Assembly: GCA_009778065.1 (NCBI GenBank)
Contig: WRKM01000021.1
Location: 1-61,635, forward strand
Source: Oscillospiraceae bacterium
Lineage (GTDB): Bacteria > Bacillota > Clostridia > Oscillospirales > Ruminococcaceae
Direction of reading: 5' to 3'
Length of the DNA: 61,635 nt
Part shown: positions 1 to 61,635 of the stretch, piece after piece
Layout of the letters: every line of letters starts with the position of its first letter
How positions within the stretch are numbered: position 1 is the first letter of the stretch
Notes under the pieces: model-generated
Databases searched by the model: none
What the model was told of the DNA's origin: nothing
Seen by the model: only the letters and a program-made list of their open reading frames with translations
Program-made: the position numbers and the translations under genes

Positions 1-1922
1 TCGAAGAAAAAGAGGGAATAAAGCTGTATGCTATTGTTCCGCTCATGATTGCGCCTGTGCTTAGGCACGCTATGCGGACTTTTGAAATGCCGCAGGGTGT
101 TTTAGATTCGATGTTTGCCAACGTCACAGCGGGTACTGCCGCTATAACCACAGCGGCAACAGCAGGAACAGCCGCGACAACTACAGCCGCAACAGCAGGA
201 ACAGCCGTAACCACCACAGCGGCAACGGCAGGGACAGCGGCAACAACCACCGCCGCAACAGCAGGGACGGCGGCAACTACCACAGCCGCAACCGCAGGGA
301 CAGCGGCGACCATAACAACCGCCACCACAGGCGCGGCTATAAGCGTAAAAACAATTATAGCGGCAGTCGTAGGCGCGGCAGTTGTGACGGGCGGCATAGT
401 TACCGCCGTGTTGCTCACAAACACAGAAGAAGAAATCCCCGCAGTCGCGCCTGTCGTGACTACGGAAGAAGCACCTATTATAACTACGCCCGAAATTATT
501 GAGGAAGAAACCACGCCCGAAGAAATCACGCCCGAAGTCGAAGCGGTAGAAATCGAAATAGAATTAAACGGGCAGGGTATAACAAACGAAAGACTTGTTG
601 AACTAATCGCAGACGGCACAATTACTCATGACGTTACACACCTAAAACTAATGAACAACCAAATAAGCGACTTTTCCCCTGTTATGGAATTACCGAATTT
701 AATACACTTGGATATATGCGGTAATCCTATAGACGATTATATGATTTTAAAAAGTTTACCGAATCTTACGGAATTATGCTTGACAACAAATAATTACTCT
801 CAAATATCCGAATTTACTAACTTAACATTATTAGGCTTAGTGGAATGTGAAATAAGTGATGTAAACGATGTAATTTTTGTTGGCGAATTGCCTAACTTAA
901 AAACTCTTTGGTTGCAAAATAACCAAATCAGCGACATATCAGCTTTGAGCGGATTAGAGAGTTTAACGGAATTAGGATTAGGCGGGAATCAAATCAGCGA
1001 CATATCAGCTTTGAGTGGGCTGACAAATTTAACGACTTTATATTTATGGGAAAATCAAATTAACGATATATCGCCGTTGAGCGGATTGAATAATTTAGAA
1101 ACTCTTTGGTTGCAAAATAACCAAATCAGCGACATATCAGCTTTGAGCGGATTAGAGAGTTTAACGGAATTAGGATTAGGCGGGAATCAAATCAGCGACA
1201 TATCGGCTTTGAGCAGGTTGATTAATTTAGAAAGATTAGCTTTAGGTGAAAACCAAATCAGCGATATATCGCCTTTGAGCGGATTGACTAACCTTGAAAT
1301 TTTATACTTAAGTAATAATCAAATCAGCGATATATCGGCATTGAGCGGGCTTACGAACTTGACATTTTTAACTTTGTATTCTAATCAAATTAGCGATATA
1401 TCGCCTTTGAGCGGATTAATTAATTTAGAAGAATTAGGTTTACATGAAAACCAAATTAGCGATATATCGGCGTTGAGTGGGTTAATTAATTTAGAAGCAT
1501 TATATTTATATCAAAACCAAATTAGCGACATATCGGCGTTGAGTGGGTTAATTAATTTAGAAGCATTATATTTATATCAAAACCAAATTAGCGACATATC
1601 GGCGTTGAATGAGCTGACAAATTTAATGACATTATATTTATGGGGAAATCAAATTAGTGATATATCGCCTTTGAGCGGGTTGTCAAATCTTGAATTTTTA
1701 GACTTAAGCATAAATCAAATCAGAGATATATCTGCTTTGGGTGGGTTAGAGAGTTTAACAGAATTAAGTTTAGGAGACAATTCTCAAATCAGCGATATAT
1801 CGGCGTTGAGTGGGCTGACTAATCTTGAAATTTTACATTTATGGAATAACTGGCAAATTACGGGTTCGCAAATTGATAACCTACAAGCCGCTTTACCAAA
1901 TTGCAAATTTATTTTCGAGTAA
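1..1922 (+). CDS. Membrane-tethered ECF-type sigma factor with LRR ectodomain, 5' end cut by window
   Basis: The reading frame is open from base 3, upstream of the first ATG (45), and its first residues (EEKEGIKLYAIVPLMIAPVL) match the segment just after sigma region 4 in the complete homologue at 7155-9287. The gene therefore continues leftward and the sigma domains lie outside the window. Numbered from base 45, residues 28-89 are six 11-residue Ala/Thr repeats, 97-124 form one hydrophobic transmembrane segment, 125-170 are acidic and Thr-rich, and about 175-625 are internalin-like 22-residue LRRs with the pattern NQISDISxLSGLxNL. The expected topology is sigma domain inside and LRR outside. 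A secreted LRR gene starts 68 bases downstream and a TIR gene follows, probably as one operon. That the LRR senses an external signal and controls the sigma factor is inference. Confidence 0.85.
   Translation, partial: EEKEGIKLYAIVPLMIAPVLRHAMRTFEMPQGVLDSMFANVTAGTAAITTAATAGTAATTTAATAGTAVTTTAATAGTAATTTAATAGTAATTTAATAGTAATITTATTGAAISVKTIIAAVVGAAVVTGGIVTAVLLTNTEEEIPAVAPVVTTEEAPIITTPEIIEEETTPEEITPEVEAVEIEIELNGQGITNERLVELIADGTITHDVTHLKLMNNQISDFSPVMELPNLIHLDICGNPIDDYMILKSLPNLTELCLTTNNYSQISEFTNLTLLGLVECEISDVNDVIFVGELPNLKTLWLQNNQISDISALSGLESLTELGLGGNQISDISALSGLTNLTTLYLWENQINDISPLSGLNNLETLWLQNNQISDISALSGLESLTELGLGGNQISDISALSRLINLERLALGENQISDISPLSGLTNLEILYLSNNQISDISALSGLTNLTFLTLYSNQISDISPLSGLINLEELGLHENQISDISALSGLINLEALYLYQNQISDISALSGLINLEALYLYQNQISDISALNELTNLMTLYLWGNQISDISPLSGLSNLEFLDLSINQIRDISALGGLESLTELSLGDNSQISDISALSGLTNLEILHLWNNWQITGSQIDNLQAALPNCKFIFE
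126..311 (+). repeat. 33-bp tandem repeat coding Ala/Thr linker
   Basis: Six in-frame copies of a 33-base unit encode 11-residue repeats of the form TAATAGTAATT. They sit between the cytoplasmic sigma part and the transmembrane helix of the sigma-LRR protein. The same repeat occurs in the second sigma-LRR gene at 8358-8567. A change in copy number would alter linker length without breaking the frame. Confidence 0.85.
899..1612 (+). repeat. Recently duplicated 66-bp LRR units
   Basis: Each LRR is 66 bases (22 residues). A three-unit block starting at 901 recurs almost unchanged 198 bases later (1099), and the unit starting near 1481 is repeated nearly identically at 1547. Near identity at the DNA level shows recent in-frame expansion within the ectodomain rather than old divergence. 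Confidence 0.8.
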
Positions 1923-1990
1923 CGTCAAATGTATTGTTAATAATCGCAGTTTTGCGATTAAATAAAATTTAAACAAAGGAGCTTAACAAC

Positions 1991-2563
1991 ATGAAAAAGT
2001 CAAAAGTAACAGCACTCATCTTGGCAATGGCAATGGCGATAAGCCTATTCACAATTCCCGCAAGCGCGGAAAATCTCACGGCGGCAGACGCATTAGCCGT
2101 CCTCAAACACGTTGTAGGAACACAATTACTTTCGTCCGAGCAAATGACAAAATACGGTTTCACTGATGAAAAAGCAATCACTTCCGCAGACGCTCTTTCT
2201 ATCTTAAAAAAGGTTGTAGGAACGACCGACACCCCAACATCTGAGCAAACAACTACACCCGAAGCCATCCCCGAATACATAACAATTAAAGGTGTTCAAT
2301 ACAGCACTTCGCTTGATTACCTTAATTTACGAGGCGAGGGGTTAACGAATGATGATATAAAGCCTTTACAGTACATGGTAAATTTGACGGTGTTAGATTT
2401 GTGGGCTAATGAAATTAGTGATGTTTCTCCACTCTACTCGTTGCGTAATCTACAAATGTTAGACCTTCAACGCAATCCCGTAAGTGACGATGCAATACGT
2501 GAACTTACGAAAAATTTGCCGGGTGTGTTAATTATGAGTGACAGTGTTTTTATTTTAACGTAA
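1991..2563 (+). CDS. Secreted dockerin-like/LRR protein
   Basis: This 190-residue protein has a typical signal peptide (MKKSKVTALILAMAMAISLF, then cleavage near ASA). Residues about 28-75 hold two short helical motifs of the form AADALAVLKHVVG that resemble dockerin or dockerin-like repeats but lack clear calcium-binding aspartates. A Thr-rich linker follows, then two to three LRRs. The ribosome site AAAGGAG ends 9 bases before the ATG. The first 150 or so bases and the upstream leader are almost identical to those of the gene at 6120-7076, so the two are duplicates. It lies 68 bases after the sigma-LRR gene and 18 bases before the TIR gene. It may compete with or feed the sigma-LRR ectodomain, which is inference. 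Confidence 0.8.
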   Translation: MKKSKVTALILAMAMAISLFTIPASAENLTAADALAVLKHVVGTQLLSSEQMTKYGFTDEKAITSADALSILKKVVGTTDTPTSEQTTTPEAIPEYITIKGVQYSTSLDYLNLRGEGLTNDDIKPLQYMVNLTVLDLWANEISDVSPLYSLRNLQMLDLQRNPVSDDAIRELTKNLPGVLIMSDSVFILT

Positions 2564-2581
2564 AACAAAGGAGCAAATCAA

Positions 2582-3526
2582 GTGAGTAACGGAGAAAAAA
2601 ACGTCAACTACGCTGATACATATGACATTTTCTTGTCCTACAGGCGGGACGGCGGCGAAGCTATGGCTATACTGCTCCGCGACCGCTTGACCGAAAAGGG
2701 GTTTAAAGTCTTTCTTGACATAGAAAATCTCAATTCGGGTAGTTTTAATACAAAACTGTTTGACGTAATCGACAATTGCAAAGACTTCATCTTGATTTGC
2801 TCAAAAGGCGGTTTAGACCGCTGTGTACATGAGGGCGATTGGGTGCGTTTGGAAATTGCACACGCTCTCGAAAAGGGCAAAAACATAGTCCCTGTCATGC
2901 TTAGAGGGTTCGAGTTCCCCGATGTACTCCCTGCCGATATTGAACCCCTGCGTATGCAAAACGGCGTAAACGCTAACAGCCACGAGTATTTCGATGCCGC
3001 GATTGAGCGACTTTCGGACAAGTTTCTGACAAGCAAGCCGCAATTTATGTCCGAAATACCCGAAATGTCGGAGCGGCTTCGAGAACTCGTGAGCCAAAGC
3101 GTTAAGCCAAACCCGAAAAAACGTATTGCAAAAGCATTTACGGCGGTTTTCGCTGTACTGCTTGCCGCCGTAATCGCTGCTTTTACGTTTTTGAGCAGTA
3201 AACAAGAGCAAACGGAAATCATCATCTATAATAACACGCCCGACACGATTCACAGCATACAGCTTAAACGCTCCGACCGCGCGGAGTGGGGGGACAACAT
3301 AGTCACGGAGTTTCCGCTAATTTCGGGCGAAACGGTGAGCGTTATGATTCCGATTAAAGATATGGCGGTAGGCGTTACTTATGATATGGAATCTATCTTT
3401 TACTTCGGCGATACTACGAGTACTTTCTCGCTTAGCGGGTTCTCGATGTATGAGTTGAGCGGAATTGTGGTGTTTGTTGATGAGGATAGCGGGGGGTATG
3501 AGAGGGAGTTTTTGAGGGGGGAATAA
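2582..3526 (+). CDS. TIR-domain protein with single transmembrane segment
   Basis: A TIR domain spans about residues 12-150: beta-A motif DIFLSYRR at 15-22, and a DWVRLEIAHAL stretch in which W87 and E91 occupy the place of the conserved Trp and putative NADase Glu of bacterial TIR domains. One transmembrane helix lies at about 185-205 after a basic stretch (KKRIAKAF), and about 105 residues follow outside, of unknown fold. The start is GTG, chosen because AAAGGAG sits 10 bases upstream. It closes the left three-gene set behind the sigma-LRR and secreted LRR genes. Bacterial TIR domains commonly hydrolyse NAD+ in defence systems; whether this one does is inference. Confidence 0.85.
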   Translation: MSNGEKNVNYADTYDIFLSYRRDGGEAMAILLRDRLTEKGFKVFLDIENLNSGSFNTKLFDVIDNCKDFILICSKGGLDRCVHEGDWVRLEIAHALEKGKNIVPVMLRGFEFPDVLPADIEPLRMQNGVNANSHEYFDAAIERLSDKFLTSKPQFMSEIPEMSERLRELVSQSVKPNPKKRIAKAFTAVFAVLLAAVIAAFTFLSSKQEQTEIIIYNNTPDTIHSIQLKRSDRAEWGDNIVTEFPLISGETVSVMIPIKDMAVGVTYDMESIFYFGDTTSTFSLSGFSMYELSGIVVFVDEDSGGYEREFLRGE

Positions 3527-3601
3527 CGATATAGAAAAAGCAATATGGAACAGCACCGTCAGAAATGTCGGTGTTATTTTTTATTTATAGCGGTTTATAA
3601 T

Positions 3602-3739
3602 ATTGCCCGTCCGCTCCTCTAATTATACAATAGAAAAATCCCACGTCAACCCTCAAAAATAATTTATTTCTTATATTCGGAAATAAATTTTTTTTGCCCG
3701 CTTCGGCGGCTTTGGGGTTGACATGGGATTTTTCTATTG
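3602..3739. repeat. MITE-like hairpin repeat, complete copy
   Basis: The arms at 3628-3652 and 3715-3739 form a 25-base inverted repeat with one mismatch. A second inverted repeat is nested inside (AATTTATTTC at 3661-3670 against GAAATAAATT). Bases 3602-3660 recur at 17865-17923 and the first 18 bases recur at 9964-9981. It lies between the TIR and J-domain genes. A non-autonomous mobile element or a conserved structured RNA element are both possible. Confidence 0.65.
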
Positions 3740-3792
3740 TTCGGGGGTCGCGCCGTTCGGGCGAATAATTATTATGAAAGGACTTTAACATC

Positions 3793-4302
3793 ATGAAGAC
3801 TACTAAATACTTCACCCCCGCACCTCAAACCTTAGAGGAACTCAAAAGCCAGTACCGCAAGTTGGCTATGGAACATCACCCCGACATGGGCGGTTCTGAT
3901 GAAGCCATGAAAGCTGTCAACGCCGAATATGACCGCCTTTTTCCGAAACTGAAAGACATTCACAAGACTAAAGACGGCGAAACCTACACAGCACGGCAAG
4001 CCACCACCGAAACCGCCGAATACTTCAAAGACTTAATTAACGAGTTAATGAAAATGGACGGAATCACGATTGAGATTATAGGCTGTTTTGTGTGGGTCAC
4101 AGGCGATACCAAGCCGAACAAGGACAGGCTAAAAGCCCTCAAATTTCAATGGCACAGCAAGAAAACGGCATGGTATCTCGCCCCCGAAGACTACCGCAAG
4201 CGTAGCCGCAAAGACTACGCACTTGATGAAATCCGCGAAATGTACGGCACGAGCGGGGAGTTTCGGAGTAGCGGGACGGATAAGTTGAACAACACAGCAT
4301 GA
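3793..4302 (+). CDS. J-domain protein
   Basis: A 169-residue soluble protein with an N-terminal J domain at about residues 12-50. The HPD motif (29-31), which activates Hsp70 ATPase, is intact, followed by MGGSDEAMKAVN and a helix ending near residue 53. The rest (about 70-169) is not recognised but contains a WHSKKTAWYLAP segment seen in short J-proteins carried on Firmicute mobile elements. There is no Gly/Phe region or zinc centre, so it is not housekeeping DnaJ. It is a single gene, flanked by the hairpin repeat upstream and a terminator just downstream. Confidence 0.8.
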   Translation: MKTTKYFTPAPQTLEELKSQYRKLAMEHHPDMGGSDEAMKAVNAEYDRLFPKLKDIHKTKDGETYTARQATTETAEYFKDLINELMKMDGITIEIIGCFVWVTGDTKPNKDRLKALKFQWHSKKTAWYLAPEDYRKRSRKDYALDEIREMYGTSGEFRSSGTDKLNNTA

Positions 4303-4310
4303 GAATAAAT

Positions 4311-4342
4311 CCCGCCTTGTGGAAGCACAGGGCGGTTTTTTC
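4311..4342 (+). terminator. Rho-independent terminator after J-domain gene
   Basis: A G+C-rich stem (CCGCCTTGTG against CACAGGGCGG with a GAAG loop) is followed by six T residues, nine bases after the stop codon of the J-domain gene. Confidence 0.85.
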
Positions 4343-4620
4343 TCGACAGGCTATATTATTATGTTAATTTACAGGCAGAGAAAAAGCCCCATATTGAGGG
4401 CTTTATATAGTAATAATAACGGATTGATTGTCTTTAATAAATTTAGTTAGGTATACTAAGGTCTAACGGAACGTCTAACCAAAGTACAAAATAATTGCAT
4501 ATGGCGTTTATTGAGATTTTTTGAGTTTTGGCGATTAAAGCCTTTTAAACACAGGGTTTTTCGGGTGTTTGATAATTTAATATAATCGCGTGTAAATGGC
4601 TATAATTAATACTAAAACAC
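4343..4620. other. Gene-free AT-rich stretch left of the tRNA fragment
   Basis: I see no convincing gene here. A small stem (AAAGCCC against GGGCTTT, about 4383-4405) and several near-palindromic words (for example around 4447-4490) are present. If the tRNA fragment at 4621 is an attachment site, this is the end of the inserted element. Confidence 0.5.
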
Positions 4621-4663
4621 GCTCATAACCCGAAGGTCGGTGGTTCAAATCCGCCTCCCGCAA
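4621..4663 (+). other. 3' fragment of initiator tRNA-fMet (probable attachment site)
   Basis: These 43 bases read as the 3' half of an initiator tRNA: anticodon loop CTCATAA (CAT at 4624-4626), the CCC of the three-G:C anticodon stem, the AAGGTCG junction, a T arm that pairs GGTGG with CCGCC around TTCAAAT, the 3' acceptor strand TCCCGCA and discriminator A. The 5' half is absent, so it is not a functional tRNA. Integrases commonly recreate a tRNA 3' end at one side of an insertion. The fragment runs straight into a terminator on its right, so the inserted DNA would lie on the left. Confidence 0.75.
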
Positions 4664-4671
4664 TCAAAAAA

Positions 4672-4714
4672 CAGTACCTGCAAGCCTAAGGCGAGCAGGT
4701 GCTGCTTTTTTGCT
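4672..4714 (+). terminator. Rho-independent terminator after tRNA fragment
   Basis: A stem pairs ACCTGC with GCAGGT (extended by CAG/CTG) across a 13-base loop, followed by a run of six T residues. It probably ended the original tRNA transcription unit. Confidence 0.7.
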
Positions 4715-4769
4715 TTTGCGAAGTGGATTTGAAGCACGTTTAAGATTTTTTCGGCATTTTTTTCTAAGT

Positions 4770-5303
4770 TTAAAGCCGTCTAATCATTTGCAAATAACCA
4801 TCGTTTTCATCACGTTGCAGATGTTCAAAACCATTTTGCTTATAAAAAGCCATAACAGCTTCTATTTCTTGGCATTCTAACATAACAAATCTACCGCCGA
4901 TAATTCTTTGAGCCGCTTTTACTCTTTCCATACAAGCATTGAACAATTCAGAGCCACTGATATTTTTAGCTAACACAGAATCCTTGCCAAATTGCCCGAT
5001 AAGCACTATGCCGACAGCTTTAACATCTTTTGAAAAACCATCAATATTTTTAATTTTGCTTTTTGATAAGTTTTCGTTAAAAGGGAGTGCTTTTAACGAA
5101 ATCGAAAAATAACCCAATAAATTGCCGTCATTTTCGTCAAAAATCAGATATGTACGGCTTTTGTCACGTTTTTCATATTCAAAAGCCTTTTGTTTAAGGA
5201 ATTTCTCAACATCTTTATCAATACAAGAGAATCTTGCAATCGCAACGGAAACAGAATCTGTTATTTCTTCTCCGATGATTGCTTCTTGGAGCGAGATAAC
5301 CAT
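4770..5303 (-). CDS. GNAT acetyltransferase, probable toxin
   Basis: A 177-residue GNAT-fold protein. The segment LLGYFSISLKAL is the beta4 region, VGIVLIGQFGKDS is the strand and acetyl-CoA loop region, and FVMLECQEIEAVMAFYKQNGFEHL is the typical C-terminal strand-helix of GNAT toxins. A glycine-rich pyrophosphate loop is weak, as in many TacT/AtaT-like toxins. The ATG at 5303 has AAAGGA upstream and lies inside the end of the small upstream gene (43-base overlap), the classic toxin-antitoxin layout. GNAT toxins of this size acetylate aminoacyl-tRNA; that activity here is inferred from size and context. Confidence 0.75.
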   Translation of the reverse strand: MVISLQEAIIGEEITDSVSVAIARFSCIDKDVEKFLKQKAFEYEKRDKSRTYLIFDENDGNLLGYFSISLKALPFNENLSKSKIKNIDGFSKDVKAVGIVLIGQFGKDSVLAKNISGSELFNACMERVKAAQRIIGGRFVMLECQEIEAVMAFYKQNGFEHLQRDENDGYLQMIRRL

Positions 5304-5446
5304 TCTTTTACTTTCCTTTCATTTTCTGCCCAGTAGTTTTCGGGAAATTTGGGCATAGGCGGAGCAGGCTTATTGAGGATTTCAATAAGACGGTCAGCCG
5401 CTTTGTCGTCAATGACTATATTCTTGTGAAATGTTGATGTTGCCAT
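5261..5446 (-). CDS. Small antitoxin-like protein paired with GNAT
   Basis: A 61-residue protein (N-terminus MATSTFHKNIVIDDKAADRL) with a predicted helix ending in EILNKPAPPMP, similar in shape to the C-terminal part of small antitoxins that precede GNAT toxins in Firmicutes, and a charged tail rich in Lys. GGGAGG sits 7 bases before the ATG. The gene overlaps the GNAT start and has a near-perfect promoter just upstream. No clear ribbon-helix-helix is visible, so the antitoxin role rests mainly on arrangement. Confidence 0.65.
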   Translation of the reverse strand: MATSTFHKNIVIDDKAADRLIEILNKPAPPMPKFPENYWAENERKVKEWLSRSKKQSSEKK

Positions 5447-5478
5447 GAATTCGCCTCCCGTTTTGGTTTCTTAATAAT

Positions 5479-5507
5479 AGTATACCGCTTTTTATGGCAA
5501 ATGTCAA
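5479..5507 (-). promoter_or_regulatory. Sigma-A promoter of the GNAT toxin-antitoxin pair
   Basis: Read on the minus strand: TTGACA (5507-5502), a 17-base spacer, then TATACT (5484-5479), 33 bases before the antitoxin start codon. Confidence 0.85.
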
Positions 5508-5540
5508 CAAGATTTTCTCGGCATTTTTTTCTTCGCTATT

Positions 5541-5720
5541 ATCTATGCCTTTTTCTATGCCATCTATGCCATTTTCTATGCCATTTGTGTCATTATCTAT
5601 GCCATCTATGCCATTTGTGTCATTATCTATGCCATCTATGCCATTTTCTATGCCATCTATGCCATTTTCTATGCCTTTTGTGTCATTTTCTATGCCATCT
5701 ATGCCATTATCTATGCCATA
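5541..5720. repeat. Minisatellite of CTATGCCAT-type units
   Basis: About 180 bases are made of alternating 9- and 12-base units (CTATGCCAT and variants such as CTATGCCATTTT and TGTGTCATT). Reading frames through it on both strands are open only because the repeat has no stops. The minus-strand frame also covers the promoter of the GNAT pair, so I do not treat it as a gene. There are no spacers, so it is not a CRISPR array. Confidence 0.8.
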
Positions 5721-5736
5721 TGACATAGATAAATCA

Positions 5737-5865
5737 TCATGATTGATATTTTTCAACCTCCGCCCAATTCTCCGGAAACCCGATATGCTTTAACTGTATG
5801 TAGTCGCCGTACTCCTCGATTAAGGCTTCAAGCTGTACCGTAAACGAGGTATACCAATGAACGCC
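5737..5865 (-). pseudogene. Remnant of an Abi_2-family abortive infection gene
   Basis: The minus-strand frame ending at TGA (5739-5737) reads HWYTSFTVQLEALIEEYG, then DYIQLKHIGFPENWAEVEK. The closing GFPENW motif is characteristic of the C-terminus of Abi_2 (AbiD/F-like) proteins. Only about 40 residues remain and no start or upstream domain is present. The minisatellite adjoins its end. Confidence 0.7.
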
Positions 5866-6017
5866 CCTATGTTAAAGAATGCCCCCCCTGGGACACATCA
5901 CGCGCTTCAAAGCTCGGAGAGGTGCGGGGGGTCTCATTAATTATATTATACTCGTTTTGGGCGAATTTGTCAATATTTTTATTGAATCTATTTTGCAATT
6001 GCACAAGACAAAGAAAA
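5866..6017. other. Gene-free spacer with C-run/G-run pair
   Basis: No gene is recognisable. A CCCCCC run (about 5882) and a GGGGGG run (about 5926) could pair around a roughly 40-base loop; the significance is unclear. Confidence 0.3.
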
Positions 6018-6079
6018 ACAGAGCAGGCGCAAAAGCCCTACCCTGTCTTCCTTTAATGGAAAATCAAATTAAAGATTAT
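6018..6079 (-). terminator. Repeated minus-strand terminator, copy 1
   Basis: On the minus strand an imperfect stem (ACAGGGTAGG... against CCTGCTCTGT) is followed by a T run, downstream of the secreted LRR gene. The same approximately 60-base block, including the flanking TTTAATGGAAAATCAAATTA word, recurs at 16111-16171 after another minus-strand gene. Confidence 0.7.
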
Positions 6080-6119
6080 CGGCGTAGTTGACGTTTTTCA
6101 CTCGATTTGCTCCTTTGTT

Positions 6120-7076
6120 TTACCATACTTCACAATTCGGTAAAGCGGCTTGAATTTCTTTCTGAATAGAATAAGCTATATCACCATAATCATAATATCT
6201 ACCAATCGGGTCTACTTTTCCGAGAGTTATGTATAAATTTTCTAAATTTGTTAAGCCTTTTATCACAGTAAAATCGGTAATTTTATTATCGGAAACAGAT
6301 AAAGAAGTTAGATTTTTAAGACCGCCAATCGGTGTTAAATCACTAATATTATTGCTCCACAATCCCAATGCTTTTAAATTAACTAACCCGCTAAGTGGAG
6401 ATATATCGCTTATAAAATTATTTTGCAAAAGTAAGTATTCTAATTTTACTAATCCTTTTAGCGGAGTTATATCTTTAATTAAACCCTCATCAAAATAAAT
6501 AATATTATTAGGGTTAACACCCCACTTTCCGTCTGCTCTTTGTATAAAAATGTCACCATTTTCCAGGTCTTCATCAGATTTAAAAACCCCAACTGCTACA
6601 TTTCTCAAATCTAAATATTCTAAATTCGTCAATCCGCTGAGAGGGGATATGTCGGTGAAAGGGTTATCATAAAGACCGAGTTCAGTTAAACTTGTCAGCC
6701 CTTTTAATGGCGTGAGGTCGCTGATAAAATTTGAGTTTAAATTTAGAGATGTCACATTCTGCGGAATTTCGCCGTTTCTTACCATTTCTGCTAATTTGCT
6801 GTCTGTTATGCCCTGCTCGCTTAAATCAATCTCAACTGCGTTAAATCCTACTACAGCCCTAAGAACTGCAAGGGCATGAGCGGCGGTTACTTCTTGATTT
6901 TCTTCATAACCGTATTTCGCTCGCTGTTCTGTTGTGAGTTCTGCTGTCCCCGCAACGTGTTTAAGAATTGCCAAAGCGTCTGCCGCCGTGAGGTTTTCCG
7001 CACTTGCGGGAATCGTGAATAGGCTTATCGCCATTACCATTGCCAAGATGAGTGCTGTTACTTTAGACTTTTTCAT
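6120..7076 (-). CDS. Secreted dockerin-like/LRR protein (second copy)
   Basis: I start this 318-residue protein at the ATG at 7076, where AAAGGAG and a leader nearly identical to that of the gene at 1991 are found; an in-frame extension to 7151 has no such support. A signal peptide (MKKSKVTALILAMVMAISLF) is followed by two dockerin-like helical motifs (AADALAILKHVAG and AHALAVLRAVVG), then about eight LRRs of the form ISDISPLSGLVNLKAL. A non-LRR insertion (about GDIFIQRADGKWGVNP) interrupts the array in the middle. It lies downstream of the complete sigma-LRR gene, matching the layout at the left edge. Confidence 0.85.
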   Translation of the reverse strand: MKKSKVTALILAMVMAISLFTIPASAENLTAADALAILKHVAGTAELTTEQRAKYGYEENQEVTAAHALAVLRAVVGFNAVEIDLSEQGITDSKLAEMVRNGEIPQNVTSLNLNSNFISDLTPLKGLTSLTELGLYDNPFTDISPLSGLTNLEYLDLRNVAVGVFKSDEDLENGDIFIQRADGKWGVNPNNIIYFDEGLIKDITPLKGLVKLEYLLLQNNFISDISPLSGLVNLKALGLWSNNISDLTPIGGLKNLTSLSVSDNKITDFTVIKGLTNLENLYITLGKVDPIGRYYDYGDIAYSIQKEIQAALPNCEVW

Positions 7077-7154
7077 GTTGTTAAGCTCCTTTGAATTTTT
7101 TATTTTACCGCCTGTTTGACGGCAATTACCTTGTTTAACAGAGTTATCCAATAT

Positions 7155-9287
7155 CTAAGAAGAGGGGGAAGAACTGGAGATTATGACGTTGTCAACGTCA
7201 ATCGTATAATTTCCAAGAAAAACGGAATAGCCGACTATAATAATCACTTCTGCTTCTTTTGAAAATTCATCTAATTTCTCGCTGTCGTCAGATATAGGAT
7301 TACCGTCTATTCTCAATTCAAATAGTTTAGACAAGGATAGAAGCGGAGATAAATCACTAACTTGGTTATTGTCTAAATTTAAATTCGTTAGGTTAGTAAA
7401 TCTTGATATTACTGATAAATCGCTGATTTTATTATTTGCTAAAACTAAGTTTTCCACCTGCATAAATTTAGTTAAATTCAATAGAGGGGACAGGTCGCTG
7501 ATTTCGTTCCCGCTCAAAGATAACATTTCTATATTTATTAAGCCGCTAAGTGGTAATAGGTCGCTGATATTATTACCGCCTATGCTTAATTCCGTTAAAT
7601 TTGTCAAACCGCTAAGTGGTGATAGGTCGCTGATATTATTACGACTTACATCTAACACCGTTAAATTTGTAAAACCGCTAATTGTTGACAGGTCGTTGAT
7701 TCGATTTCCTGATAAATTTAATTCCGTTAAATTTGGCAAATCGCTAAGTGCCGACAGGTCGGTGATTCTATTTCCTGTTAAATCTAATTTTGTCAGATTT
7801 GTCATATTAGCAAGCGGTTCTATATGTGCATTGGTAAGCTGTTGACCGGATAAAGAAAGCTCTGTCAAACTTGCGCTGTATTCTATCCCTCTTATTGTTA
7901 TAGAATCGGTCTGAACAGGTTCGGGCGGCGGGAGCGGTTCGCCCTCTGTCACGCCGCATATTGCACAAGTTTTCGGCTCTTCAAGAGTAGCTTCAAGCCA
8001 TTCATGCTCTAAAGGTTCGCCCTCGGTTATTCCGCATAATGTACAAGTTTGGGGTTCTTCGCAAGTAGCTTCAAGCCATTCATGCTCTAAAGGCTCGCCT
8101 ACGATTTCGCCGCACTCTAAACAAGTTTGAGGTTCTTCACAAGTGGCTTCGCTCCATTCGTGCTGACATTCGGGTTCAGATATTGTGACCTCGGGTGTGG
8201 TTATAATAACCGCTTCTTCCGTAGTCACGACAGGCGCGACTGCGGGGATTTCTTCTTCTGTGCCTGTGAGCAACACGGCGGTAACTATGCCGCCCGTCAC
8301 AACTGCCGCGCCTACGACTGCCGCTATAATTGTATTCGCGCTTATAGCCGCGCCTGTGGCGGCGGTTGTTATGGTCGCGGCTGTTCCTGCTGTTGAGGCG
8401 GAAACCGCCGCGGTGGTAGCCGTTGCCGTCCCTGCTGTTGCGGCTGTGGTAGTTGCCGCTGTCCCTGCTGTTGCGGCTGTAGTAGTTGCCGCCGTCCCTG
8501 CTGTTGCGGCTGTGGTTGTCGTTGCTGTCCCTGCTGTTGCCGCTGTGGTAGCCGTTGCTGTACCTGCCGATACGGTGGCTACGGTTGCGGCTTCGGCGGT
8601 TATGCTTAAAGCACCTATGATTTTTCCGAGTAAGTTTGCGGGGACTTCGGAATTATTCATAGCCATTTTAAGCATGGGAATAAGTATAAGCGGCGTACCT
8701 AAGTATAGCTTTAAGCCCTCATTATTTTCGAGTTGCTCTAACTCTGTGCGGATTTTATCACGCGCTAAGGCAAGGCGGGTTTTTATTGTGTTTTCACTTA
8801 CGGCTAATTGCTCCGCTATTTCTTTAACCGAAAGTTGCTCGTAATAATAGTAATAAACACATACTTTTTGCGGTGTCGGGAGTTTGTCGATAATCTCAAC
8901 AATCAGCCGCGCCGTTTCTTCATCGTCCGCTTTTAATTCGGGGATTAACTTTCTGTCGGTTTCTTCGATAAATTCTGCGACAGTTTTTTCTTCCGCTCCC
9001 GAAACGGACAGCATATTATTTTTTCGGAGAATTTCATTACACTTGTTGACGGCTATTCTATTGAGCCATGCGGAGAACGCTTCGGGGTTTTCGAGTTCCG
9101 AAAGTTTTTGGTATACTATAATAAATATCTCTTGCGTAACGTCCTCTGCTTCTTCGCGGTTCTTCATCATTTTCAGCGCGAGGAAATAAACCGACTTTAC
9201 GTAATCGTTGTAAAGCGTTTCAAAGGCTTTTGTATCGCCGTTTTGTGCAGACTTAATGATTTCGGACAAGCTGTTATTATTTTCCAT
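7155..9287 (-). CDS. ECF-type sigma factor fused to transmembrane segment and LRR ectodomain
   Basis: The complete version of this architecture, 710 residues from the ATG at 9287 (AAAGGAG 14 bases upstream; a TTG 60 bases earlier is less likely). Residues 22-90 are sigma region 2 (EEAEDVTQEIFIIVYQ), 135-185 are region 4 with its helix-turn-helix (SVKEIAEQLAVSENTIKTRL), 192-210 are hydrophobic, 240-310 are Ala/Thr repeats, and 314-341 form the transmembrane helix. Outside are three 26-residue repeats of the form HEWxEATCEEPxTCxxCG (374-452; the third lacks the first Cys) and LRRs at about 470-665. Sigma regions 2 and 4 should bind core RNA polymerase and promoter DNA. Membrane tethering with ectodomain-triggered release is inference. 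Confidence 0.9.
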   Translation of the reverse strand: MENNNSLSEIIKSAQNGDTKAFETLYNDYVKSVYFLALKMMKNREEAEDVTQEIFIIVYQKLSELENPEAFSAWLNRIAVNKCNEILRKNNMLSVSGAEEKTVAEFIEETDRKLIPELKADDEETARLIVEIIDKLPTPQKVCVYYYYYEQLSVKEIAEQLAVSENTIKTRLALARDKIRTELEQLENNEGLKLYLGTPLILIPMLKMAMNNSEVPANLLGKIIGALSITAEAATVATVSAGTATATTAATAGTATTTTAATAGTAATTTAATAGTAATTTAATAGTATATTAAVSASTAGTAATITTAATGAAISANTIIAAVVGAAVVTGGIVTAVLLTGTEEEIPAVAPVVTTEEAVIITTPEVTISEPECQHEWSEATCEEPQTCLECGEIVGEPLEHEWLEATCEEPQTCTLCGITEGEPLEHEWLEATLEEPKTCAICGVTEGEPLPPPEPVQTDSITIRGIEYSASLTELSLSGQQLTNAHIEPLANMTNLTKLDLTGNRITDLSALSDLPNLTELNLSGNRINDLSTISGFTNLTVLDVSRNNISDLSPLSGLTNLTELSIGGNNISDLLPLSGLINIEMLSLSGNEISDLSPLLNLTKFMQVENLVLANNKISDLSVISRFTNLTNLNLDNNQVSDLSPLLSLSKLFELRIDGNPISDDSEKLDEFSKEAEVIIIVGYSVFLGNYTIDVDNVIISSSSPSS
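8358..8567 (-). repeat. 33-bp Ala/Thr linker repeats, second gene
   Basis: Tandem 33-base units encode the 11-residue AATAGTA-type repeats between sigma region 4 and the transmembrane helix. There are about six units, slightly more degenerate than those at 126-311. Confidence 0.8.
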
Positions 9288-9597
9288 ACCGTGTTTATTA
9301 TCTCCTTTGTAGCGTGGGTTTTTTCGCCCGCTGTAATAACCCCTCAATAATAATGATGAAAAAAGAGCGGCTTAGGTTTTATTTTCAGAGAATTATTTTC
9401 TCAAAAAAGAAATATTTGTTAATTATACACATATATCGACTGTTATAGTTCTGTATTTTGTATATTATTCCTTGGGTATTTTTGTAAAATCCATTGTTAT
9501 AATTATATCACGATTTATAAATGATTGTCAATACACTAATTAAAATATTACCTAAAACCGTCTTTTGTGCTGTATAATCTATAAAAGAGGTGGAAAT
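9288..9597. other. Divergent promoter region of sigma-LRR and HTH genes
   Basis: This AT-rich stretch separates the minus-strand sigma-LRR gene from a plus-strand regulator. TATAAT at 9573-9578, 20 bases before the regulator's ATG, is a good -10 box but lacks a clear -35. I could not identify a convincing ECF-type promoter for the sigma-LRR gene. Confidence 0.5.
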
Positions 9598-9888
9598 ATG
9601 ATTAACGGATTAGCGGCGCGAATTAAACAAGAGCGTAAAAATATGCACTTATCTCAAAAGCAATTAGCGGACAGACTGAGAATACACAAGTCAAGCGTTA
9701 ATGCGTGGGAAAGCGAAAAGACACAACCGAGCCTGATATATCTGATAAAACTGTCGGATATATTCAGCGTTACGACTGATTATCTTCTCGGCATTAAAAT
9801 CACGAAGCAACTTAACGTCAGTAACATTTCCGATACAGACGTTGGAGCGATTCAGACTGTGATTGACAGCTTGAAGAATAAAAAATAA
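9598..9888 (+). CDS. Cro/CI-family transcriptional regulator
   Basis: A 96-residue XRE protein starting at the ATG at 9598, preceded by AGAGGTGG. Residues 4-62 form the helix-turn-helix domain (LSQKQLADRLRIHKSSVNAW, then SLIYLIKLSDIFSVTTDYLLG), typical of Cro/C1 repressors. The tail of about 30 residues is short and probably dimerises. It is a single gene with a strong terminator just after it. The terminator and following sequence are shared with a second regulator gene at 17425. Its target is unknown; the divergent sigma-LRR gene is a candidate. Confidence 0.85.
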   Translation: MINGLAARIKQERKNMHLSQKQLADRLRIHKSSVNAWESEKTQPSLIYLIKLSDIFSVTTDYLLGIKITKQLNVSNISDTDVGAIQTVIDSLKNKK

Positions 9889-9889
9889 G

Positions 9890-9981
9890 GGGTAAGCACT
9901 AAACGCTTACGCCTTTTTTATTGCGCCGCTCTTTGGTGCGGTTTTTTTATGCCTAACCCCATTATTGCCCGTCCGCTCCTC
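9890..9981 (+). repeat. Double terminator and repeat flank, copy 1
   Basis: Two stem-loops in series (GTAAGC/GCTTAC then T6, and CCGC/GCGG then T7) follow the regulator's stop codon, then the words GCCTAACCCCATTATTGCCC and CGTCCGCTCCTC. Almost the same block is found at 17790-17882 behind the other regulator. Confidence 0.8.
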
Positions 9982-10075
9982 ATGGGTTGCCAAAAAATAA
10001 TATTAAAAGCTTGTAATATTCGGAAAGATTTGATATAATAAATGGGTGTGATAATTGGGAAAGGATGGGATTTGA

Positions 10076-11098
10076 ATGGTGAATAATTCCGAAATTATTA
10101 TATATCAATCAGCAGACGGATTATCGAAAATTGATGTTCGCTTTGAGGGTGAAACGCTTTGGCTTACGCAGGCGCAAATCTCTGAGTTGTTCGGACGCGA
10201 GAGGTCGGTAATTACAAAGCATTTGCGAAACATTTTTGAAGAGGGCGAGCTTGACGAAAAAAGCAATGTGCAAAGTTTGCACATTGCAAATTCAGATAAG
10301 CCCGTGAAATTTTACAGCCTTGACGTTATTCTCGCCGTAGGTTATCGCGTGAAATCGGCGCAAGGAACACTATTTCGGCAATGGGCGACTGCGGTTCTGC
10401 ACGAATACTTACAAAAAGGCTTCGCAATGAACGACGAAAAGCTGAAAGAGTTCGGCGGTGGCGATTATTGGTACGAGTTGCTTGAGCGTATCCGTGACAT
10501 TCGTTCAAGCGAAAAGGCTTTGTACCGTCAAGTCTTGGATTTGTATGCAACGAGCGTAGATTATAATCCCAAGAAGCCCGAAACTTTTGAGTTTTTCAAA
10601 ATCGTGCAGAATAAAATGCACTTCGCCGCTTCAAAACACACAGCCGCAGAGTTAATTTATGAACGCGCCGACAGCGAACAACCGTTCATGGGGCTTACGA
10701 CTTTCAAAGGCTCACGTCCGCGAAAAACCGACATTGACACCGCAAAGAACTACATGACAGAAGATGAATTGTTCGTGTTAAACCGCATTGTATCGGCATT
10801 TTTCGATATTGCGGAGTTAAAAGCACGGCGGCACGAGCATATGTATATGCGCGAATGGATTGCAGAGCTTGATAAGTTCACAAGCAGTTACGGCGAGGGG
10901 ACTCTTGTAGGTTTTGGTAATGTTTCGCACGAAGCGGCATTGGATAAAGCTAACACCGAATATTTGAAGTACAAGCGTAAGACCGCTGACGAGTTGTCGC
11001 CTGTTGAACAGGAATATTTCAAGGTGATTAAAGAAACACAGAAAAAAATTGAACGTAAAAATTCTTCTGATACAAGAAAGGAACCCCACCAACCATGA
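10076..11098 (+). CDS. RhuM-family protein
   Basis: A 340-residue protein matching the virulence RhuM family (named from Salmonella SPI-3). The N-terminal half carries the winged-helix-like DNA-binding segment (LTQAQISELFGRERSVITKHLRNIFEEGEL) and the family signature VKFYSLDVILAVGYRVKSAQGTLFRQWAT. The C-terminal half contains AELIYERAD and YMTEDELFVLNRIVSAF motifs. Molecular function of the family is not established; members are common on genomic islands. AAAGGA precedes the ATG. The stop codon overlaps the ATG of the CPBP gene by 4 bases, so the two are translated from one message. Confidence 0.85.
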   Translation: MVNNSEIIIYQSADGLSKIDVRFEGETLWLTQAQISELFGRERSVITKHLRNIFEEGELDEKSNVQSLHIANSDKPVKFYSLDVILAVGYRVKSAQGTLFRQWATAVLHEYLQKGFAMNDEKLKEFGGGDYWYELLERIRDIRSSEKALYRQVLDLYATSVDYNPKKPETFEFFKIVQNKMHFAASKHTAAELIYERADSEQPFMGLTTFKGSRPRKTDIDTAKNYMTEDELFVLNRIVSAFFDIAELKARRHEHMYMREWIAELDKFTSSYGEGTLVGFGNVSHEAALDKANTEYLKYKRKTADELSPVEQEYFKVIKETQKKIERKNSSDTRKEPHQP

Positions 11099-11760
11099 AA
11101 AGCACAGAAAATTCAATAAAAAGCAAGAAATATTGGTTCAAAATTCTCCCCGTAATTGCATGGCACATTCTTTACTTGATTTTTTGTAACTCTTTCGATA
11201 AATTTACAAGAGTTTACTTCGACCTTGTTTTTTACTTCGTCATCGCTTGTTACTTTTTCTTTTTGCGTGATTGGCGGTTCTCGGAATGGGGCAATGCGCT
11301 AAAGAAAGGTAAGTCTTTTTGGTTGCCTGTTTTGTATACGGTATTTGGCATGGTGGCGGCGTTTGGAGCAGGTTTTGGCATCATGCTTTTGTTTCCGGGT
11401 GCGAACGATGGCATGAGCGTGTTTGGTATAAACAGCATGGGGACGTTAATCGCTTTTGCATTTGCCACAATTGTATTGCCGCCGATTGCAGAAGAAGCAT
11501 TTTACAGAAAAGCAGTCACGGCTTTTGATACAAAAACAATACTTGTAATCAGCACGATTGTATCTATTTTTCTTTACGCAAGTGAACACTCGCTGATGCC
11601 GCTCGGCTTTTTACAGGCGTGTTTATGGGCTATACCTTTTAATATTGCATACATAAAAACACGAAACATTTATGTCTGCATGACAGCACATTTTCTGTGC
11701 AATTTCGCTTTCAATGGAATGACTGTAATAAACAGCGCGATTGGGTTATCACGAATGTAA
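11095..11760 (+). CDS. CPBP-family intramembrane protease
   Basis: A 221-residue protein with about six to seven hydrophobic helices and the three Abi/CAAX-protease motifs: E133-E134-xxx-R138 (EEAFYR), H165 in a YASEH segment, and H199-xxx-N203 (HFLCN). These residues are the glutamate/histidine catalytic set of membrane CPBP proteases (Rce1-like), linked in bacteria to bacteriocin immunity and signal peptide processing. The start overlaps the RhuM stop. Its substrate is unknown. Confidence 0.85.
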   Translation: MKSTENSIKSKKYWFKILPVIAWHILYLIFCNSFDKFTRVYFDLVFYFVIACYFFFLRDWRFSEWGNALKKGKSFWLPVLYTVFGMVAAFGAGFGIMLLFPGANDGMSVFGINSMGTLIAFAFATIVLPPIAEEAFYRKAVTAFDTKTILVISTIVSIFLYASEHSLMPLGFLQACLWAIPFNIAYIKTRNIYVCMTAHFLCNFAFNGMTVINSAIGLSRM

Positions 11761-11771
11761 CAAGTTTGGAA

Positions 11772-11854
11772 CTGCATAAAATAAAACCAATAATATGCAG
11801 AAAAACCCTATATCCTCTTGACAATCTGCATATAATATGCTAAAATATATGCAG
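11772..11854 (+). promoter_or_regulatory. Promoter and twin palindromic operators of Fic gene
   Basis: TTGACA (11818-11823), 17-base spacer, TAAAAT (11841-11846). The -10 is enclosed by an inverted repeat CTGCATATA (11826-11834) / TATATGCAG (11846-11854), and a second pair with the same core (CTGCATA 11772-11778, TATGCAG 11794-11800) lies upstream. The Fic protein has a C-terminal winged helix, so autoregulation is likely. Confidence 0.8.
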
Positions 11855-11870
11855 ATAGGAGTGAGAAGTT

Positions 11871-12911
11871 ATGAGGGGTTTTGATTATTCCTTTTTGGAA
11901 CATGGAATGTTGCCTGCGGGGCTTGTAAATATAGTCGGAGCAATCAGCGAATTGCGGGAGCGTGAAAAAAAGCTGAAAAAGGACTACGGCGAGGTTTTCG
12001 TTAAAATGGAAAGCATCGCAAAAGTGCAGTCTGTTAAAGGTTCTAACGAAATTGAGGGCATTGTTACAAGTGAACAGCGTATTAACGAAATTGTCAACCA
12101 AAATAGCCCGCCGCTGAACCATAACGAAGCGGAAATCGCCGGTTATCGCGACGCGCTTGCACTAATCCACGAAAACGCCGACACGCTTGATATTCGTGAA
12201 CACGACATACTGCGTTTTCACGAAATTATGCTGTCATATTCGCCCGTAAGCGGCGGGGCATACAAAGAAACCGATAACGTCATTATGGAAACTGTAGGCG
12301 GCGTCAGGCGTGTCCGTTTTGAGCCAACCCCCGCCGCCGAAACTGCTGAAACAATGGAACAATTGATTTTGGCGTATATGGACGCGCGGAGTAATTACGG
12401 CATAAATCAGCTTTTGCTGATTCCTTGCTTTATTCTGGATTTTCTTTGTATTCACCCTTTTACTGACGGAAACGGCAGAATGTCACGGCTTCTCTCGCTT
12501 TTAATGCTGTACAAAAACGGCTTTGATGCGGGAAAATATATCTCGTTTGAAGAGCAAATCAACCGTACCAAGACGGAGTATTACGCCGCCCTTAAAGATA
12601 GTTCTTTGCTTTGGCACGAGGGGGAAAATACCTATTTCCCGTTTATCACAAACTTTATAACAACGCTTTTGTTCTGTTATAAAGAGCTTGATAAGCGGTT
12701 TGCGGTCGCGAGCAGCAAGAAAGTGACAAAGCGTGAACGCATTGAAAACACTGTCTTGAACAGTCTTTTGCCTATCTCAAAACAAGAAATCTGCTACATT
12801 CTCCCCGATGTAAGCCCAACCACGGTTGAAGCCGCGCTTTCCTTAATGGTTAAAGGCGGCTTGATTCAAAAAGTCGGCACGGCAAGAAACACGAAGTATA
12901 TAAAAAAGTGA
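11871..12911 (+). CDS. Fic-domain AMP-transferase-like protein with winged helix
   Basis: A 346-residue Fic protein. The catalytic motif HPFTDGNGRMSR (195-206) is intact, with H195 as the catalytic base. An inhibitory-helix motif S58-xxx-E62-G63 lies N-terminal to the core, so this is a class II, self-inhibited Fic enzyme. Residues about 285-345 form a winged helix (SKQEICYILPDVSPTTVEAAL). Such enzymes usually transfer AMP from ATP to hydroxyl groups of proteins. The ATG is preceded by AGGAGTGAGAAGTT. It is a single gene under its own operator-rich promoter. Confidence 0.9.
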   Translation: MRGFDYSFLEHGMLPAGLVNIVGAISELREREKKLKKDYGEVFVKMESIAKVQSVKGSNEIEGIVTSEQRINEIVNQNSPPLNHNEAEIAGYRDALALIHENADTLDIREHDILRFHEIMLSYSPVSGGAYKETDNVIMETVGGVRRVRFEPTPAAETAETMEQLILAYMDARSNYGINQLLLIPCFILDFLCIHPFTDGNGRMSRLLSLLMLYKNGFDAGKYISFEEQINRTKTEYYAALKDSSLLWHEGENTYFPFITNFITTLLFCYKELDKRFAVASSKKVTKRERIENTVLNSLLPISKQEICYILPDVSPTTVEAALSLMVKGGLIQKVGTARNTKYIKK

Positions 12912-13034
12912 TTATACAACACCACAGGATTTACGCAAACAAATAGCACAGGCGGCAAAGGCAATAAGCGATAAATACAACAGCTCTGCTGTACAAAAAG
13001 CCACGCGGGCTTAAAGCGCAGAAAGGAAAAGATT

Positions 13035-13850
13035 ATGAGTGATGCAGTAAAAACACCGCAAGATTTTTTAGAAGAGGTCATCGGTGGCGACCCCGACCAC
13101 ACTGGAGAAGCGAGGAGGTTCTACGCAAAATATTGGGCTGATGTATTAGGTTCGGCTAAGGAAGACTATAATGGCGAAGACGGAAATTATCGCGGAGACA
13201 CGATTATATCATTTAGAACAATGGCAGGCTGCTTGATTCGCTTGACAGATTTTAAAGGAGATATACCCACAAGTCAAAAAGGACGACTTGATATTATAGA
13301 GAATCAAGCAGATGTTCCCGATAAACTAAAAGTAAAGTTTAAGGAGTTCTACGAAAAATACCATTCTTTGGCAAATTTCATGCCACTACCCGCAAACCCT
13401 AATAGTATTAACTTAAATTTAATGAAAAACAGGAGTTATAACGATTTTCCCGACTCGTTCTTCAAAGATGTACGCGAATATTTCATAAGTAATTTTGAAA
13501 AAGGTCCCGATGAGTTTCTTGTTGAAGACAATAAGGACTACTTTGTTAAATTTGGAACGGGTGAAGGTGGGTGGAAAAATTATGTTGAAAAAAATTATCT
13601 TCAAACATTTTTTGAATACGGAAAAGATGACGGTTACGAAAAATTCAAAGAATTAGCTCCCACGGATAAAGATAAAAATATGCCTTATAAAGGGTATAAG
13701 AAATGGGAAAATGACGAGTGGATTCCTCTTAAAGGAAAAAAACTATTAGAGTCAGTTGAAATAGAAGTTTGCAAAAATGAAATATTAGAATTTTTGAAAA
13801 ACGCTTGCGAGATAATTGTTGAACGCGCCAAAACCTTAAGCGAGGTTTAA
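13035..13850 (+). CDS. Uncharacterised cytosolic protein
   Basis: A 271-residue protein I do not recognise. It is rich in Lys, Asp and Glu, has no signal peptide or membrane helix, and has many aromatic residues in the middle (YFVKFGTGEGGWKNYVEK, then FFEYGKDDGYEKF). AAAGGAAAAG lies just before the ATG. Its stop codon is 2 bases before the GTG of the broken metallophosphoesterase gene, so the two were probably an operon. The phosphatase has decayed while this gene is intact. Confidence 0.6.
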   Translation: MSDAVKTPQDFLEEVIGGDPDHTGEARRFYAKYWADVLGSAKEDYNGEDGNYRGDTIISFRTMAGCLIRLTDFKGDIPTSQKGRLDIIENQADVPDKLKVKFKEFYEKYHSLANFMPLPANPNSINLNLMKNRSYNDFPDSFFKDVREYFISNFEKGPDEFLVEDNKDYFVKFGTGEGGWKNYVEKNYLQTFFEYGKDDGYEKFKELAPTDKDKNMPYKGYKKWENDEWIPLKGKKLLESVEIEVCKNEILEFLKNACEIIVERAKTLSEV

Positions 13851-13852
13851 TC

Positions 13853-14101
13853 GTGACCTACATAATTTCCGACCTACATGGTCGCTTAGACCGCTATATT
13901 GCCATGCTTGAGAAAATTAAGTTTTCAGAAAGCGATATACTTTATGTCCTCGGCGACAGCATAGATGGGTAAAAAGAACGCGGGGCAGAGCCTGTATGTT
14001 TTGTTACAGACATGATGAAACACCCGAATATAATAAACTTGCAAGGCAACCATGAACTCTGGACTCTGCCGCTTATCCGAGTGGTAGAGCGGACACAATA
14101 G
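13853..14101 (+). pseudogene. Broken metallophosphoesterase
   Basis: From the GTG at 13853 the frame reads TYIISDLHGRLDRYIAMLEK, then LYVLGDSIDG followed by an in-frame TAA (13970-13972), and continues as ERGAEPVCFVTDMMKHPNIINLQGNHEL. The DLHGR, GDSID and GNHE motifs are the metal ligands of PP2A-like calcineurin phosphoesterases. The stop falls where GDxxDRG is expected. The frame then runs into a repeat at 14077 and ends, so the C-terminal half is lost. Confidence 0.85.
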
Positions 14102-14155
14102 CATTGCTAACGCTTACGGCATCGGCGTAACTTATTGTAAACACAGCGCATTACA
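14077..14155 (+). repeat. tRNA-Ser-like direct repeat, copy A
   Basis: This 79-base block matches 18718-18795 with a few changes. It resembles the middle of a serine tRNA: a D-arm-like CCGAGTGGTAGAGCGG, a TTGCTAA loop that would give anticodon GCT, and a possible long variable arm (TACG/CGTA). There is no matching acceptor or T arm, so it is not a functional tRNA. Confidence 0.6.
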
Positions 14156-14173
14156 GACTCCCGCAATCGCTGT

Positions 14174-14207
14174 AAATCCCTGTAACAATCAATGGTTACA
14201 GGGATTT
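14174..14207. terminator. 13-bp perfect hairpin between converging units
   Basis: AAATCCCTGTAAC pairs perfectly with GTTACAGGGATTT across an 8-base loop. It lies between the broken phosphoesterase and the converging decarboxylase-like gene and could act on both strands, though the T runs are short. Confidence 0.6.
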
Positions 14208-14267
14208 TGTATTTGGGTGATTTGTGTCGTTTTGGAGAAATGGGTGACTTATTGACAACCGTCAGTT

Positions 14268-15554
14268 CTATTTGCGAAACACCCCGTATTCCTGTCCCAT
14301 TAAAACATGTTCGTGTACATCGCCTGCCGTCGGCACTGTTATTTCAAACCCGGCATCCTTTTCAAATATCATAACAATATCCGAACCGCCAAACAAGAAA
14401 CGTCCAAACGGGTCTCCCTTGTTTACAACTTTTCCCGCTATTATCGTATTTTCAAATACTACGGACGAAATCTGCGACATGCCCACAGGCAACAATGCGA
14501 CATGACCGTAGTCGGGCGTTTCAATAATTACAAGCCCCCTCGTCTCAATCGTCTGCCAACCCGGTTCGGTTATTATCAAGAGGTATCTTTCCGTTGGCGC
14601 ATCCCACACGACCTGTCCGCCGACAGCATCTTGAGCCGGTATAATCTTGGCTTCTTTTATCGTCCCGCTTATCGGAAAGTGAAACCTATGATAATCATGA
14701 ATATTCAAGAAAGTATGTGTGAGTACACCTCCCGCGAAAACCTCACCGTAATCACTGTCGCCGCCAAGTAAAAGCGGGATAGATTGAAACTCGGTTGATT
14801 TTATTTGCACTCCCAATTCAATATATGAGTTTTCATCAATCTGCCAAACCCCTTGCGGCTCCGAATCGGCGGGAGAAACAACGACGGAATTATCATTCGG
14901 TGCTGTTATTGGTCTTACTTCGGGAGAACTCAACGCTCTGGAAAAGAAATCGTTCCATGTCCGCCAGTTAGAGGGGTCTTCGTACCAGCCCTTGTCTAAA
15001 TTGAATAGCTCTTCTTGTTGCATAAGAGCATAGTATTCATCATTCCACGACTCTTCGGTTGACAAAAATTCTCCCCATGACTGAACATACTTGACAATCC
15101 ATGGCTGAAGCTCAGGAACATATTGGAGGCTGTTGTAATAGTAGCCTTTCCCTTCAAGCTCGGGCAGAGGTTGGTCAAGCAACCAGTAAAAGTAGTTCAA
15201 GCTTTGGTCAACGGCATCAAACAAGGAAGGTATTTGCTCTGCGCCGGGCAGCGCGTTCCATGGCATTGCCTTTACCGACCAATTAAGGTACTCGTAATAT
15301 TCCTCAAGGGATTGTGCCGGATTGGTGCTTTTGTTCGGGTTTATTTCTTTAGCTGTTTCGAGGGAGCGGTTTAGCAGTAACTCCACTTCGGGGTTTTCCT
15401 TAATGATGCTGATGAGGTCTGTCGTTATTTGCTCGTGTTGTTCGTGCTGTTCCGCTTTACAACCGGAAAAACTAAGTGAAATGACGACCGATACAACAAT
15501 TCCGAATATCCAAGCTTGTCGGAAATGAGCGGATAATTTGACGGATTTAAGCAT
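14268..15554 (-). CDS. Phosphatidylserine decarboxylase-related lipoprotein
   Basis: A 428-residue protein starting at the ATG at 15554 (GGAG 9 bases upstream). A hydrophobic N-terminus ends in a lipobox-like FSGC (Cys32). The C-terminal half is the phosphatidylserine decarboxylase fold: NDFFSRAL, VVVSPADS, DYHRFHFPISG (near 290), LLPVGMSQISSV, and KGDPFGRFLFGGSDIVMIFE, where GGS (389-391) sits at the pyruvoyl-forming serine. The known enzyme is cytoplasmic-membrane bound; a surface-anchored form suggests a relative with another substrate. The leading 200 residues are helical and unrecognised. A divergent promoter lies upstream. Confidence 0.8.
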   Translation of the reverse strand: MLKSVKLSAHFRQAWIFGIVVSVVISLSFSGCKAEQHEQHEQITTDLISIIKENPEVELLLNRSLETAKEINPNKSTNPAQSLEEYYEYLNWSVKAMPWNALPGAEQIPSLFDAVDQSLNYFYWLLDQPLPELEGKGYYYNSLQYVPELQPWIVKYVQSWGEFLSTEESWNDEYYALMQQEELFNLDKGWYEDPSNWRTWNDFFSRALSSPEVRPITAPNDNSVVVSPADSEPQGVWQIDENSYIELGVQIKSTEFQSIPLLLGGDSDYGEVFAGGVLTHTFLNIHDYHRFHFPISGTIKEAKIIPAQDAVGGQVVWDAPTERYLLIITEPGWQTIETRGLVIIETPDYGHVALLPVGMSQISSVVFENTIIAGKVVNKGDPFGRFLFGGSDIVMIFEKDAGFEITVPTAGDVHEHVLMGQEYGVFRK

Positions 15555-15663
15555 AAAAAATTTCTCCAATCATGTGTTTTGTTTATTATAACACGTTTTG
15601 GGAAATTGTCAATAAAAATTAATAAATGCGTACAAAAGTTGACACATCTACTTTAAAACAATA

Positions 15664-15692
15664 TTGACAATTCCCGTAAAATCTGATATACT
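15664..15692 (+). promoter_or_regulatory. Sigma-A promoter
   Basis: TTGACA (15664-15669), 17-base spacer, TATACT (15687-15692), 20 bases before the ATG at 15712. Confidence 0.85.
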
Positions 15693-15711
15693 GTATTTAA
15701 GAGGTGAAGCG

Positions 15712-15975
15712 ATGCAAAATATTGAGCGAATCGAGAAGTCCATAGCTCGAAATGAGTATGAAACTGTGATTGTTTTTGACACAAACGGCAAAGAGCTGTT
15801 CAGGGCAAGTCAAGGACGCGAGGATGAGGTAAGTCTAACCTCCGATGAGAATGTCTCCGTCCCTTTCGGAGGGACGCCATTTAAGCACGCTAACGCCAAC
15901 GATTTAGTGAAGAAATTCGAGGAAATCGCCGAACAAATGGGTATGCCTGTTGAATGGAGGCTCATTCGCGGATAG
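15712..15975 (+). CDS. Small uncharacterised protein
   Basis: An 87-residue soluble protein starting at the ATG at 15712 behind GAGGTG and a near-consensus promoter. The segment YETVIVFDTNGKELFRASQGR is typical of the N-terminal strands found in phage-borne or JAB-like proteins, but the metal-binding half is absent and the tail (NDLVKKFEEIAEQMGMPVEW) is a helix plus strand. It may be a truncated protein that kept its promoter. It is followed by a strong terminator. Confidence 0.55.
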   Translation: MQNIERIEKSIARNEYETVIVFDTNGKELFRASQGREDEVSLTSDENVSVPFGGTPFKHANANDLVKKFEEIAEQMGMPVEWRLIRG

Positions 15976-15989
15976 GCGGTACCCCCCCA

Positions 15990-16034
15990 CAAGACCTAAA
16001 AAGTCAGTAACCATGCAGGTTTCTGACTTTTTTC
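15990..16034 (+). terminator. Repeated terminator, copy 1
   Basis: AAAAGTCAG pairs with CTGACTTTT around a loop containing CCATGCAGG, followed by TTTTTTC. The same sequence, preceded by CCCCCACAAGACC, recurs at 18801-18848. Confidence 0.8.
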
Positions 16035-16110
16035 TTTTGCTTTGATGTAATTACTAATTTTTGATATGTATCCGTTACCGAAAAGCTGTATTATGCACAT
16101 AACAAAAAAA

Positions 16111-16171
16111 ACAGAGTAGGAAAAATACCCTACCCCGTCTTCCTTTAATGGAAAATCAAATTAAAGATTAT
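16111..16171 (-). terminator. Repeated minus-strand terminator, copy 2
   Basis: Minus-strand stem (GGGTAGG/CCTACTC) and T8 run after the short HTH gene. It is nearly identical to the block at 6018-6079, including the flanking TTTAATGGAAAATCAAATTA word. Confidence 0.7.
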
Positions 16172-16199
16172 TTGTATTTCTATATAACCGCAACCGCGA

Positions 16200-16424
16200 T
16201 TATTTATTTGGCTTCTCCTCGTCCTTTGGAATCTCCGCAAGTATTTTCCAGTCATCGACCCCTAACTTTGCCGCTATCGCTCTCAATGTCACCTCATCAG
16301 CCATACGTTCATCGTTAATATACTGTTGAATAACATCGGCTTTAAAATCATATTTTTCAGCAAAGCGTTTTGCACCCCCTGCTTCATTAATACGCTCCTT
16401 TAAGTACTTGCTAATTTTATACAT
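16200..16424 (-). CDS. Small helix-turn-helix protein
   Basis: A 74-residue protein (ATG at 16424; an in-frame GTG at 16433 is the alternative and lies closer to the GAAAGG). It reads as a single XRE-like helix bundle: AGGAKRFAEKYDFKADVIQQYI then TLRAIAAKLGVDDWKILAE. It lies 25 bases downstream of the secreted protein gene on the same strand and may be cotranscribed with it. The C-terminal tail is charged. DNA binding is likely, the target unknown. Confidence 0.65.
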   Translation of the reverse strand: MYKISKYLKERINEAGGAKRFAEKYDFKADVIQQYINDERMADEVTLRAIAAKLGVDDWKILAEIPKDEEKPNK

Positions 16425-16448
16425 AATTTTCACAACCTTTCTTTTAAT

Positions 16449-17255
16449 TTAAGCAAATCGGAAAAACAAAGTATCCTTGTCAAACAATTGAGACAAAGGC
16501 GCATTGTCTTGCCCTGCATAATTGCCCGGATTAAAGAAAGCGAGCATAAAACCATCATAACCAACGGGAACTAAGGCAGAATAAAATCCTTCAGTATACC
16601 GCACACCGGAAATATCCTCGTTCCTTGTGATTGCCCCTTTTGTCTCAACCTCATATTCTTTTCCTAAGTAATTAATAACATATTTGTCTTCGGTACTATC
16701 CCTATAATTTAAATCGTTTTCTTCGCTAAAATCGACAGAATAATAATCTATTCCCGTGCCTAACCAACTATTGCCATAATTTCGATAATTTTCATCGGAG
16801 AATTCCATTATAAAATTAATCGAACGCCATTCATAGCCCTCTTTGGCTTCGTGGTTTTCATCGCTTTTAAAAACCCTGTACGTTGCTTTGAGTTTGCCTG
16901 TTGTAAAATGATTAGGGCTTGCAGACGTAACCACTTTAAACGGGTGGAATACGTCAAATGCTTTCACTTCATAGCCGGAAGCCGCGAACCCCGATTTTTG
17001 GCTACTCTCTGTAGTTGCCGCGCCGCTACCCGTCACGCTTTTGAGAACTGCAAGCGCGTGACTTGTTGTGACTTTTTCATCTGCGCCGATTCCTGCCGCC
17101 GCTCTCTGCTCCGCTGTCAATTGTGTGCCGCCCGAAACGTGCCGCAAAATTGCAAGCGCGTCTGCCGCCGTTAGTTTTTCCGCGCTTGCGGGAATTGTGA
17201 ATAGGGTTACCGTCATTGCCATTGTCAGAATAATTGCGATAATTCTTTTCTTCAT
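16449..17255 (-). CDS. Secreted protein with dockerin-like N-terminus
   Basis: A 268-residue secreted protein. Signal peptide (MKKRIIAIILTMAMTVTLFT, ASA cleavage) and two dockerin-like helical motifs (AADALAILRHVSG, SHALAVLKSVTG) match those of the two secreted LRR proteins at 1991 and 6120, but no LRR follows. The C-terminal 170 residues (from about YEVKAFDVFHPFKVV) look beta-rich and are not recognised. The shared N-terminal module in three proteins of this island points to a common surface location or partner. The start has GAGGTAAAAC upstream. Confidence 0.75.
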   Translation of the reverse strand: MKKRIIAIILTMAMTVTLFTIPASAEKLTAADALAILRHVSGGTQLTAEQRAAAGIGADEKVTTSHALAVLKSVTGSGAATTESSQKSGFAASGYEVKAFDVFHPFKVVTSASPNHFTTGKLKATYRVFKSDENHEAKEGYEWRSINFIMEFSDENYRNYGNSWLGTGIDYYSVDFSEENDLNYRDSTEDKYVINYLGKEYEVETKGAITRNEDISGVRYTEGFYSALVPVGYDGFMLAFFNPGNYAGQDNAPLSQLFDKDTLFFRFA

Positions 17256-17424
17256 AATGTTTTACCTCGTTTTAAACTTTGTCGAAATTCGACTTAATGC
17301 AATTATAGCACACGAAAAAGCCCTTGTCAATACTATATTATGTACATATCTATAATATATATGGTTGTTTGCATTATATATTATAGTTACACTTATATTA
17401 AAGTATTTAATATAGGGGTGCGGC

Positions 17425-17775
17425 ATGGAAAAGAAAGATGTACAAATAAATTTCGGCAACAATTTAAAGAAATATCGCGTTTTGAGCGGAAAAAGCCAAG
17501 AGGAATTGGCTTTTGAAGCGGATTTGAGTACAGTATATCTCGGAATAATCGAACGCGGGGAGCGTTGCCCGACAATCGACACCCTTTTAAAAATATGTTC
17601 CGTCCTTAAAATCTCACCGCTGTGTCTGCTGGACTTCGGCGATGAACCCGATGACACCGAACCGTATTCGATTATTAAATATGCTTTAAAAGATGTACCC
17701 GATATACATAAGATGAAGCTTGCCTGTTTTTTTGAAAAGTTCGCCGACCTCTATAAAGAAAATTTCAAGGTATAA
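17425..17775 (+). CDS. Cro/CI-family regulator (second)
   Basis: A 116-residue XRE protein. Helix-turn-helix at about 10-65 (NNLKKYRVLSGKSQEELAFE, then TVYLGIIERGERCPTIDTLL), followed by an acidic linker and a C-terminal helix. AGGGGTG lies 7 bases before the ATG. It is divergent from the secreted dockerin-like gene. The region between (17256-17424) is very AT-rich with several TATAAT-like words. The 3' flank matches that of the regulator at 9598. Confidence 0.85.
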   Translation: MEKKDVQINFGNNLKKYRVLSGKSQEELAFEADLSTVYLGIIERGERCPTIDTLLKICSVLKISPLCLLDFGDEPDDTEPYSIIKYALKDVPDIHKMKLACFFEKFADLYKENFKV

Positions 17776-17789
17776 ATTCTCGATAATAA

Positions 17790-17882
17790 AGGGTAAGCGT
17801 TAAACCGCTTACGCCTTTTTTATTGCGCCGCTCTTTGGGGCGGTTTTTTATGCCTAACCCCATTATTGCCCGTCCGCTCCTC
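17790..17882 (+). repeat. Double terminator and repeat flank, copy 2
   Basis: The same paired stem-loops (GTAAGC.../...GCTTAC and CCGC/GGCGG with T runs) and following words as at 9890-9981. It leads directly into the partial hairpin repeat. Confidence 0.8.
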
Positions 17883-17960
17883 TAATTATACAATAGAAAA
17901 ATCCCACGTCAACCCTCAAAAATATTGACAACTCAATATATGAGTTTTCATCAATCTGCC
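17865..17960. repeat. Truncated hairpin repeat joined to a decarboxylase-gene fragment
   Basis: Bases 17865-17923 equal the left part of the hairpin repeat at 3602-3660; the right arm is missing. Bases 17933-17960 are then identical over 28 bases to 14818-14845 inside the phosphatidylserine decarboxylase-like gene. The junction looks like a rearrangement scar. Confidence 0.75.
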
Positions 17961-18002
17961 TCCCCCCGCTTCGTCACTTCAAGCAACTTTTTTCTCAACC
18001 CC

Positions 18003-18031
18003 TTGACATATCCTATTAAATAGGATATAAT
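18003..18031 (+). promoter_or_regulatory. Promoter with perfect palindromic operator for HigBA-type pair
   Basis: TTGACA (18003-18008), 17-base spacer, TATAAT (18026-18031). The spacer and start of the -10 form a perfect 19-base palindrome (18009-18027: TATCCTATT, A, AATAGGATA), an ideal site for the HTH antitoxin to block transcription. Confidence 0.9.
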
Positions 18032-18081
18032 GTAAGTAAGCAAAATAGAAAGAGGGTGATGTCATAAACGACAAAGGCAGA

Positions 18082-18420
18082 ATGTTCTTCTCTACCTCCG
18101 AGTTCGACAAGCAGTGGGAAATTATGGGTCTTAGTATGGAGGACAGGCGGCGGTTAGAAAATGAGATTGTCAACAACCCGCAAATCGGGGCGGTCATGAG
18201 CGGCACGGGCGGCTTACGGAAAATGCGGTTCGCACCCGAAAACAGCGGCAAGAGCGGCGGCGTTCGCGCCTTGTATGTCGATTATGTCGTGTTTGAGCGG
18301 GTTTACTTAGTCACCGCTTACCCGAAAAGTAACAAAGAGAATATCACGCCCACCGAGCGGAAACTATACAAGAAAATAATCGAACAAACCGAGAAAGAGT
18401 TAGGGGGTAACAAAAAATGA
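18082..18420 (+). CDS. RelE/HigB-like toxin
   Basis: A 112-residue basic protein of the RelE/ParE superfamily: LRKMRFAPENSGKSGGVRALYVDY and VYLVTAYPKSNKENIT are the core strands, with Arg, Lys and Tyr in positions used for ribosome-dependent mRNA cleavage. The ATG at 18082 has no close ribosome site. AGAGGG lies 26 bases upstream, and the frame is open back to an ATA at 18064, so the true start may be non-standard. The stop overlaps the antitoxin ATG by 4 bases. Toxin-first order fits HigBA. Confidence 0.8.
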   Translation: MFFSTSEFDKQWEIMGLSMEDRRRLENEIVNNPQIGAVMSGTGGLRKMRFAPENSGKSGGVRALYVDYVVFERVYLVTAYPKSNKENITPTERKLYKKIIEQTEKELGGNKK

Positions 18421-18728
18421 ACGTATCTGAAAGCATTAAGCGCGGATTGGAAGAAATGCTCCGTCATGCCGAGGGCAAAATCGAGTTAAATTCGCATTAT
18501 GTAGCGGCGACACCGCCGAAAAAATATACCGCCGACGAAATCCGCAGAATCCGCGACAACCTGAATATGTCGCAGGGGTTCTTCGCAGACGTCATCGGCG
18601 TGTCAAAAAAGACCGTGGAATCGTGGGAGTATGGGCGCGGCAGACCGAGCGGCGCGGCGGCGCGTGTGCTGTCTATCGCCGAGAGCGACCCCGAAGCACT
18701 GCGGCGTTACGGCTTCGCCGAGTGGTAG
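18417..18728 (+). CDS. HigA-like XRE antitoxin
   Basis: A 103-residue protein with a helix-turn-helix at about 40-95 (YTADEIRRIRDNLNMSQGFF, then IGVSKKTVESWEYGRGRPSG), typical of HigA antitoxins that bind their own promoter. The N-terminal 35 residues should wrap the toxin. It overlaps the toxin by 4 bases. Its last codons lie in the tRNA-Ser-like repeat at 18718, so its C-terminus may have been altered by the insertion that placed that repeat. Confidence 0.8.
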   Translation: MNVSESIKRGLEEMLRHAEGKIELNSHYVAATPPKKYTADEIRRIRDNLNMSQGFFADVIGVSKKTVESWEYGRGRPSGAAARVLSIAESDPEALRRYGFAEW

Positions 18729-18795
18729 AGCGGACACAATAGCGTTGCTAACGCCTACAACATCGGTACAACTATTGTAAACACAGCGCATTACA
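18718..18795 (+). repeat. tRNA-Ser-like direct repeat, copy B
   Basis: Second copy of the block at 14077-14155. It begins inside the last codons of the antitoxin gene and runs into the terminator at 18801. In both copies the repeat closes a reading frame, and the two copies bound a 4.6-kb segment. Confidence 0.6.
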
Positions 18796-18800
18796 CCCCC

Positions 18801-18848
18801 CACAAGACCTAAAAAGTCAGTAACCATGCAGGTTTCTGGCTTTTTTCT
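18801..18848 (+). terminator. Repeated terminator, copy 2
   Basis: Stem AAAAGTCAG / CTGGCTTTT plus T run after the toxin-antitoxin pair. It is nearly identical to 15990-16034. Confidence 0.75.
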
Positions 18849-18977
18849 TTTGTTTTGATGTTATAGGCTTTACCCTTTGGTCTGACGCCTGTCTAACCGA
18901 TTATTTTTGCCCTTTATATAGCTAACGTCCGATAGTCTTTATTACATACGTTTTACATGTATTTTACTAAAATTGCA

Positions 18978-19006
18978 TTGACGTGGTGTAAAAAGTTGTG
19001 TATTAT
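18978..19006 (+). promoter_or_regulatory. Promoter of alkaline phosphatase gene
   Basis: TTGACG (18978-18983), 17-base spacer, TATTAT (19001-19006), 65 bases before the start codon. The rest of 18849-18977 holds nothing I can identify. Confidence 0.75.
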
Positions 19007-19070
19007 GTACATAGATGTTAGGCACTGTGTACTTATCATCCATAATACTTAAAAATCGGAGGAACCAAAA

Positions 19071-20618
19071 ATGCAAAAAATCAGTACTCTTTCTCTAAGT
19101 AAAAAAATTCTCGCGTGTACTTTAGCAATCGCAATGATTTTCTCTATCGCGATTTTGTTCACGATGTCAAGCATGACATCGGCGGCAGTAGGCAATAATA
19201 ATAGCACAACCGCAGAAAACACCGGCAATATTCCAAAGTATATCTTCTTTTTTGTGGGTGACGGCATGAGTTACGTGCAGATTCAAGCGGCATCATATTA
19301 TCTCGGCTCTGTTAAATCCGATTACGGAACTGAAAGTACGGATTTATCGTTCATGTCATTCCCCGGAACGGGTTCGGCGACAACATACGACCTTACATCT
19401 TTCGCACCGGACTCCGCCTCTACAGCCACCGCATTTGCAACAGGACATAAAACGTGGAGCGGCACAATCAATATGGATTCTACTCTCACCATTCCCCTTG
19501 AAACGATTACGGAAAAACTGAAAAAACAGCTTAATTACGGCATCGGAATCATAAGTTCGGTTAATTTAGACCATGCGACCCCCGCGGCATTTTACGCTCA
19601 TCAACCGAGCAGGTCAAACACCTATGAAATCGGGCTTGAACTTGCGGCAAGCAACTTTGACTATTTCGCGGGCGGACAGTTACAATCCACGCGGATAGAT
19701 GACAAGCAACCAATCCTTGAAATCGCCGCCGAAAAAGGCTATAAGGTTCATACTACTTATGCGGGTGCGGCTTCTCTAAAACCATCGGACGGGAAAGCCA
19801 TACTTATCGCGGAAAATATTGACAGCGGACTTGCGATGAACTATTCACTCGACGCCGCTTCTGAAGAATGGAGTCTCGCGGACTATACGGCAAAAGGAAT
19901 TGAAATGCTCAGCGCGAATCACCAAAACGGATTCTTCATGATGGTTGAGGGTGGTAAAATCGACTGGTCAGGTCACGCTAATGATGCCGCCGCAAACATT
20001 TACGATGTCTTAGCTTTTGACGAAGCGATTAAAGAAGCATTAAAATTCTATGAGAAAAACCCGGACGATACATTGATTATTGTTACGGGAGACCATGAGA
20101 CGGGCGGTATGACAATAGGATTTGCGGGTACAGATTATGATACATTCTTATCAAATATTTCCGAGCAAAAAGTAACATACGAAGTGTTCAGCAACACTCA
20201 TGTCAAGGGCTACAAAGAAGACAAAACTGCTTTTGCGGATGTTCTTGAAGACGTAAAAGAATTATTCGGGCTTGTAACAGCTGCCGATGCGGGTTCTGCG
20301 GCACACCCTACACTCGTACTCTCTAATTATGAGCTTGTCATGCTTCAAGACGCGTATACAAGAACAATGGCAATCGGCGCATCAAGCAAAGCAAATATGA
20401 CACAAGCGGAGTATGTCCTCTACGGAACTTACGACCCTCTTACAGTTACCATAACTCATATACTTAATAATAAATCAGGTATAGGTTGGACTTCGTACTC
20501 CCACACAGGCGTGCCTGTTCCCGTATTCGCAAAAGGAGACGGCTCGGAACTGTTCAACGGGTATTACCATCAAGAGCAAATCTTCTATAAATTAGCGGCA
20601 CTCACAGGTGTAAAATAG
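19071..20618 (+). CDS. Alkaline phosphatase (PhoA family), secreted
   Basis: A 515-residue exported enzyme that hydrolyses phosphate monoesters outside the cell. An N-terminal hydrophobic segment (about 12-38) serves as signal or anchor. Metal and catalytic motifs are intact: VGDG (62-65), PDSAST with nucleophile S115, HATPAAFYAH, EGGKIDWSGHAND, TGDHETGG and SYSHTGVPVPVF. Length is normal for the family. AATCGGAGGA precedes the ATG. The YibE/F gene begins 2 bases after its stop, so the two form an operon with a promoter at 18978. Phosphate control is usual for the family, but I see no certain PhoP site. Confidence 0.95.
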   Translation: MQKISTLSLSKKILACTLAIAMIFSIAILFTMSSMTSAAVGNNNSTTAENTGNIPKYIFFFVGDGMSYVQIQAASYYLGSVKSDYGTESTDLSFMSFPGTGSATTYDLTSFAPDSASTATAFATGHKTWSGTINMDSTLTIPLETITEKLKKQLNYGIGIISSVNLDHATPAAFYAHQPSRSNTYEIGLELAASNFDYFAGGQLQSTRIDDKQPILEIAAEKGYKVHTTYAGAASLKPSDGKAILIAENIDSGLAMNYSLDAASEEWSLADYTAKGIEMLSANHQNGFFMMVEGGKIDWSGHANDAAANIYDVLAFDEAIKEALKFYEKNPDDTLIIVTGDHETGGMTIGFAGTDYDTFLSNISEQKVTYEVFSNTHVKGYKEDKTAFADVLEDVKELFGLVTAADAGSAAHPTLVLSNYELVMLQDAYTRTMAIGASSKANMTQAEYVLYGTYDPLTVTITHILNNKSGIGWTSYSHTGVPVPVFAKGDGSELFNGYYHQEQIFYKLAALTGVK

Positions 20619-20620
20619 CG

Positions 20621-21814
20621 ATGAAAAAATCAGATAATCGGAGTTGTGAGGACGGGTTTAATACACCCGTCCGGGGCAACCCGAGAATTAAATTCGATAG
20701 GAAAAAACTTATTTCAATAGCTGTTGGCATTATTACGCTCGTTATTTTAATAATGCTTCCCACCGGTTATGAAGAAGCGGCGGCATACAAAGGAGTGGAC
20801 CGAGTTTCCGCACGGGTTAAGCAAACAGACGAGAGCCGCATGCGAAACACAGGGCTTGTGAGAATAGGCGAACAATTATGTGAGATTGAAATTTTAAGCG
20901 GTAGTTTTAAAGGGCAGAATGTTCGCGCCGTCAATATGTTGCACGGCTCTCTTGACAGCGATAAAATATATGCACCCGGCGATAAAGCTCTCGTTTTAGT
21001 CAGTTCTTTAGATGAGCAAATAATATCCGTTTCTATGATTGACCATTACAGGATTCATATAGAATTAATATTAGCCGGCATCTTTATTTTGCTCCTTATT
21101 CTGCTCGCGGGGGCTACCGGAGCGAGGGCAGTGTTGTCTTTTGCAATTACGGTTTTGGCTATCTGGAAAGTGTTAGTTCCGTTATTTTTAAATGGCGTAA
21201 ACCCTATAAGCATAGGAATGGCGTTTGCCGTATTTATTACGGTTATTTCGCTCTCGCTTGTTTACGGTTTCGATTCTCGTTGCTTCGCCGCATCTGCGGG
21301 TGCGATATTAGGGGTCATAACAACCTCTGTAATCGGAGTTATTTTTACGAAATTATTAAACATACACGGGGCGGTCATGCCCTATTCTCAAACATTGTTA
21401 TACAGCGGATTTGAATATTTAAACTTGACAGAAATATTTAAAGCGGCGATTTTTATCGGCGCGGCGGGTGCGATGACCGATTTGTCGGTTGATATTACCT
21501 CGGCAGTGCATGAGGTTGTGGAACAGGTTCCCGGGATTAAATGGAAAGCGGCGGCTAAATCAGGATTTAACGTAGGTCGTAATGCTATGGGAACTATGGT
21601 GACGACCCTGCTTCTCGCGTATTCCGGCGGTTATATAATTTTGCTTATGACATTCATGGCTCAAGGTACGCCGATTTACAATATCATGAACTATAAAGGT
21701 GTGTCTGCTGAAATATTGACGACCCTCGCAGGCAGTATCGGGCTTGTTACCGTAGCGCCGTTTACCGCTCTTGTTTCGGGATTTCTGTTAACGTATAAAA
21801 AGAAAGAGATGTAA
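20621..21814 (+). CDS. YibE/F-family membrane protein
   Basis: A 397-residue protein with one N-terminal helix (about 30-47), an extracytoplasmic beta domain (55-145), and six to seven further membrane helices from about 150. The segments GATGARAVLSFAITVLAIWK, AGAMTDLSVDITSAVHEV and GRNAMGTMVTTLLLAYSGGY are conserved in the YibE/F family, whose transported substrate is not established. It follows the alkaline phosphatase by 2 bases. A terminator lies just downstream. Confidence 0.9.
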   Translation: MKKSDNRSCEDGFNTPVRGNPRIKFDRKKLISIAVGIITLVILIMLPTGYEEAAAYKGVDRVSARVKQTDESRMRNTGLVRIGEQLCEIEILSGSFKGQNVRAVNMLHGSLDSDKIYAPGDKALVLVSSLDEQIISVSMIDHYRIHIELILAGIFILLLILLAGATGARAVLSFAITVLAIWKVLVPLFLNGVNPISIGMAFAVFITVISLSLVYGFDSRCFAASAGAILGVITTSVIGVIFTKLLNIHGAVMPYSQTLLYSGFEYLNLTEIFKAAIFIGAAGAMTDLSVDITSAVHEVVEQVPGIKWKAAAKSGFNVGRNAMGTMVTTLLLAYSGGYIILLMTFMAQGTPIYNIMNYKGVSAEILTTLAGSIGLVTVAPFTALVSGFLLTYKKKEM

Positions 21815-21822
21815 AAAATACA

Positions 21823-21873
21823 TCACCCACCAAGAAAGGCTTATCAAAGCCGTTTGCGGTGGGTGTGTTTTTT
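21823..21873. terminator. Terminator between converging genes
   Basis: CACCCACC pairs with GGTGGGTG, with an inner GGCTT/AAGCC stem, followed by a T6 run on the plus strand. It ends the phosphatase operon and may also serve the converging gene at 21872. Confidence 0.8.
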
Positions 21874-22594
21874 ATGTCAAACTTTCCAAATCCACGAAAT
21901 ATTGCCCATACTCACTTTGGTCGTCGGGGTCTAAATAAACCCACACCTGTGCATCTATATACTCATACAAATCACTCCATGTGTCATCTGATATATATTC
22001 AAGCCCCGTCTGCTCGGACCTGCAGATTAAAAATTGTGAGCTGACATCGTTGCGGGAGATGTTCCCTTCGCGAACCTCTGTAACAGTAGCTTTGATTGCA
22101 TACCTGTCGTTTTTCGTGAGCCTTTTGCGTTTTTTGAAGTCGTCCTTTATTTTCGTAATGATTCCGACAGCGATTAGTCCCGCTCCTATTAAAAACAGAA
22201 CAGCACCGCTTATATAAAACGCCGTTTTTTGCTCTGTTTGTAAAAAGCACGGTATGCAACAACTCGCACAAACAATGCCGAAAAAAATTGAAATATTGGA
22301 GAAAGGCTTACCCACATATTTGATTTTTATTTTACGCTTAGAGCCGAATTTTATTTTCACACCGAAGATTCTGCCTATGACAATAATACCGCCTATAATT
22401 AAACCCACCGCAAACACCGCAACAATGCCCGGTCCGCCGCCTTCAATGGTTACTTCAGTATTAAGCAGGTCGGGACGAAGGACGGCTATTACAACAAACC
22501 CGCCCAATCCCATAAGAGCTAATCCCAAAATTGTCCCTATTGCCATTCCTATTAAACGCCAAACTTTCTGAAACATCTCATACATCTCACGCAT
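21872..22594 (-). CDS. Four-helix membrane protein, uncharacterised
   Basis: A 240-residue protein with two pairs of hydrophobic helices (about 12-38, 57-78, 100-118 and 126-148), then a basic stretch (KIKDDFKKRKRLTKNDRY) and a soluble beta-strand domain (YAIKATVTEVREGNISRN to the end) that resembles the OB/SH3-like tail of DUF3592-type proteins. A CASCCIPC cysteine cluster lies next to the third helix. AAGGGGGTTG precedes the ATG. Function unknown. Confidence 0.75.
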   Translation of the reverse strand: MREMYEMFQKVWRLIGMAIGTILGLALMGLGGFVVIAVLRPDLLNTEVTIEGGGPGIVAVFAVGLIIGGIIVIGRIFGVKIKFGSKRKIKIKYVGKPFSNISIFFGIVCASCCIPCFLQTEQKTAFYISGAVLFLIGAGLIAVGIITKIKDDFKKRKRLTKNDRYAIKATVTEVREGNISRNDVSSQFLICRSEQTGLEYISDDTWSDLYEYIDAQVWVYLDPDDQSEYGQYFVDLESLT

Positions 22595-22629
22595 TATTAA
22601 TCAACCCCCTTTTTATAAACTTGTTGTCG

Positions 22630-22827
22630 TCAAACATTATTAAGCAACCACCTTAAATCAACGTGATAGTCCTTGACAAGCGTATAAACCCGAACGTCTC
22701 GCCCGATATAGCGGCTCAAATCCGTCATAACGCTGTCTGAATTAAATTCGGCGGTTTGCCTTGTTATAGGATGAACCCCCTCGCAGACCAAGTATTGCGG
22801 GTTTCTGCATTTTATGGTGATATTCAT
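22630..22827 (-). CDS. Small uncharacterised protein
   Basis: A 65-residue protein from the ATG at 22827 (MNITIKCRNPQYLVCEGVHP). It is mostly beta, with no membrane segment. The ribosome site is weak. It lies 35 bases upstream of the four-helix membrane protein on the same strand and is probably cotranscribed with it. I do not recognise the family. Confidence 0.5.
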   Translation of the reverse strand: MNITIKCRNPQYLVCEGVHPITRQTAEFNSDSVMTDLSRYIGRDVRVYTLVKDYHVDLRWLLNNV

Positions 22828-23042
22828 GTTTTTTTCTGTTCTTATAACCGTGCAATACAGTATAATTATAATGCTTCCATGTAAAATTTGCAATCAATAT
22901 TGCGTAAAAATTTCTTAAAATTCATGTAAAATCCCTGCTATGTAATTTCCGGCTCTTGCGGGGGTCTTCAATACTTAAGATTTTTCGACCCCTCCTGAAA
23001 AATAAAACCGCCTTGTGTTACAGTCGGGAGTCTCAATTTTAT
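22828..23042. other. Gene-free stretch
   Basis: I see no gene. The sequence is AT-rich with a small G-run segment near 22960. It probably carries the minus-strand promoter for the gene at 22827. Confidence 0.4.
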
Positions 23043-23071
23043 TTGACTTTCGAGCGAAAATGTGTTACAAT
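23043..23071 (+). promoter_or_regulatory. Sigma-A promoter left in front of a gene remnant
   Basis: TTGACT (23043-23048), 17-base spacer, TACAAT (23066-23071). The only coding sequence downstream is a GNAT remnant behind a large hairpin. Confidence 0.75.
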
Positions 23072-23105
23072 ACTATTACGTTGGAAGTTAACAGTAGACA
23101 TTTCC

Positions 23106-23140
23106 TCGTGTTTCCCCCGCCTTCGGCGGGGGAAACACGA
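23106..23140. repeat. 16-bp perfect hairpin
   Basis: TCGTGTTTCCCCCGCC pairs perfectly with GGCGGGGGAAACACGA around a TTC loop. There is no T run on either side, so a simple terminator is unlikely. It may be an inserted repeat element that truncated the GNAT gene. Confidence 0.75.
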
Positions 23141-23154
23141 AAAATACTTTTCCC

Positions 23155-23340
23155 ATTGAATCGCGGCACGACCCGCGTAACCCTAATTCCGGAAAAGTTA
23201 TGGCGAAATGCGGTATGAAATATGAGGGACATATGCGGCAAGCCGATTGGAATAATCAAGGGGTTTGTGATTACATGATGTATGCAATTCTTGCAGAGGA
23301 TTATGCCGCTCATGTCGAAATTAAACAACAAAATATTTAA
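23155..23340 (+). pseudogene. C-terminal remnant of a RimJ/RimL-type GNAT acetyltransferase
   Basis: The frame ending at TAA (23338-23340) reads RHDPRNPNSGKVMAKCGMKY, then EGHMRQADWNNQGVCDYMMYAIL. This is the conserved acetyl-CoA-side C-terminus of RimJ/RimL-like acetyltransferases (NPxSxKVMEKCGMKYEG). The N-terminal two thirds are absent. The hairpin and an orphan promoter lie where they should be. Confidence 0.8.
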
Positions 23341-23386
23341 TTTTATTTTGAATATGCTTGACAAGTCAAAATAAAAAGGGTATAAT
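23341..23386 (+). promoter_or_regulatory. Promoter with inverted-repeat operator for second Fic gene
   Basis: TTGACA (23358-23363), 17-base spacer, TATAAT (23381-23386). A perfect 11-base inverted repeat, TTTTATTTTGA (23341-23351) and TCAAAATAAAA (23366-23376), encloses the -35 box, with an inner TTGAC/GTCAA pair. Confidence 0.85.
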
Positions 23387-23423
23387 AGAACTTGTAATTT
23401 TGATTTGCAAGGAGTTTTTGATT

Positions 23424-24569
23424 ATGAAACAAAATCGCGCGGGCGTTTTGAAGACAAACCTATCAGGCGAAGCTACGTATAAATCTTTCGTGCCAACGCC
23501 ATTGCCGCCAAATCCGGGTATTGAATTTGATGGCGATATGGTAAATTTACTTGTTTCGGCAAACAAACAGCTTGCTGTTTTGGATAGCCTATCCTTGCAC
23601 ATTCCGAATGTAAACTTGTTTGTTTCGATGTATGTCCGCAAAGAAGCCTTGATGTCCTCTCAAATTGAGGGAACGCAAGCCACGTTGGATGACGTGCTTG
23701 ACCCGCTGATTGATGAAAACACAAACCGCAATGTCGCCGATGTAATCAGCTATATCAAAGCGACAGACTTTGCCATCGCGCGTCAGAAAGAGTTGCCGCT
23801 GTGCAACCGCCTAATTAAAGAAACTCACGCAGTTTTAATGACGGACGTTAGAGGACATGAAAAATACCCCGGCGAATTTCGCCGCAGTCAAAACTGGATT
23901 GGCGGACAGGGCAGCACTCTCAAAAACGCCCGATTTATCCCACCGAATGTTGACGATATGACTGAGGCTATGAGTGACCTTGAAAAATATATCAATGCCG
24001 ACGACGATTTGGACACACTCATTCGCGTCTCGTTGATTCACTATCAGTTTGAAACAATTCACCCATTTCTTGACGGAAACGGACGCATCGGGCGGTTGCT
24101 CATTACCTTGTTTTTAATGGAAAAAGGCATACTAAACGCACCTGCACTTTATATTTCCTACTTCTTAAAAAAGAACCGCACGGAATATTACGACCGCATG
24201 ATGGAAGTGCGTAATAAAGGCAACTTTGAGCAATGGGTGAAGTTCTTTTTGCTGGCGATTTTAGAGTCGGCGGAGGATGCGGCAGATAAAATTAAGCAAC
24301 TGTCAGCTCTTCATACGAAAAACTCAGAGGTCGCCCTAAAAATGGGTAAAGCCGCAAAAAACGCTATGCTACTGCTTTCGTATCTTGAAGCAAATCCAAT
24401 CATAGAAACTCAAAAAACTGCCGATGCGCTTGGACTTGCTTTCAGCACAACCTCCGCTGCCATCAAGCGGCTTTTAGAAGCCGGAATTTTAGTGCAAAGC
24501 GCAGGAGAACGGCGCAACCGTATTTTTAGTTATGAAGAGTATCTCGCATTGCTTCGTGAGGGGACTTAA
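23424..24569 (+). CDS. Fic-family protein with N-terminal inhibitory motif and winged helix
   Basis: A 381-residue protein from the ATG at 23424 (AAGGAG 9 bases upstream). The Fic motif HPFLDGNGRIGR is intact (H213), and S78-xxx-E82-G83 is the class II inhibitory helix. This is the larger Fic subtype with an N-terminal Fic_N region and a C-terminal winged helix (TQKTADALGLAFSTTSAAIK). It should transfer AMP to proteins and probably represses its own promoter. The histidine phosphatase gene follows after 29 bases. It is unlike the Fic protein at 11871 in overall sequence. Confidence 0.92.
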   Translation: MKQNRAGVLKTNLSGEATYKSFVPTPLPPNPGIEFDGDMVNLLVSANKQLAVLDSLSLHIPNVNLFVSMYVRKEALMSSQIEGTQATLDDVLDPLIDENTNRNVADVISYIKATDFAIARQKELPLCNRLIKETHAVLMTDVRGHEKYPGEFRRSQNWIGGQGSTLKNARFIPPNVDDMTEAMSDLEKYINADDDLDTLIRVSLIHYQFETIHPFLDGNGRIGRLLITLFLMEKGILNAPALYISYFLKKNRTEYYDRMMEVRNKGNFEQWVKFFLLAILESAEDAADKIKQLSALHTKNSEVALKMGKAAKNAMLLLSYLEANPIIETQKTADALGLAFSTTSAAIKRLLEAGILVQSAGERRNRIFSYEEYLALLREGT

Positions 24570-24598
24570 ACGGTGTCAGCCAAAATAAAGGAGAAAAA

Positions 24599-25171
24599 AT
24601 GGAACTATATGTATCAAGACACGGTGAAACTTTGTCGAACGCTCAAAGGCGGTTGACGGGCAGTATTAATCCCCCTTTGTCTGAAAAGGGGATTGAACAG
24701 GCGAAAGAATTGGGAAAATCTCTTGAGGATATTTCTTTTGATGCGGTATACAGTAGCCCTCTTACCCGAGCCGTTGAAACTGTAAAAACGGCGTTCGGTG
24801 ATAAATATAAAATTATTACCGATAAACGGTTAGTTGAAATAAATCTCGGCGATATGGAAGGCATGACTTATGAGGATGTAATTATTAAATATCCCGAATC
24901 GGGAATGTTGTTTTTTACAGACCCCGTGCGGTATAAAACCATACCGAACGGAGAGCATTTAGAAGATATGCTAATTAGAATTTCCTCATTTCTTGATGAT
25001 ATAACAGAGAGCGGTTATGACAAGGTTTTCGTATTAACGCACGGATACGCCATGCGGGTTATGCACGCTTGTGTCAACGGAGGAACGGTTTCGGCAATCG
25101 GAGAGGCTCCGCAGTATTCAAATTGCGTTTTGGAAAGATATACATACAACGGTAGTAATTGGGAAATATAA
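24599..25171 (+). CDS. Histidine phosphatase (phosphoglycerate mutase-like)
   Basis: A 190-residue enzyme of the histidine phosphatase superfamily. R7-H8-G9-E10 is the catalytic phosphohistidine motif, YSSPLTRAVET carries the second Arg, EINLGDMEGMTYED the acid region, and VLTHGYAMRVM the second catalytic His. Its size fits broad-specificity phosphatases (CobC/PhoE-like) rather than glycolytic mutase. AAAGGAG lies 6 bases before the ATG. It is cotranscribed with the Fic gene. Confidence 0.9.
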   Translation: MELYVSRHGETLSNAQRRLTGSINPPLSEKGIEQAKELGKSLEDISFDAVYSSPLTRAVETVKTAFGDKYKIITDKRLVEINLGDMEGMTYEDVIIKYPESGMLFFTDPVRYKTIPNGEHLEDMLIRISSFLDDITESGYDKVFVLTHGYAMRVMHACVNGGTVSAIGEAPQYSNCVLERYTYNGSNWEI

Positions 25172-25248
25172 AAAATATAGCTTAGCATTTCCTTTCAAGT
25201 ATTATACACTATAATACTGCACACAATATCCAATATTCGGTAAGGATT

Positions 25249-27102
25249 CTACCGGGATTTCAGAACCCGCTCAAACTGACTGTTATAAAGCTCGGCGTAA
25301 AAACCGTTCTTTTGAAGAAGCTCGATATGATTTCCTTTTTCAATAATATCGCCGTCCTTCATGACCAAAATCAAGTCGGCGTTTTTTATTGTTGAAAGTC
25401 TGTGTGCTATTACAAAAGATGTTCTGCCGTGAGTGAGTTTATCCATAGCATCCTGTACAAGCCTTTCGGTACGGGTGTCTACCGAGCTTGTAGCTTCGTC
25501 TAATATTAAAAGCGGCGAGTTTTGAACCATAGCACGGGCAATAGTGAGCAGTTGCTTTTGTCCTGCCGATAAACTGATTTTGTCATTCAGCATAGTGTTG
25601 TAGCCGCCGGGCAACGTCCGAATAAAGTGATGAAGCCCTACCGCTTTACACGCATATTTTACTTCATCGTCGGTAACTGCTTGTTTTGAGTATATAATAT
25701 TTTCTTTGATTGTACCCTCGAAGAGCCATGTATCTTGCAACACCATACAAAACTGCTCATGCACGTTTTCTCTTGTAACTTGTCCGAGCGGTATACCATC
25801 AAGGCAAATCTCGCCGCTGTCAATCTCATAAAACCGCATGAGAAGATTCACCATTGTCGTTTTCCCCGCGCCTGTCGGACCCACAACAGCGACTTTTTGA
25901 CCCGCACTTACATTAGCGGAAAAGGAATTAATAATAATCTTGTCTTTTTCATACCCGAAACGGACGTTTTTAAATTCTACGTTTCCTTCTACGTTTTCTA
26001 ATTTTCTGACTTTTTGACTTTCATCGGTGAGTTCTTCTTCATCGAAAAATTCAAATACACGCTCGCTCGCCGCGGCGGTTCTTTGCAATTGTTGCATAGC
26101 CTGAGCCAATTGTGCGAGCGGTTGTGTAAAAAGGCGAATGTAAATCATAAAAGCCACGATTACGCCGAATGAAATTGTACCGTTCATAGCAAGTACAGCC
26201 CCAACGACGCACACCGCCACATAACCGAAATTTCCGATAAAGTGCATAATCGGCATCATCAAACCTGATATAAACTGTGACTTCCAACCGCTTTCAAAAA
26301 GCGTTTCATTAATTTCTTCAAAAGTTTTCTTCGCTTCTTTCCCGCCGTTATAAGCTTTTACAATATCATGACCTGAATATACCTCCTCGATATGACCGTT
26401 TAAAGCTCCGAGTCCCTCTTGCTGAATTTTAAAATACTTTTGGGATTTTGACATAATAACGGCTATAAGTATAAATCCGATGAATGATGAACCTATTGCA
26501 GTAAGTGCCAAAATAGGGCTGTTATAAAACATCATAATCAACGAGCCGAAAAACATTGCACTCGCCCTTACTAAAGTGTTAAGACTTTGGTTGAGTGTCT
26601 GCCCTATGGTATCGACATCGTTTGTAACGCGGCTGATTACATCGCCGTGGGTTGTTTTATTAAAGTATTTGAGCGGAATTTTATTAATTTTTTTCGATAT
26701 TCCGCCACGCATATTTCTTGATATTTTTGCGGTAATGGTAGCCATAATAAGGTTTTCGATAAGACTGAGCAGTGCCGCCGAAGAATAGAAGAAAACGAGA
26801 ATTAAAGCAATGTGAGTTATTACAGCAAAATCAATTGCTCCGATTACGGGCTGACCGTTTATTACAGCGGGAAGCCCTTTAATAATTTCATTTGCAATGT
26901 CTTTCAATTTATCCGGTCCTATAATTTGAAGTACCGTACCGAGTGCAGAAATGAAGAGTGCAATCAGAATAAAAGGCATATATTTTTTACAATAACGGAG
27001 CAGTTTAATTAAAGTACCTTTAAAATCTTTAGCCTTTTCGCCGCTTCCCTGTGCATTAGCCGAAAATCGCCCCGCGCCGTAGCGTGTTCTGTTTCCGCTC
27101 AT
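25249..27102 (-). CDS. ABC exporter half, canonical nucleotide site
   Basis: A 617-residue half transporter: six membrane helices (about 40-330) and a nucleotide-binding domain with Walker A GPTGAGKTT, signature LSAGQKQ, Walker B LLILDEATS with the catalytic Glu, and switch His in IAHRLSTI. The ATG overlaps the end of the partner gene by 4 bases. Together they should form a heterodimeric multidrug- or peptide-type exporter in the cytoplasmic membrane. The N-terminal 25 residues (MSGNRTRYGAGRFS) are a Gly/Arg-rich leader common in this subgroup. Confidence 0.93.
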   Translation of the reverse strand: MSGNRTRYGAGRFSANAQGSGEKAKDFKGTLIKLLRYCKKYMPFILIALFISALGTVLQIIGPDKLKDIANEIIKGLPAVINGQPVIGAIDFAVITHIALILVFFYSSAALLSLIENLIMATITAKISRNMRGGISKKINKIPLKYFNKTTHGDVISRVTNDVDTIGQTLNQSLNTLVRASAMFFGSLIMMFYNSPILALTAIGSSFIGFILIAVIMSKSQKYFKIQQEGLGALNGHIEEVYSGHDIVKAYNGGKEAKKTFEEINETLFESGWKSQFISGLMMPIMHFIGNFGYVAVCVVGAVLAMNGTISFGVIVAFMIYIRLFTQPLAQLAQAMQQLQRTAAASERVFEFFDEEELTDESQKVRKLENVEGNVEFKNVRFGYEKDKIIINSFSANVSAGQKVAVVGPTGAGKTTMVNLLMRFYEIDSGEICLDGIPLGQVTRENVHEQFCMVLQDTWLFEGTIKENIIYSKQAVTDDEVKYACKAVGLHHFIRTLPGGYNTMLNDKISLSAGQKQLLTIARAMVQNSPLLILDEATSSVDTRTERLVQDAMDKLTHGRTSFVIAHRLSTIKNADLILVMKDGDIIEKGNHIELLQKNGFYAELYNSQFERVLKSR

Positions 27103-28856
27103 GATGCTAACTCCTCCTCGCTCAACTGTGACATAGCTATTTCTTTATAAACATCACAGCTTTGAAGTAACTCCTTATGCGTTCCTTCCCCGACTATTTT
27201 TCCCTCATCGAGTACGATAATTTTGTCTGCATCCATGATTGTGCCTATTCTTTGTGCAACGATTAGACTTGTTATTCCTTCTGTTTTTGTTTTCAAGGTT
27301 TTGCGTAAAACGCTGTCGGTTTTATAATCCAAAGCCGAAAAAGAATCATCAAATATATATATTTCGGGTTTTCGGCATACAGCACGCGCAATAGCGAGCC
27401 GCTGTTTCTGTCCGCCCGATATGTTAGTCCCGCCTTGTGCGATTTCGGCATTGTAACCGCCGTCCATTTTCTCGACAAAATCTGCCCCCTGCGCGATTTC
27501 TACAGCCCATTCTACCTCGTCTCCGTTGTCCCCGTAGGCTACGTTTGAGGCGACTGTCCCTTTAAATATTACCGCTTTTTGCGGAACATAGCCTATTTTA
27601 TTTAAGAGCGACTCCAATTTATACTGATTTACATTTATTCCGTCAACTAAAACTTCGCCCTGCGTCACATCGAAGAAACGGGGGATTAAATTTACGAGGG
27701 TTGTTTTCCCGCTGCCTGTTGAACCGATAAAGGCGACAGTCTGCCCTTTTTTTACGGAAAAACTTATATTTTGAAGAACATATTCCTCCGCATTTTCCGC
27801 ATCGGGATATTTAAAACATACATTATTGAATACAACCTCTCCGCATCTGCCCGATTCTCCTTCTTTTCGGGAACCGTCCTTGACTGCGGGTCGGGTATCA
27901 AGGACTTCATTTATACGTTTTGCCGATACACTCGCCCTCGGCATCATAATGAACAGCATCACAAGCATCATAAAAGCCATAATTACCTGCATTGCATAAT
28001 TTGAAAAAACTACCATATTTGAAAATATCAGAAGCTTTTCAGTAGCTTCTGCCGCATTTATTAAATATGCACCAATCCAGTAAATCGAAAGCGAAAGACC
28101 GTTCATGATTACTGTCATTACGGGCATCATTACCGTCATGGCGCGGTTTGTAAACAGCTGTGTGTCCGTGAGTTCTTTATTGGCTTTTTCAAATTTTTGC
28201 TCCTGATAGCCCTCTGCGTTATAAGCGCGGACTACGCGCAGTCCTGTAAGATTTTCTCTCGTTACGCGGGTGATATTATCGGTAAGGATTTGCATTTTTT
28301 TAAATTTAGGGACGACAAAAATCATGAGAAATGTTACCGTCAGCAGTACAATAAATACCGCCGCCCCTGTAACCATAGTCCATTCAAAACCTTTTCCCGC
28401 AATTTTTGTCACCGCCCAAACCGCTAATATGGGAGCTTTTATAACCAACTGCAAAGCCATTACAAAAAGCATTTGCACCTGGGTAATATCATTGGTTGAA
28501 CGGGTGATAAGGCTTGATGTTGAAAAGCGGTTAATCTCTTCTGCCGAAAAAGACTCCACCTTATTGAACAACAAACTTCTCAGTCTCTGCGAATATGAAG
28601 CTCCTATACGCGCCGCAAAAAAACCGACAACAATGGCGGTTGTAAGGCTCCCTAAAGCACAAAGCATCATGTAACCGCCTGCCGTCCAAATATCTTTCAT
28701 GCTGTTTTCATTTATGCCGGGTGTTTGAACAAGCTGTGTGATTTCAGCCATAAAGTCAGGCAGTTTTAAATCAAGCCAAACCCCCGCAACAATAAATATA
28801 AGGCTGAAAAAGATTTGAGCCCATTCTTTTACTTTTAAGTATTTTAATATTTTCAT
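27099..28856 (-). CDS. ABC exporter half, degenerate nucleotide site
   Basis: A 585-residue half transporter with six membrane helices and a nucleotide-binding domain: Walker A GSTGSGKTT, signature ISGGQKQ, Walker B IYIFDDSFS with Asp in place of the catalytic Glu, and Gln in place of the switch His (VAQRIGTI). The pair of changes marks it as the degenerate-site subunit of a heterodimer. It is the first gene of the two-gene operon, with its own promoter immediately upstream. Confidence 0.93.
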   Translation of the reverse strand: MKILKYLKVKEWAQIFFSLIFIVAGVWLDLKLPDFMAEITQLVQTPGINENSMKDIWTAGGYMMLCALGSLTTAIVVGFFAARIGASYSQRLRSLLFNKVESFSAEEINRFSTSSLITRSTNDITQVQMLFVMALQLVIKAPILAVWAVTKIAGKGFEWTMVTGAAVFIVLLTVTFLMIFVVPKFKKMQILTDNITRVTRENLTGLRVVRAYNAEGYQEQKFEKANKELTDTQLFTNRAMTVMMPVMTVIMNGLSLSIYWIGAYLINAAEATEKLLIFSNMVVFSNYAMQVIMAFMMLVMLFIMMPRASVSAKRINEVLDTRPAVKDGSRKEGESGRCGEVVFNNVCFKYPDAENAEEYVLQNISFSVKKGQTVAFIGSTGSGKTTLVNLIPRFFDVTQGEVLVDGINVNQYKLESLLNKIGYVPQKAVIFKGTVASNVAYGDNGDEVEWAVEIAQGADFVEKMDGGYNAEIAQGGTNISGGQKQRLAIARAVCRKPEIYIFDDSFSALDYKTDSVLRKTLKTKTEGITSLIVAQRIGTIMDADKIIVLDEGKIVGEGTHKELLQSCDVYKEIAMSQLSEEELAS

Positions 28857-28862
28857 AGAATT

Positions 28863-28891
28863 ATTTTAACATTACATTTACGTTTTGTCAA
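28863..28891 (-). promoter_or_regulatory. Promoter of the ABC exporter operon
   Basis: Minus strand: TTGACA (28891-28886), 17-base spacer, TAAAAT (28868-28863), very close to the start codon at 28856, so the leader would be very short or absent. Confidence 0.7.
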
Positions 28892-28948
28892 ACTTTATTT
28901 TAGCGGGTGTATAATATAACAAATTTTTAGGGGGTGGGGCGAATTTGC

Positions 28949-28970
28949 GGGACGCCGTGGGCGGCGTCCC
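28949..28970. repeat. GGGACGCC hairpin repeat
   Basis: GGGACGCCG pairs with CGGCGTCCC over a short loop, followed by CCTACGG. A related element (GGACGCC/GGCGTCC, preceded by GTAG) lies at 31374-31393. They look like a dispersed intergenic palindrome family. Confidence 0.55.
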
Positions 28971-28983
28971 CTACGGAATGGGG

Positions 28984-29012
28984 TTGACTTTTCGGGGCGG
29001 GCGTGGTAGAAT
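28984..29012 (+). promoter_or_regulatory. Promoter of VapB-like gene
   Basis: TTGACT (28984-28989), 17-base spacer, TAGAAT (29007-29012), 33 bases before the ATG. Confidence 0.75.
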
Positions 29013-29044
29013 GGGATTATGAGAATTTTGGGGAGGTAGTCATT

Positions 29045-29296
29045 ATGCAAGCGTATCCGGCTTATTGTAATAATGGTCGCATCATACCGATAGGAAACCC
29101 GTTTATACCGAACGGGTCAAATCTTATAATAACCGTTTTGGACGAAAAGATGTTCACAAGTATTGACACGAGCAAAAATGACAGAATGGCTTTATGGGAA
29201 GAAGTAAAAAAGCTTCATGGTATTGTTCGTCCGGACATTGACGAGAAGACGGAATTGGCGAAAGCGAGGGACGAAAAGTATGGTCGTCTTAGTTGA
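29045..29296 (+). CDS. Antitoxin-like protein (VapB role) of a broken pair
   Basis: An 83-residue protein from the ATG at 29045 (GGGAGG upstream). The N-terminal half is beta-like (GRIIPIGNPFIPNGSNLIIT), and the C-terminal half is a charged helix (MALWEEVKKLHGIV, then DEKTELAKARDEKYG), as in antitoxins that pair with PIN-domain toxins. The end overlaps the start of a PIN remnant by 17 bases, the usual VapBC arrangement. Confidence 0.7.
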   Translation: MQAYPAYCNNGRIIPIGNPFIPNGSNLIITVLDEKMFTSIDTSKNDRMALWEEVKKLHGIVRPDIDEKTELAKARDEKYGRLS

Positions 29297-29441
29297 TACG
29301 AATGTGATTTTAGATTATATACCCAAAAGCCGTCTGCGTTCAAAGCAGACGGCTTTTATTATAGGAACTTTTGCGTTATATTATAAGAAAACAAAACCTA
29401 CTCAAAAAACTGTGAGATTAATACTATTAATATTAATATAG
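29280..29441 (+). pseudogene. Truncated VapC-type PIN-domain toxin
   Basis: From the ATG at 29280 the frame gives MVVLVDTNVILDYI, the start of a PIN domain with its first catalytic Asp, then departs from the family and runs through a terminator-like hairpin into non-homologous sequence. About 115 residues and the remaining acidic ligands are missing, so no nuclease is made. Confidence 0.8.
29325..29357. terminator. Terminator within the VapC remnant
   Basis: AAAAGCCGTCTGC pairs with GCAGACGGCTTTT over a 7-base loop. It is symmetrical, with A and T runs on either side, so it may serve the VapB-like gene and the converging NSS transporter gene (stop at 29398). Confidence 0.85.
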
Positions 29442-30735
29442 GTGCAATGAATTTTATAAGCCATGACCATACGAGTTTTAATTTGAAGACATAGCCGGGT
29501 GTACTCTCAATTTCGGCGATTGCATGCTTCGGTTTCCAAAACCAACCTATGATTATACAGGTTAGAAGACCGCCAATCGGCAGGATAATGTTACTGACGA
29601 AAAAGTCAACCGAGTCGAAAATATTCATACCCGTACCCAAAAAATTGTCGCCGCTGAAAACCGTCCCCTTTGATAAGGACATTGAGTTAGGGATGGCGAG
29701 TACGCAGAAAATTAATGAAAGAATCATGACAGAGGGTTTACGTTTCCATTTCCAGGTGTCGATAGTAAAGGAACAACACGCCTCTAAAAGTGAAATTGCC
29801 GAGGTAAGCGCGGCGACCGATAACAGCAGGAAAAATGTCGCGCCGATAAGTCTGCCTATAGGCATTTGCTCGAATGTTGCGGGGAGCGTTGTAAACATCA
29901 GACCTGCACCCTCGTTCGGACTACCGCCGGTTGAGAACACAGCCGGAAAAATCGCCATACCCGCAAGAAGAGCCGCCACTGTATCAAGACCCGCGATTAC
30001 AACAGCGGTTTTGGGCAGTGCGGTATCTTTTTTTATATAACTGCCGTATGTAATTAAAACCCCTATCGCAATGCTCATCGAAAAGAACACCTGACCCAAT
30101 GCGTAGGGTATCGTTTTCATAGAGAAACCTTGTGGGTTTGTGAACATGAATTTAAGTCCCTCGACCGCGTTCGGAAGAGTGAGAGAATATGCGACAATTA
30201 TGACCAATACAACGAAAAAAGCAGGCATCATGATTTTTCCGGCTTTTTCAATTCCCGAAGCACCGAACAGGCAGACAAAACAAGTCAGTCCGATAAATAA
30301 AAAATTCCAAAGCACGGGCTGCCACGAGCCGAAAGTAAGCGAACCTTCTGTAAATGCGGCAAAATCCGCACCCGAACCCGTGAATATGTAAGAAAACATA
30401 TATTTTAATGCCCAACCGCCGACTATTCCGTAAAATGTCATAAAAAGAAACGGTGCGGATATTGCCAAAACGCCGACAAACCCCGAACCTTTTTGCAATT
30501 TGGAATATGCTGAAACAGGACTCAATCCGGTATACCGTCCTATTGTGATTTCACCGAGCATGACAGGCAAGCCTAATAACACAATAAAGACCAAATATAT
30601 TAAAAGAAACCAGAAACCTCCGTTGTCCCCCATCATATAGGGAAATCTCCACATATTTCCGACGCCTATGGCAGAACCCGCCCCCGCTAAAATAAACCCT
30701 AATGACGATGTGAAACTCCCTCTGTTATTTTTCAT
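29398..30735 (-). CDS. Sodium-dependent NSS-family transporter
   Basis: A 445-residue membrane protein of the neurotransmitter:sodium symporter family, with about 11 helices as in LeuT-like bacterial members. The TM1 signature AGAGSAIGVGNMWRFPY contains the unwound sodium/substrate site. Further family segments are GGFWFLLIYLVFIVLLGLPV and QVFFSMSIAIGVLITYGSY. It probably imports an amino acid with sodium. It lies 34 bases downstream of the ComFB-like gene on the same strand. Confidence 0.92.
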   Translation of the reverse strand: MKNNRGSFTSSLGFILAGAGSAIGVGNMWRFPYMMGDNGGFWFLLIYLVFIVLLGLPVMLGEITIGRYTGLSPVSAYSKLQKGSGFVGVLAISAPFLFMTFYGIVGGWALKYMFSYIFTGSGADFAAFTEGSLTFGSWQPVLWNFLFIGLTCFVCLFGASGIEKAGKIMMPAFFVVLVIIVAYSLTLPNAVEGLKFMFTNPQGFSMKTIPYALGQVFFSMSIAIGVLITYGSYIKKDTALPKTAVVIAGLDTVAALLAGMAIFPAVFSTGGSPNEGAGLMFTTLPATFEQMPIGRLIGATFFLLLSVAALTSAISLLEACCSFTIDTWKWKRKPSVMILSLIFCVLAIPNSMSLSKGTVFSGDNFLGTGMNIFDSVDFFVSNIILPIGGLLTCIIIGWFWKPKHAIAEIESTPGYVFKLKLVWSWLIKFIAPILILIVLISQFFE

Positions 30736-30769
30736 CCTTTTCCCCTTTTTTGATATTTATATAGTTCAT

Positions 30770-31345
30770 TTAGTTATTATTTTCATGAAAGGGCTTTTTG
30801 TTAGCCGTTATACAAATTTTTGCCAATATACGAATCGCCTCGGCTCTGCGTTCTTTTATCAACCGATTAACCTCGTTTTCATCCCCGGAAGCTATCACCC
30901 TTACATACAAGGGCGGCATTAAATCAAGAGCCTTGTCTGTTATGCCGCGTAAACACTCGTCACAGGCACAAGAATTAAAACGCTCTACCGCCATACCGAG
31001 CTGTTCGTTAATAAGCAACAGCGGAACACTCACAATCTGACGCTCGCCGGACAGACGGACGAAAAGCTTTTCCTCGCCTTCGGCGGCGGTGAATGATTTA
31101 AGTGCGGGATTTTCCTCGCGGGAATCTGAAAGCTTTTCAAGATTCATGTGTTTAACTATGGCTTTTCTCGCTCTTTTTTTGCGAGGGGGGGCAGATTCCG
31201 AAGTATCTGAAATTTCCGGCGAAGGCGAGGAACAGTTGTGAGCGGGTTCGCTTGGAGTGCCGTGTTCTGCCGCAGTATCGGGGCTTTTTGCGTCAGACAG
31301 ATTCAATAATTTCAGAACATTTGAGGTTTTATTGCTTCTGGACAT
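30770..31345 (-). CDS. ComFB-domain protein
   Basis: A 191-residue protein. Residues 1-75 are low-complexity Ser/Pro then basic (PRKKRARK). Residues 90-185 match the late-competence ComFB domain: NEQLGMAVERFNSCACDECL then DLMPPLYV, with cysteines CACDEC that bind zinc in relatives. ComFB-type proteins have been linked to nucleotide second-messenger binding and competence or motility control in other bacteria; the ligand here is unknown. It sits between ParA and the NSS gene. Confidence 0.75.
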   Translation of the reverse strand: MSRSNKTSNVLKLLNLSDAKSPDTAAEHGTPSEPAHNCSSPSPEISDTSESAPPRKKRARKAIVKHMNLEKLSDSREENPALKSFTAAEGEEKLFVRLSGERQIVSVPLLLINEQLGMAVERFNSCACDECLRGITDKALDLMPPLYVRVIASGDENEVNRLIKERRAEAIRILAKICITANKKPFHENNN

Positions 31346-31373
31346 TTAAACACAAACTTTCATAATATAGTAG

Positions 31374-31393
31374 GGACGCCATATAAGGCGTCC
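31374..31393. repeat. GGACGCC hairpin repeat, second copy
   Basis: GGACGCC (31374-31380) pairs with GGCGTCC (31387-31393) around ATATAA. It is related to the element at 28949-28970 and lies between the ParA and ComFB genes. Confidence 0.5.
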
Positions 31394-31431
31394 GAGGTAT
31401 TTTACGGGAGGAGTTTTACAGAAAAAGCCGA

Positions 31432-32262
31432 CTACTCTAAGTCTTCGGGACGCGGATACTTGCGCGGTCTTCCCCTGCCGAGCTTTTTCTCGACCCTTTT
31501 CGGTTTTTCAATTCCGAGAATTTCGCAGGTAAGCTCTTTAAATTCTGTCGCCGATTTTGAACGCGGCGCGTATTCGATTATTGTTTTTCCGTGGGCGGGA
31601 GCCTCAGCAAGGCTGACGCTTTTAAGGATTTTAGTTTCAAAAACGTCTGTATCTAATTGTTCTGCAACTATATTTGCTAAGTCCTCGACCTCTTTTGTCA
31701 GTATTAGACGCGGGTTATACATATTCAGCAGGATTCCCCGAACCTCAAGCGCGTTGTTAAAATATTTCTTTACGGCGAAAATAGTCTCTTTAAGCTGTGA
31801 AAGCCCCTGCAAACTGAGTATTTCAGGAATCATGGGAATGACAAGCCAGTTTGCGGCGGTGTAGGCGTTTATTGTGAGAATCGAAAGTGCGGGCGGCGTA
31901 TCAATCACGACATAATCATAATCGACAGCAATTAAATCAAGCTGGTCGCGTAAAATATGCTCGCGTCCGATAGAAGTAAGCTCAAGCTCCGCACCCGAAA
32001 GCAGTATGTTTGAGCAGGCTATGTCGCAGATTTCGGTGTGGCGGATTACGTCATAAAGGTCAACCTCGCCTTTAAATACATTATATATAGTATAAGCGTC
32101 TTCTGTTTCCGCGCCGAGCGAAAAGCTGAGATTACCCTGCGGGTCAAGGTCTATGGCAAGAACCGACTTGCCCATAGCTGAAAGACACCCGCATATTCCC
32201 GCGCATACGGTGGTTTTTCCCACACCGCCTTTTTGATTTGTCACAGCGATTATTTTTGCCAT
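31432..32262 (-). CDS. ParA/Soj-family ATPase with AT-hook-like tail
   Basis: A 276-residue deviant-Walker ATPase: K11-GGVGKTT (signature Lys in the A motif), Walker A' DYVVIDTPPALS, and AIDLDPQGNLSFS. ParA proteins form ATP-dependent dimers on DNA or membranes and position cargo such as chromosomes, plasmids or chemosensory clusters. The C-terminus (KKLGRGRPRKYPRP) carries an RGRP core like an AT-hook, unusual for Soj. No parB is next to it. It lies directly after the diguanylate cyclase gene on the same strand (24 bases). Confidence 0.88.
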   Translation of the reverse strand: MAKIIAVTNQKGGVGKTTVCAGICGCLSAMGKSVLAIDLDPQGNLSFSLGAETEDAYTIYNVFKGEVDLYDVIRHTEICDIACSNILLSGAELELTSIGREHILRDQLDLIAVDYDYVVIDTPPALSILTINAYTAANWLVIPMIPEILSLQGLSQLKETIFAVKKYFNNALEVRGILLNMYNPRLILTKEVEDLANIVAEQLDTDVFETKILKSVSLAEAPAHGKTIIEYAPRSKSATEFKELTCEILGIEKPKRVEKKLGRGRPRKYPRPEDLE

Positions 32263-32286
32263 AAATCTTATACCGTCCCAAAATAA

Positions 32287-34299
32287 TTATATCGACTGCA
32301 TTAATTCTGATAACACGCTGTCATCGGGGTTATAAATATGGAAGTTGCTCTTACCGTTTTTCTTAACAAAGTACATGGCTTCATCGGCGGCGGCGAGAAT
32401 GGTTTCGTTATCTCTGCCGTGTTCGGGAGAAATGGCTATACCGAGACTTGCTTTAATTTTAAGAGTTACGTCAAAATCTTTTGCGTGATAACCCTTATCG
32501 AAGAGTTCAAGTACAGCAGACGCTAATTTATCTATATTATTAAGCGTTTCCTCTTCGGTAACACACATAACAAATTCATCACCGCCGAAACGTCCCGCAA
32601 AGCCCGCGCTTCCGAGCTTGTCTTTTATTATAGAAGCCACGCACTTAATTATTTCGTCGCCGGTGTTGTGTCCGTATTTGTCATTAATGAACTTAAAGTC
32701 GTCTACATCTATGAAAATTACGCCCACGCGGCTGGTCGCGCTACGGGTAATTTCCGACTGAAGCTCCCTCATAAAAGTATTACGGTTATAAAGCCCCGAA
32801 AGGAAATCATAACTTGCGCGTTCGGACAGTTGCAGGGACAATAGTTTTTCGTTGTGGATATTGGTAATGACTCCCACTACTCTGAGCAGTTCACCTAAAC
32901 GGTCGAGAACGCAGTGTGCGCGAATCGACACCCAGATTACGCTTCCGCCTTTTGTCGCCACCTGATACTCTCCGTGCATTGAATCAAGGTTTCTGAGCAG
33001 TTTATTAATATCGACTTTAAAACGCTCGTTGTCTTCTTTTTCCATCAGCGAATCCATGAAGCGACCATTAAGAAGAGTAGCTCGTTCTGTTTCTATTTCA
33101 AACACATTTAAAAAGTTCTCGGAAACGAAGAGGCTTTCTCTTCTGAAATCCCATTCAAACAGCATGTTGTCGGACAGTTCAGAAATAGCACGGTGCATCT
33201 CCCCGCTGATTAATACCTCATCGAGCATTTCATTGAAACTTTCGGAGATATAGGCGTATTCATCAACACCCCTGACGGTTAGCCGCTCGTCTAAGTCCCC
33301 GGCATTAATCCTGTGCATTTTTTTAACAATCTCCCGTGGAGGGGCGGTGACTCTTTTTATGATTATGAAGCCGAAAATAGCCCAAATAAGGGATGTAACC
33401 GCCACAACAACAATCATAATCATCAAAGGAGCCGACACTGTTTCTATTGCGGATATGGGATAAACGCCGAACCAGAACCAGTTGTTACTCAAGGTGACTT
33501 TACTGCCCGAAAGCACACCGTATGCGCCGACAAAACTGCCGGAAGACAGTTGTGCCGCGGTAAATTCACGCCCGGAGTTTACAGTGGTGTTTACAATATC
33601 TCTCAGAGCGGGCGTTCCGATTTGGTCTACACGGACGGCGGACGAGCTGTCAAGCCCAAGCGCGGTTCCTTTTCTGTCGGTGACGAACATACTTCCGTAA
33701 TCCTCAAACAAACCTACATCCGACAGGTACTTCGTGAATATCGCAGTCGAATAGACCATGCTGATATAACCGTGTAAAGAATCGTCATATATCCCGGTTA
33801 AGACGAAAAACGTACTTTGACCGCCGTAATCGGGGTTAGATATTTCTATGTCCGATATAAAAGTCTCGTTTTTGGCAAAATCGGCGACCTCCTCAAAATC
33901 GGGAATCATCAAGCCCATTTTTCCCATACTTCCAAAAGAATCAATACATATAACGCCGCTCGCATCAGCCACGATAATATCAAGCAAATACGGCGCGTTT
34001 ACCGCTATGACAGCCTCAAATAAGGCGGTCACTTCACTTTCTACCATACCGTAGTTATGGTCTGCCGTCTGTTTTATCTCGTCAAGACGCGAAAGGGTCT
34101 GCAACGACACGACACTTTCATCAAGCGTGACGTCAAGCCCCACCGCCAACGCCAAACTGAGTGCATTAACCTCGTTAGTGACAGATTGCACGGCTTGCGT
34201 TCGAGACGCTGACACGCCGGTCAAAACGATAATGACCGCCGGTACTATAATCGTGACCGACAAAATCAAGCTGAGGAGTGGTTTTAACCCGATTTTCAT
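32287..34299 (-). CDS. Membrane diguanylate cyclase (sensor-HAMP-PAS-GGDEF)
   Basis: A 670-residue protein: TM1 (about 8-30), an extracytoplasmic sensor region (about 31-285, probably Cache-like), TM2 (about 290-315), HAMP (about 315-365, MHRINAGDLDERLTV), PAS (about 375-495) and GGDEF domain (about 505-660). The active site GGDEF is intact near residue 572 with a FAGRF lead-in, so it should make c-di-GMP from two GTP. The product-inhibition RxxD site is replaced by GSAG. The PilZ gene lies just upstream on the same strand. Confidence 0.92.
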   Translation of the reverse strand: MKIGLKPLLSLILSVTIIVPAVIIVLTGVSASRTQAVQSVTNEVNALSLALAVGLDVTLDESVVSLQTLSRLDEIKQTADHNYGMVESEVTALFEAVIAVNAPYLLDIIVADASGVICIDSFGSMGKMGLMIPDFEEVADFAKNETFISDIEISNPDYGGQSTFFVLTGIYDDSLHGYISMVYSTAIFTKYLSDVGLFEDYGSMFVTDRKGTALGLDSSSAVRVDQIGTPALRDIVNTTVNSGREFTAAQLSSGSFVGAYGVLSGSKVTLSNNWFWFGVYPISAIETVSAPLMIMIVVVAVTSLIWAIFGFIIIKRVTAPPREIVKKMHRINAGDLDERLTVRGVDEYAYISESFNEMLDEVLISGEMHRAISELSDNMLFEWDFRRESLFVSENFLNVFEIETERATLLNGRFMDSLMEKEDNERFKVDINKLLRNLDSMHGEYQVATKGGSVIWVSIRAHCVLDRLGELLRVVGVITNIHNEKLLSLQLSERASYDFLSGLYNRNTFMRELQSEITRSATSRVGVIFIDVDDFKFINDKYGHNTGDEIIKCVASIIKDKLGSAGFAGRFGGDEFVMCVTEEETLNNIDKLASAVLELFDKGYHAKDFDVTLKIKASLGIAISPEHGRDNETILAAADEAMYFVKKNGKSNFHIYNPDDSVLSELMQSI

Positions 34300-34330
34300 T
34301 ATGTTTACCCCTTATATTTTTTAGATAGTA

Positions 34331-35044
34331 TCACAGCGCGGAGGCTTCCGCCTTTTCGAGTGCGCGCCGTTCCCTTTGCAGTTTATTGATGAAATTTGCT
34401 AAAATCTCTTCCTGGCTTTTGTTTATAAAGAGAAACTCACAGCCATATCCCTTTATACTGCCGGTATCTGTAGTAACGACTCGTAAAACTTTAGCGGTAA
34501 GCTCCGTGTCGCCGGAGACATCCGAGACCAAAACCGCCACTATGTCTTCTTTTTTAAGCTCCACGAGTTCGTTATGTTTTAGGAAAATGCCGCCTATGTT
34601 TATATCTCCTATTAAAAAGGGGAGAGGCGAGTCCGGCGCGACGTGGGTTTCTCCGCGTGTAATCGAGGTAACGACACAAGGTATCTCCGCATTGACCTTG
34701 TAAAAACGGCGGCGGTCGGGTAAAAGCTCCGCTTCGACCTGGCTTAAGGTGACGTTTAACTGAACCTCGGTAGAAACCGCAACATGACCGGGGAAGCTGA
34801 ATCTGTCGCCTGCCTTTGTGTGGGCTATTACAACCACGCTTGCGTTACGCGCGAAGACCGGCAATCCTTTTCCTTTTATGATAACACTGTCATTAGGCTC
34901 AAAGCGATGACCTTCATCTTTAGTAATAGTACCCCGCGGAAATGTGAAGTGTGTGGTCGCGGTAAGAAGGGCGCGTCCTTTAAAGGTACAAATTTCGACC
35001 TTCAGAACCTTGTTTCTGTCTAAGACTTTATCAAGCATAGCCAC
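34331..35044 (-). CDS. PilZ-domain protein (YcgR-like)
   Basis: A 237-residue protein with an N-terminal YcgR-N-like barrel (about 10-105) and a C-terminal PilZ domain (about 110-225). The c-di-GMP motifs are present in altered form: DRRRFYKV for RxxxR and GDINIGG for D/NxSxxG. Binding may be weaker than usual. YcgR proteins slow the flagellar motor when bound to c-di-GMP, and the flagellar operon starts 1.2 kb away in the opposite direction. The start is GTG, with AAAGGGGG 8 bases upstream. Confidence 0.85.
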   Translation of the reverse strand: MAMLDKVLDRNKVLKVEICTFKGRALLTATTHFTFPRGTITKDEGHRFEPNDSVIIKGKGLPVFARNASVVVIAHTKAGDRFSFPGHVAVSTEVQLNVTLSQVEAELLPDRRRFYKVNAEIPCVVTSITRGETHVAPDSPLPFLIGDINIGGIFLKHNELVELKKEDIVAVLVSDVSGDTELTAKVLRVVTTDTGSIKGYGCEFLFINKSQEEILANFINKLQRERRALEKAEASAL

Positions 35045-35102
35045 AGAAATTACCCCCTTTCATAAGCGTTAAAAATCTCTTCTCTACAAAGTATACTATA
35101 TA

Positions 35103-35294
35103 ATGAAAAATAAATCAATAGTTTTAATCCTTTTTTTGTCGTTTTTGGCGTGTTTGTTTTTATGTAATTTCTCCCTTATGAGATATTTTGGTGAAAAACG
35201 CTGTACAAAAGCAAAAAAAAGTAGTATAATGGACAATGCAGGGGCGAGTCTCATAAAAAAGCCCGAAGAGTATATCGGGGTAAAAAATGCGTAA
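35103..35294 (+). CDS. Small single-pass membrane protein
   Basis: A 63-residue protein with a hydrophobic N-terminal helix (MKNKSIVLILFLSFLACLFL) and a charged tail. No ribosome site precedes the ATG. The best promoter (TTAAAA 35069-35074, 17 bases, TATACT 35092-35097) would start transcription about at the ATG, so the message could be leaderless. The end overlaps the next gene's ATG by 8 bases. I do not recognise it, and it may not be translated. Confidence 0.4.
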   Translation: MKNKSIVLILFLSFLACLFLCNFSLMRYFGEKRCTKAKKSSIMDNAGASLIKKPEEYIGVKNA

Positions 35295-36012
35295 TTTTTT
35301 TCATGCAGATACAAAAAAGTATCTTAAAAGACGAAAATACATATTATGGCTTACACTGTTGCCGCTTTTTCAAGGCTCGGTAATAACTGCGCTGATAGTT
35401 ATTGTAAATCTGCGTGCTTTTTACGATAGGGGCTATCATTTGACTGCGATTCGCGCCGTGGCGGCGGCGGCGGCGGGCGGGACGCTGTTTTTCTTCATTG
35501 TTTTCGCCGTCTGCGAAAGGCTTGTAAAAAGAAACGCCCGCTACACCTTTATCGACATAGGGGTGAAGGCTCTCGTCTACAGCCGGTATGACGGAGATAT
35601 GGCGGAAGGCGGCAGATGTTGCGTAATGCGAAGATTATACGTGGTTCCGTTGTCCTGTATAGGTAAAATCGGTTACAGCGAGAAAAAAAACCGCGTATAT
35701 CTCGAAACAGAACCGAACGCCAATATAAAAATACGTGAATACTCAGATAAGAGCGAGCGTTTAGATTACCGCTTTTCGGACGGATTTCCCGAATTTGAGA
35801 GTTGGTGGTACAATCGAAACGGCTTTAAGAACCGCACTTCGCTCGTTATCCCCGGCATTTTCGGTAGTGCCGAAAGGCTCACAGAGGCTATAGCGCAGAC
35901 AAAAAAGGATTTCGACGCCTTGCCCAAACCCAAGCCCTATGTGCATAAAGAGTCGGATTTTGCTAAGCGAAAAAGAGCGATTGAGAGATTGAAGAAGCTC
36001 CAAAAATTGTAA
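35287..36012 (+). CDS. Two-helix membrane protein, uncharacterised
   Basis: A 241-residue protein with two hydrophobic helices (about 18-42 and 55-80), then a soluble domain that starts with strands (RYTFIDIGVKALVYSRY, LYVVPLSCIGKIGYSE), resembling a PH-like fold, and a basic C-terminal helix. Its stop is about 190 bases before flgB, with a promoter between, so it need not be part of the flagellar operon. Function unknown. Confidence 0.65.
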   Translation: MRNFFHADTKKYLKRRKYILWLTLLPLFQGSVITALIVIVNLRAFYDRGYHLTAIRAVAAAAAGGTLFFFIVFAVCERLVKRNARYTFIDIGVKALVYSRYDGDMAEGGRCCVMRRLYVVPLSCIGKIGYSEKKNRVYLETEPNANIKIREYSDKSERLDYRFSDGFPEFESWWYNRNGFKNRTSLVIPGIFGSAERLTEAIAQTKKDFDALPKPKPYVHKESDFAKRKRAIERLKKLQKL

Positions 36013-36080
36013 TTTGGGGGAAAATAACGAAAAAAGACGAAAAAATTTAATAAAAAAATCAAAAAGTTGACGAAAAAGGG

Positions 36081-36109
36081 TTGAAATTATCTATATGTTG
36101 TGCTATAAT
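36081..36109 (+). promoter_or_regulatory. Main promoter of the flagellar operon
   Basis: TTGAAA (36081-36086), 17-base spacer, TATAAT (36104-36109), leaving a leader of about 90 bases before flgB. The layout matches sigma-A-driven fla/che operons of Firmicutes. Confidence 0.75.
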
Positions 36110-36205
36110 ATCTTATATGCGTAAACAAAACCCTATTAGAATTAGCAAAAAAGCAACTTAAGGCATGGTAAGATAAAACTTTGTTCAAAGGAGGGCTTTG
36201 AAAAT

Positions 36206-36580
36206 ATGGCAGGACTTTTCAACACCACTGCGTTCAGAATAGCCGAGCAGGGCATAAATGTAATGGCTCAAAGCAACAGGGTTATTCAACAAAATATAGC
36301 AAACGCCGACACCGCGGGGTATAAGACTAAGTATCTTTTCTTCGAGGGGGTTCTTCGCGACAGAATAGGCGTCAGCCAAAGCGCGAAATACAAAAAAGAG
36401 CTTTCACTCGGTACTGCGCTGTTCGTAGACAAGCGCACCAAAGGGCAACCCGACGGAAATAACGTCGATAACGACACCCAACAGGCGTTATTTGTTAAGA
36501 ATAGAATCCGCTATGACGCACTTGTGAATCAGCTTAATGCAGAATTTGAGCTTTTACGCACGGCGATGCGGCGCGGTTAA
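36206..36580 (+). CDS. flgB: Flagellar proximal rod protein FlgB
   Basis: A 124-residue rod protein. The N-terminal coiled-coil segment with NIANADTAGYK is the rod/hook signature, and the C-terminal helix (NRIRYDALVNQLNAEFELLR) completes the coiled coil. FlgB forms part of the rod in the periplasm-equivalent space and is exported by the flagellar type III system. It is the first gene of the operon; AAAGGAGGGC lies before the ATG. Confidence 0.95.
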   Translation: MAGLFNTTAFRIAEQGINVMAQSNRVIQQNIANADTAGYKTKYLFFEGVLRDRIGVSQSAKYKKELSLGTALFVDKRTKGQPDGNNVDNDTQQALFVKNRIRYDALVNQLNAEFELLRTAMRRG

Positions 36581-36607
36581 GCAAATTAAAGCAAAAAGAG
36601 GTAAATT

Positions 36608-37093
36608 ATGGCTTTTTTATCCTATCTTGACGTATCTGTTTCGGCTATGTCGGCACAAAGATTGCGCGGCGAGATTATTCAGCAAAACGTCGCTTTTGCC
36701 GATGTGACCCGAACCGAAAACGGCGGACCCTACAGGAGACAGATGGTGGTCTTCGGGGAGAAGAGACCTTTTAAGAATATGCGACCCGGCAGAAACCCTG
36801 TGGTGAGTCGGGACTTCGGCAGTATTTTAGAAATGACACTCGCCGAACGCCGTCAGAGAAAGATGGGCGGGGTTCAAGTGTTGCAAATAGTGGAAGACCA
36901 AACACCTCTGAGACCTGTGTTCGACCCCACGCACCCCGACGCAGACGAGGAAGGATTCTACTATTTACCTAATGTAGATGTTCCCACAGAGCAAATTGAT
37001 ATGCTTGCGGCGACCCGCGCATATGAAGCGAATGTGGAAATATTTAACGAAATGAAAAATATGGCGGCGAAAGCGTTGACCATAGGCAGATAA
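36608..37093 (+). CDS. flgC: Flagellar rod protein FlgC
   Basis: A 161-residue rod protein with the N-terminal pattern LDVSVSAMSAQRLRGEIIQQ and the C-terminal VDVPTEQIDMLAATRAYEAN, closing with a family-typical helix. It works with FlgB and FliE at the base of the rod. The NNIAN motif is altered to QQNVAFADV. Confidence 0.95.
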   Translation: MAFLSYLDVSVSAMSAQRLRGEIIQQNVAFADVTRTENGGPYRRQMVVFGEKRPFKNMRPGRNPVVSRDFGSILEMTLAERRQRKMGGVQVLQIVEDQTPLRPVFDPTHPDADEEGFYYLPNVDVPTEQIDMLAATRAYEANVEIFNEMKNMAAKALTIGR

Positions 37094-37145
37094 AGGGAAA
37101 ACGAAACTTTAAAAGGGATTTTATGTATGAAAGGACTATATTAAA

Positions 37146-37454
37146 ATGATAAATCAAATTTACTCACCGCTTAAACCCATTGCGCCGATTCCCGGAGCAT
37201 ATACTGTACAGGACGGCAATATAAATACGAAAGTGCCTACATTCTTAGACGTGTTTAAGAGCTTAGTGGGTGAGACTGCCGCCGCGCAGGAACAAAAAGC
37301 AAAAGACATCCTTGACGTCATGCTCGGGGACGCAGACGACCTTGAGCGTATTCAGCCTAATATCGCGAAGGCGCAGATTTCCTTAGAATTGCTGACCAAC
37401 GTAAGAAATGCGACACTTGACTCCTACAATGAAATCATAAAGATGAGCATATAG
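37146..37454 (+). CDS. fliE: Flagellar hook-basal body protein FliE
   Basis: A 102-residue protein. The C-terminal half (IQPNIAKAQISLELLTNVRN then YNEIIKMSI) is the conserved FliE helix pair that joins the rod to the MS ring. Size and position between flgC and fliF are standard. Confidence 0.93.
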   Translation: MINQIYSPLKPIAPIPGAYTVQDGNINTKVPTFLDVFKSLVGETAAAQEQKAKDILDVMLGDADDLERIQPNIAKAQISLELLTNVRNATLDSYNEIIKMSI

Positions 37455-37512
37455 TAAGGGGGATACAGATGTCTGTGTCCTGTTGAAGAAATAAATGTGA
37501 GGGTACATAGAA

Positions 37513-39162
37513 ATGGGAAAAGCGAAAGAAATAGCTTTAAAATTCTTAAACTCCATTAAAGAAAAATGGAGTTCGGCAAATAAAAACGCACGTGTGATTA
37601 CAGTAGCCTTGGCGGCGGCGATGCTCGTAGCAGTTATTACGCTGGTAGCATTATCAAACCGTACCGAATACGGGGTACTCTACTCCGGCGTATCAAATGA
37701 AGAAATGAGCCAAATAACTGCCGCACTCAGCGCAATGGGGATAGAAGACGTAAAAATCAGCGGCGGAACAGTAAGCGTACCGCGGGAGTTGGAAGACAGG
37801 GCGCGTGTTCAACTCTCTATGGAGGGCTTTCCGAAAGCCGCGTTTAACTATGATATATGGAATGAGCGTCTGAATATGTTCTCAACCGATGCAGACAGAA
37901 GAGAGATTCAAAAACAACAGCTTGAGCAAAATCTGCGGGCAACCCTTATGGCGTTTAACGATGTTCAGGACGCACTCGTAATCATAACGCCGCCCGACAA
38001 CGGCTCGTATGTTTTGCCCGTTGACAGAATGAAGTCACAGGCGACGGTAGTACTGACAACAAGACAGACGCTAAGTGCGAGGCAAATCGAGGGTATATAC
38101 AGAACCGTCGAAAAAGCCGTACCTGAGTTACCGCCGGAGAACATCAGTATAACAAACCAGGACGGTTTTATATTAATCGCGGAAGAAGAGGGTTCTCCGG
38201 AGCTTGCTCTCGCGCTTGAAAGACAAAAATATAATATGCAGATGGAGATGAAAAAGCACTACGAACAGAGTATGGAGGCGTCGGTAATATCCCTGCTTCA
38301 AGGGACAGTGAGGGATTTCCGCGTCGGGGTCAATGCAGAGCTTGATTTCAGCGACTGGCAGGAGCAAAACACAAGATATGACGGCGCGAACACAGACCCC
38401 GAAACAGGCATGAAATCGGGTATGATTGACTATCAGGAGGCTCTCATCGCGTGGAACGCCATAGACGCTGACGGAAACTATGTCGGTGTTCCGATTGATG
38501 CGGATATATCCCCCGATTATCCTACGTTACCTGCGGGAATAGGCTCTGAGGCGTACTATGAAAATTCTCGCAGAACCCAGTATAAGAATGATGAATTTCA
38601 CAGAACGGCACAATCCAACGGCTTTTCGATAAAGAATCTGTCTGTGGCGGTTCAAATAGACGGAGGCGCAGTACCGCAGGACGAAACAGATTTGTGGGAA
38701 GCACTCATAGCCAACGGCTTAGGCATCGAAGCCGATAAAGTTACGGTAAAACATACCAACTTTATACTTGAACCCCCTGCACCGCAAATCACCGTTCCTG
38801 CACCTTCGCCTGTGAGAAATCTGCTCGTGTTTATCATAATATCGCTCGGCGCGATACTGATTATACTGTTTATGCTTGCGATTATGTCGTCCGGCTCGAA
38901 GAAAAGACGCCTTATCAGAGCAAGAGCCGCGGCTTATCAAGGAGCGGGCGCGGCATCGGGATATGATGATATGAGCCTTGGAGAGTATGCTCCGAGCAAG
39001 TTGTTAGAAGATGATGTCGATGAGATTAAAATCCAATCTCTGCTCGGTGCGGGAGAGGGCGAAACCCGCGAGGCGTTGCTCAAGAATGAAATTCGCGAAT
39101 TTGCGAAAACTAATCCCGATATAGTAGCACAGCTCATAAGAACTTGGATAAGAGAAGGATAA
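37513..39162 (+). CDS. fliF: Flagellar MS-ring protein FliF
   Basis: A 549-residue protein with two membrane helices (about 25-48 and 432-458), ring-building domains between (ENISITNQDGFILI is the RBM2 end), and a cytoplasmic tail ending in TNPDIVAQLIRTWIREG, the FliG-binding helix. It assembles the ring on which export apparatus and switch are built. Length is normal. Confidence 0.96.
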   Translation: MGKAKEIALKFLNSIKEKWSSANKNARVITVALAAAMLVAVITLVALSNRTEYGVLYSGVSNEEMSQITAALSAMGIEDVKISGGTVSVPRELEDRARVQLSMEGFPKAAFNYDIWNERLNMFSTDADRREIQKQQLEQNLRATLMAFNDVQDALVIITPPDNGSYVLPVDRMKSQATVVLTTRQTLSARQIEGIYRTVEKAVPELPPENISITNQDGFILIAEEEGSPELALALERQKYNMQMEMKKHYEQSMEASVISLLQGTVRDFRVGVNAELDFSDWQEQNTRYDGANTDPETGMKSGMIDYQEALIAWNAIDADGNYVGVPIDADISPDYPTLPAGIGSEAYYENSRRTQYKNDEFHRTAQSNGFSIKNLSVAVQIDGGAVPQDETDLWEALIANGLGIEADKVTVKHTNFILEPPAPQITVPAPSPVRNLLVFIIISLGAILIILFMLAIMSSGSKKRRLIRARAAAYQGAGAASGYDDMSLGEYAPSKLLEDDVDEIKIQSLLGAGEGETREALLKNEIREFAKTNPDIVAQLIRTWIREG

Positions 39163-39178
39163 GGGAGGGTGTTTTAAA

Positions 39179-40183
39179 ATGGCCGATAATATAAGTAATA
39201 TGCAAAAAGCGTCGCTTGTGCTGTCTTCTATCGGCACGGAAAACGCCTCCTTAGTGTTCAAGAATTTCACAGACGACGAGATAGAAAAACTTACCCTTGA
39301 AGTCGCTAAAAACGACTACTGGCCTATGGAAATAGTTGAGGAAGTTCTTAACGATTTCTATGAGCTGTGTCTGACGCAAAAGGTCATTTCCGAGGGCGGG
39401 ATAGATTATGCGCGTGAGGTGCTTGAAAAAGCGTTCGGGCATCAACAAGCTGCGGCATTATTTGAAAAGATTACCAAACAGCTTAAAACAAAAGCGTTCG
39501 GATTTGTACGAAAGGCAGATTATAAAAACCTGCTCGCTATAGTTCAAAACGAACACCCGCAGACGATTGCACTGATTCTGTCATATGCAAGGAGCGACCA
39601 AGCATCGGCTATTTTATCCGAATTACCCAAGGATGTAAGAATAGAGGTAGTGGAAAGAATAGCGAAGATGGATTCTGCCGCCCCCGATGTGGTGAGGTCT
39701 ATAGAAGCGACGCTTGAACTTAAGTTCGCTAATCTTATTACGGCTGAGAGCATGGATGTCGGCGGCATAAATTATATCGCAGACGTTCTGAACTCGGTAG
39801 ACAGAAGCACGGAAAAGCAGATTTTTGACGAGCTTGCTCAGCGCGACCCGAAGCTTGCGGAAGAAATACGCCAGAGAATGTTTGTGTTCGAGGACATTGT
39901 AATGCTCGACGATATGTCGGTACAGGCGTTCCTAAAGGAAGTAGACCCGAAGGATTTGGCGGTCGCCATAAAAGGTTCGACCTCAGAAGTCGCCGATTCG
40001 ATTTACAGAAATATGTCACAGCGTGCCCGCGAATCCCTACAGACCGACGTCGAATACCTCAACAATGTTCGCATGAGAGACGTGGAAGAGTCACAGCAAC
40101 GCATAGTAGCGATTATAAGGCGGCTTGAAGACGACGGCGTATTAGTAATTTCAAAGGGTGGAGCAGACGAAATTATTTCATAG
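39179..40183 (+). CDS. fliG: Flagellar motor switch protein FliG
   Basis: A 334-residue switch protein. The middle-domain motif EHPQTIALILSYA and the C-terminal charged torque helix (QRDPKLAEEIRQRMFVFEDI, then LDDMSVQAFLKEVDPKDLAV) are intact. It couples MotA/MotB force to the rotor. It starts 16 bases after fliF. Confidence 0.96.
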   Translation: MADNISNMQKASLVLSSIGTENASLVFKNFTDDEIEKLTLEVAKNDYWPMEIVEEVLNDFYELCLTQKVISEGGIDYAREVLEKAFGHQQAAALFEKITKQLKTKAFGFVRKADYKNLLAIVQNEHPQTIALILSYARSDQASAILSELPKDVRIEVVERIAKMDSAAPDVVRSIEATLELKFANLITAESMDVGGINYIADVLNSVDRSTEKQIFDELAQRDPKLAEEIRQRMFVFEDIVMLDDMSVQAFLKEVDPKDLAVAIKGSTSEVADSIYRNMSQRARESLQTDVEYLNNVRMRDVEESQQRIVAIIRRLEDDGVLVISKGGADEIIS

Positions 40184-40204
40184 AAATAAGGAATTTGGTA
40201 TCGT

Positions 40205-41212
40205 ATGCAGTTACAAGAAAATCATAACCTCGTCTTTATTCCCGGACAGAATGAACACATAGCATTACGCAGTGCGGGGGTACCCGGAAGGGCAGAGTTT
40301 TCCGAGTTTTCTGAACATTCGGAATCAGGCGAAATGCCGGTAAGACCTGTTCTGATACCCGGTAAAAAGGGTGACTCCGGAAGCAAAGGGCTTTCAGCAG
40401 GAATGGCGAATGATACATCGGCAAAGACGGGTGCAGAAAAAGACCGGGAAACCGAAATGCCCCTGAATGAGCAGGAGCAACTCCTGCTTCGTAAGGAGAT
40501 TATAAGAGAATATGACGCACTCAGACAGCAGTATATATCAGAGGGCGAAAAGGCTCGGCTTGACGCACAGGAATGGGCGCAAAGGCTGATAGAAACCACG
40601 GAAAATGATATTCGCAAACTTTACGCCAAAAACGAAACCGATTGTGCCGAACTCCGCAAAAATGCGGACGAGCAGGGTTTTCGCGACGGCTATGACCGAG
40701 GGTTCAGCGAGGGTGATGAGAGAGGATATGAAGAGGGCTATAATAAGGCTCTTCGTAAATGCAAAGATACGCTCAAAGAACTGCTCGCCGCACTTGAAGT
40801 AATAGACAACGAACGGGAAAAATATTTCAGAGAGTACGAAAGCCGTCTTTTTGACGCTGTATTTACAATTGCGAATAAGATAACCGTAGACAGCCTGAAG
40901 CAAAAAGACAAATCTATTATCACGAAAATGCTGCGTGAGGCGGCGAAGGGCTTCCGTAACTCGGATTATGTAAAGGTTACACTCTCAAAGCTCGATGCTT
41001 CGCAGTTCGGAACGGCGGGACTCGATGAACTTAAAGATGTATTCAGAGAGAGTCAGCACATTGAGTTTGAAGTGGTTAAGGACGCACCATCCGGGACGTT
41101 AATAATTGACAACGGTAGTGAAATCACCGACGCGGGTGTAGCGACTCAGCTTATGATGATAGAAAAGCTCGGTAAGGGAAAATTCAGGGATAAAGAGGAA
41201 GAAGTTAAATAA
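40205..41212 (+). CDS. fliH: Flagellar assembly protein FliH
   Basis: A 335-residue protein, longer than most FliH because of a low-complexity N-terminal 90 residues. Residues about 90-200 are charged coiled coil with GFRDGYDRGFSEGDERGYEEG Gly repeats typical of FliH, and the C-terminal domain (YVKVTLSKLDASQF, then VVKDAPSGTLIIDNG) matches the HrpE/YscL-like fold. It binds and restrains the FliI ATPase. Confidence 0.9.
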   Translation: MQLQENHNLVFIPGQNEHIALRSAGVPGRAEFSEFSEHSESGEMPVRPVLIPGKKGDSGSKGLSAGMANDTSAKTGAEKDRETEMPLNEQEQLLLRKEIIREYDALRQQYISEGEKARLDAQEWAQRLIETTENDIRKLYAKNETDCAELRKNADEQGFRDGYDRGFSEGDERGYEEGYNKALRKCKDTLKELLAALEVIDNEREKYFREYESRLFDAVFTIANKITVDSLKQKDKSIITKMLREAAKGFRNSDYVKVTLSKLDASQFGTAGLDELKDVFRESQHIEFEVVKDAPSGTLIIDNGSEITDAGVATQLMMIEKLGKGKFRDKEEEVK

Positions 41213-41251
41213 GGTGAGGATAAGCTTCTCTTTATCTCGCACGGAAGGATT

Positions 41252-42559
41252 ATGGATTTAAACGGATTTATAAAAGAACTCAAGACCTATGAATCTTATC
41301 GAAACATGGGTAAGATAGAGAAAATAATCGGAATGACCATCGAAGCGAGCGGTCCGACCTGTAACATCGGCGATGTCTGCCGTATTTTCGGAAAGGATAT
41401 GCAGAGTTTTATCTACGCCGAAGTCGTAGGCTTTAATTCCGAGAATGTGTTGCTCATGCCTTATACCGATATAGAGGGAATAGGACCGGGAAGCATTGTT
41501 GACAACACGGGCGCGAAGCTCATGGTAAAAACAGGCGAAAGCCTTGTCGGGCGTATTATTGATGCGATAGGAAATCCGCTTGACGAAGGACCGGAAATCG
41601 AATATACGGGGACGATTCCTATTTCGGGCGTACCCGTGAACCCTCTGACAAGACCGAAAATCGCAGTGCCGATTGAGCTTGGTATTAAAGCCATAGACGG
41701 AGTTATGACCCTCGGAAAAGGGCAGAGAATCGGTATATTCGCAGGTTCGGGAGTAGGAAAATCCACGCTTATGGGTATGGTGGCGCGTAAGGTTAAAGCA
41801 GACCTTAACGTAATCGCACTCGTGGGTGAACGCGGACGTGAGGTACGCGAGTTTATTGAGAACGACCTCGGCGAGGAGGGTATGGCGCGTTCGGTGGTGG
41901 TGGTCGCAACATCTGACCAACCCGCAATGATGCGTAATAAATGCCCACTTACAGCGACGGCAATTGCCGAATATTTCATGGAGCAGGGTAAAGACGTGTT
42001 GCTTATGATGGATAATCTGACCCGCTTTGCGATGGCGCAAAGAGAGGTGGGGCTGTCCATAGGCGAACCGCCGATAGCGAGGGGGTATACGCCTTCTATC
42101 TACTCGGCGTTGCCGAAACTGCTTGAACGGGCGGGTTGCTTTGAACAGGGCAGTATTACGGGGATTTATGCGGTTTTGGTTGAGGGCGATGATACGAATG
42201 AGCCAATCGCCGATACCGTGAGGGGAATTATAGACGGTCATATAGTACTTTCGAGAAAAATAGCGGCGCGGAATCATTATCCCGCTATAGATATATTAAA
42301 TAGTGTATCGAGGCTCATGGTACTTGTTACGCCGCAGGAGCATCAGGATTTGGCGAATCGCCTGAGAAATTTGCTCGCTCTTTATGAAACGAACTCAGAC
42401 CTCATAGCTATAGGCGCGTATAAAAAAGGTACTAATCCCGCCCTTGACGAAGCGATAAATAAAATTGACGCGATTAACGGATTTTTATGTCAGAAAGTAA
42501 AGGAATCGTTCGATTTGGAGGAGACCGTCAAAATGCTGGAGCGGGTGGTGAACGATTAA
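41252..42559 (+). CDS. fliI: Flagellar export ATPase FliI
   Basis: A 435-residue F1-type ATPase. Walker A GSGVGKST, then LVGERGREVREFIE, Walker B VLLMMDNLTRFAMAQREVGL and the EPPIARGYTPSIY segment are all intact. It energises delivery of exported flagellar subunits together with FliH and FliJ. Length is typical. Confidence 0.97.
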   Translation: MDLNGFIKELKTYESYRNMGKIEKIIGMTIEASGPTCNIGDVCRIFGKDMQSFIYAEVVGFNSENVLLMPYTDIEGIGPGSIVDNTGAKLMVKTGESLVGRIIDAIGNPLDEGPEIEYTGTIPISGVPVNPLTRPKIAVPIELGIKAIDGVMTLGKGQRIGIFAGSGVGKSTLMGMVARKVKADLNVIALVGERGREVREFIENDLGEEGMARSVVVVATSDQPAMMRNKCPLTATAIAEYFMEQGKDVLLMMDNLTRFAMAQREVGLSIGEPPIARGYTPSIYSALPKLLERAGCFEQGSITGIYAVLVEGDDTNEPIADTVRGIIDGHIVLSRKIAARNHYPAIDILNSVSRLMVLVTPQEHQDLANRLRNLLALYETNSDLIAIGAYKKGTNPALDEAINKIDAINGFLCQKVKESFDLEETVKMLERVVND

Positions 42560-42593
42560 CAGTCGGCAATTGCCGTCTGAAAGTTGAAAATTT

Positions 42594-43043
42594 ATGAAAA
42601 AGTTTTCCTTCTCGTTAGAAAAGCTTAAACATTACAAAGAGAGAATGTTAGAAGCTGAAAAAAATAACCTCGGTATATTAAGGCGCGAGCTTGTCGTCCT
42701 CGGTCAGCAGCTTGAAGAAATTTTAAAAAATATCGAAGATAAGAATACCGAGCTTGCCGAAAGGCTGATAAAAGGGATAACACCCGTTGATATTTCCGTT
42801 CGTAAGCGGTTTATCACTTCCCGAAAACATGATGCGTCACTAAAGCAGATTGAAATCGTCCGTAAGGAAGACGAGATAGAGCGTCAGCTCGAAATAGTCA
42901 TCGAATTGCAAAAAGAGGTCGCTTCTCTCGAAAAGCTCGAAGAAAATCAGTTTGAAGAATACCGTGTCGCCGAACTTAAAGAAACTGAGCTTTTTATTGA
43001 TGAATTCATGACAAACGCTGACTTTAGGAAGCAAAAAAGTTGA
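42594..43043 (+). CDS. fliJ: Flagellar export protein FliJ
   Basis: A 149-residue protein that is almost wholly coiled coil (FSFSLEKLKHYKERMLEAEK at the start), the FliJ shape. It is placed directly after fliI. It acts as the central stalk and chaperone escort of the export ATPase. Confidence 0.9.
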   Translation: MKKFSFSLEKLKHYKERMLEAEKNNLGILRRELVVLGQQLEEILKNIEDKNTELAERLIKGITPVDISVRKRFITSRKHDASLKQIEIVRKEDEIERQLEIVIELQKEVASLEKLEENQFEEYRVAELKETELFIDEFMTNADFRKQKS

Positions 43044-43102
43044 AGATTATGAAAAAATTGTATTAAAATTTTATAAAAATTTGTAAAAACAACAATGAAT
43101 TG

Positions 43103-43131
43103 TTGACAATAACGCACATATTATGTATAAT
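43103..43131 (+). promoter_or_regulatory. Internal promoter before fliK
   Basis: TTGACA (43103-43108), 17-base spacer, TATAAT (43126-43131): a perfect sigma-A consensus inside the flagellar operon, in the 204-base gap after fliJ. A leader of about 110 bases follows, with an AAGCC/GGCTT stem-loop (about 43190-43206). Confidence 0.85.
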
Positions 43132-43247
43132 CATATATAGGTGATTGGTTTATATGCGTTATGGGTTCGGCTTAGACTTAATTGGTATTAAGCCTTTTCG
43201 GCTTGATATATACTAACCATCAAATCTAACAGAAGGAGGTGGATTAA

Positions 43248-44972
43248 ATGACGGTCAGTAAAAGCATAGGCTTACAAGGTCTCGCAGAGATAGGGACACC
43301 GCAGTTCGCGGGCGGCGGAGTCGAGAGTACCGAGGGCGGTTTTTATGAGCAATTTCAGATTGCGATGGCGCAACAGGAGAAAACATCCGGCTATGAAAAC
43401 GGCATGAAGGCAAGCTCCGATTCAGCCTCAGGCTACATAACAGACAGTTCGGGTCAGGAGTTCGACAGTAACGAAGTCGAATCTGATTTAGTCAGTTGCT
43501 TGTTGTGTATGGCAAATCCTCCCAATCCGGTATTACCCGATGAAGGCGAAGAGCCAAAAGGTCTCGAAGCATCGGGAGACGACCACGCATCGGCAAACGC
43601 ACAGAGCATTACTGCACAAAGCTCGGAGGAGACGGGATACGAAGTTTCCGACGAACAGAAAATCGGAGACACGGTAAACCATTATGCCGCAAGTGAACCG
43701 AATCACGGGGAAGTGAACACAGCCGCAAACAATTACGATAAAAGCGTTGTGAACACAAACACAAACCCGACGACAGGTAATAACACGAGTGCGGCGTATT
43801 ACGGAGGCTATGAAAACTACTACACAAGCTATCAGATGCAGGGAAAGTACAACGCATCTCAGCCGTTGCAGTTTAACAGCTTCGTAAGCCCTACCGAAAC
43901 GCAATGGAGTGCATCGCTCTCAAAAGGTCAGCTCACGTTAATTCCCTTGCCGACAGTTTCAAAGCCGCAGAACACCGCAAGTACAAGCGCGGTAAACTCG
44001 GTTAAAACCTACTCTGCACACGACACGGCAATCTTGAAGTATCTTTTAAAAGAACTTCCCCCCGCTCTCGCACAGGAACACCCCAACGGACTCCCGAAAG
44101 AGGACTGGGACAGGCTTATTAGGGTATTTACAAAGTTGATTAAAGACCTCAACTTAGAAGGGAACCCCGAATATGACTTAACGACCCTTTTAAGAAACGC
44201 AGGCGCATTTCCGGAAGGCAGCAGCATGAATTTTTATGCCAAGTACGATGAAATGAGCCAGTTGCAGAGCAGTCTTAATGCGGCGAATACCCAAACCCCC
44301 GAAAGTTCTGTAACCCCCGTAAACACTTCGGGTTCGGAAAATTCCGAAATCAACCCCGGATTATCGCCTTTTGCGTATTTAGGAGACCCGTCCACTCTGT
44401 CAAATTTGGCGAGCGTGACGAATTCGGCAATAGCGGCTAACAAGGCAAACACAGCCGATACGGCAAATACGGAAAAGAAAGGCGAAAACGAAACGGCGTT
44501 AGCAGACGGCACAGCGCAGAAAGCATCGGCATCTGCTCCCGTTGTAACAAGCGCAGGTGAGGAAAAAGCGGTTCTGCCGCAGAGTCAGGTGAACCTAATC
44601 AGCGAAGAAATCATAGCAAGGCTCGCAACGAAAAACGGCGTAACGACCTTTGAAATGACCTTGAATCCGGTAGAACTCGGTAAAATCACAGTCAAGCTCG
44701 TGATGAAGGACGCAAAGCTCTCAGTCGAAATAGTAGCTGAAAAAGGTAAAACAGCCGCTCTGTTACAAAACTCCGCAGACAGAATCGGCGCATCGCTCGA
44801 AAAAAACGACATAAAGCTTGAGTACTTTTCCGTAAACGTGGAGCAAAAGTCAGATTACAGCGAACAGCAGGGAAACAAAGGCGGAAACCGCGGCGGTCGT
44901 GAAGGAAACGAAAGAAGCGGCACAGAAGAAGAAAACGGTATAAGCTTCGAGGAACTGTTACAAGGGCTGTAA
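43248..44972 (+). CDS. fliK: Hook-length control protein FliK
   Basis: A 574-residue protein. The long N-terminal part (about 1-440) is low-complexity Ser/Thr/Asn/Glu-rich, acting as the molecular ruler; the C-terminal Flg_hook domain (TTFEMTLNPVELGKITVKLV, then KLSVEIVAEKG) switches export specificity. AGAAGGAGGTGG precedes the ATG. It has its own upstream promoter. Confidence 0.9.
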   Translation: MTVSKSIGLQGLAEIGTPQFAGGGVESTEGGFYEQFQIAMAQQEKTSGYENGMKASSDSASGYITDSSGQEFDSNEVESDLVSCLLCMANPPNPVLPDEGEEPKGLEASGDDHASANAQSITAQSSEETGYEVSDEQKIGDTVNHYAASEPNHGEVNTAANNYDKSVVNTNTNPTTGNNTSAAYYGGYENYYTSYQMQGKYNASQPLQFNSFVSPTETQWSASLSKGQLTLIPLPTVSKPQNTASTSAVNSVKTYSAHDTAILKYLLKELPPALAQEHPNGLPKEDWDRLIRVFTKLIKDLNLEGNPEYDLTTLLRNAGAFPEGSSMNFYAKYDEMSQLQSSLNAANTQTPESSVTPVNTSGSENSEINPGLSPFAYLGDPSTLSNLASVTNSAIAANKANTADTANTEKKGENETALADGTAQKASASAPVVTSAGEEKAVLPQSQVNLISEEIIARLATKNGVTTFEMTLNPVELGKITVKLVMKDAKLSVEIVAEKGKTAALLQNSADRIGASLEKNDIKLEYFSVNVEQKSDYSEQQGNKGGNRGGREGNERSGTEEENGISFEELLQGL

Positions 44973-45008
44973 GACAAACGATTAATCCTTTTAGGAAAGG
45001 AGGAAGAA

Positions 45009-46034
45009 ATGAGCGTAAACAGCACGCAAAGCATACTTGAAAACAGGCAGAAATACGAAAAGTATTTCACAGACAAGGATAAAGACGCCTTTTCAATGGA
45101 AAACTTCTTTACCTTGCTTATGGCGGAGATGAGCAACCAGGACCCGCTTGAGCCTATGTCTAACACCGAGTTTATTTCACAGTTGGCTAATTTTACCGCA
45201 CTTAAAGCACAGCAGGACGCGCTATATTACCAAAACGCCAATTATGCACAGTCCTTAGTCGGTAAAACCGTAACCGTAGCGACAATGAACGGTACATCGC
45301 TCCTTACCGACAGCGGTATAGTCACATCCATGAGCCTTTCGGAAGGCAAGTTCATGATAAAGGTCAACGGTAATGATTATGCGCTTTCGAGCATAATGGA
45401 AGTACTGCCGAGCCACAACCCATATACAATAACAGGAAGCGATGGAGCATATGCAACCTCGCTAATCGGAAAATCCGTAACAATTATGGGGAAGGACGAA
45501 AGCGGCAGAAACATAATCGAAACAGGCATAGTCACACGTATAGAAATCCTTGACAATGAAATAAGCGTAATAATGGACGACTTAGCCTACCCGCTCTCAA
45601 GTGTACTCAAGGTTGAGGACGGAGACGGCGAACAAAAAAAGGCAGGAATATCTACAGCCGATTGGGCATATGCGACCTCGCTTATAGGCAAAACAGTGAC
45701 AGTCACAGAACCCGAAGAAAACGGCGTGGGCGGATACAGCGACACAGGCATAGTAACACATGTTGAGGTCATTGACGGTCAAATCATGTTGATTATTGAT
45801 GAAGCCGCTTATCCCCTTTCAGACGTAAGCAAAGTCGTCAACACGGCTGACGCGGAAAGCGCGGCTTCGGCAGAAAAGAAAACCGACCCGCCGCCGATAG
45901 TTGAACCCAACGACGATGATGAGTTAAAGGAATTGTTTGAAGACGATGATACTATACCGCCGAAACCGGAATCTAAAAACAAAAACTTCGATTGGGAGTG
46001 GAACGGCGAAGAGTGGGTAGAGGTTAAACTCTGA
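45009..46034 (+). CDS. flgD: FlgD hook-capping protein with three extra repeated domains
   Basis: The N-terminal FlgD signature (FFTLLMAEMSNQDPLEPMSN, then TEFISQLANFTAL) is clear. After it come three copies of a roughly 65-residue beta module that starts YAxSLIGKxVTV and contains xxGIVTxxxxxxxxxxxIxxxxYxLSxVxKV (about residues 78-140, 147-205 and 218-278). An acidic tail follows and ends in NFDWEWNGEEWVEV. Firmicute FlgD usually has one such domain, so this protein is longer (341 residues). It caps the growing hook. Confidence 0.88.
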   Translation: MSVNSTQSILENRQKYEKYFTDKDKDAFSMENFFTLLMAEMSNQDPLEPMSNTEFISQLANFTALKAQQDALYYQNANYAQSLVGKTVTVATMNGTSLLTDSGIVTSMSLSEGKFMIKVNGNDYALSSIMEVLPSHNPYTITGSDGAYATSLIGKSVTIMGKDESGRNIIETGIVTRIEILDNEISVIMDDLAYPLSSVLKVEDGDGEQKKAGISTADWAYATSLIGKTVTVTEPEENGVGGYSDTGIVTHVEVIDGQIMLIIDEAAYPLSDVSKVVNTADAESAASAEKKTDPPPIVEPNDDDELKELFEDDDTIPPKPESKNKNFDWEWNGEEWVEVKL

Positions 46035-46072
46035 TTCAGACAAAATAATGCAACAGCGAAGGAGGGATTTAA

Positions 46073-46486
46073 ATGCTGCTGAACGATTTTCTTAAACTGC
46101 GCGGTCAGCAGATAAGCGTTAATAAACCGCAAGAAACGCAGAATCTACCAAAGACTCCCCCCGCTACCGAAACTAATGAAAAAGGACAAAGTTTCGCAGA
46201 CGCACTGAGGCAAAAACTCGAAAAGACAAGCTCAATAGAGTTTTCAAACCACGCAATCAGGCGGCTTGACAGCAGAAGCGTCGATATTGACGAAAATGGC
46301 AAGTTAGACAGATTAAACAAGGGCGTGGAAATAGCCGCAGAAAAAGGGAGCAACGAGACCTTAATTTTAGTTGATTCTACCGCGTTCATAGTAAACGTGA
46401 GAAACAACAAGGTAATAACAACCATGGAAATGGAAGAACTCAAAGGCAACGTATTCACAAACATAGACTCAACAGTCATTATGTAA
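46073..46486 (+). CDS. Flagellar operon protein, TIGR02530-type
   Basis: A 137-residue protein between flgD and flgE, where Firmicutes carry the conserved TIGR02530 flagellar protein. The segment IEFSNHAIRRLDSRSVDIDE and the closing DSTAFIVNVRNNKVITTMEM fit it. Its precise role in hook assembly is not settled. Confidence 0.85.
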   Translation: MLLNDFLKLRGQQISVNKPQETQNLPKTPPATETNEKGQSFADALRQKLEKTSSIEFSNHAIRRLDSRSVDIDENGKLDRLNKGVEIAAEKGSNETLILVDSTAFIVNVRNNKVITTMEMEELKGNVFTNIDSTVIM

Positions 46487-46637
46487 AAACAAAAATTTAA
46501 AATTAAAACCATGCCGGCGATACTTAAAAGTTGGTCCCTAACGGGAAGACTTCGCCGCCCCGACTGACAGACGGGCGGTAGCGTAATGGTCAATTTAGGA
46601 TTGTCCGTCGTCGGCGCATGAGAAAGGATTTATCGTT
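46487..46637 (+). other. Structured leader before flgE
   Basis: This 151-base gap holds no gene. CCGCCCC and GGGCGG pair around CGACTGACAGAC (about 46551-46578), with flanking GCCGGCGA and GTCGTCGGCGC words. It may be a translation or processing element for hook protein. Confidence 0.45.
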
Positions 46638-48287
46638 ATGATGAAATCACTGTTTTCCGGCGTTTCCGGACTGAAAAACCACACGGTAAGAATGGACGTT
46701 ATCGGTAATAACATAGCCAACGTAAACACCACCGCCTATAAAGGCAACACCGTGACCTTCAGGGACGTTTTCTATCAAACCCGCACCTTCGCATCCGCAG
46801 GCTCTAATGTTTCGGGCGGAACTAACCCCCGCCAGGTCGGTTATGGCTTGGCTCTCGGCTCAATAGACAAGGTGATGACCCAGTCGGGCTTTACCTTTAC
46901 GGGGAGCGAATATGACTGTGCAATAAAGGGTGAGGGCTTCTTCCAGGTTATGGACGCGGCGGGTAATGTTTACTTCACTCGTAATGGCGTATTCAACGTA
47001 GACAACGCAGGAAACTTAGTAGACTCTAACGGATATATAGTACTCGGCGTATCCGGTGACCCGACGGGCGTAGGTCCTTCAAGTCAGAGAATAAGCTTCT
47101 TTATCCCCGATGTACAAAACGAAGCGGCAAGTGCCACGAAAAATATTGTAATCGGCGAACGTGACTACGATATAGTCTTTGAAGCGTCGGGCTACGGACC
47201 TAACGGCAATATAGGCATTAACATCACCCACAGCGAAGTGCCTTTTGCGACAATGAACGGAAATGTTCTGACTGTACAAATGGATTTAACGGAGGACTTT
47301 GCGTCTCCGGCAGACTTCACGGCGGCGGTAAACGCGGCGATTCAAGCGGGCGGCGTAAACCCCGGCGAGGGTGTACTCCCCATCAACATAACCTTCAGCA
47401 GCGTTCCGGCGGATACCAGTCCCATAGCGGCATCTAACGAGTTTGTTTTCAGAGTGGAAGGTGCCACGACCACAGAAATAAACAGAGTCAGCTTTACTGC
47501 GGCGGTACCCGGACTTGATGCTAACAAGTACGAAGTAGCAATGAGAACCACAGACGTACCCGGCTCATCAGTCAGAGCGGTCTGGTCTCAAAACGTGCTA
47601 ACTATTACGATTCCCGTGGACTTTACAGGTGATTTGGAAGAAGCAATACAAGACGCCATAAACAAAGCGGCAGGGATGGAAAGAGAAGACCCTGACGATG
47701 ATGACAGCGACTGGGTCGAGGGTTCGGGAAATCAGGCGCGTGTACTTACGATAGCTGTTGACGCCGAAACGACCGGCGACCTTGAGGACTGGTTGATAGA
47801 CGCACTCGGCACGAACACCCGCAGAATAGGACTCTTCGGCGGAGAGGACAACTTCTACCGCACAGCAATCACAAAAATGGGCAACACCGTCGTAATGGAA
47901 AACGGACGTTATGCGGGACCGCAGACGGTACGTGACCTTGACCTTGTATTCATAGATTCAGAGGGTGTAATCTACGGCGAACATGCGGTTCACGGAAGAC
48001 TGTTACTCGGACGTATCGACCTTGCGATTTTCCAAAACGTAAACGGACTCAGCGAATTCGGCACATCGTACTATAAAGAGTCGCTGTCATCGGGACCGCC
48101 CGAAATAAAAATCGCGGGTACCGACGGGTCGGGAGAGGTAGTTTCCGGTGCGCTTGAAATGGCGAACGTAGACCTCTCGCAGGAATTTTCGGACATGATT
48201 ATAACCCAGAGAGGATTCCAGGCGAATTCCAGAATAATAACAGTTTCAGACACCATGCTTGAAGAACTCGTAAATCTTAAGAGATAG
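46638..48287 (+). CDS. flgE: Flagellar hook protein FlgE
   Basis: A 549-residue hook protein. N-terminal SLFSGVSGLKNHTVRMDVIG and NNIANVNTTAYKGNTVTF and C-terminal VDLSQEFSDMIITQRGFQAN are the coiled-coil ends; the middle is variable surface domain, including an acidic insertion around PDDDDSDWVEG. It builds the hook after export. AGAAAGGA lies upstream. Confidence 0.95.
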   Translation: MMKSLFSGVSGLKNHTVRMDVIGNNIANVNTTAYKGNTVTFRDVFYQTRTFASAGSNVSGGTNPRQVGYGLALGSIDKVMTQSGFTFTGSEYDCAIKGEGFFQVMDAAGNVYFTRNGVFNVDNAGNLVDSNGYIVLGVSGDPTGVGPSSQRISFFIPDVQNEAASATKNIVIGERDYDIVFEASGYGPNGNIGINITHSEVPFATMNGNVLTVQMDLTEDFASPADFTAAVNAAIQAGGVNPGEGVLPINITFSSVPADTSPIAASNEFVFRVEGATTTEINRVSFTAAVPGLDANKYEVAMRTTDVPGSSVRAVWSQNVLTITIPVDFTGDLEEAIQDAINKAAGMEREDPDDDDSDWVEGSGNQARVLTIAVDAETTGDLEDWLIDALGTNTRRIGLFGGEDNFYRTAITKMGNTVVMENGRYAGPQTVRDLDLVFIDSEGVIYGEHAVHGRLLLGRIDLAIFQNVNGLSEFGTSYYKESLSSGPPEIKIAGTDGSGEVVSGALEMANVDLSQEFSDMIITQRGFQANSRIITVSDTMLEELVNLKR

Positions 48288-48381
48288 TAATTAATTTCCG
48301 CGTGTACGGGCGGATAAGGAATCTGCCCGTACAATGCGGAAGATGAAAAGGGCAGGGATATGGTGAAAGAATGGTGAGAGT

Positions 48382-48570
48382 ATGGTCATTTTAACCAAAT
48401 TAGACGGGAAACAGATTTTATTAAACGAACAGCTTATAGAAACAGCGTATGAAACGCCCGATACCGTTATACTGATGAACAACGGGCATACCTACATTGT
48501 CGTCGAAACACTCAGCGAGATAGTGCAGAAGGTTTCGGATTTTCGCCGCATGACGCGGCGCAGACCATAG
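48382..48570 (+). CDS. flbD: FlbD/SwrD-family flagellar protein
   Basis: A 62-residue protein (VILTKLDGKQILLNEQLIET, then TVILMNNGHTYIVVETLSEI) of the FlbD family, which in Bacillus (SwrD) raises motor torque. Its location between flgE and motA is the usual one. Confidence 0.9.
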   Translation: MVILTKLDGKQILLNEQLIETAYETPDTVILMNNGHTYIVVETLSEIVQKVSDFRRMTRRRP

Positions 48571-48635
48571 TTGTCGGAAATATCTAATCAAAAAGGCGAA
48601 TAAATCGGCTCTTCGCCGGAACCGGAGGGAATTTC

Positions 48636-49409
48636 TTGAATTTTACAATTATTATCGGTTGGGTCATATGTATAGCTCTCGTTATATTCGGGATACTTGA
48701 AGGCGGCGAGATGGGAATGTTTCTTGACGCCACGAGTGCGCTTATAACATTCGGCGGAACAATCGGCGCGATGATTGCCACCACCACATTTTCACAGCTT
48801 AAAAAAGTAGGAAAGCTCTTTAAGACCTGTTTATTTCCGCCCAAGTATAATCCGAATCAGTACATAAAAGAGCTTGTGGAATATGCCATGATAGCGAGGA
48901 GTAAGGGCTTGTTAGCACTTGAAGAAAGCGCGAACAATGCCAAAGACCCGTTTATGAAACAGGCTCTGATGCTTATCGTGGACGCTAACGACCCTAACAA
49001 AGTTCGCGAGATGCTTGAAAGCGCGGTTGACCATACCGCTGAAAGACATAATAATAATGCGAGCTTTTTCGGACGCGGCGTAGCTCTCGGTCCTGCGTTC
49101 GGGATGCTCGGTACGCTCGTCGGTCTCGTAATAATGCTTAACAAGATGGGCGAAGACCCGGACGGACTCGGTCCTGCAATGGCGGTTGCAATTATAACCA
49201 CGTTCTACGGTTCATTGCTTGCGAACGTAGTCTTTTCTCCGCTTGAAGAATCATTGAAAAACGCACACGCCGAAGAAGAACTCTGCATGAATATTATTAT
49301 CGAGGGCGTAATGGCAATAGCGGCAGGCTCAAACCCGCGCCTTATTCAAGAAAAACTCGAATTTATGTTGCCGCGTTCGGGCAGAGGACAGCCGGAGAAA
49401 GCAAAGTAA
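48636..49409 (+). CDS. motA: Flagellar motor stator protein MotA
   Basis: A 257-residue stator subunit with four membrane helices. The segment LGPAFGMLGTLVGLVIML and the following MAVAIITTFYGSLLANVVF are the pore-lining helices; the cytoplasmic loop holds the charged residues that meet FliG. The start is TTG, 7 bases after GGAGGG. Confidence 0.93.
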   Translation: MNFTIIIGWVICIALVIFGILEGGEMGMFLDATSALITFGGTIGAMIATTTFSQLKKVGKLFKTCLFPPKYNPNQYIKELVEYAMIARSKGLLALEESANNAKDPFMKQALMLIVDANDPNKVREMLESAVDHTAERHNNNASFFGRGVALGPAFGMLGTLVGLVIMLNKMGEDPDGLGPAMAVAIITTFYGSLLANVVFSPLEESLKNAHAEEELCMNIIIEGVMAIAAGSNPRLIQEKLEFMLPRSGRGQPEKAK

Positions 49410-49461
49410 AGTAAAAAGAAACTATAGATTTGTAAAAAATCAAATTTAGCAAAAATTACAA

Positions 49462-49490
49462 TTGCAAATTATTAAAAATTATGTTATAAT
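49462..49490 (+). promoter_or_regulatory. Internal promoter before motB
   Basis: TTGCAA (49462-49467), 17-base spacer, TATAAT (49485-49490), with a start site about 10 bases before the motB ATG. Confidence 0.7.
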
Positions 49491-49507
49491 GAACGGAAGG
49501 AGAAACC

Positions 49508-50623
49508 ATGAGCAAGAAAAATAACGGTCCTGTTATTAAAAAAGGGCTTGACGGTTGGTTTGCGACTTACTCGGACATGGTTACTCTTCTGTTTTGCTTT
49601 TTCGTTATGCTTTATGCGGCTTCCAACCAAGAGGAGGCGAGATTTCAATATATTCTTCAGGCATTCAGCACCTCGGGAAGATATGTTAACACAGTGGTCG
49701 GAAGAGAAATGGATCCGCCCTTACCGCCTTCGGGTCATGTAGGAAACTCGGGAATACCGCCGCAACAGGCGGGAGATATGGATGGAAATCCGCCCGGTCA
49801 GACTAACGAACAGCATGTTTTTGATTCGCTTTATTTAGACCTTGTCGACACTTTTGAAGAGGAAGGCATTGAGGGCGCGCAGGTATTCATGCGGCAGGGG
49901 CAAATCAGGATTTTACTTGATAACGATATAATGTTCGACGGTAACAGCTCCGATTTAAAGCCCGAAGGCGTGCGTGTGTTAAATCTTATTACCCCTTCTA
50001 TAAAAAGCGCGCAGGATTATATCGCATCGGTAGAGGTTCAGGGGCATACCGCGAACACGGGGATGCCGAATGTCGGCGTAGATGACTGGGAGCTTTCATC
50101 GTTGCGGGCGGTGTCAATTGTGCAGCATCTGCACTATGTTAATCAAATGGTGGCGGGAGAAAAATTCAGAGCCGAGGGCTACGCACAGTATCACCCGATA
50201 GGCGATAATTCCACGCCGGAAGGACGCGCAAGCAATCGCCGCGCCGAGATAATTATTAATCGCATCGAACTTTCCGAAGAGGAAAACCGCTTAGTAGACG
50301 ACATAATGAAGCACGATTACAACAACCCGATATTCGATGTTGACTACAGCGGAGGTATTATTCAACAGCCCGGCATACCGGTCGAGAGCCGCGTAGCTTC
50401 AATATTGAGCGATTTGGCTGAAAGATACGGACTTGAAGACTTAAGTACAGAGCAGCCGCACCCGCCGACAGAGGGAACAACCGCAGGACAACGACCGGGA
50501 GGCTTTATAAACGTAGTAGACGCAGACTTTGAAGATTCGGAGGAAACCGATAATCCCGCAGGCGGCGTAAACGGTAACGGTGTAAACGGTTACGAAGACA
50601 ATGGCGAGGATATTCAAGAGTAG
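49508..50623 (+). CDS. motB: Flagellar motor stator protein MotB
   Basis: A 371-residue stator subunit. WFATYSDMVTLLFCFFVMLY is the single membrane helix with D23 as the ion-binding aspartate. An OmpA-like peptidoglycan-binding domain follows (VEVQGHTANTG, then NRRAEIIINR). The Gly/Asn/Glu-rich 80-residue tail is unusual. It couples ion flow to torque with MotA. No plug insertion is obvious. Confidence 0.93.
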   Translation: MSKKNNGPVIKKGLDGWFATYSDMVTLLFCFFVMLYAASNQEEARFQYILQAFSTSGRYVNTVVGREMDPPLPPSGHVGNSGIPPQQAGDMDGNPPGQTNEQHVFDSLYLDLVDTFEEEGIEGAQVFMRQGQIRILLDNDIMFDGNSSDLKPEGVRVLNLITPSIKSAQDYIASVEVQGHTANTGMPNVGVDDWELSSLRAVSIVQHLHYVNQMVAGEKFRAEGYAQYHPIGDNSTPEGRASNRRAEIIINRIELSEEENRLVDDIMKHDYNNPIFDVDYSGGIIQQPGIPVESRVASILSDLAERYGLEDLSTEQPHPPTEGTTAGQRPGGFINVVDADFEDSEETDNPAGGVNGNGVNGYEDNGEDIQE

Positions 50624-50687
50624 TAAAACTTTTTAAGTCGATTTTAACTAACGATTATTTAACTTTTATTATAAGGGGTGGTTTAGT

Positions 50688-51686
50688 TTGGCGGATGTTT
50701 TAACGCAGGAGCAAATAGACGCTATGCTAAACAACGCTAAAGGCGGGGAGCCTATAGTCGTTGAGGTAGAAAAAGTCGCAGACATAAGGGAATACGACTT
50801 CCGCTCACCTAAGAAGTTTACGAAAGAACGCATAAAAACCCTTGAGGGCATTTTCGATAACTATTCAAGACTGCTCTCGTCGTACCTTACGGGACTTTTA
50901 CGGCTCTATTGCAAAGTTAGCCTTGTTTCAACAGAGGAGCAGAAATATTTTGAGTTTAATAACGCTCTGCCCGATTACGTCATGATGGGAATGGCGGAAC
51001 TCAAAGTTCAGGACGATGAGGTAGAGGACTTAAACTTAATAGTACAGCTTTCAAACACTCTGACCTATATAATGATAGACCGCTTGCTCGGAGGTAAGGG
51101 CGAGCATATGGATACAGGTGAACGGGAGTTTACCGAGATAGAAGTCAGCGTCATGGAGAATATCATACGAAACTTTATGGGGCTGATGAAGGAGCCTTGG
51201 GCGAGTTATGTCGAGATTGAACCTACTTTAGACGCAATCGAAACAAATTCGAGGGTTGTTTCGACTATGGGGCATGACGACACTATGATTATCTGTATGC
51301 TCGAAATAATGATAATCGAAACCAAAGCGCTCATAACAATCTGTATGCCCGCGGTAGGTCTTGAAGGAATAATGCAGAAGTACACAACAAGGCAAACCCG
51401 TATGGGACGCAAAATTGACGCCAACAGAGAGAATGCCCGCAGAGAAAACATTTTTGACGGCGTGACTCATACCGCGCTTGATATAAGAGCGGTACTCGGA
51501 GAGGTTGATGTTGATATGCTTGATGTACTTCGATTACAAGCGGGAGATATTATACCGCTCGGAAAGAGTATAGACAGTAATATTATCCTTAATGTCGGAG
51601 GCAAAAAGTGGTTTGACGGCAAAATGGGTGTATTTAATAACAGGAAGGCTGTAAAAATAGAAAACATCTTCGGTATGGAGCTATAA
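50688..51686 (+). CDS. fliM: Flagellar motor switch protein FliM
   Basis: A 332-residue switch protein. LTQEQIDAMLNNAK is the N-terminal CheY-P-binding peptide, GVGMAEL-like middle (MMGMAELKVQDDEVEDL) and C-terminal SpoA domain (LRLQAGDIIPLGKSIDSNII) complete it. The start is TTG after AAGGGGTGG. It follows motB directly, with no fliL. Confidence 0.95.
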   Translation: MADVLTQEQIDAMLNNAKGGEPIVVEVEKVADIREYDFRSPKKFTKERIKTLEGIFDNYSRLLSSYLTGLLRLYCKVSLVSTEEQKYFEFNNALPDYVMMGMAELKVQDDEVEDLNLIVQLSNTLTYIMIDRLLGGKGEHMDTGEREFTEIEVSVMENIIRNFMGLMKEPWASYVEIEPTLDAIETNSRVVSTMGHDDTMIICMLEIMIIETKALITICMPAVGLEGIMQKYTTRQTRMGRKIDANRENARRENIFDGVTHTALDIRAVLGEVDVDMLDVLRLQAGDIIPLGKSIDSNIILNVGGKKWFDGKMGVFNNRKAVKIENIFGMEL

Positions 51687-51738
51687 CCCGGAGCTTTAAA
51701 AAAGGAAATCAAACCGGAGGGAAAGGATAATCGCATAT

Positions 51739-52923
51739 ATGGCTACAGTGGAATTTACTGATTTGCAAAAAGACGCGATAGCGGAAGTCATGAATATCAG
51801 CATGGGAAATGCCGCGACCGCCGCATCGGAGCTTTTGAATGCAAAAGTTTGGATTACCACCCCCCGTGTCTCGATTCAAAAAGCCGCGGAACTCCGAAAG
51901 GATTCTCTTGAACCGGCTATATGCGTGAAAATCGTTTATATTAAAGGTATATCCGGAACCAACATGATGCTCCTCAGACAGGATGACGTTCAGTTGATAT
52001 TAAATCAGCTTATGGGTCAGCCGCTCGAGGTTTCTCCGGACTTTGAGTTTGATGAACTCAATATAAGCGCGGTCAGCGAGGTAATGAACCAGATGATGGG
52101 TTCATCCGCGACGGCGTTATCAAACTTTTTGGGAATGCACGTAGATATATCGGTTCCTACGCCTTATTTAATGAACGAAATCAGGCTCTCTGAAATTCAT
52201 GATTACGAAACGGACGAGGAAGTAATAGCAATAACCTTTGATATAACTATAGAGGGCGTAATAAAATCCGAGTTCGTGTCGGTTATGAGTGCAGACCTTG
52301 CCAAGGTAATTTGCGACAAAATGCTTGAACAATCGGAACCCGAACCCGAACCGGCACCGGCACCTGTGCCTGCGGCGGCAACACCGCAACCCGCCGCGCC
52401 TCAAAGTCATGCTTCTCAGAGTCCCCCCCCTGTACAGGGTATACCGCCGCAAGGAGGATTTCCCATGCAGCAACAGCCATATCCGCAACAGATGATGCCG
52501 CCTCAAGGAATGCCTTATGGTGCATCGCCCCCCGGTATGGGCTACGGAGCTTATCCACCGCCGGCTTACGGATACGGAGCGTATCCGCAACCGATAAACA
52601 TACAAAACGCACAGCTTCATCAGTTTGAGGCTCCTCAATTCAACATTCCCGGCGACCAGGGCGATAATCTTCAGCTTCTTATGGGTGTACCTCTTCAAAT
52701 CTCGGTAGAAATAGGGACTGCCAAGCGTAAGGTAAAGGAAATACTTGAGTTTTCGCAGGGAACAATAATTGAGCTTGAAAGACAGGCGGGAGCGCCCGTT
52801 GATGTGGTGGTCAACGGAAACCTCATTGCGAGGGGCGACGTAGTGGTAATAGACGATAACTTCGCAGTCAGAATCACCGAGATTTTAAAATCAAAATTTA
52901 TGGATTCTTTAGGTAAGGAGTAA
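51739..52923 (+). CDS. fliY: FliY: CheY-P phosphatase/switch fusion
   Basis: A 394-residue protein. Residues about 1-190 hold two CheC-type phosphatase motifs (AIAEVMNISMGNAATAAS and VSEVMNQMMGSSATAL, both with the conserved E and N). A Pro/Gln/Met-rich linker runs from about 195 to 300, and a C-terminal SpoA/FliN domain follows (LLMGVPLQISVEIGTAKRKV, then GDVVVIDDNFAVRI). It dephosphorylates CheY-P at the switch, replacing CheZ, as in Bacillus. Confidence 0.95.
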   Translation: MATVEFTDLQKDAIAEVMNISMGNAATAASELLNAKVWITTPRVSIQKAAELRKDSLEPAICVKIVYIKGISGTNMMLLRQDDVQLILNQLMGQPLEVSPDFEFDELNISAVSEVMNQMMGSSATALSNFLGMHVDISVPTPYLMNEIRLSEIHDYETDEEVIAITFDITIEGVIKSEFVSVMSADLAKVICDKMLEQSEPEPEPAPAPVPAAATPQPAAPQSHASQSPPPVQGIPPQGGFPMQQQPYPQQMMPPQGMPYGASPPGMGYGAYPPPAYGYGAYPQPINIQNAQLHQFEAPQFNIPGDQGDNLQLLMGVPLQISVEIGTAKRKVKEILEFSQGTIIELERQAGAPVDVVVNGNLIARGDVVVIDDNFAVRITEILKSKFMDSLGKE

Positions 52924-52930
52924 CTCACAC

Positions 52931-53293
52931 ATGGACAAGAAAATTCTACTCGTAGACGACGCAGCTTTTATGAGAATGCTCATAAAAGACACACTGACCA
53001 AAAACGGCTATACAAGTATTCTTGAAGCCGCTGACGGGGAAATCGCCTGTCAGGTATACGCCGCAGAAAAACCCGACCTCGTGGTAATGGATATAACCAT
53101 GCCAAACAAGACCGGAATTGAGGCACTTGCGGAAATTAAATCGAGCGACCCCGCCGCTAAGGTTATCATGTGTTCGGCGATGGGACAGGAAGCAATGGTC
53201 GTAGAGGCTATAAAGCTCGGCGCGCTTGACTTTATTGTTAAGCCCTTTAAGCCCGACAGAATCCTGCAAACTGTTTCTAAGATTCTCGGGTAA
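52931..53293 (+). CDS. cheY: Chemotaxis response regulator CheY
   Basis: A 120-residue single receiver domain with acidic pocket D9-D10, phosphoacceptor D54, S82 and K104, all as expected. It shuttles between CheA and FliM/FliY. It starts 7 bases after fliY. No cheA, cheW or receptor genes are in the window. Confidence 0.96.
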   Translation: MDKKILLVDDAAFMRMLIKDTLTKNGYTSILEAADGEIACQVYAAEKPDLVVMDITMPNKTGIEALAEIKSSDPAAKVIMCSAMGQEAMVVEAIKLGALDFIVKPFKPDRILQTVSKILG

Positions 53294-53377
53294 TTTATAT
53301 TTCGCGGTTGTTTACTTCTACATACAGATTGTCGTTTAAAGGCGTTTGTATATGTAAACAGGAATCGGGATAAATTT

Positions 53378-53860
53378 ATGCAACCTTGGGTTCAAATGAT
53401 TCTTTCTTTAACGGGCATAATAGGATTAATTCTGCTTATGTTCTGGATGTTAAGGAAGGTTAACAAAATTTCGGCGACGGCAAGCGGCAGTAATTTGAAA
53501 ATTATCGACAGGGCAAACGCCGGCAGAGAAGCTTCGTTGCTTGTTGTCAGCGTGGGTGGTAGGCTCATGCTGGTGGGCGTAAGCGCGGGGAGAATAGAAA
53601 AGCTCTGCGATTTGGACATAAGCGAGGAGGAGTATTTCGGCTCGGCGTCCGCTTCCGGAAGCAAGGACAAACCGAACCCTATTTTTGCGGAAGTGTTAAG
53701 CAATTTTTTATTATTTAAGAAAAAAGGCGCTTTAAAAGGGCGCGAGACGGAAGAAGAACAAACGGACGAGAAATCCATTCAGGCAACAGCTCGTCCGCAA
53801 GCCGAAGGAGAGGAAAACACCGTTGAATCGGATAATCAAACAGGTTCTAAAAGAGAATAA
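53378..53860 (+). CDS. fliO: Flagellar biosynthesis protein FliO
   Basis: A 160-residue protein with one membrane helix (about 7-27), a conserved FliO beta region (NLKIIDRANAGREASLLVVS) and a charged, disordered tail. It aids FliP ring assembly. Its end overlaps the fliP start by 38 bases. Confidence 0.88.
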   Translation: MQPWVQMILSLTGIIGLILLMFWMLRKVNKISATASGSNLKIIDRANAGREASLLVVSVGGRLMLVGVSAGRIEKLCDLDISEEEYFGSASASGSKDKPNPIFAEVLSNFLLFKKKGALKGRETEEEQTDEKSIQATARPQAEGEENTVESDNQTGSKRE

Positions 53861-54812
53861 GTCTGTCCGAGAAGAAAAGCTTAAAGCGGTCAGAAAAAAA
53901 CTCTTTATCCGTTTTTTCGCTTCTCTTGCCTTGACGGCGGCGTTGTTTTCCGTCGTTTTTGTGTTAAGTCCCATTGTTGGCGGCGCGGTTGACACACAAC
54001 CCTATATCCCGCCGGATGTTACGATTCCCACCTCGCCTGAGGCTGTAGAATTTGCGAATCCGGACACGGAGCTTGCCCCGAACGAGAGTAGCGTACTCTA
54101 CGACTTGATAGGCATAGACGCTTCACAGCCGCTTGAGATACTATTATTAATAACAATCATTTCTGTTGCGCCATCGATTTTACTGATGATGACCTCGTTC
54201 ACGCGGATTATCATCGTGATGTCATTTCTGCGTAACGCCATGCAAACACAGCAAACGCCGCCTAACATGGTATTGACGAGTTTGGCGTTGTTTCTCACAA
54301 TGTTTTTGATGTGGCCTGTGTTCGGGCAAATAAATGAAACCGCATACAAACCCTACGCCGATGGCGAAATCACGACAATGGAGGCGTTGGAAAGGGCGGG
54401 CGACTCGCTGAAGACCTTTATGATGAAAAACACCTCGAAGACGAGTCTGGCGTTTTTTCTTGACTTAGCGGATGCGACGATATATGCCCCCGAAACATAC
54501 GGAACGGAAAACAGTGCAATCAGTGTGACAGACGGCGACCTCAGCCTTGAATCAATAGCAGAGCAGGTGGGTCTGCATATCGCTATCCCGGCTTTTATGG
54601 TGAGTGAACTTTCGCGGGCATTCCAGATGGCGTTTTTCCTTTTTGTACCTTTTCTGATTATAGATATAGTTGTAGCGAGTACGCTTATGTCGATGGGGAT
54701 GATGATGCTCCCGCCCGCTATGATTTCCATGCCTTTTAAAATAATGCTGTTTGTACTCGTAGACGGCTGGCAGCTGTTAATAGGAAGCATAATGTCATCG
54801 TTTAACCTCTGA
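53823..54812 (+). CDS. fliP: Flagellar export gate protein FliP
   Basis: A 329-residue protein. A basic N-terminal stretch and a first helix (about 30-52) precede the core FliP fold (FTRIIIVMSFLRNAMQTQQT, then VGLHIAIPAFMVSELSRAFQ). The long N-terminus is greater than in most FliP. The start is TTG at 53823, inside the fliO end, with AAGGAGAGG upstream. Confidence 0.93.
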   Translation: MNRIIKQVLKENKSVREEKLKAVRKKLFIRFFASLALTAALFSVVFVLSPIVGGAVDTQPYIPPDVTIPTSPEAVEFANPDTELAPNESSVLYDLIGIDASQPLEILLLITIISVAPSILLMMTSFTRIIIVMSFLRNAMQTQQTPPNMVLTSLALFLTMFLMWPVFGQINETAYKPYADGEITTMEALERAGDSLKTFMMKNTSKTSLAFFLDLADATIYAPETYGTENSAISVTDGDLSLESIAEQVGLHIAIPAFMVSELSRAFQMAFFLFVPFLIIDIVVASTLMSMGMMMLPPAMISMPFKIMLFVLVDGWQLLIGSIMSSFNL

Positions 54813-54842
54813 CGGGATTAATACTGAAAACGGAGTTTTATT

Positions 54843-55115
54843 ATGACCCAGGAAATAGTAATGGATATATTCACGACGGCGATTGGGCTTGCGCTGAGGT
54901 TGGCTGCACCGATGCTACTCCTCGCCATGCTGATTGGTTTGACAATTGCCATTTTACAGGCGGCGACGCAGGTGCATGAACAGACGCTGACCTTTGCACC
55001 GAAAGCCGTGGCGATAGCACTCGCGCTTTTGGCGGCGGGTCCCTGGATGACTAACGAAATTATAGACTTTATGAGGTATATTTTTGAGAAAATGTCAGAA
55101 ACAGGATTAAGGTAA
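54843..55115 (+). CDS. fliQ: Flagellar export gate protein FliQ
   Basis: A 90-residue two-helix membrane protein (AAPMLLLAMLIGLTIAILQA, then TLTFAPKAVAIALALLAAGP) of the FliQ family, part of the FliPQR export gate. Confidence 0.95.
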   Translation: MTQEIVMDIFTTAIGLALRLAAPMLLLAMLIGLTIAILQAATQVHEQTLTFAPKAVAIALALLAAGPWMTNEIIDFMRYIFEKMSETGLR

Positions 55116-55128
55116 AAGGCAGCCGACT

Positions 55129-55917
55129 ATGGAAGAATTATGGAATCTTGTCTTATATAACTTTGTAGGCTGTCTGCTTGTCTTCGCACGTATTTCGGGG
55201 ATTTTCGTATTTAACCCCATCCTCGGACGACAGAATGTCCCCATGCGAATACGGGTGGCTATGGCGATTGCTTTTGCGGTATGTACGCTTGCGGGTATGG
55301 GCAGTACCACCGGATTTATCCCTCAAGGCGTTCCGTCCTTTGTGTTTATCTTGCTTTCTGAGGCGTTTATAGGTCTTGTTTTCGGATTTTTCGTCAATAT
55401 GATTATGACGATTTTACTCTATGCGGGACATTCGACAGACGCTCAAATAGGACTGATGATGGCAAACATCATGGACCCCGCCACAGGCATACAAATGCCC
55501 GTGTTCGCAACGGTTTACACCTACATGTTTGTACTGTATTTTTTCCTTACCGACAGTCACCTCTCATATATCAGGCTTTTCACATCGTCATACGGCATAA
55601 TCCCCATAGGGTTTCAATTCACGATAAACACCTTAGCTATGGTTCAAAATATAGTCTTATTTTTCGGAACGATTATGACGCTCGCCATGAAACTCGCGCT
55701 TCCGGTAATTTCCGCAGGGTTGATTGTAGAAATATGCGTGGGCGTTATGATGAAGGCTGTTCCGTCAATACAGGTTTTTGTTGTTAATATACAGCTTAAA
55801 ATACTTTTAGGATTCTTAGTAATTTTCTCATTAGCGAGACCCATTTCAGACTTTATAGACGGGCTTTTCGATATAATGTGGGTGAATCTCGACTCGCTTC
55901 TTAACAGGTTTGTATAA
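55129..55917 (+). CDS. fliR: Flagellar export gate protein FliR
   Basis: A 262-residue protein with about six helices; FARISGIFVFNPILGRQNVP and LLSEAFIGLVFGFFVNMIMT are conserved FliR segments. It completes the export gate and binds FlhB. It starts 13 bases after fliQ. Confidence 0.95.
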   Translation: MEELWNLVLYNFVGCLLVFARISGIFVFNPILGRQNVPMRIRVAMAIAFAVCTLAGMGSTTGFIPQGVPSFVFILLSEAFIGLVFGFFVNMIMTILLYAGHSTDAQIGLMMANIMDPATGIQMPVFATVYTYMFVLYFFLTDSHLSYIRLFTSSYGIIPIGFQFTINTLAMVQNIVLFFGTIMTLAMKLALPVISAGLIVEICVGVMMKAVPSIQVFVVNIQLKILLGFLVIFSLARPISDFIDGLFDIMWVNLDSLLNRFV

Positions 55918-55934
55918 AAGGATGTGAGAGATAG

Positions 55935-57020
55935 ATGGCGACAGGCGCAGGGCAGGAAAAAACCGAAAAAGCCACCCCGAAAAAGCGTAGGGATGCGCGT
56001 GAAAAAGAGGGTAATATCCTGCAAAGTAAAGAAGTAAACACGGCGTTTTCGTTACTCGGTATCTTTTTGGCATTATCGGTACTCGCGAGCTTCATGTATT
56101 TACAGCTCCAAGAGGCGATTAAGTTTTTTCTCGGGAATATAGGTACGCACGAACCTGTGACCGTTACGGTCATCACTGTGACGGCGACTCAGGTTTTGAG
56201 GTTTATTGTAAGTATCGTAGGACCTATTCTGCTCGTGGCACTTTTAGTCGGAGTCCTACCTACGATTTATCAGTCAAAAGGGCTTTTTACAATGAAGCCG
56301 CTCAGACCGAAGTTCTCTAAGCTAAACCCTATAACAGGCGCGAAAAGGCTTTTTTCCATTCAATCGTTTGTAAATGTCATCAAGGGATTAGTCACCATAG
56401 CCATTATCTGCGGTATTGTTTATAACAAAATTACGGGATTGTTACCCGAAATCAGACAGATGCCGCAAAGAGAGCTTCAGCAGGGCGTTCTGTTTATAGC
56501 AAAAAACGTGTTTTCCACTATAATATTGATTATTATTGTTTTTGCGTTTATCGCCGCAGGTGACTACGTGTTTCAATGGTGGCAGTATGAAAAAAAGCTG
56601 AAGATGTCTAAACAGGAAGTTAAAGACGAATACAAACAAATCGAGGGCGACCCTTTAATAAAGAGCAAAATCAAACAAAAACAGCGCGAAATAGCCCAAA
56701 GCCGCATGATGCAGGAGGTTCCCGATTCGGATGTGGTAGTAAGAAACCCGACACATTTCGCAGTCGCACTCCGTTATGACCCGGGAATAATGTTTTCAGC
56801 ACCTAAGGTCGTCGCAAAGGGGCAGGATGAAATAGCCCTCAAAATTATTAAAATAGCCGAAGAGAATAACGTACCCATAACCGAGGACAGACCGCTTGCA
56901 CGCGCTTTGCACGATGGCGTAAAACTCGGCAGTGACATTCCCCACACACTATTCACGGCGGTCGCGGCGATATTCGCCGAGCTCGAATCTGTAAAAGGAA
57001 GAATTAATATAGATATATAG
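55935..57020 (+). CDS. flhB: Flagellar export switch protein FlhB
   Basis: A 361-residue protein with four membrane helices and a cytoplasmic domain. The self-cleavage motif NPTH is intact (VVRNPTHFAVALRY), and cleavage between N and P switches substrate specificity under FliK control. The N-terminal EKTEKATPKKRRDAREKE is standard. Confidence 0.97.
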   Translation: MATGAGQEKTEKATPKKRRDAREKEGNILQSKEVNTAFSLLGIFLALSVLASFMYLQLQEAIKFFLGNIGTHEPVTVTVITVTATQVLRFIVSIVGPILLVALLVGVLPTIYQSKGLFTMKPLRPKFSKLNPITGAKRLFSIQSFVNVIKGLVTIAIICGIVYNKITGLLPEIRQMPQRELQQGVLFIAKNVFSTIILIIIVFAFIAAGDYVFQWWQYEKKLKMSKQEVKDEYKQIEGDPLIKSKIKQKQREIAQSRMMQEVPDSDVVVRNPTHFAVALRYDPGIMFSAPKVVAKGQDEIALKIIKIAEENNVPITEDRPLARALHDGVKLGSDIPHTLFTAVAAIFAELESVKGRINIDI

Positions 57021-57056
57021 AATAACAATAAAACACATGAAAGGACGCAAGACGCA

Positions 57057-59150
57057 ATGTTAAGACGCATACTCGACAACGTATTCGCGGTATTTGTCAT
57101 AGTCATCGTGCTTGCGCTGATTATTCCGCTAAATAAAACTCTCATAGACTTTTTAATAGCCACAAATATCGCACTTTCTATAATAATACTACTCATTACA
57201 CTATATATAAAAGAGGCTCTTGAGTTTTCGATTTTCCCGTCGATTCTGCTTATTACCACGGTTTTCAGGCTCGCGCTTAACGTCTCGACCACGAGATTAA
57301 TCCTGAGCAGTACCGGCGCCGCGGAGGTAAGAGGCGCGGCAGGGAATATAGTGCAGGCAATCGGAAGCTTCGTAATGATGGATAACCCGGGCGTCGGTTT
57401 TATAATCTTTATTATCTTGGTTTTGGTTAACTTTTTAGTAATTACGAAGGGTTCGGAGCGTGTCTCTGAGGTTGCGGCGAGATTTACCCTTGACGCTATG
57501 CCGGGTAAACAAATGGCAATCGACGCCGACTTAGCGGCGGGTGCAATCGATGACGAACAGGCTAAAGAAAGACGCTCTAAAATCCAGCGCGAAGCAGACT
57601 TTTTCGGGGCTATGGACGGTGCCGTAAAGTTCGTAAAGGGCGACGCCATAATGTCAATTATCACCGCACTTATCAACCTTATCGGCGGCGCGATATTCGG
57701 AATGGTGGCAGGAATGAGCATTGGGGATGTTTTGTCCTCATATTCACTCGCTACCGTGGGCGACGGTCTTGCCGCGCAGATTCCCGCACTTTTAATCGCT
57801 TTTGCAACGGGTATGGTCGTTACGAGGACGGCGAGTACAGGTAGCTTTAATATTGAGCTTCGTACCCAGTTCGGGCAGAACCCCACCGTTATGTTCATAG
57901 CGGGTATGGTTATGTTAGCGTTTACGCTCATACCGGGGTTTCCCTCTCATGTGTTTATCGTTATCAGTGCGGCACTCTTCACGCTCGGCTTTGTCATTCG
58001 GCGCGGTAAGCGGCTCGAAGCGGCTCTCGTAGAACAAGAAGAACAGATGCAGCTACAGGCACAGCAGGAAGAAGCGGCGGCGGCGAGCGGCGGTGAAGAA
58101 TATTATCGTGATATTGATAATGTATTTAAACTCTTGTCGGTTGACCAAATTGAAATGGAGTTCGGTTACAGTCTTTTACACCTTGTTGATGAAAAGAGCG
58201 GCGGCAACTTTATACAACGCCTTATTATATTCAGAAAAGATTTCGCTATGACTATGGGTATGGTCATCCCGTCTGTGCGAATGAGGAACAACCCCGAAAT
58301 AAATCCTAACCAATATGTCATAAAAATAAAAGGCGAAGAGGTTGCACGCGGCGATATTTTAGCCGACCATTACCTTGCGCTTGATAACGGCGATGTAACT
58401 ACGCCTGTTGACGGTATAGATACCGTAGAACCTGCGTTCGGTATACCCGCAAAATGGATAAGCGAAGATAAAAAAGTTATGGCGGACGTTGCGGGATATA
58501 CGCTGATTGACCCTGTTTCGGTCATGATTACCCACCTTTCCGAAGTCATAAAACAATATTGTCACGAGATTTTGTCGCGCCAGGACGTAAAGACAATGGT
58601 AGACAATATAAAAGAGACAAACCCGAATATAGTCGAGGATTTAATCCCGAACATAATAAACGTAGGCTATTTACAAAGAGTCTTGGCTATGTTACTTAAA
58701 GAAGGCATACCTATCCGCGATATGGAAACCATACTCGAAACCCTCTTTGAAAACGCGTCCGCACTTAAAGACATGGATATTATCGTAGAGTATGTGAGAC
58801 AGGCACTAAAACGTACCGTTACAAGACGCTTTGCGGAAGCGGGCGCACTCCGTGTAATCACGCTTGACCCGAAAATCGAGGACACTATTATCGCAGGGGT
58901 AAAGAAAACCGACCGCGGAAGCGTTTATGTACCTGACCCCGATACGGCGCAGACGATTATCGCGAGAACCACGACCGAGGTTGAAAAAGTCAAGGATGTA
59001 CTCCCAAGCGTGATTGTTCTTACGTCTCCGATTGTTCGCGTATACTTTAAAAGACTGATAGACCAATATATTCCCGGACTTACCGTACTTTCGTATAATG
59101 AGATAGATAACACGACGCAGATACAAGCAGTGGGTAACATCTCTATTTAA
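57057..59150 (+). CDS. flhA: Flagellar export protein FlhA
   Basis: A 697-residue protein: eight membrane helices (about 1-310), the FHIPEP-region signature (GSERVSEVAARFTLDAMPGK, then QMAIDADLAAGAI) and a cytoplasmic domain that docks chaperones. A roughly 25-residue Gln/Ala-rich linker (QLQAQQEEAAAASG) joins the halves. Length and motifs are normal. fliA follows by 12 bases. Confidence 0.97.
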   Translation: MLRRILDNVFAVFVIVIVLALIIPLNKTLIDFLIATNIALSIIILLITLYIKEALEFSIFPSILLITTVFRLALNVSTTRLILSSTGAAEVRGAAGNIVQAIGSFVMMDNPGVGFIIFIILVLVNFLVITKGSERVSEVAARFTLDAMPGKQMAIDADLAAGAIDDEQAKERRSKIQREADFFGAMDGAVKFVKGDAIMSIITALINLIGGAIFGMVAGMSIGDVLSSYSLATVGDGLAAQIPALLIAFATGMVVTRTASTGSFNIELRTQFGQNPTVMFIAGMVMLAFTLIPGFPSHVFIVISAALFTLGFVIRRGKRLEAALVEQEEQMQLQAQQEEAAAASGGEEYYRDIDNVFKLLSVDQIEMEFGYSLLHLVDEKSGGNFIQRLIIFRKDFAMTMGMVIPSVRMRNNPEINPNQYVIKIKGEEVARGDILADHYLALDNGDVTTPVDGIDTVEPAFGIPAKWISEDKKVMADVAGYTLIDPVSVMITHLSEVIKQYCHEILSRQDVKTMVDNIKETNPNIVEDLIPNIINVGYLQRVLAMLLKEGIPIRDMETILETLFENASALKDMDIIVEYVRQALKRTVTRRFAEAGALRVITLDPKIEDTIIAGVKKTDRGSVYVPDPDTAQTIIARTTTEVEKVKDVLPSVIVLTSPIVRVYFKRLIDQYIPGLTVLSYNEIDNTTQIQAVGNISI

Positions 59151-59162
59151 AGGGGTGAAATA

Positions 59163-59903
59163 ATGGCAACGGATAATACCGCATTATTCCTTAAATACAA
59201 AGAAACCCGCGACGTTGAGATACGTAATGAGCTGGTTCTCATTTATATGAATGTCGTTAAATATGTCGCTGTGTCGCTCAGAAACACCTACGCTAAGTAC
59301 GGCGACTTTGACGATGTTGTTAACGAGGGTGTTATCGCGCTGATTAGTGCGGTGGAAACCTTCGATACCGAAAGAGGCGTTAAATTTGAGACCTATGCGA
59401 ATCTTAAAATAAAAGGCGCGATTATTGATTATGTCAGAAAGCAGGACTGGATTCCCAGACAGGTGAGACGCTTCAGCAGAGAGCTTGACGATACCTATAA
59501 CGCACTTTACACAGAACTCGGACGCTCCCCCTCAAACAATGAAATCGCAGAACGTATGGGGCTTACGAAAGAAAAATTTGCTAAAAATATGGCAGACGCG
59601 GCGAGTACTACTACCCTGTCGTTTGAAGAACTGCTCTATGAAGATAACTTCGGTAACGTAGATAATATCGGAAACGAGGTAGACAGGGGAATATATGAGC
59701 AGGAACTAAGAAAGGTAATAGCAGGAGCAATCGACGCGCTGAACCCTAAAGAAAAACAGGTTATTTCTCTGCACTATTACGAAAGGCTGAAATTCGTGGA
59801 AATCGCGAAAGTAATCGGCGTTTCGGAATCGAGAGTCTGTCAGATTCATTCAAAATCAATGTTGCACCTTAAAAGAAGATTAGAAGATTATATTAAAATG
59901 TGA
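59163..59903 (+). CDS. fliA: Flagellar sigma factor FliA/WhiG type (sigma-28)
   Basis: A 246-residue sigma factor lacking region 1.1. Region 2 (VNEGVIALISAVETFDTERGVKFETYA) and KGAIIDYVRKQDWIPRQVRR, region 3 (LGRSPSNNEIAERMGLTKEK) and region 4 (LKFVEIAKVIGVSESRVCQI) are intact. It directs late flagellar genes such as flagellin, and is normally held by FlgM. GGGGTGAAATA precedes the ATG. flhF and flhG, which usually precede it, are absent here. Confidence 0.94.
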   Translation: MATDNTALFLKYKETRDVEIRNELVLIYMNVVKYVAVSLRNTYAKYGDFDDVVNEGVIALISAVETFDTERGVKFETYANLKIKGAIIDYVRKQDWIPRQVRRFSRELDDTYNALYTELGRSPSNNEIAERMGLTKEKFAKNMADAASTTTLSFEELLYEDNFGNVDNIGNEVDRGIYEQELRKVIAGAIDALNPKEKQVISLHYYERLKFVEIAKVIGVSESRVCQIHSKSMLHLKRRLEDYIKM

Positions 59904-59941
59904 TAAGCGCTATACGTACTAAATAAAGGAGAGATTTCAAA

Positions 59942-61635
59942 ATGAAAAAGGCTACGCGCCTGACAGCAATAGCAATAACAGCAATAATGCTTTTTACAAG
60001 CGGCGGTTTTAATGTATTTTCGTCCCTCTCGGATTATGAAATTTCCGAAGAATTAATAACCGAAGAGGAAGAATCAACAACCGAAGAGGAAGTAACACCC
60101 GAAGAAGAGGAAGTAACAACCGAAGAGGAATCCGAAGAGGAAGAAACAACAACCGAAGAGGAACCCGAAGAAGAATTAACGGACGAAGAAGAAGAAGACG
60201 AAGAAGAAGACGAAGCCCTGCGAACCCACCCCGGAATAATAGATTTTCACATACAGGATTATGACCAAATTATAGATAACGATGTCGTGATAACGTCCGC
60301 GATGACAATATCGAATAAAACTGTCCTTTATACGGGCAATGTTACGATTGCCGCGACTGTGACGGTTAGTGCCAATGCTACTGTAGTCGTTTTAGGTACT
60401 GTTAATATAAACAGCGGGCTGCTTATTCTAAGCGGCAACATGTATTGTCTCAGCGACTTCCGTATTCAGACAAAATATTCTGACGGTACATACGGCGCGA
60501 CTGCGGGGCGAGCTTCAATATCCGGCGGAGCTAAATTAACAGTCTACGGTGATTTCTATACCCAGACGACCCAAAAAAACAATTTCGGTAGCGGAAGTTC
60601 CGCGAATCGTTCGATATTAGAGCTTCACGGAGATTTCAATCAAATAGGGACGAATACGTTTTTTAGCCACTCTTACAACACAACAAACAAAACCATCTTT
60701 GCCGGGAGCGGTATTCAAAACGTATCGTTCGACAGATATGACAGTAATGCTTCTCTCGGAGTGATTGAGGTCACTAACGAGCAGGGACTTGTAAACTTTA
60801 TAACACCCACATATTTATTATACCCCGTAAATGATATAAGAATCGGCGGCGAAGTCGAAATATACTCGACAGGCGGAGCTAATAAAACGATTGACATTGA
60901 AGGTAATTTGACAATCAAAGGTTCTTGTACCTTTAATAATGACGTTAACGTCACGGGCGACGTTATAGTTGAAGGTGTCCTTACTCTTGAAGACGATAGG
61001 AAAATGACAGTCGGCGGCGACTTTCGTATACAATCAAAAGATATTAACGGCACATACGGCGCGACTTCCGGGCGAGCTTCATTATCCGGCGGGGCTAAAT
61101 TAACAGTCTACGGTGATTTCTATACCCAGACGACCCAGAATAACAATTTCGGTAGCGGAAGTTCCGCGAATCGTTCGATATTAGAGCTTCACGGAAATTT
61201 CAGTCAAATAGGGACAAATACGTTTTTCAAGCACTATTACAACACAACACACAGAACCGTTTTTGCGGGAAGCGGTACGCAAAACGTATCGTTCGACAGA
61301 TATGACAGTAATGCTTCTCTCGGAATAATAGAGGGAATAAACATAAACCTTCTGAGTCCCGTGCATACAATGAATATAGGAAGTAACATGACGTTATCCG
61401 GTTTGGTAAATGTAAGTAATTTAAACTTGAACGGAAATGATGTCACTATCTCGGCTCTCGCGCCTGTTATAGCAGGCGGTCTCGGTAACGGAACCCTGAC
61501 TTGCAACGGAAACCTCACAATCAACGCTACGCTTAGCGTAGATAAAGGAACTTTGATATGTAACGGAAATCTTAATATAGACAGCGGTAAACTAAATGTA
61601 GATGAAGGCAAAGCGGACATTCACGGAAATTTAAC
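59942..61635 (+). CDS. Secreted repetitive beta-rich protein, 3' end cut by window
   Basis: The frame is open from the ATG at 59942 (AAAGGAGAG upstream) to the end of the window, at least 564 residues. A signal-like N-terminus (MKKATRLTAIAITAIMLFTS) is followed by a Glu/Thr-rich stretch (about residues 34-95) and then short repeated strands typical of a right-handed beta-helix. A 273-base block (60488-60760) recurs at 61052-61324 almost unchanged, encoding GTYGATxGRAS and FYTQTTQxNNFGSGSSANRS. It begins 38 bases after fliA. Surface adhesin or stalk-like roles are possible; I do not recognise the family. Confidence 0.8.
   Translation, partial: MKKATRLTAIAITAIMLFTSGGFNVFSSLSDYEISEELITEEEESTTEEEVTPEEEEVTTEEESEEEETTTEEEPEEELTDEEEEDEEEDEALRTHPGIIDFHIQDYDQIIDNDVVITSAMTISNKTVLYTGNVTIAATVTVSANATVVVLGTVNINSGLLILSGNMYCLSDFRIQTKYSDGTYGATAGRASISGGAKLTVYGDFYTQTTQKNNFGSGSSANRSILELHGDFNQIGTNTFFSHSYNTTNKTIFAGSGIQNVSFDRYDSNASLGVIEVTNEQGLVNFITPTYLLYPVNDIRIGGEVEIYSTGGANKTIDIEGNLTIKGSCTFNNDVNVTGDVIVEGVLTLEDDRKMTVGGDFRIQSKDINGTYGATSGRASLSGGAKLTVYGDFYTQTTQNNNFGSGSSANRSILELHGNFSQIGTNTFFKHYYNTTHRTVFAGSGTQNVSFDRYDSNASLGIIEGININLLSPVHTMNIGSNMTLSGLVNVSNLNLNGNDVTISALAPVIAGGLGNGTLTCNGNLTINATLSVDKGTLICNGNLNIDSGKLNVDEGKADIHGNL
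60488..60760 (+). repeat. 273-bp intragenic direct repeat, copy 1
   Basis: Repeated at 61052-61324 with an offset of 564 bases (188 codons) and only scattered changes. It lies in the partial secreted protein gene. Confidence 0.85.
61052..61324 (+). repeat. 273-bp intragenic direct repeat, copy 2
   Basis: Second copy of 60488-60760. The following sequence diverges into shorter beta-strand repeats (LTCNGNLTINA, LICNGNLNIDS) that continue past the window edge. Confidence 0.85.

Follow-up and report, generated by a model that had tools for sequence, protein, structure and literature searches.

Candidate single-pass LRR receptors with sigma factor and TIR heads in an Oscillospiraceae bacterium

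A gut-type bacterium rather likely possesses single-pass LRR receptors whose cytoplasmic outputs are exchangeable. The window analysed here is an entire contig (C21, 61,635 nt) of an Oscillospiraceae bacterium. Its left end carries three genes on the forward strand which, as originally predicted, are separated by gaps of 68 and 18 bases: a sigma-TM-LRR gene lacking its 5′ part (gene 1), a gene for a secreted LRR protein (gene 2) and a gene for a membrane-anchored TIR protein (gene 3). Domains, transmembrane (TM) helices as revealed by hydropathy, charge asymmetry, recurrence of the architecture and a copied 5′ end were taken from the sequence; that the proteins bind a ligand, that the sigma domain is released by proteolysis and that the TIR is an NADase were inferred, as were regulon and purpose. 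The best reading of the genome is one layout of head, TM helix and ectodomain with several exchangeable heads, namely sigma factor, SARM1-like TIR and kinase.

Truncated and complete sigma-TM-LRR genes

The visible portion of gene 1 (3..1922, forward strand, 639 aa; ORF list, Pfam, hydropathy) starts with the segment that follows sigma region 4. An Ala/Thr linker between sigma and TM, encoded by a 33-bp tandem repeat (126..304, forward strand; repeat analysis), leads to a predicted TM helix (residues 118-136; 354..410, forward strand; Kyte-Doolittle scan) and an LRR ectodomain with strong LRR_4 matches (Pfam, E 2e-89). Thus, the TM and LRR parts of the proposed sigma-TM-LRR architecture were borne out, while the sigma part is not seen in the window. 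The sigma domain is absent from C21, the 5′ end of the gene being open at the contig edge; the original prediction had placed it outside the window and deduced it from homology to the full-length gene at 7155 (7155-9347, reverse strand), in which Pfam does recognise a sigma domain. No stop or frameshift interrupts the visible part, and the ORF is open to base 3.

Residues 1-50 of gene 1 align best to residues 186-232 of the sigma-TM-LRR protein P0008, and another contig (C42) terminates in a 104-residue sigma fragment. P0008 ranks first for the C21 start and second for the C42 fragment. Since both ends match P0008 best or nearly best, C42 is a candidate for the other half of gene 1, which is plausible but unproven; C42 and the first 200 bases of C21 share no word of at least 16 bases. 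It is quite improbable that gene 1 is instead a broken leftover, truly headless as sigma-TM-LRR genes duplicate and recombine. The head is indeed missing from the contig, and a head-swap remnant in a TIR gene of contig C25 (TIRb, see below) speaks for recombination. Nevertheless, the frame of gene 1 remains open to its first bases, the conserved post-sigma segment is intact and a sigma fragment that fits stands at the end of C42.

A complete sigma-TM-LRR gene lies at 7155..9347 on the reverse strand (listed with 730 aa, the ATG at 9287 being the likely start; ORF, Pfam, hydropathy). Its ECF sigma domain with regions 2 and 4 (8730..9287, reverse strand) was recognised by Pfam (Sigma70_r2 E 1e-13, r4_2 E 7e-14) and matches the SigW structure (E 3e-18); one TM helix (residues 340-358; 8274..8330, reverse strand; hydropathy) and LRRs are present as well. 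A second complete copy on C25 likewise has Sigma70_r2 and r4_2 matches above the Pfam cut-off, and with Sigma-70 region 2 and region 4 both copies qualify as ECF sigma factors. These two copies, together with the recurrence of the architecture among homologues, confirm the suggestion that sigma factor, membrane helix and LRRs form a single polypeptide. Pfam gave no zinc-finger (ZAS-type) match for the window copy (E 0.01) or the C25 copy (E 0.001); a sub-threshold C1_1 match of the window copy (residues 396-416) is located beyond the TM helix on the outer side. Upstream of the window copy a sigma-A consensus promoter (TTGACA-18-TATAAT, 12/12 matches) was identified at 9502..9531 on the reverse strand, which is graded as a consensus match only because the region holds 30 promoter-like sites compared to 25.5 ± 4.8 in shuffles.

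A family of tethered sigma factors in Clostridia

The sigma-TM-LRR architecture is supported by a Clostridia family whose sequences join an ECF sigma domain to a variable ectodomain through a single membrane helix. A TM helix at 215-430 was predicted in 105 of the 106 listed sigma homologues. Among 75 sigma ORFs at 68 loci, all 70 ORFs longer than 300 aa have a TM helix, five short ORFs without one being excluded from these 70 tethered sigmas. Three of the 75 distinct sigma places with about 200 aa (G203, G227, G245) and the C42 fragment were not taken in, and one locus (L179, G286), which yielded no sigma ORF in the ORF list, stands outside the counts. Internal stops were found in none of 40 places of one genome scan and in none of 37 places of another.

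The TM helix precedes the LRRs in 14 of the 15 LRR_4-bearing proteins among the 106 sigma homologues (custom LRR pattern) and in 19 of 21 LRR_4-bearing TIR proteins, including one from contig C3 of the same genome; the three exceptions have a TM helix and gave no match to the custom LRR pattern. The segment before the TM helix carries a higher net charge than the segment after it in 55 of the 70 tethered sigmas (9 ties, 6 reverse) and in 96 of 100 single-TM TIR proteins, an asymmetry that argues for the head being inside. LRR_4, LRR_5, PF19789 and DUF5050 are common to the sigma and TIR lists.

The proposal of a one-protein sensor without a separate anti-sigma protein agrees with the gene neighbourhoods: no anti-sigma family was matched by at least two of the 38 downstream neighbours in the Pfam scan (25 of 52 families listed), a 39th neighbour having been excluded as a tethered sigma itself. 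In 31 of the 70 cases no same-strand gene follows within 250 bases downstream. An M50 protease is encoded in the genome, likewise in 14/14 control genomes.

The membrane TIR protein

Gene 3 (2582..3526, forward strand, 314 aa; ORF, Pfam, hydropathy, alignment) was predicted to encode a membrane-anchored TIR protein; indeed, a TIR_2 domain (Pfam, E 8e-14) and one TM helix (residues 186-204; 3137..3193, forward strand; hydropathy) were found. The TIR domain (residues 14-153; 2621..3040, forward strand) matches the SARM1 TIR with E 9.4e-31 (phmmer against PDB), and the PDB sequences matched at E 0.001 are SARM1 or tir-1 in 19 of 19 cases, not TIRs of Toll-like receptors. Its DWVRLE motif aligns to DWVHKE of SARM1, with Glu91 (2852..2854, forward strand) as the putative catalytic residue; the aligned Glu is the catalytic Glu of SARM1. 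Glu91 is invariant in all 12 sequences of the alignment (A1). According to this comparison the gene 3 TIR is SARM1-like and keeps the catalytic Glu, and NADase activity is predicted. SARM1 carries SAM and ARM domains, while gene 3 has neither and is tethered to the membrane with an ectodomain.

This ectodomain of about 110 aa with a 'YNNT' motif (3194..3523, forward strand; alignment) is not of the LRR type, and Pfam revealed no LRR in gene 3. It is common to the first TIR of C25 and to P0154, P0161, P0163, P0164, P0166, P0169 and P0174, whereas a search for a wider TIR ectodomain family with region 150-314 returned two proteins only, one being the window's own. In the best 120 of 601 TIR homologues, a single TM helix at 130-240 is present in 100.

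An anti-phage or abortive-infection module, in which the TIR is an NAD+-depleting effector and the sigma-LRR protein boosts expression upon envelope or phage contact, is an unlikely explanation of the locus. It is favoured by the SARM1-like TIR with its retained Glu, by weak PADLOC matches of ThsB, SAVED-TIR and TIR-Argonaute type (21-31 bits for the window TIR), by genes for RhuM and Fic located farther down the window and by the occurrence of ECF sigma genes near other bacterial conflict systems, as stated in PMC8195603. Like Thoeris ThsB/ThcB4, gene 3 is a bacterial TIR with a weak profile match, but the best curated match (ThcB4) reaches 45 bits and lies far under the cut-off of 220. Assignment to Thoeris as a known defence system was rejected on this score, the PADLOC matches being weak only. 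The PADLOC scan of five other window proteins gave no Thoeris partner effector and, for four of them, no defence-partner match, the fifth being RhuM-like; what lies to the left of the locus is off the contig. An outward-facing ectodomain is unusual among known phage-sensing TIR effectors, which also counts against this explanation.

Head exchange and linkage of sigma and TIR genes

The same genome encodes TIR-TM-LRR in one chain on contig C3 (L025:7755-9416) and two kinase-TM-LRR proteins. The likeness to the parts list of Toll receptors is therefore stronger than the original prediction claimed, which saw the parts split across three proteins. On C25, TIRb opens with a copied sigma-gene 5′ end, 67 nt being identical in a stretch of 79 (alignment count), and its ribosome site is identical to that of the sigma gene in 20 of 21 nt. 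Because a TIR gene here carries the start of a sigma gene, heads may be exchanged by recombination.

Conservation of the three-gene order did not hold: it was found in no relative examined, and the order as a conserved unit was rejected for the genomes sampled. Nor do sigma and TIR genes co-occur widely, as sigma and a window-type TIR were found together in only one of 197 family genomes, which is the bacterium's own. In the order sample, 26 further genomes carry the sigma, and the TIR was detected in none of them, a weak result since this search had no positive control. Among the matches listed, no tethered sigma was seen within flanks of up to 8 kb at 79 TIR loci of named genomes (best 80 of 230 relatives).

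On C25, a sigma-TM-LRR gene adjoins a TIR gene with the same ectodomain as gene 3. Outside the own genome, sigma and TIR homologues lie on contigs of equal base count in four cases above 5 kb; with 61 sizes on each side the null mean is 0.12, and four were reached in 0 of 20,000 trials. A further equal pair of 2,828 bases fell under the 5-kb cut, and the comparison covered all but one of the 120 TIR contigs, the exception (3,213 bases) being likewise under the cut. The fourth pair belongs to a contig of 279,505 bases, so long that sigma and TIR need not be neighbours there, and its TIR is without the window's ectodomain. Judged by equal contig sizes, sigma-TM-LRR genes probably stand beside a same-ectodomain TIR on three metagenome contigs (9,045, 10,768 and 14,525 bases) as well.

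Secreted LRR neighbours and shared sensor domains

In gene 2 (1991..2563, forward strand, 190 aa; ORF, Pfam, hydropathy), a hydrophobic signal at the N-terminus (residues 6-24; hydropathy) is accompanied by an LRR_4 match (Pfam, E 9e-9). Another secreted LRR protein is encoded downstream of the complete sigma-TM-LRR gene (6120..7151, reverse strand; ORF, Pfam, hydropathy), at a distance of 3 bases if translation starts at the listed TTG, or 78 if it starts at ATG 7076, as is likely. Gene 2 had been described as a secreted dockerin-like/LRR protein. Secretion and LRRs were found, but not the dockerin: Dockerin_1 gave no Pfam match at E 0.01 in gene 2 or 6120-7151, and only a degenerate duplicated motif is discernible by eye.

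The adjacency of secreted LRR genes to sigma-TM-LRR genes, seen twice in the window, bears on a possible though doubtful alternative, namely sensing of substrates or surfaces rather than immunity. The system would then be SigI/RsgI-like, the ectodomain would copy the binding domain of secreted targets and the TIR would be a loosely linked passenger. Consistent with this, the sensor of RsgI6 is described as xylanase-like (PMC4711584), and RseP is reported to cut RsgI in its TM helix (PMC12203970). A sensor domain is shared with a local non-sigma gene in 8 of the 70 tethered sigmas, compared to a mean of 0.68 at a random other locus; the raw count was 9 of 70, but the match at L143 was discounted because it is a piece of another tethered sigma. 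The partner is secreted, resembles a lipoprotein or is anchored in the membrane in G272, G016, G133 and G113/G192, and as G113 and G192 represent one genus, the independent cases number about five. For the window sensor the best local match is gene 1, which is a truncated sigma-LRR gene itself, but 6120-7151 and gene 2 contain matches too.

Nevertheless, no local non-sigma gene shares the ectodomain in 61 of the 70 tethered sigmas, and the notion that each tethered sigma is accompanied by a secreted version of its sensor was rejected, being true in a minority only. Moreover, the same-ectodomain TIR recurs beside sigma-TM-LRR genes (C25 and three equal-size contig pairs) beyond what is expected of a passenger. 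Downstream genes encode secreted proteins in 16 of 37 cases compared to 124 of 457 (p 0.056), a trend that is inconclusive.

Discussion

If single-pass LRR receptors with exchangeable outputs are indeed present, their N-terminus would be inside and their C-terminus outside. The ECF sigma factor (gene 1, 7155-9347 and the C25 copy) would be anchored through a TM helix within the same chain, while the internalin-like LRR ectodomain would read a ligand outside. Ligand binding would most likely trigger proteolysis near or in the membrane, of the site-2 protease type, and thereby release the sigma domain. The freed sigma factor would then drive a small regulon that probably includes the adjacent gene for the secreted LRR protein and might extend to the TIR gene. 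Gene 3 would encode another receptor built in this way, whose SARM1-type TIR head would cleave NAD+ when the ectodomain is engaged or clustered.

Plant LRR receptor kinases have LRRs outside, one TM helix and a kinase inside. Toll-like receptors are described with a corresponding layout of LRRs outside, one TM helix and a TIR inside (PMC7075850). LRR, TM and TIR in one chain are found in the C3 protein but not in gene 3. In contrast to both receptor types the order is reversed here, with the head N-terminal (TIR-TM-LRR), and the LRRs are internalin-like; the similar layout is likely a convergent assembly.

Sigma-TM-sensor fusions as a kind are already known, ECF48/52/53 and IutY being presented in PMC8999054. 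In the actinobacterial groups ECF52 (SCO4117), ECF48 and ECF53 an ECF sigma factor is fused to a TM helix; ECF52 has an outer carbohydrate-binding domain, and proteolytic release was proposed. The sources describe ECF52 as restricted to Actinobacteria and ECF48/52/53 as having a zinc-finger anti-sigma-like domain (PMC8999054, PMC5826349). By hydropathy, the tethered sigmas found here also have a TM helix and outer domain C-terminal to sigma, but they differ by an Ala/Thr linker, LRR or other ectodomains, their occurrence in Clostridia and the lack of a zinc-finger match in both copies submitted to Pfam. Another single protein with a sigma and a membrane part is Pseudomonas putida IutY (ECF243), in which sigma and membrane-bound anti-sigma are joined and proteolysis by Prc/RseP activates (PMC8999054), but it belongs to iron cell-surface signalling and its sensor is not of the LRR type. 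In Clostridium thermocellum, SigI/RsgI combines a single-pass sensor with an outer binding module and a sigma output (PMC4711584), with cleavage by RseP (PMC12203970). There, an anti-sigma is involved, the sensor is not part of the sigma protein and the sensors are CBM, PA14 or GH10, whereas here one protein comprises sigma and LRR sensor. No report of a bacterial sigma-TM-LRR or TIR-TM-LRR protein was found in the open-access literature searched, a scope outside which most subscription journals fall.

More tentatively, the genome may hold an LRR receptor repertoire with interchangeable heads (ECF sigma, SARM1-type TIR, Ser/Thr kinase, TPR-like), which within a single prokaryote would correspond in function to Toll receptors and plant LRR kinases. 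Recombination would swap the heads, and sigma and TIR would be the transcriptional and the enzymatic arm of one surveillance system. The membrane-tethered sigma factors described in PMC8999054 (ECF48/52/53, IutY) are few. The present data add a Clostridia family of tethered sigmas with swappable sensors, some of which have similarly built TIR receptors as neighbours. The TIR-TM-LRR chains offer a bacterial model for joining LRR sensing to TIR output across the membrane, and provided that heads can indeed be exchanged, an ordinary laboratory strain would suffice to combine a given ectodomain with different outputs.

The three-gene set and a complete sigma copy

In gene 1 (3-1922, +; open at the contig end) an Ala/Thr-rich repeat is followed by a single transmembrane (TM) helix and numerous LRR_4 repeats. 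Gene 2 (1991-2563, +) encodes a signal-like N-terminus with a short LRR, and gene 3 (2582-3526, +) a TIR-TM protein with an ectodomain of about 110 residues. The gaps are 68 and 18 bases. The original prediction regarded these genes as one sensing set of a sigma-TM-LRR, a secreted LRR and a TIR-TM protein. ORFs, strand, gaps, TM, LRR and TIR were confirmed, but the sigma part of gene 1 is not in the window, and the label "dockerin-like" lacked Pfam support. A complete sigma-TM-LRR copy (7155-9347, −) shows sigma regions 2 and 4, linker and TM as in gene 1 and internalin-like LRRs, and is followed by a secreted LRR gene (6120-7151). A sigma-A promoter match (12/12) upstream of this copy, in a region without overall excess of such matches, is consistent with receptor synthesis ahead of the signal. 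A helix-turn-helix gene is divergent from the sigma gene at 9565-9888 (by eye) and in another locus (L021:1020-1382, Pfam HTH_3). RhuM-family (PADLOC PDC-S05, 10076-11098) and Fic-family genes (11871-12911) lie near the sensing genes; 5409-5756 is a short-unit tandem repeat (12-42 bp) with an ORF rich in Gly/Ile/Asp/Asn, and 59163-59903 a weak sigma-like ORF (246 aa, 31 bits against the sigma profile).

The assembly comprises 2.55 Mb in 43 contigs, one of which, C21, is the window in full; another, C42 (4,705 bases), has at its end a 104-residue sigma region-2 fragment with the database proteins P0014 (149 bits) and P0008 (148 bits) as closest relatives. The start of the window aligns best with P0008 residues 186-232. 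Both ends would fit a single gene with about 80 codons unassembled; they have no common word of at least 16 bases. C42 also carries FtsK-type and replication-protein genes, so the surrounding region could be a mobile element.

Tethered sigma factors and their sensors

A TM was present in 105 of 106 homologues of sigma plus linker (scored among the 7,999 candidates with most words in common) and, in 68 loci, in all 70 sigma ORFs >300 aa, while five shorter sigma ORFs had none. The sigma head was detected in 18/197 family genomes (E 1e-25) and 27/394 order genomes (E 1e-30). Its ectodomains are variable (LRR_4, LRR_5, PF19789/DUF6273, DUF5050 and others), and the four named are found on TIR heads too. 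Because of the charge asymmetry around the TM (head inside for 96 of 100 TIRs and for 55 of the 70 tethered sigmas, 9 others being tied) the heads were placed inside.

Judged by the closest known examples, a tethered sigma would most likely be released by proteolysis. In the available text of PMC8999054 and PMC5826349, which describe ECF52 and IutY as membrane-tethered sigma factors, IutY is activated through proteolytic release by Prc and RseP, and such release is proposed for ECF52. For RsgI, RseP cleavage is described, the resulting fragment being degraded by ClpXP at XAA sites (PMC12203970, in part). An M50 protease is encoded in this genome, as in 14/14 control genomes. The sensor resembles a local non-sigma protein for 8 of 70 tethered sigmas (after one discount) versus 0.68 for a random locus, a likeness comparable to that of RsgI6 and Xyn10D (available text of PMC4711584); it is a minority feature. 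A tethered sigma lies next to a same-sensor gene (secreted, lipoprotein-like or membrane-anchored) at L145:524-3649, L152:202-2983, L142:3784-5618 and L160:5073-11553.

TIR and kinase heads in a similar architecture

Contig C3 of this genome encodes a 553-aa TIR-TM-LRR protein (105752-107413; L025:7755-9416, −). By eye, its gene is flanked by signal-peptidase-like and GTPase-like housekeeping genes, and a similar gene in L046 lies within a run of housekeeping genes. Two kinase-TM-LRR proteins are encoded on C26 and C19 (L024:6777-9476, L139:1666-3465), and a 350-aa protein on C34 consists of a head, TM and LRR, the head being TPR-like by eye without a Pfam match. Among the best 120 of 601 TIR homologues, own protein included, 21 carry LRR_4, preceded by a TM in 19 (own LRR pattern); one of the 21 is from a named genome (L046).

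All 19 PDB matches of the window TIR (E 0.001) are SARM1 or tir-1. A connection between SARM1 and bacterial TIRs is already known (PMC13142454, in part). DWVHKE of SARM1 aligns with DWVRLE; the Glu is invariant in 12/12 aligned, and a looser W..E pattern occurs in 110 of the best 120 of 601 homologues. According to the available text of PMC7075850, NADase groups often have this Glu, yet its presence is not necessarily tied to activity.

Probable sigma-TIR pairing and head exchange

A window-type TIR was found in 5/197 family genomes, and among the sampled genomes only in this one together with the sigma head. Within the order sample it was found in 0/26 further genomes with the sigma head (a search without positive control), and no tethered sigma lay near 79 TIR loci (best 80 of 230 relatives), three of which had a sigma ORF without a tether. 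Homologues of the sigma and of the TIR in the protein database occur on contigs of equal size (9,045, 10,768, 14,525 and 279,505 bases), the TIRs of the first three bearing the window TIR ectodomain; when the lengths were jittered, matches averaged 0.12, and four were reached in 0/20,000 trials. Equal sizes, this control and the absence from sampled genomes together indicate that the pairing is probably real and confined to a narrow group. Isolate labels of the nearest named genomes presumably denote termite-gut bins.

On one strand, C25 encodes two TIR-TM proteins, the first bearing the window TIR ectodomain, and between them a 591-aa sigma-TM-LRR protein that has both sigma regions. The original interpretation is supported in part: its tethered sigma-TM-LRR protein recurs (complete copy, C25), but the three-gene order had no second instance in the sampled genomes. 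In the second C25 TIR gene (L022:9559-10587) the first codons and the ribosome-site stretch are a copy of the 5' end of the neighbouring sigma gene; the copied coding start is a 79-nt match with 67 identical positions (counted by hand), preceded in both genes by AAAGGAGATATTTCAAA. Head exchange would be the simplest account of this sigma-type start.

ECF sigma genes have been reported around bacterial conflict systems (PMC8195603, in part). The searched literature (open-access, most subscription journals lying outside) yielded no tethered sigma with an LRR sensor, no Clostridia tethered-sigma family with swappable ectodomains, no head-swap trace and no TIR and kinase heads sharing one layout within one genome. 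LRR sensors on tethered sigma factors and a Clostridia family with swappable ectodomains appear to be new, as do TIR and kinase heads on one layout in a single genome and the putative trace of a head swap.
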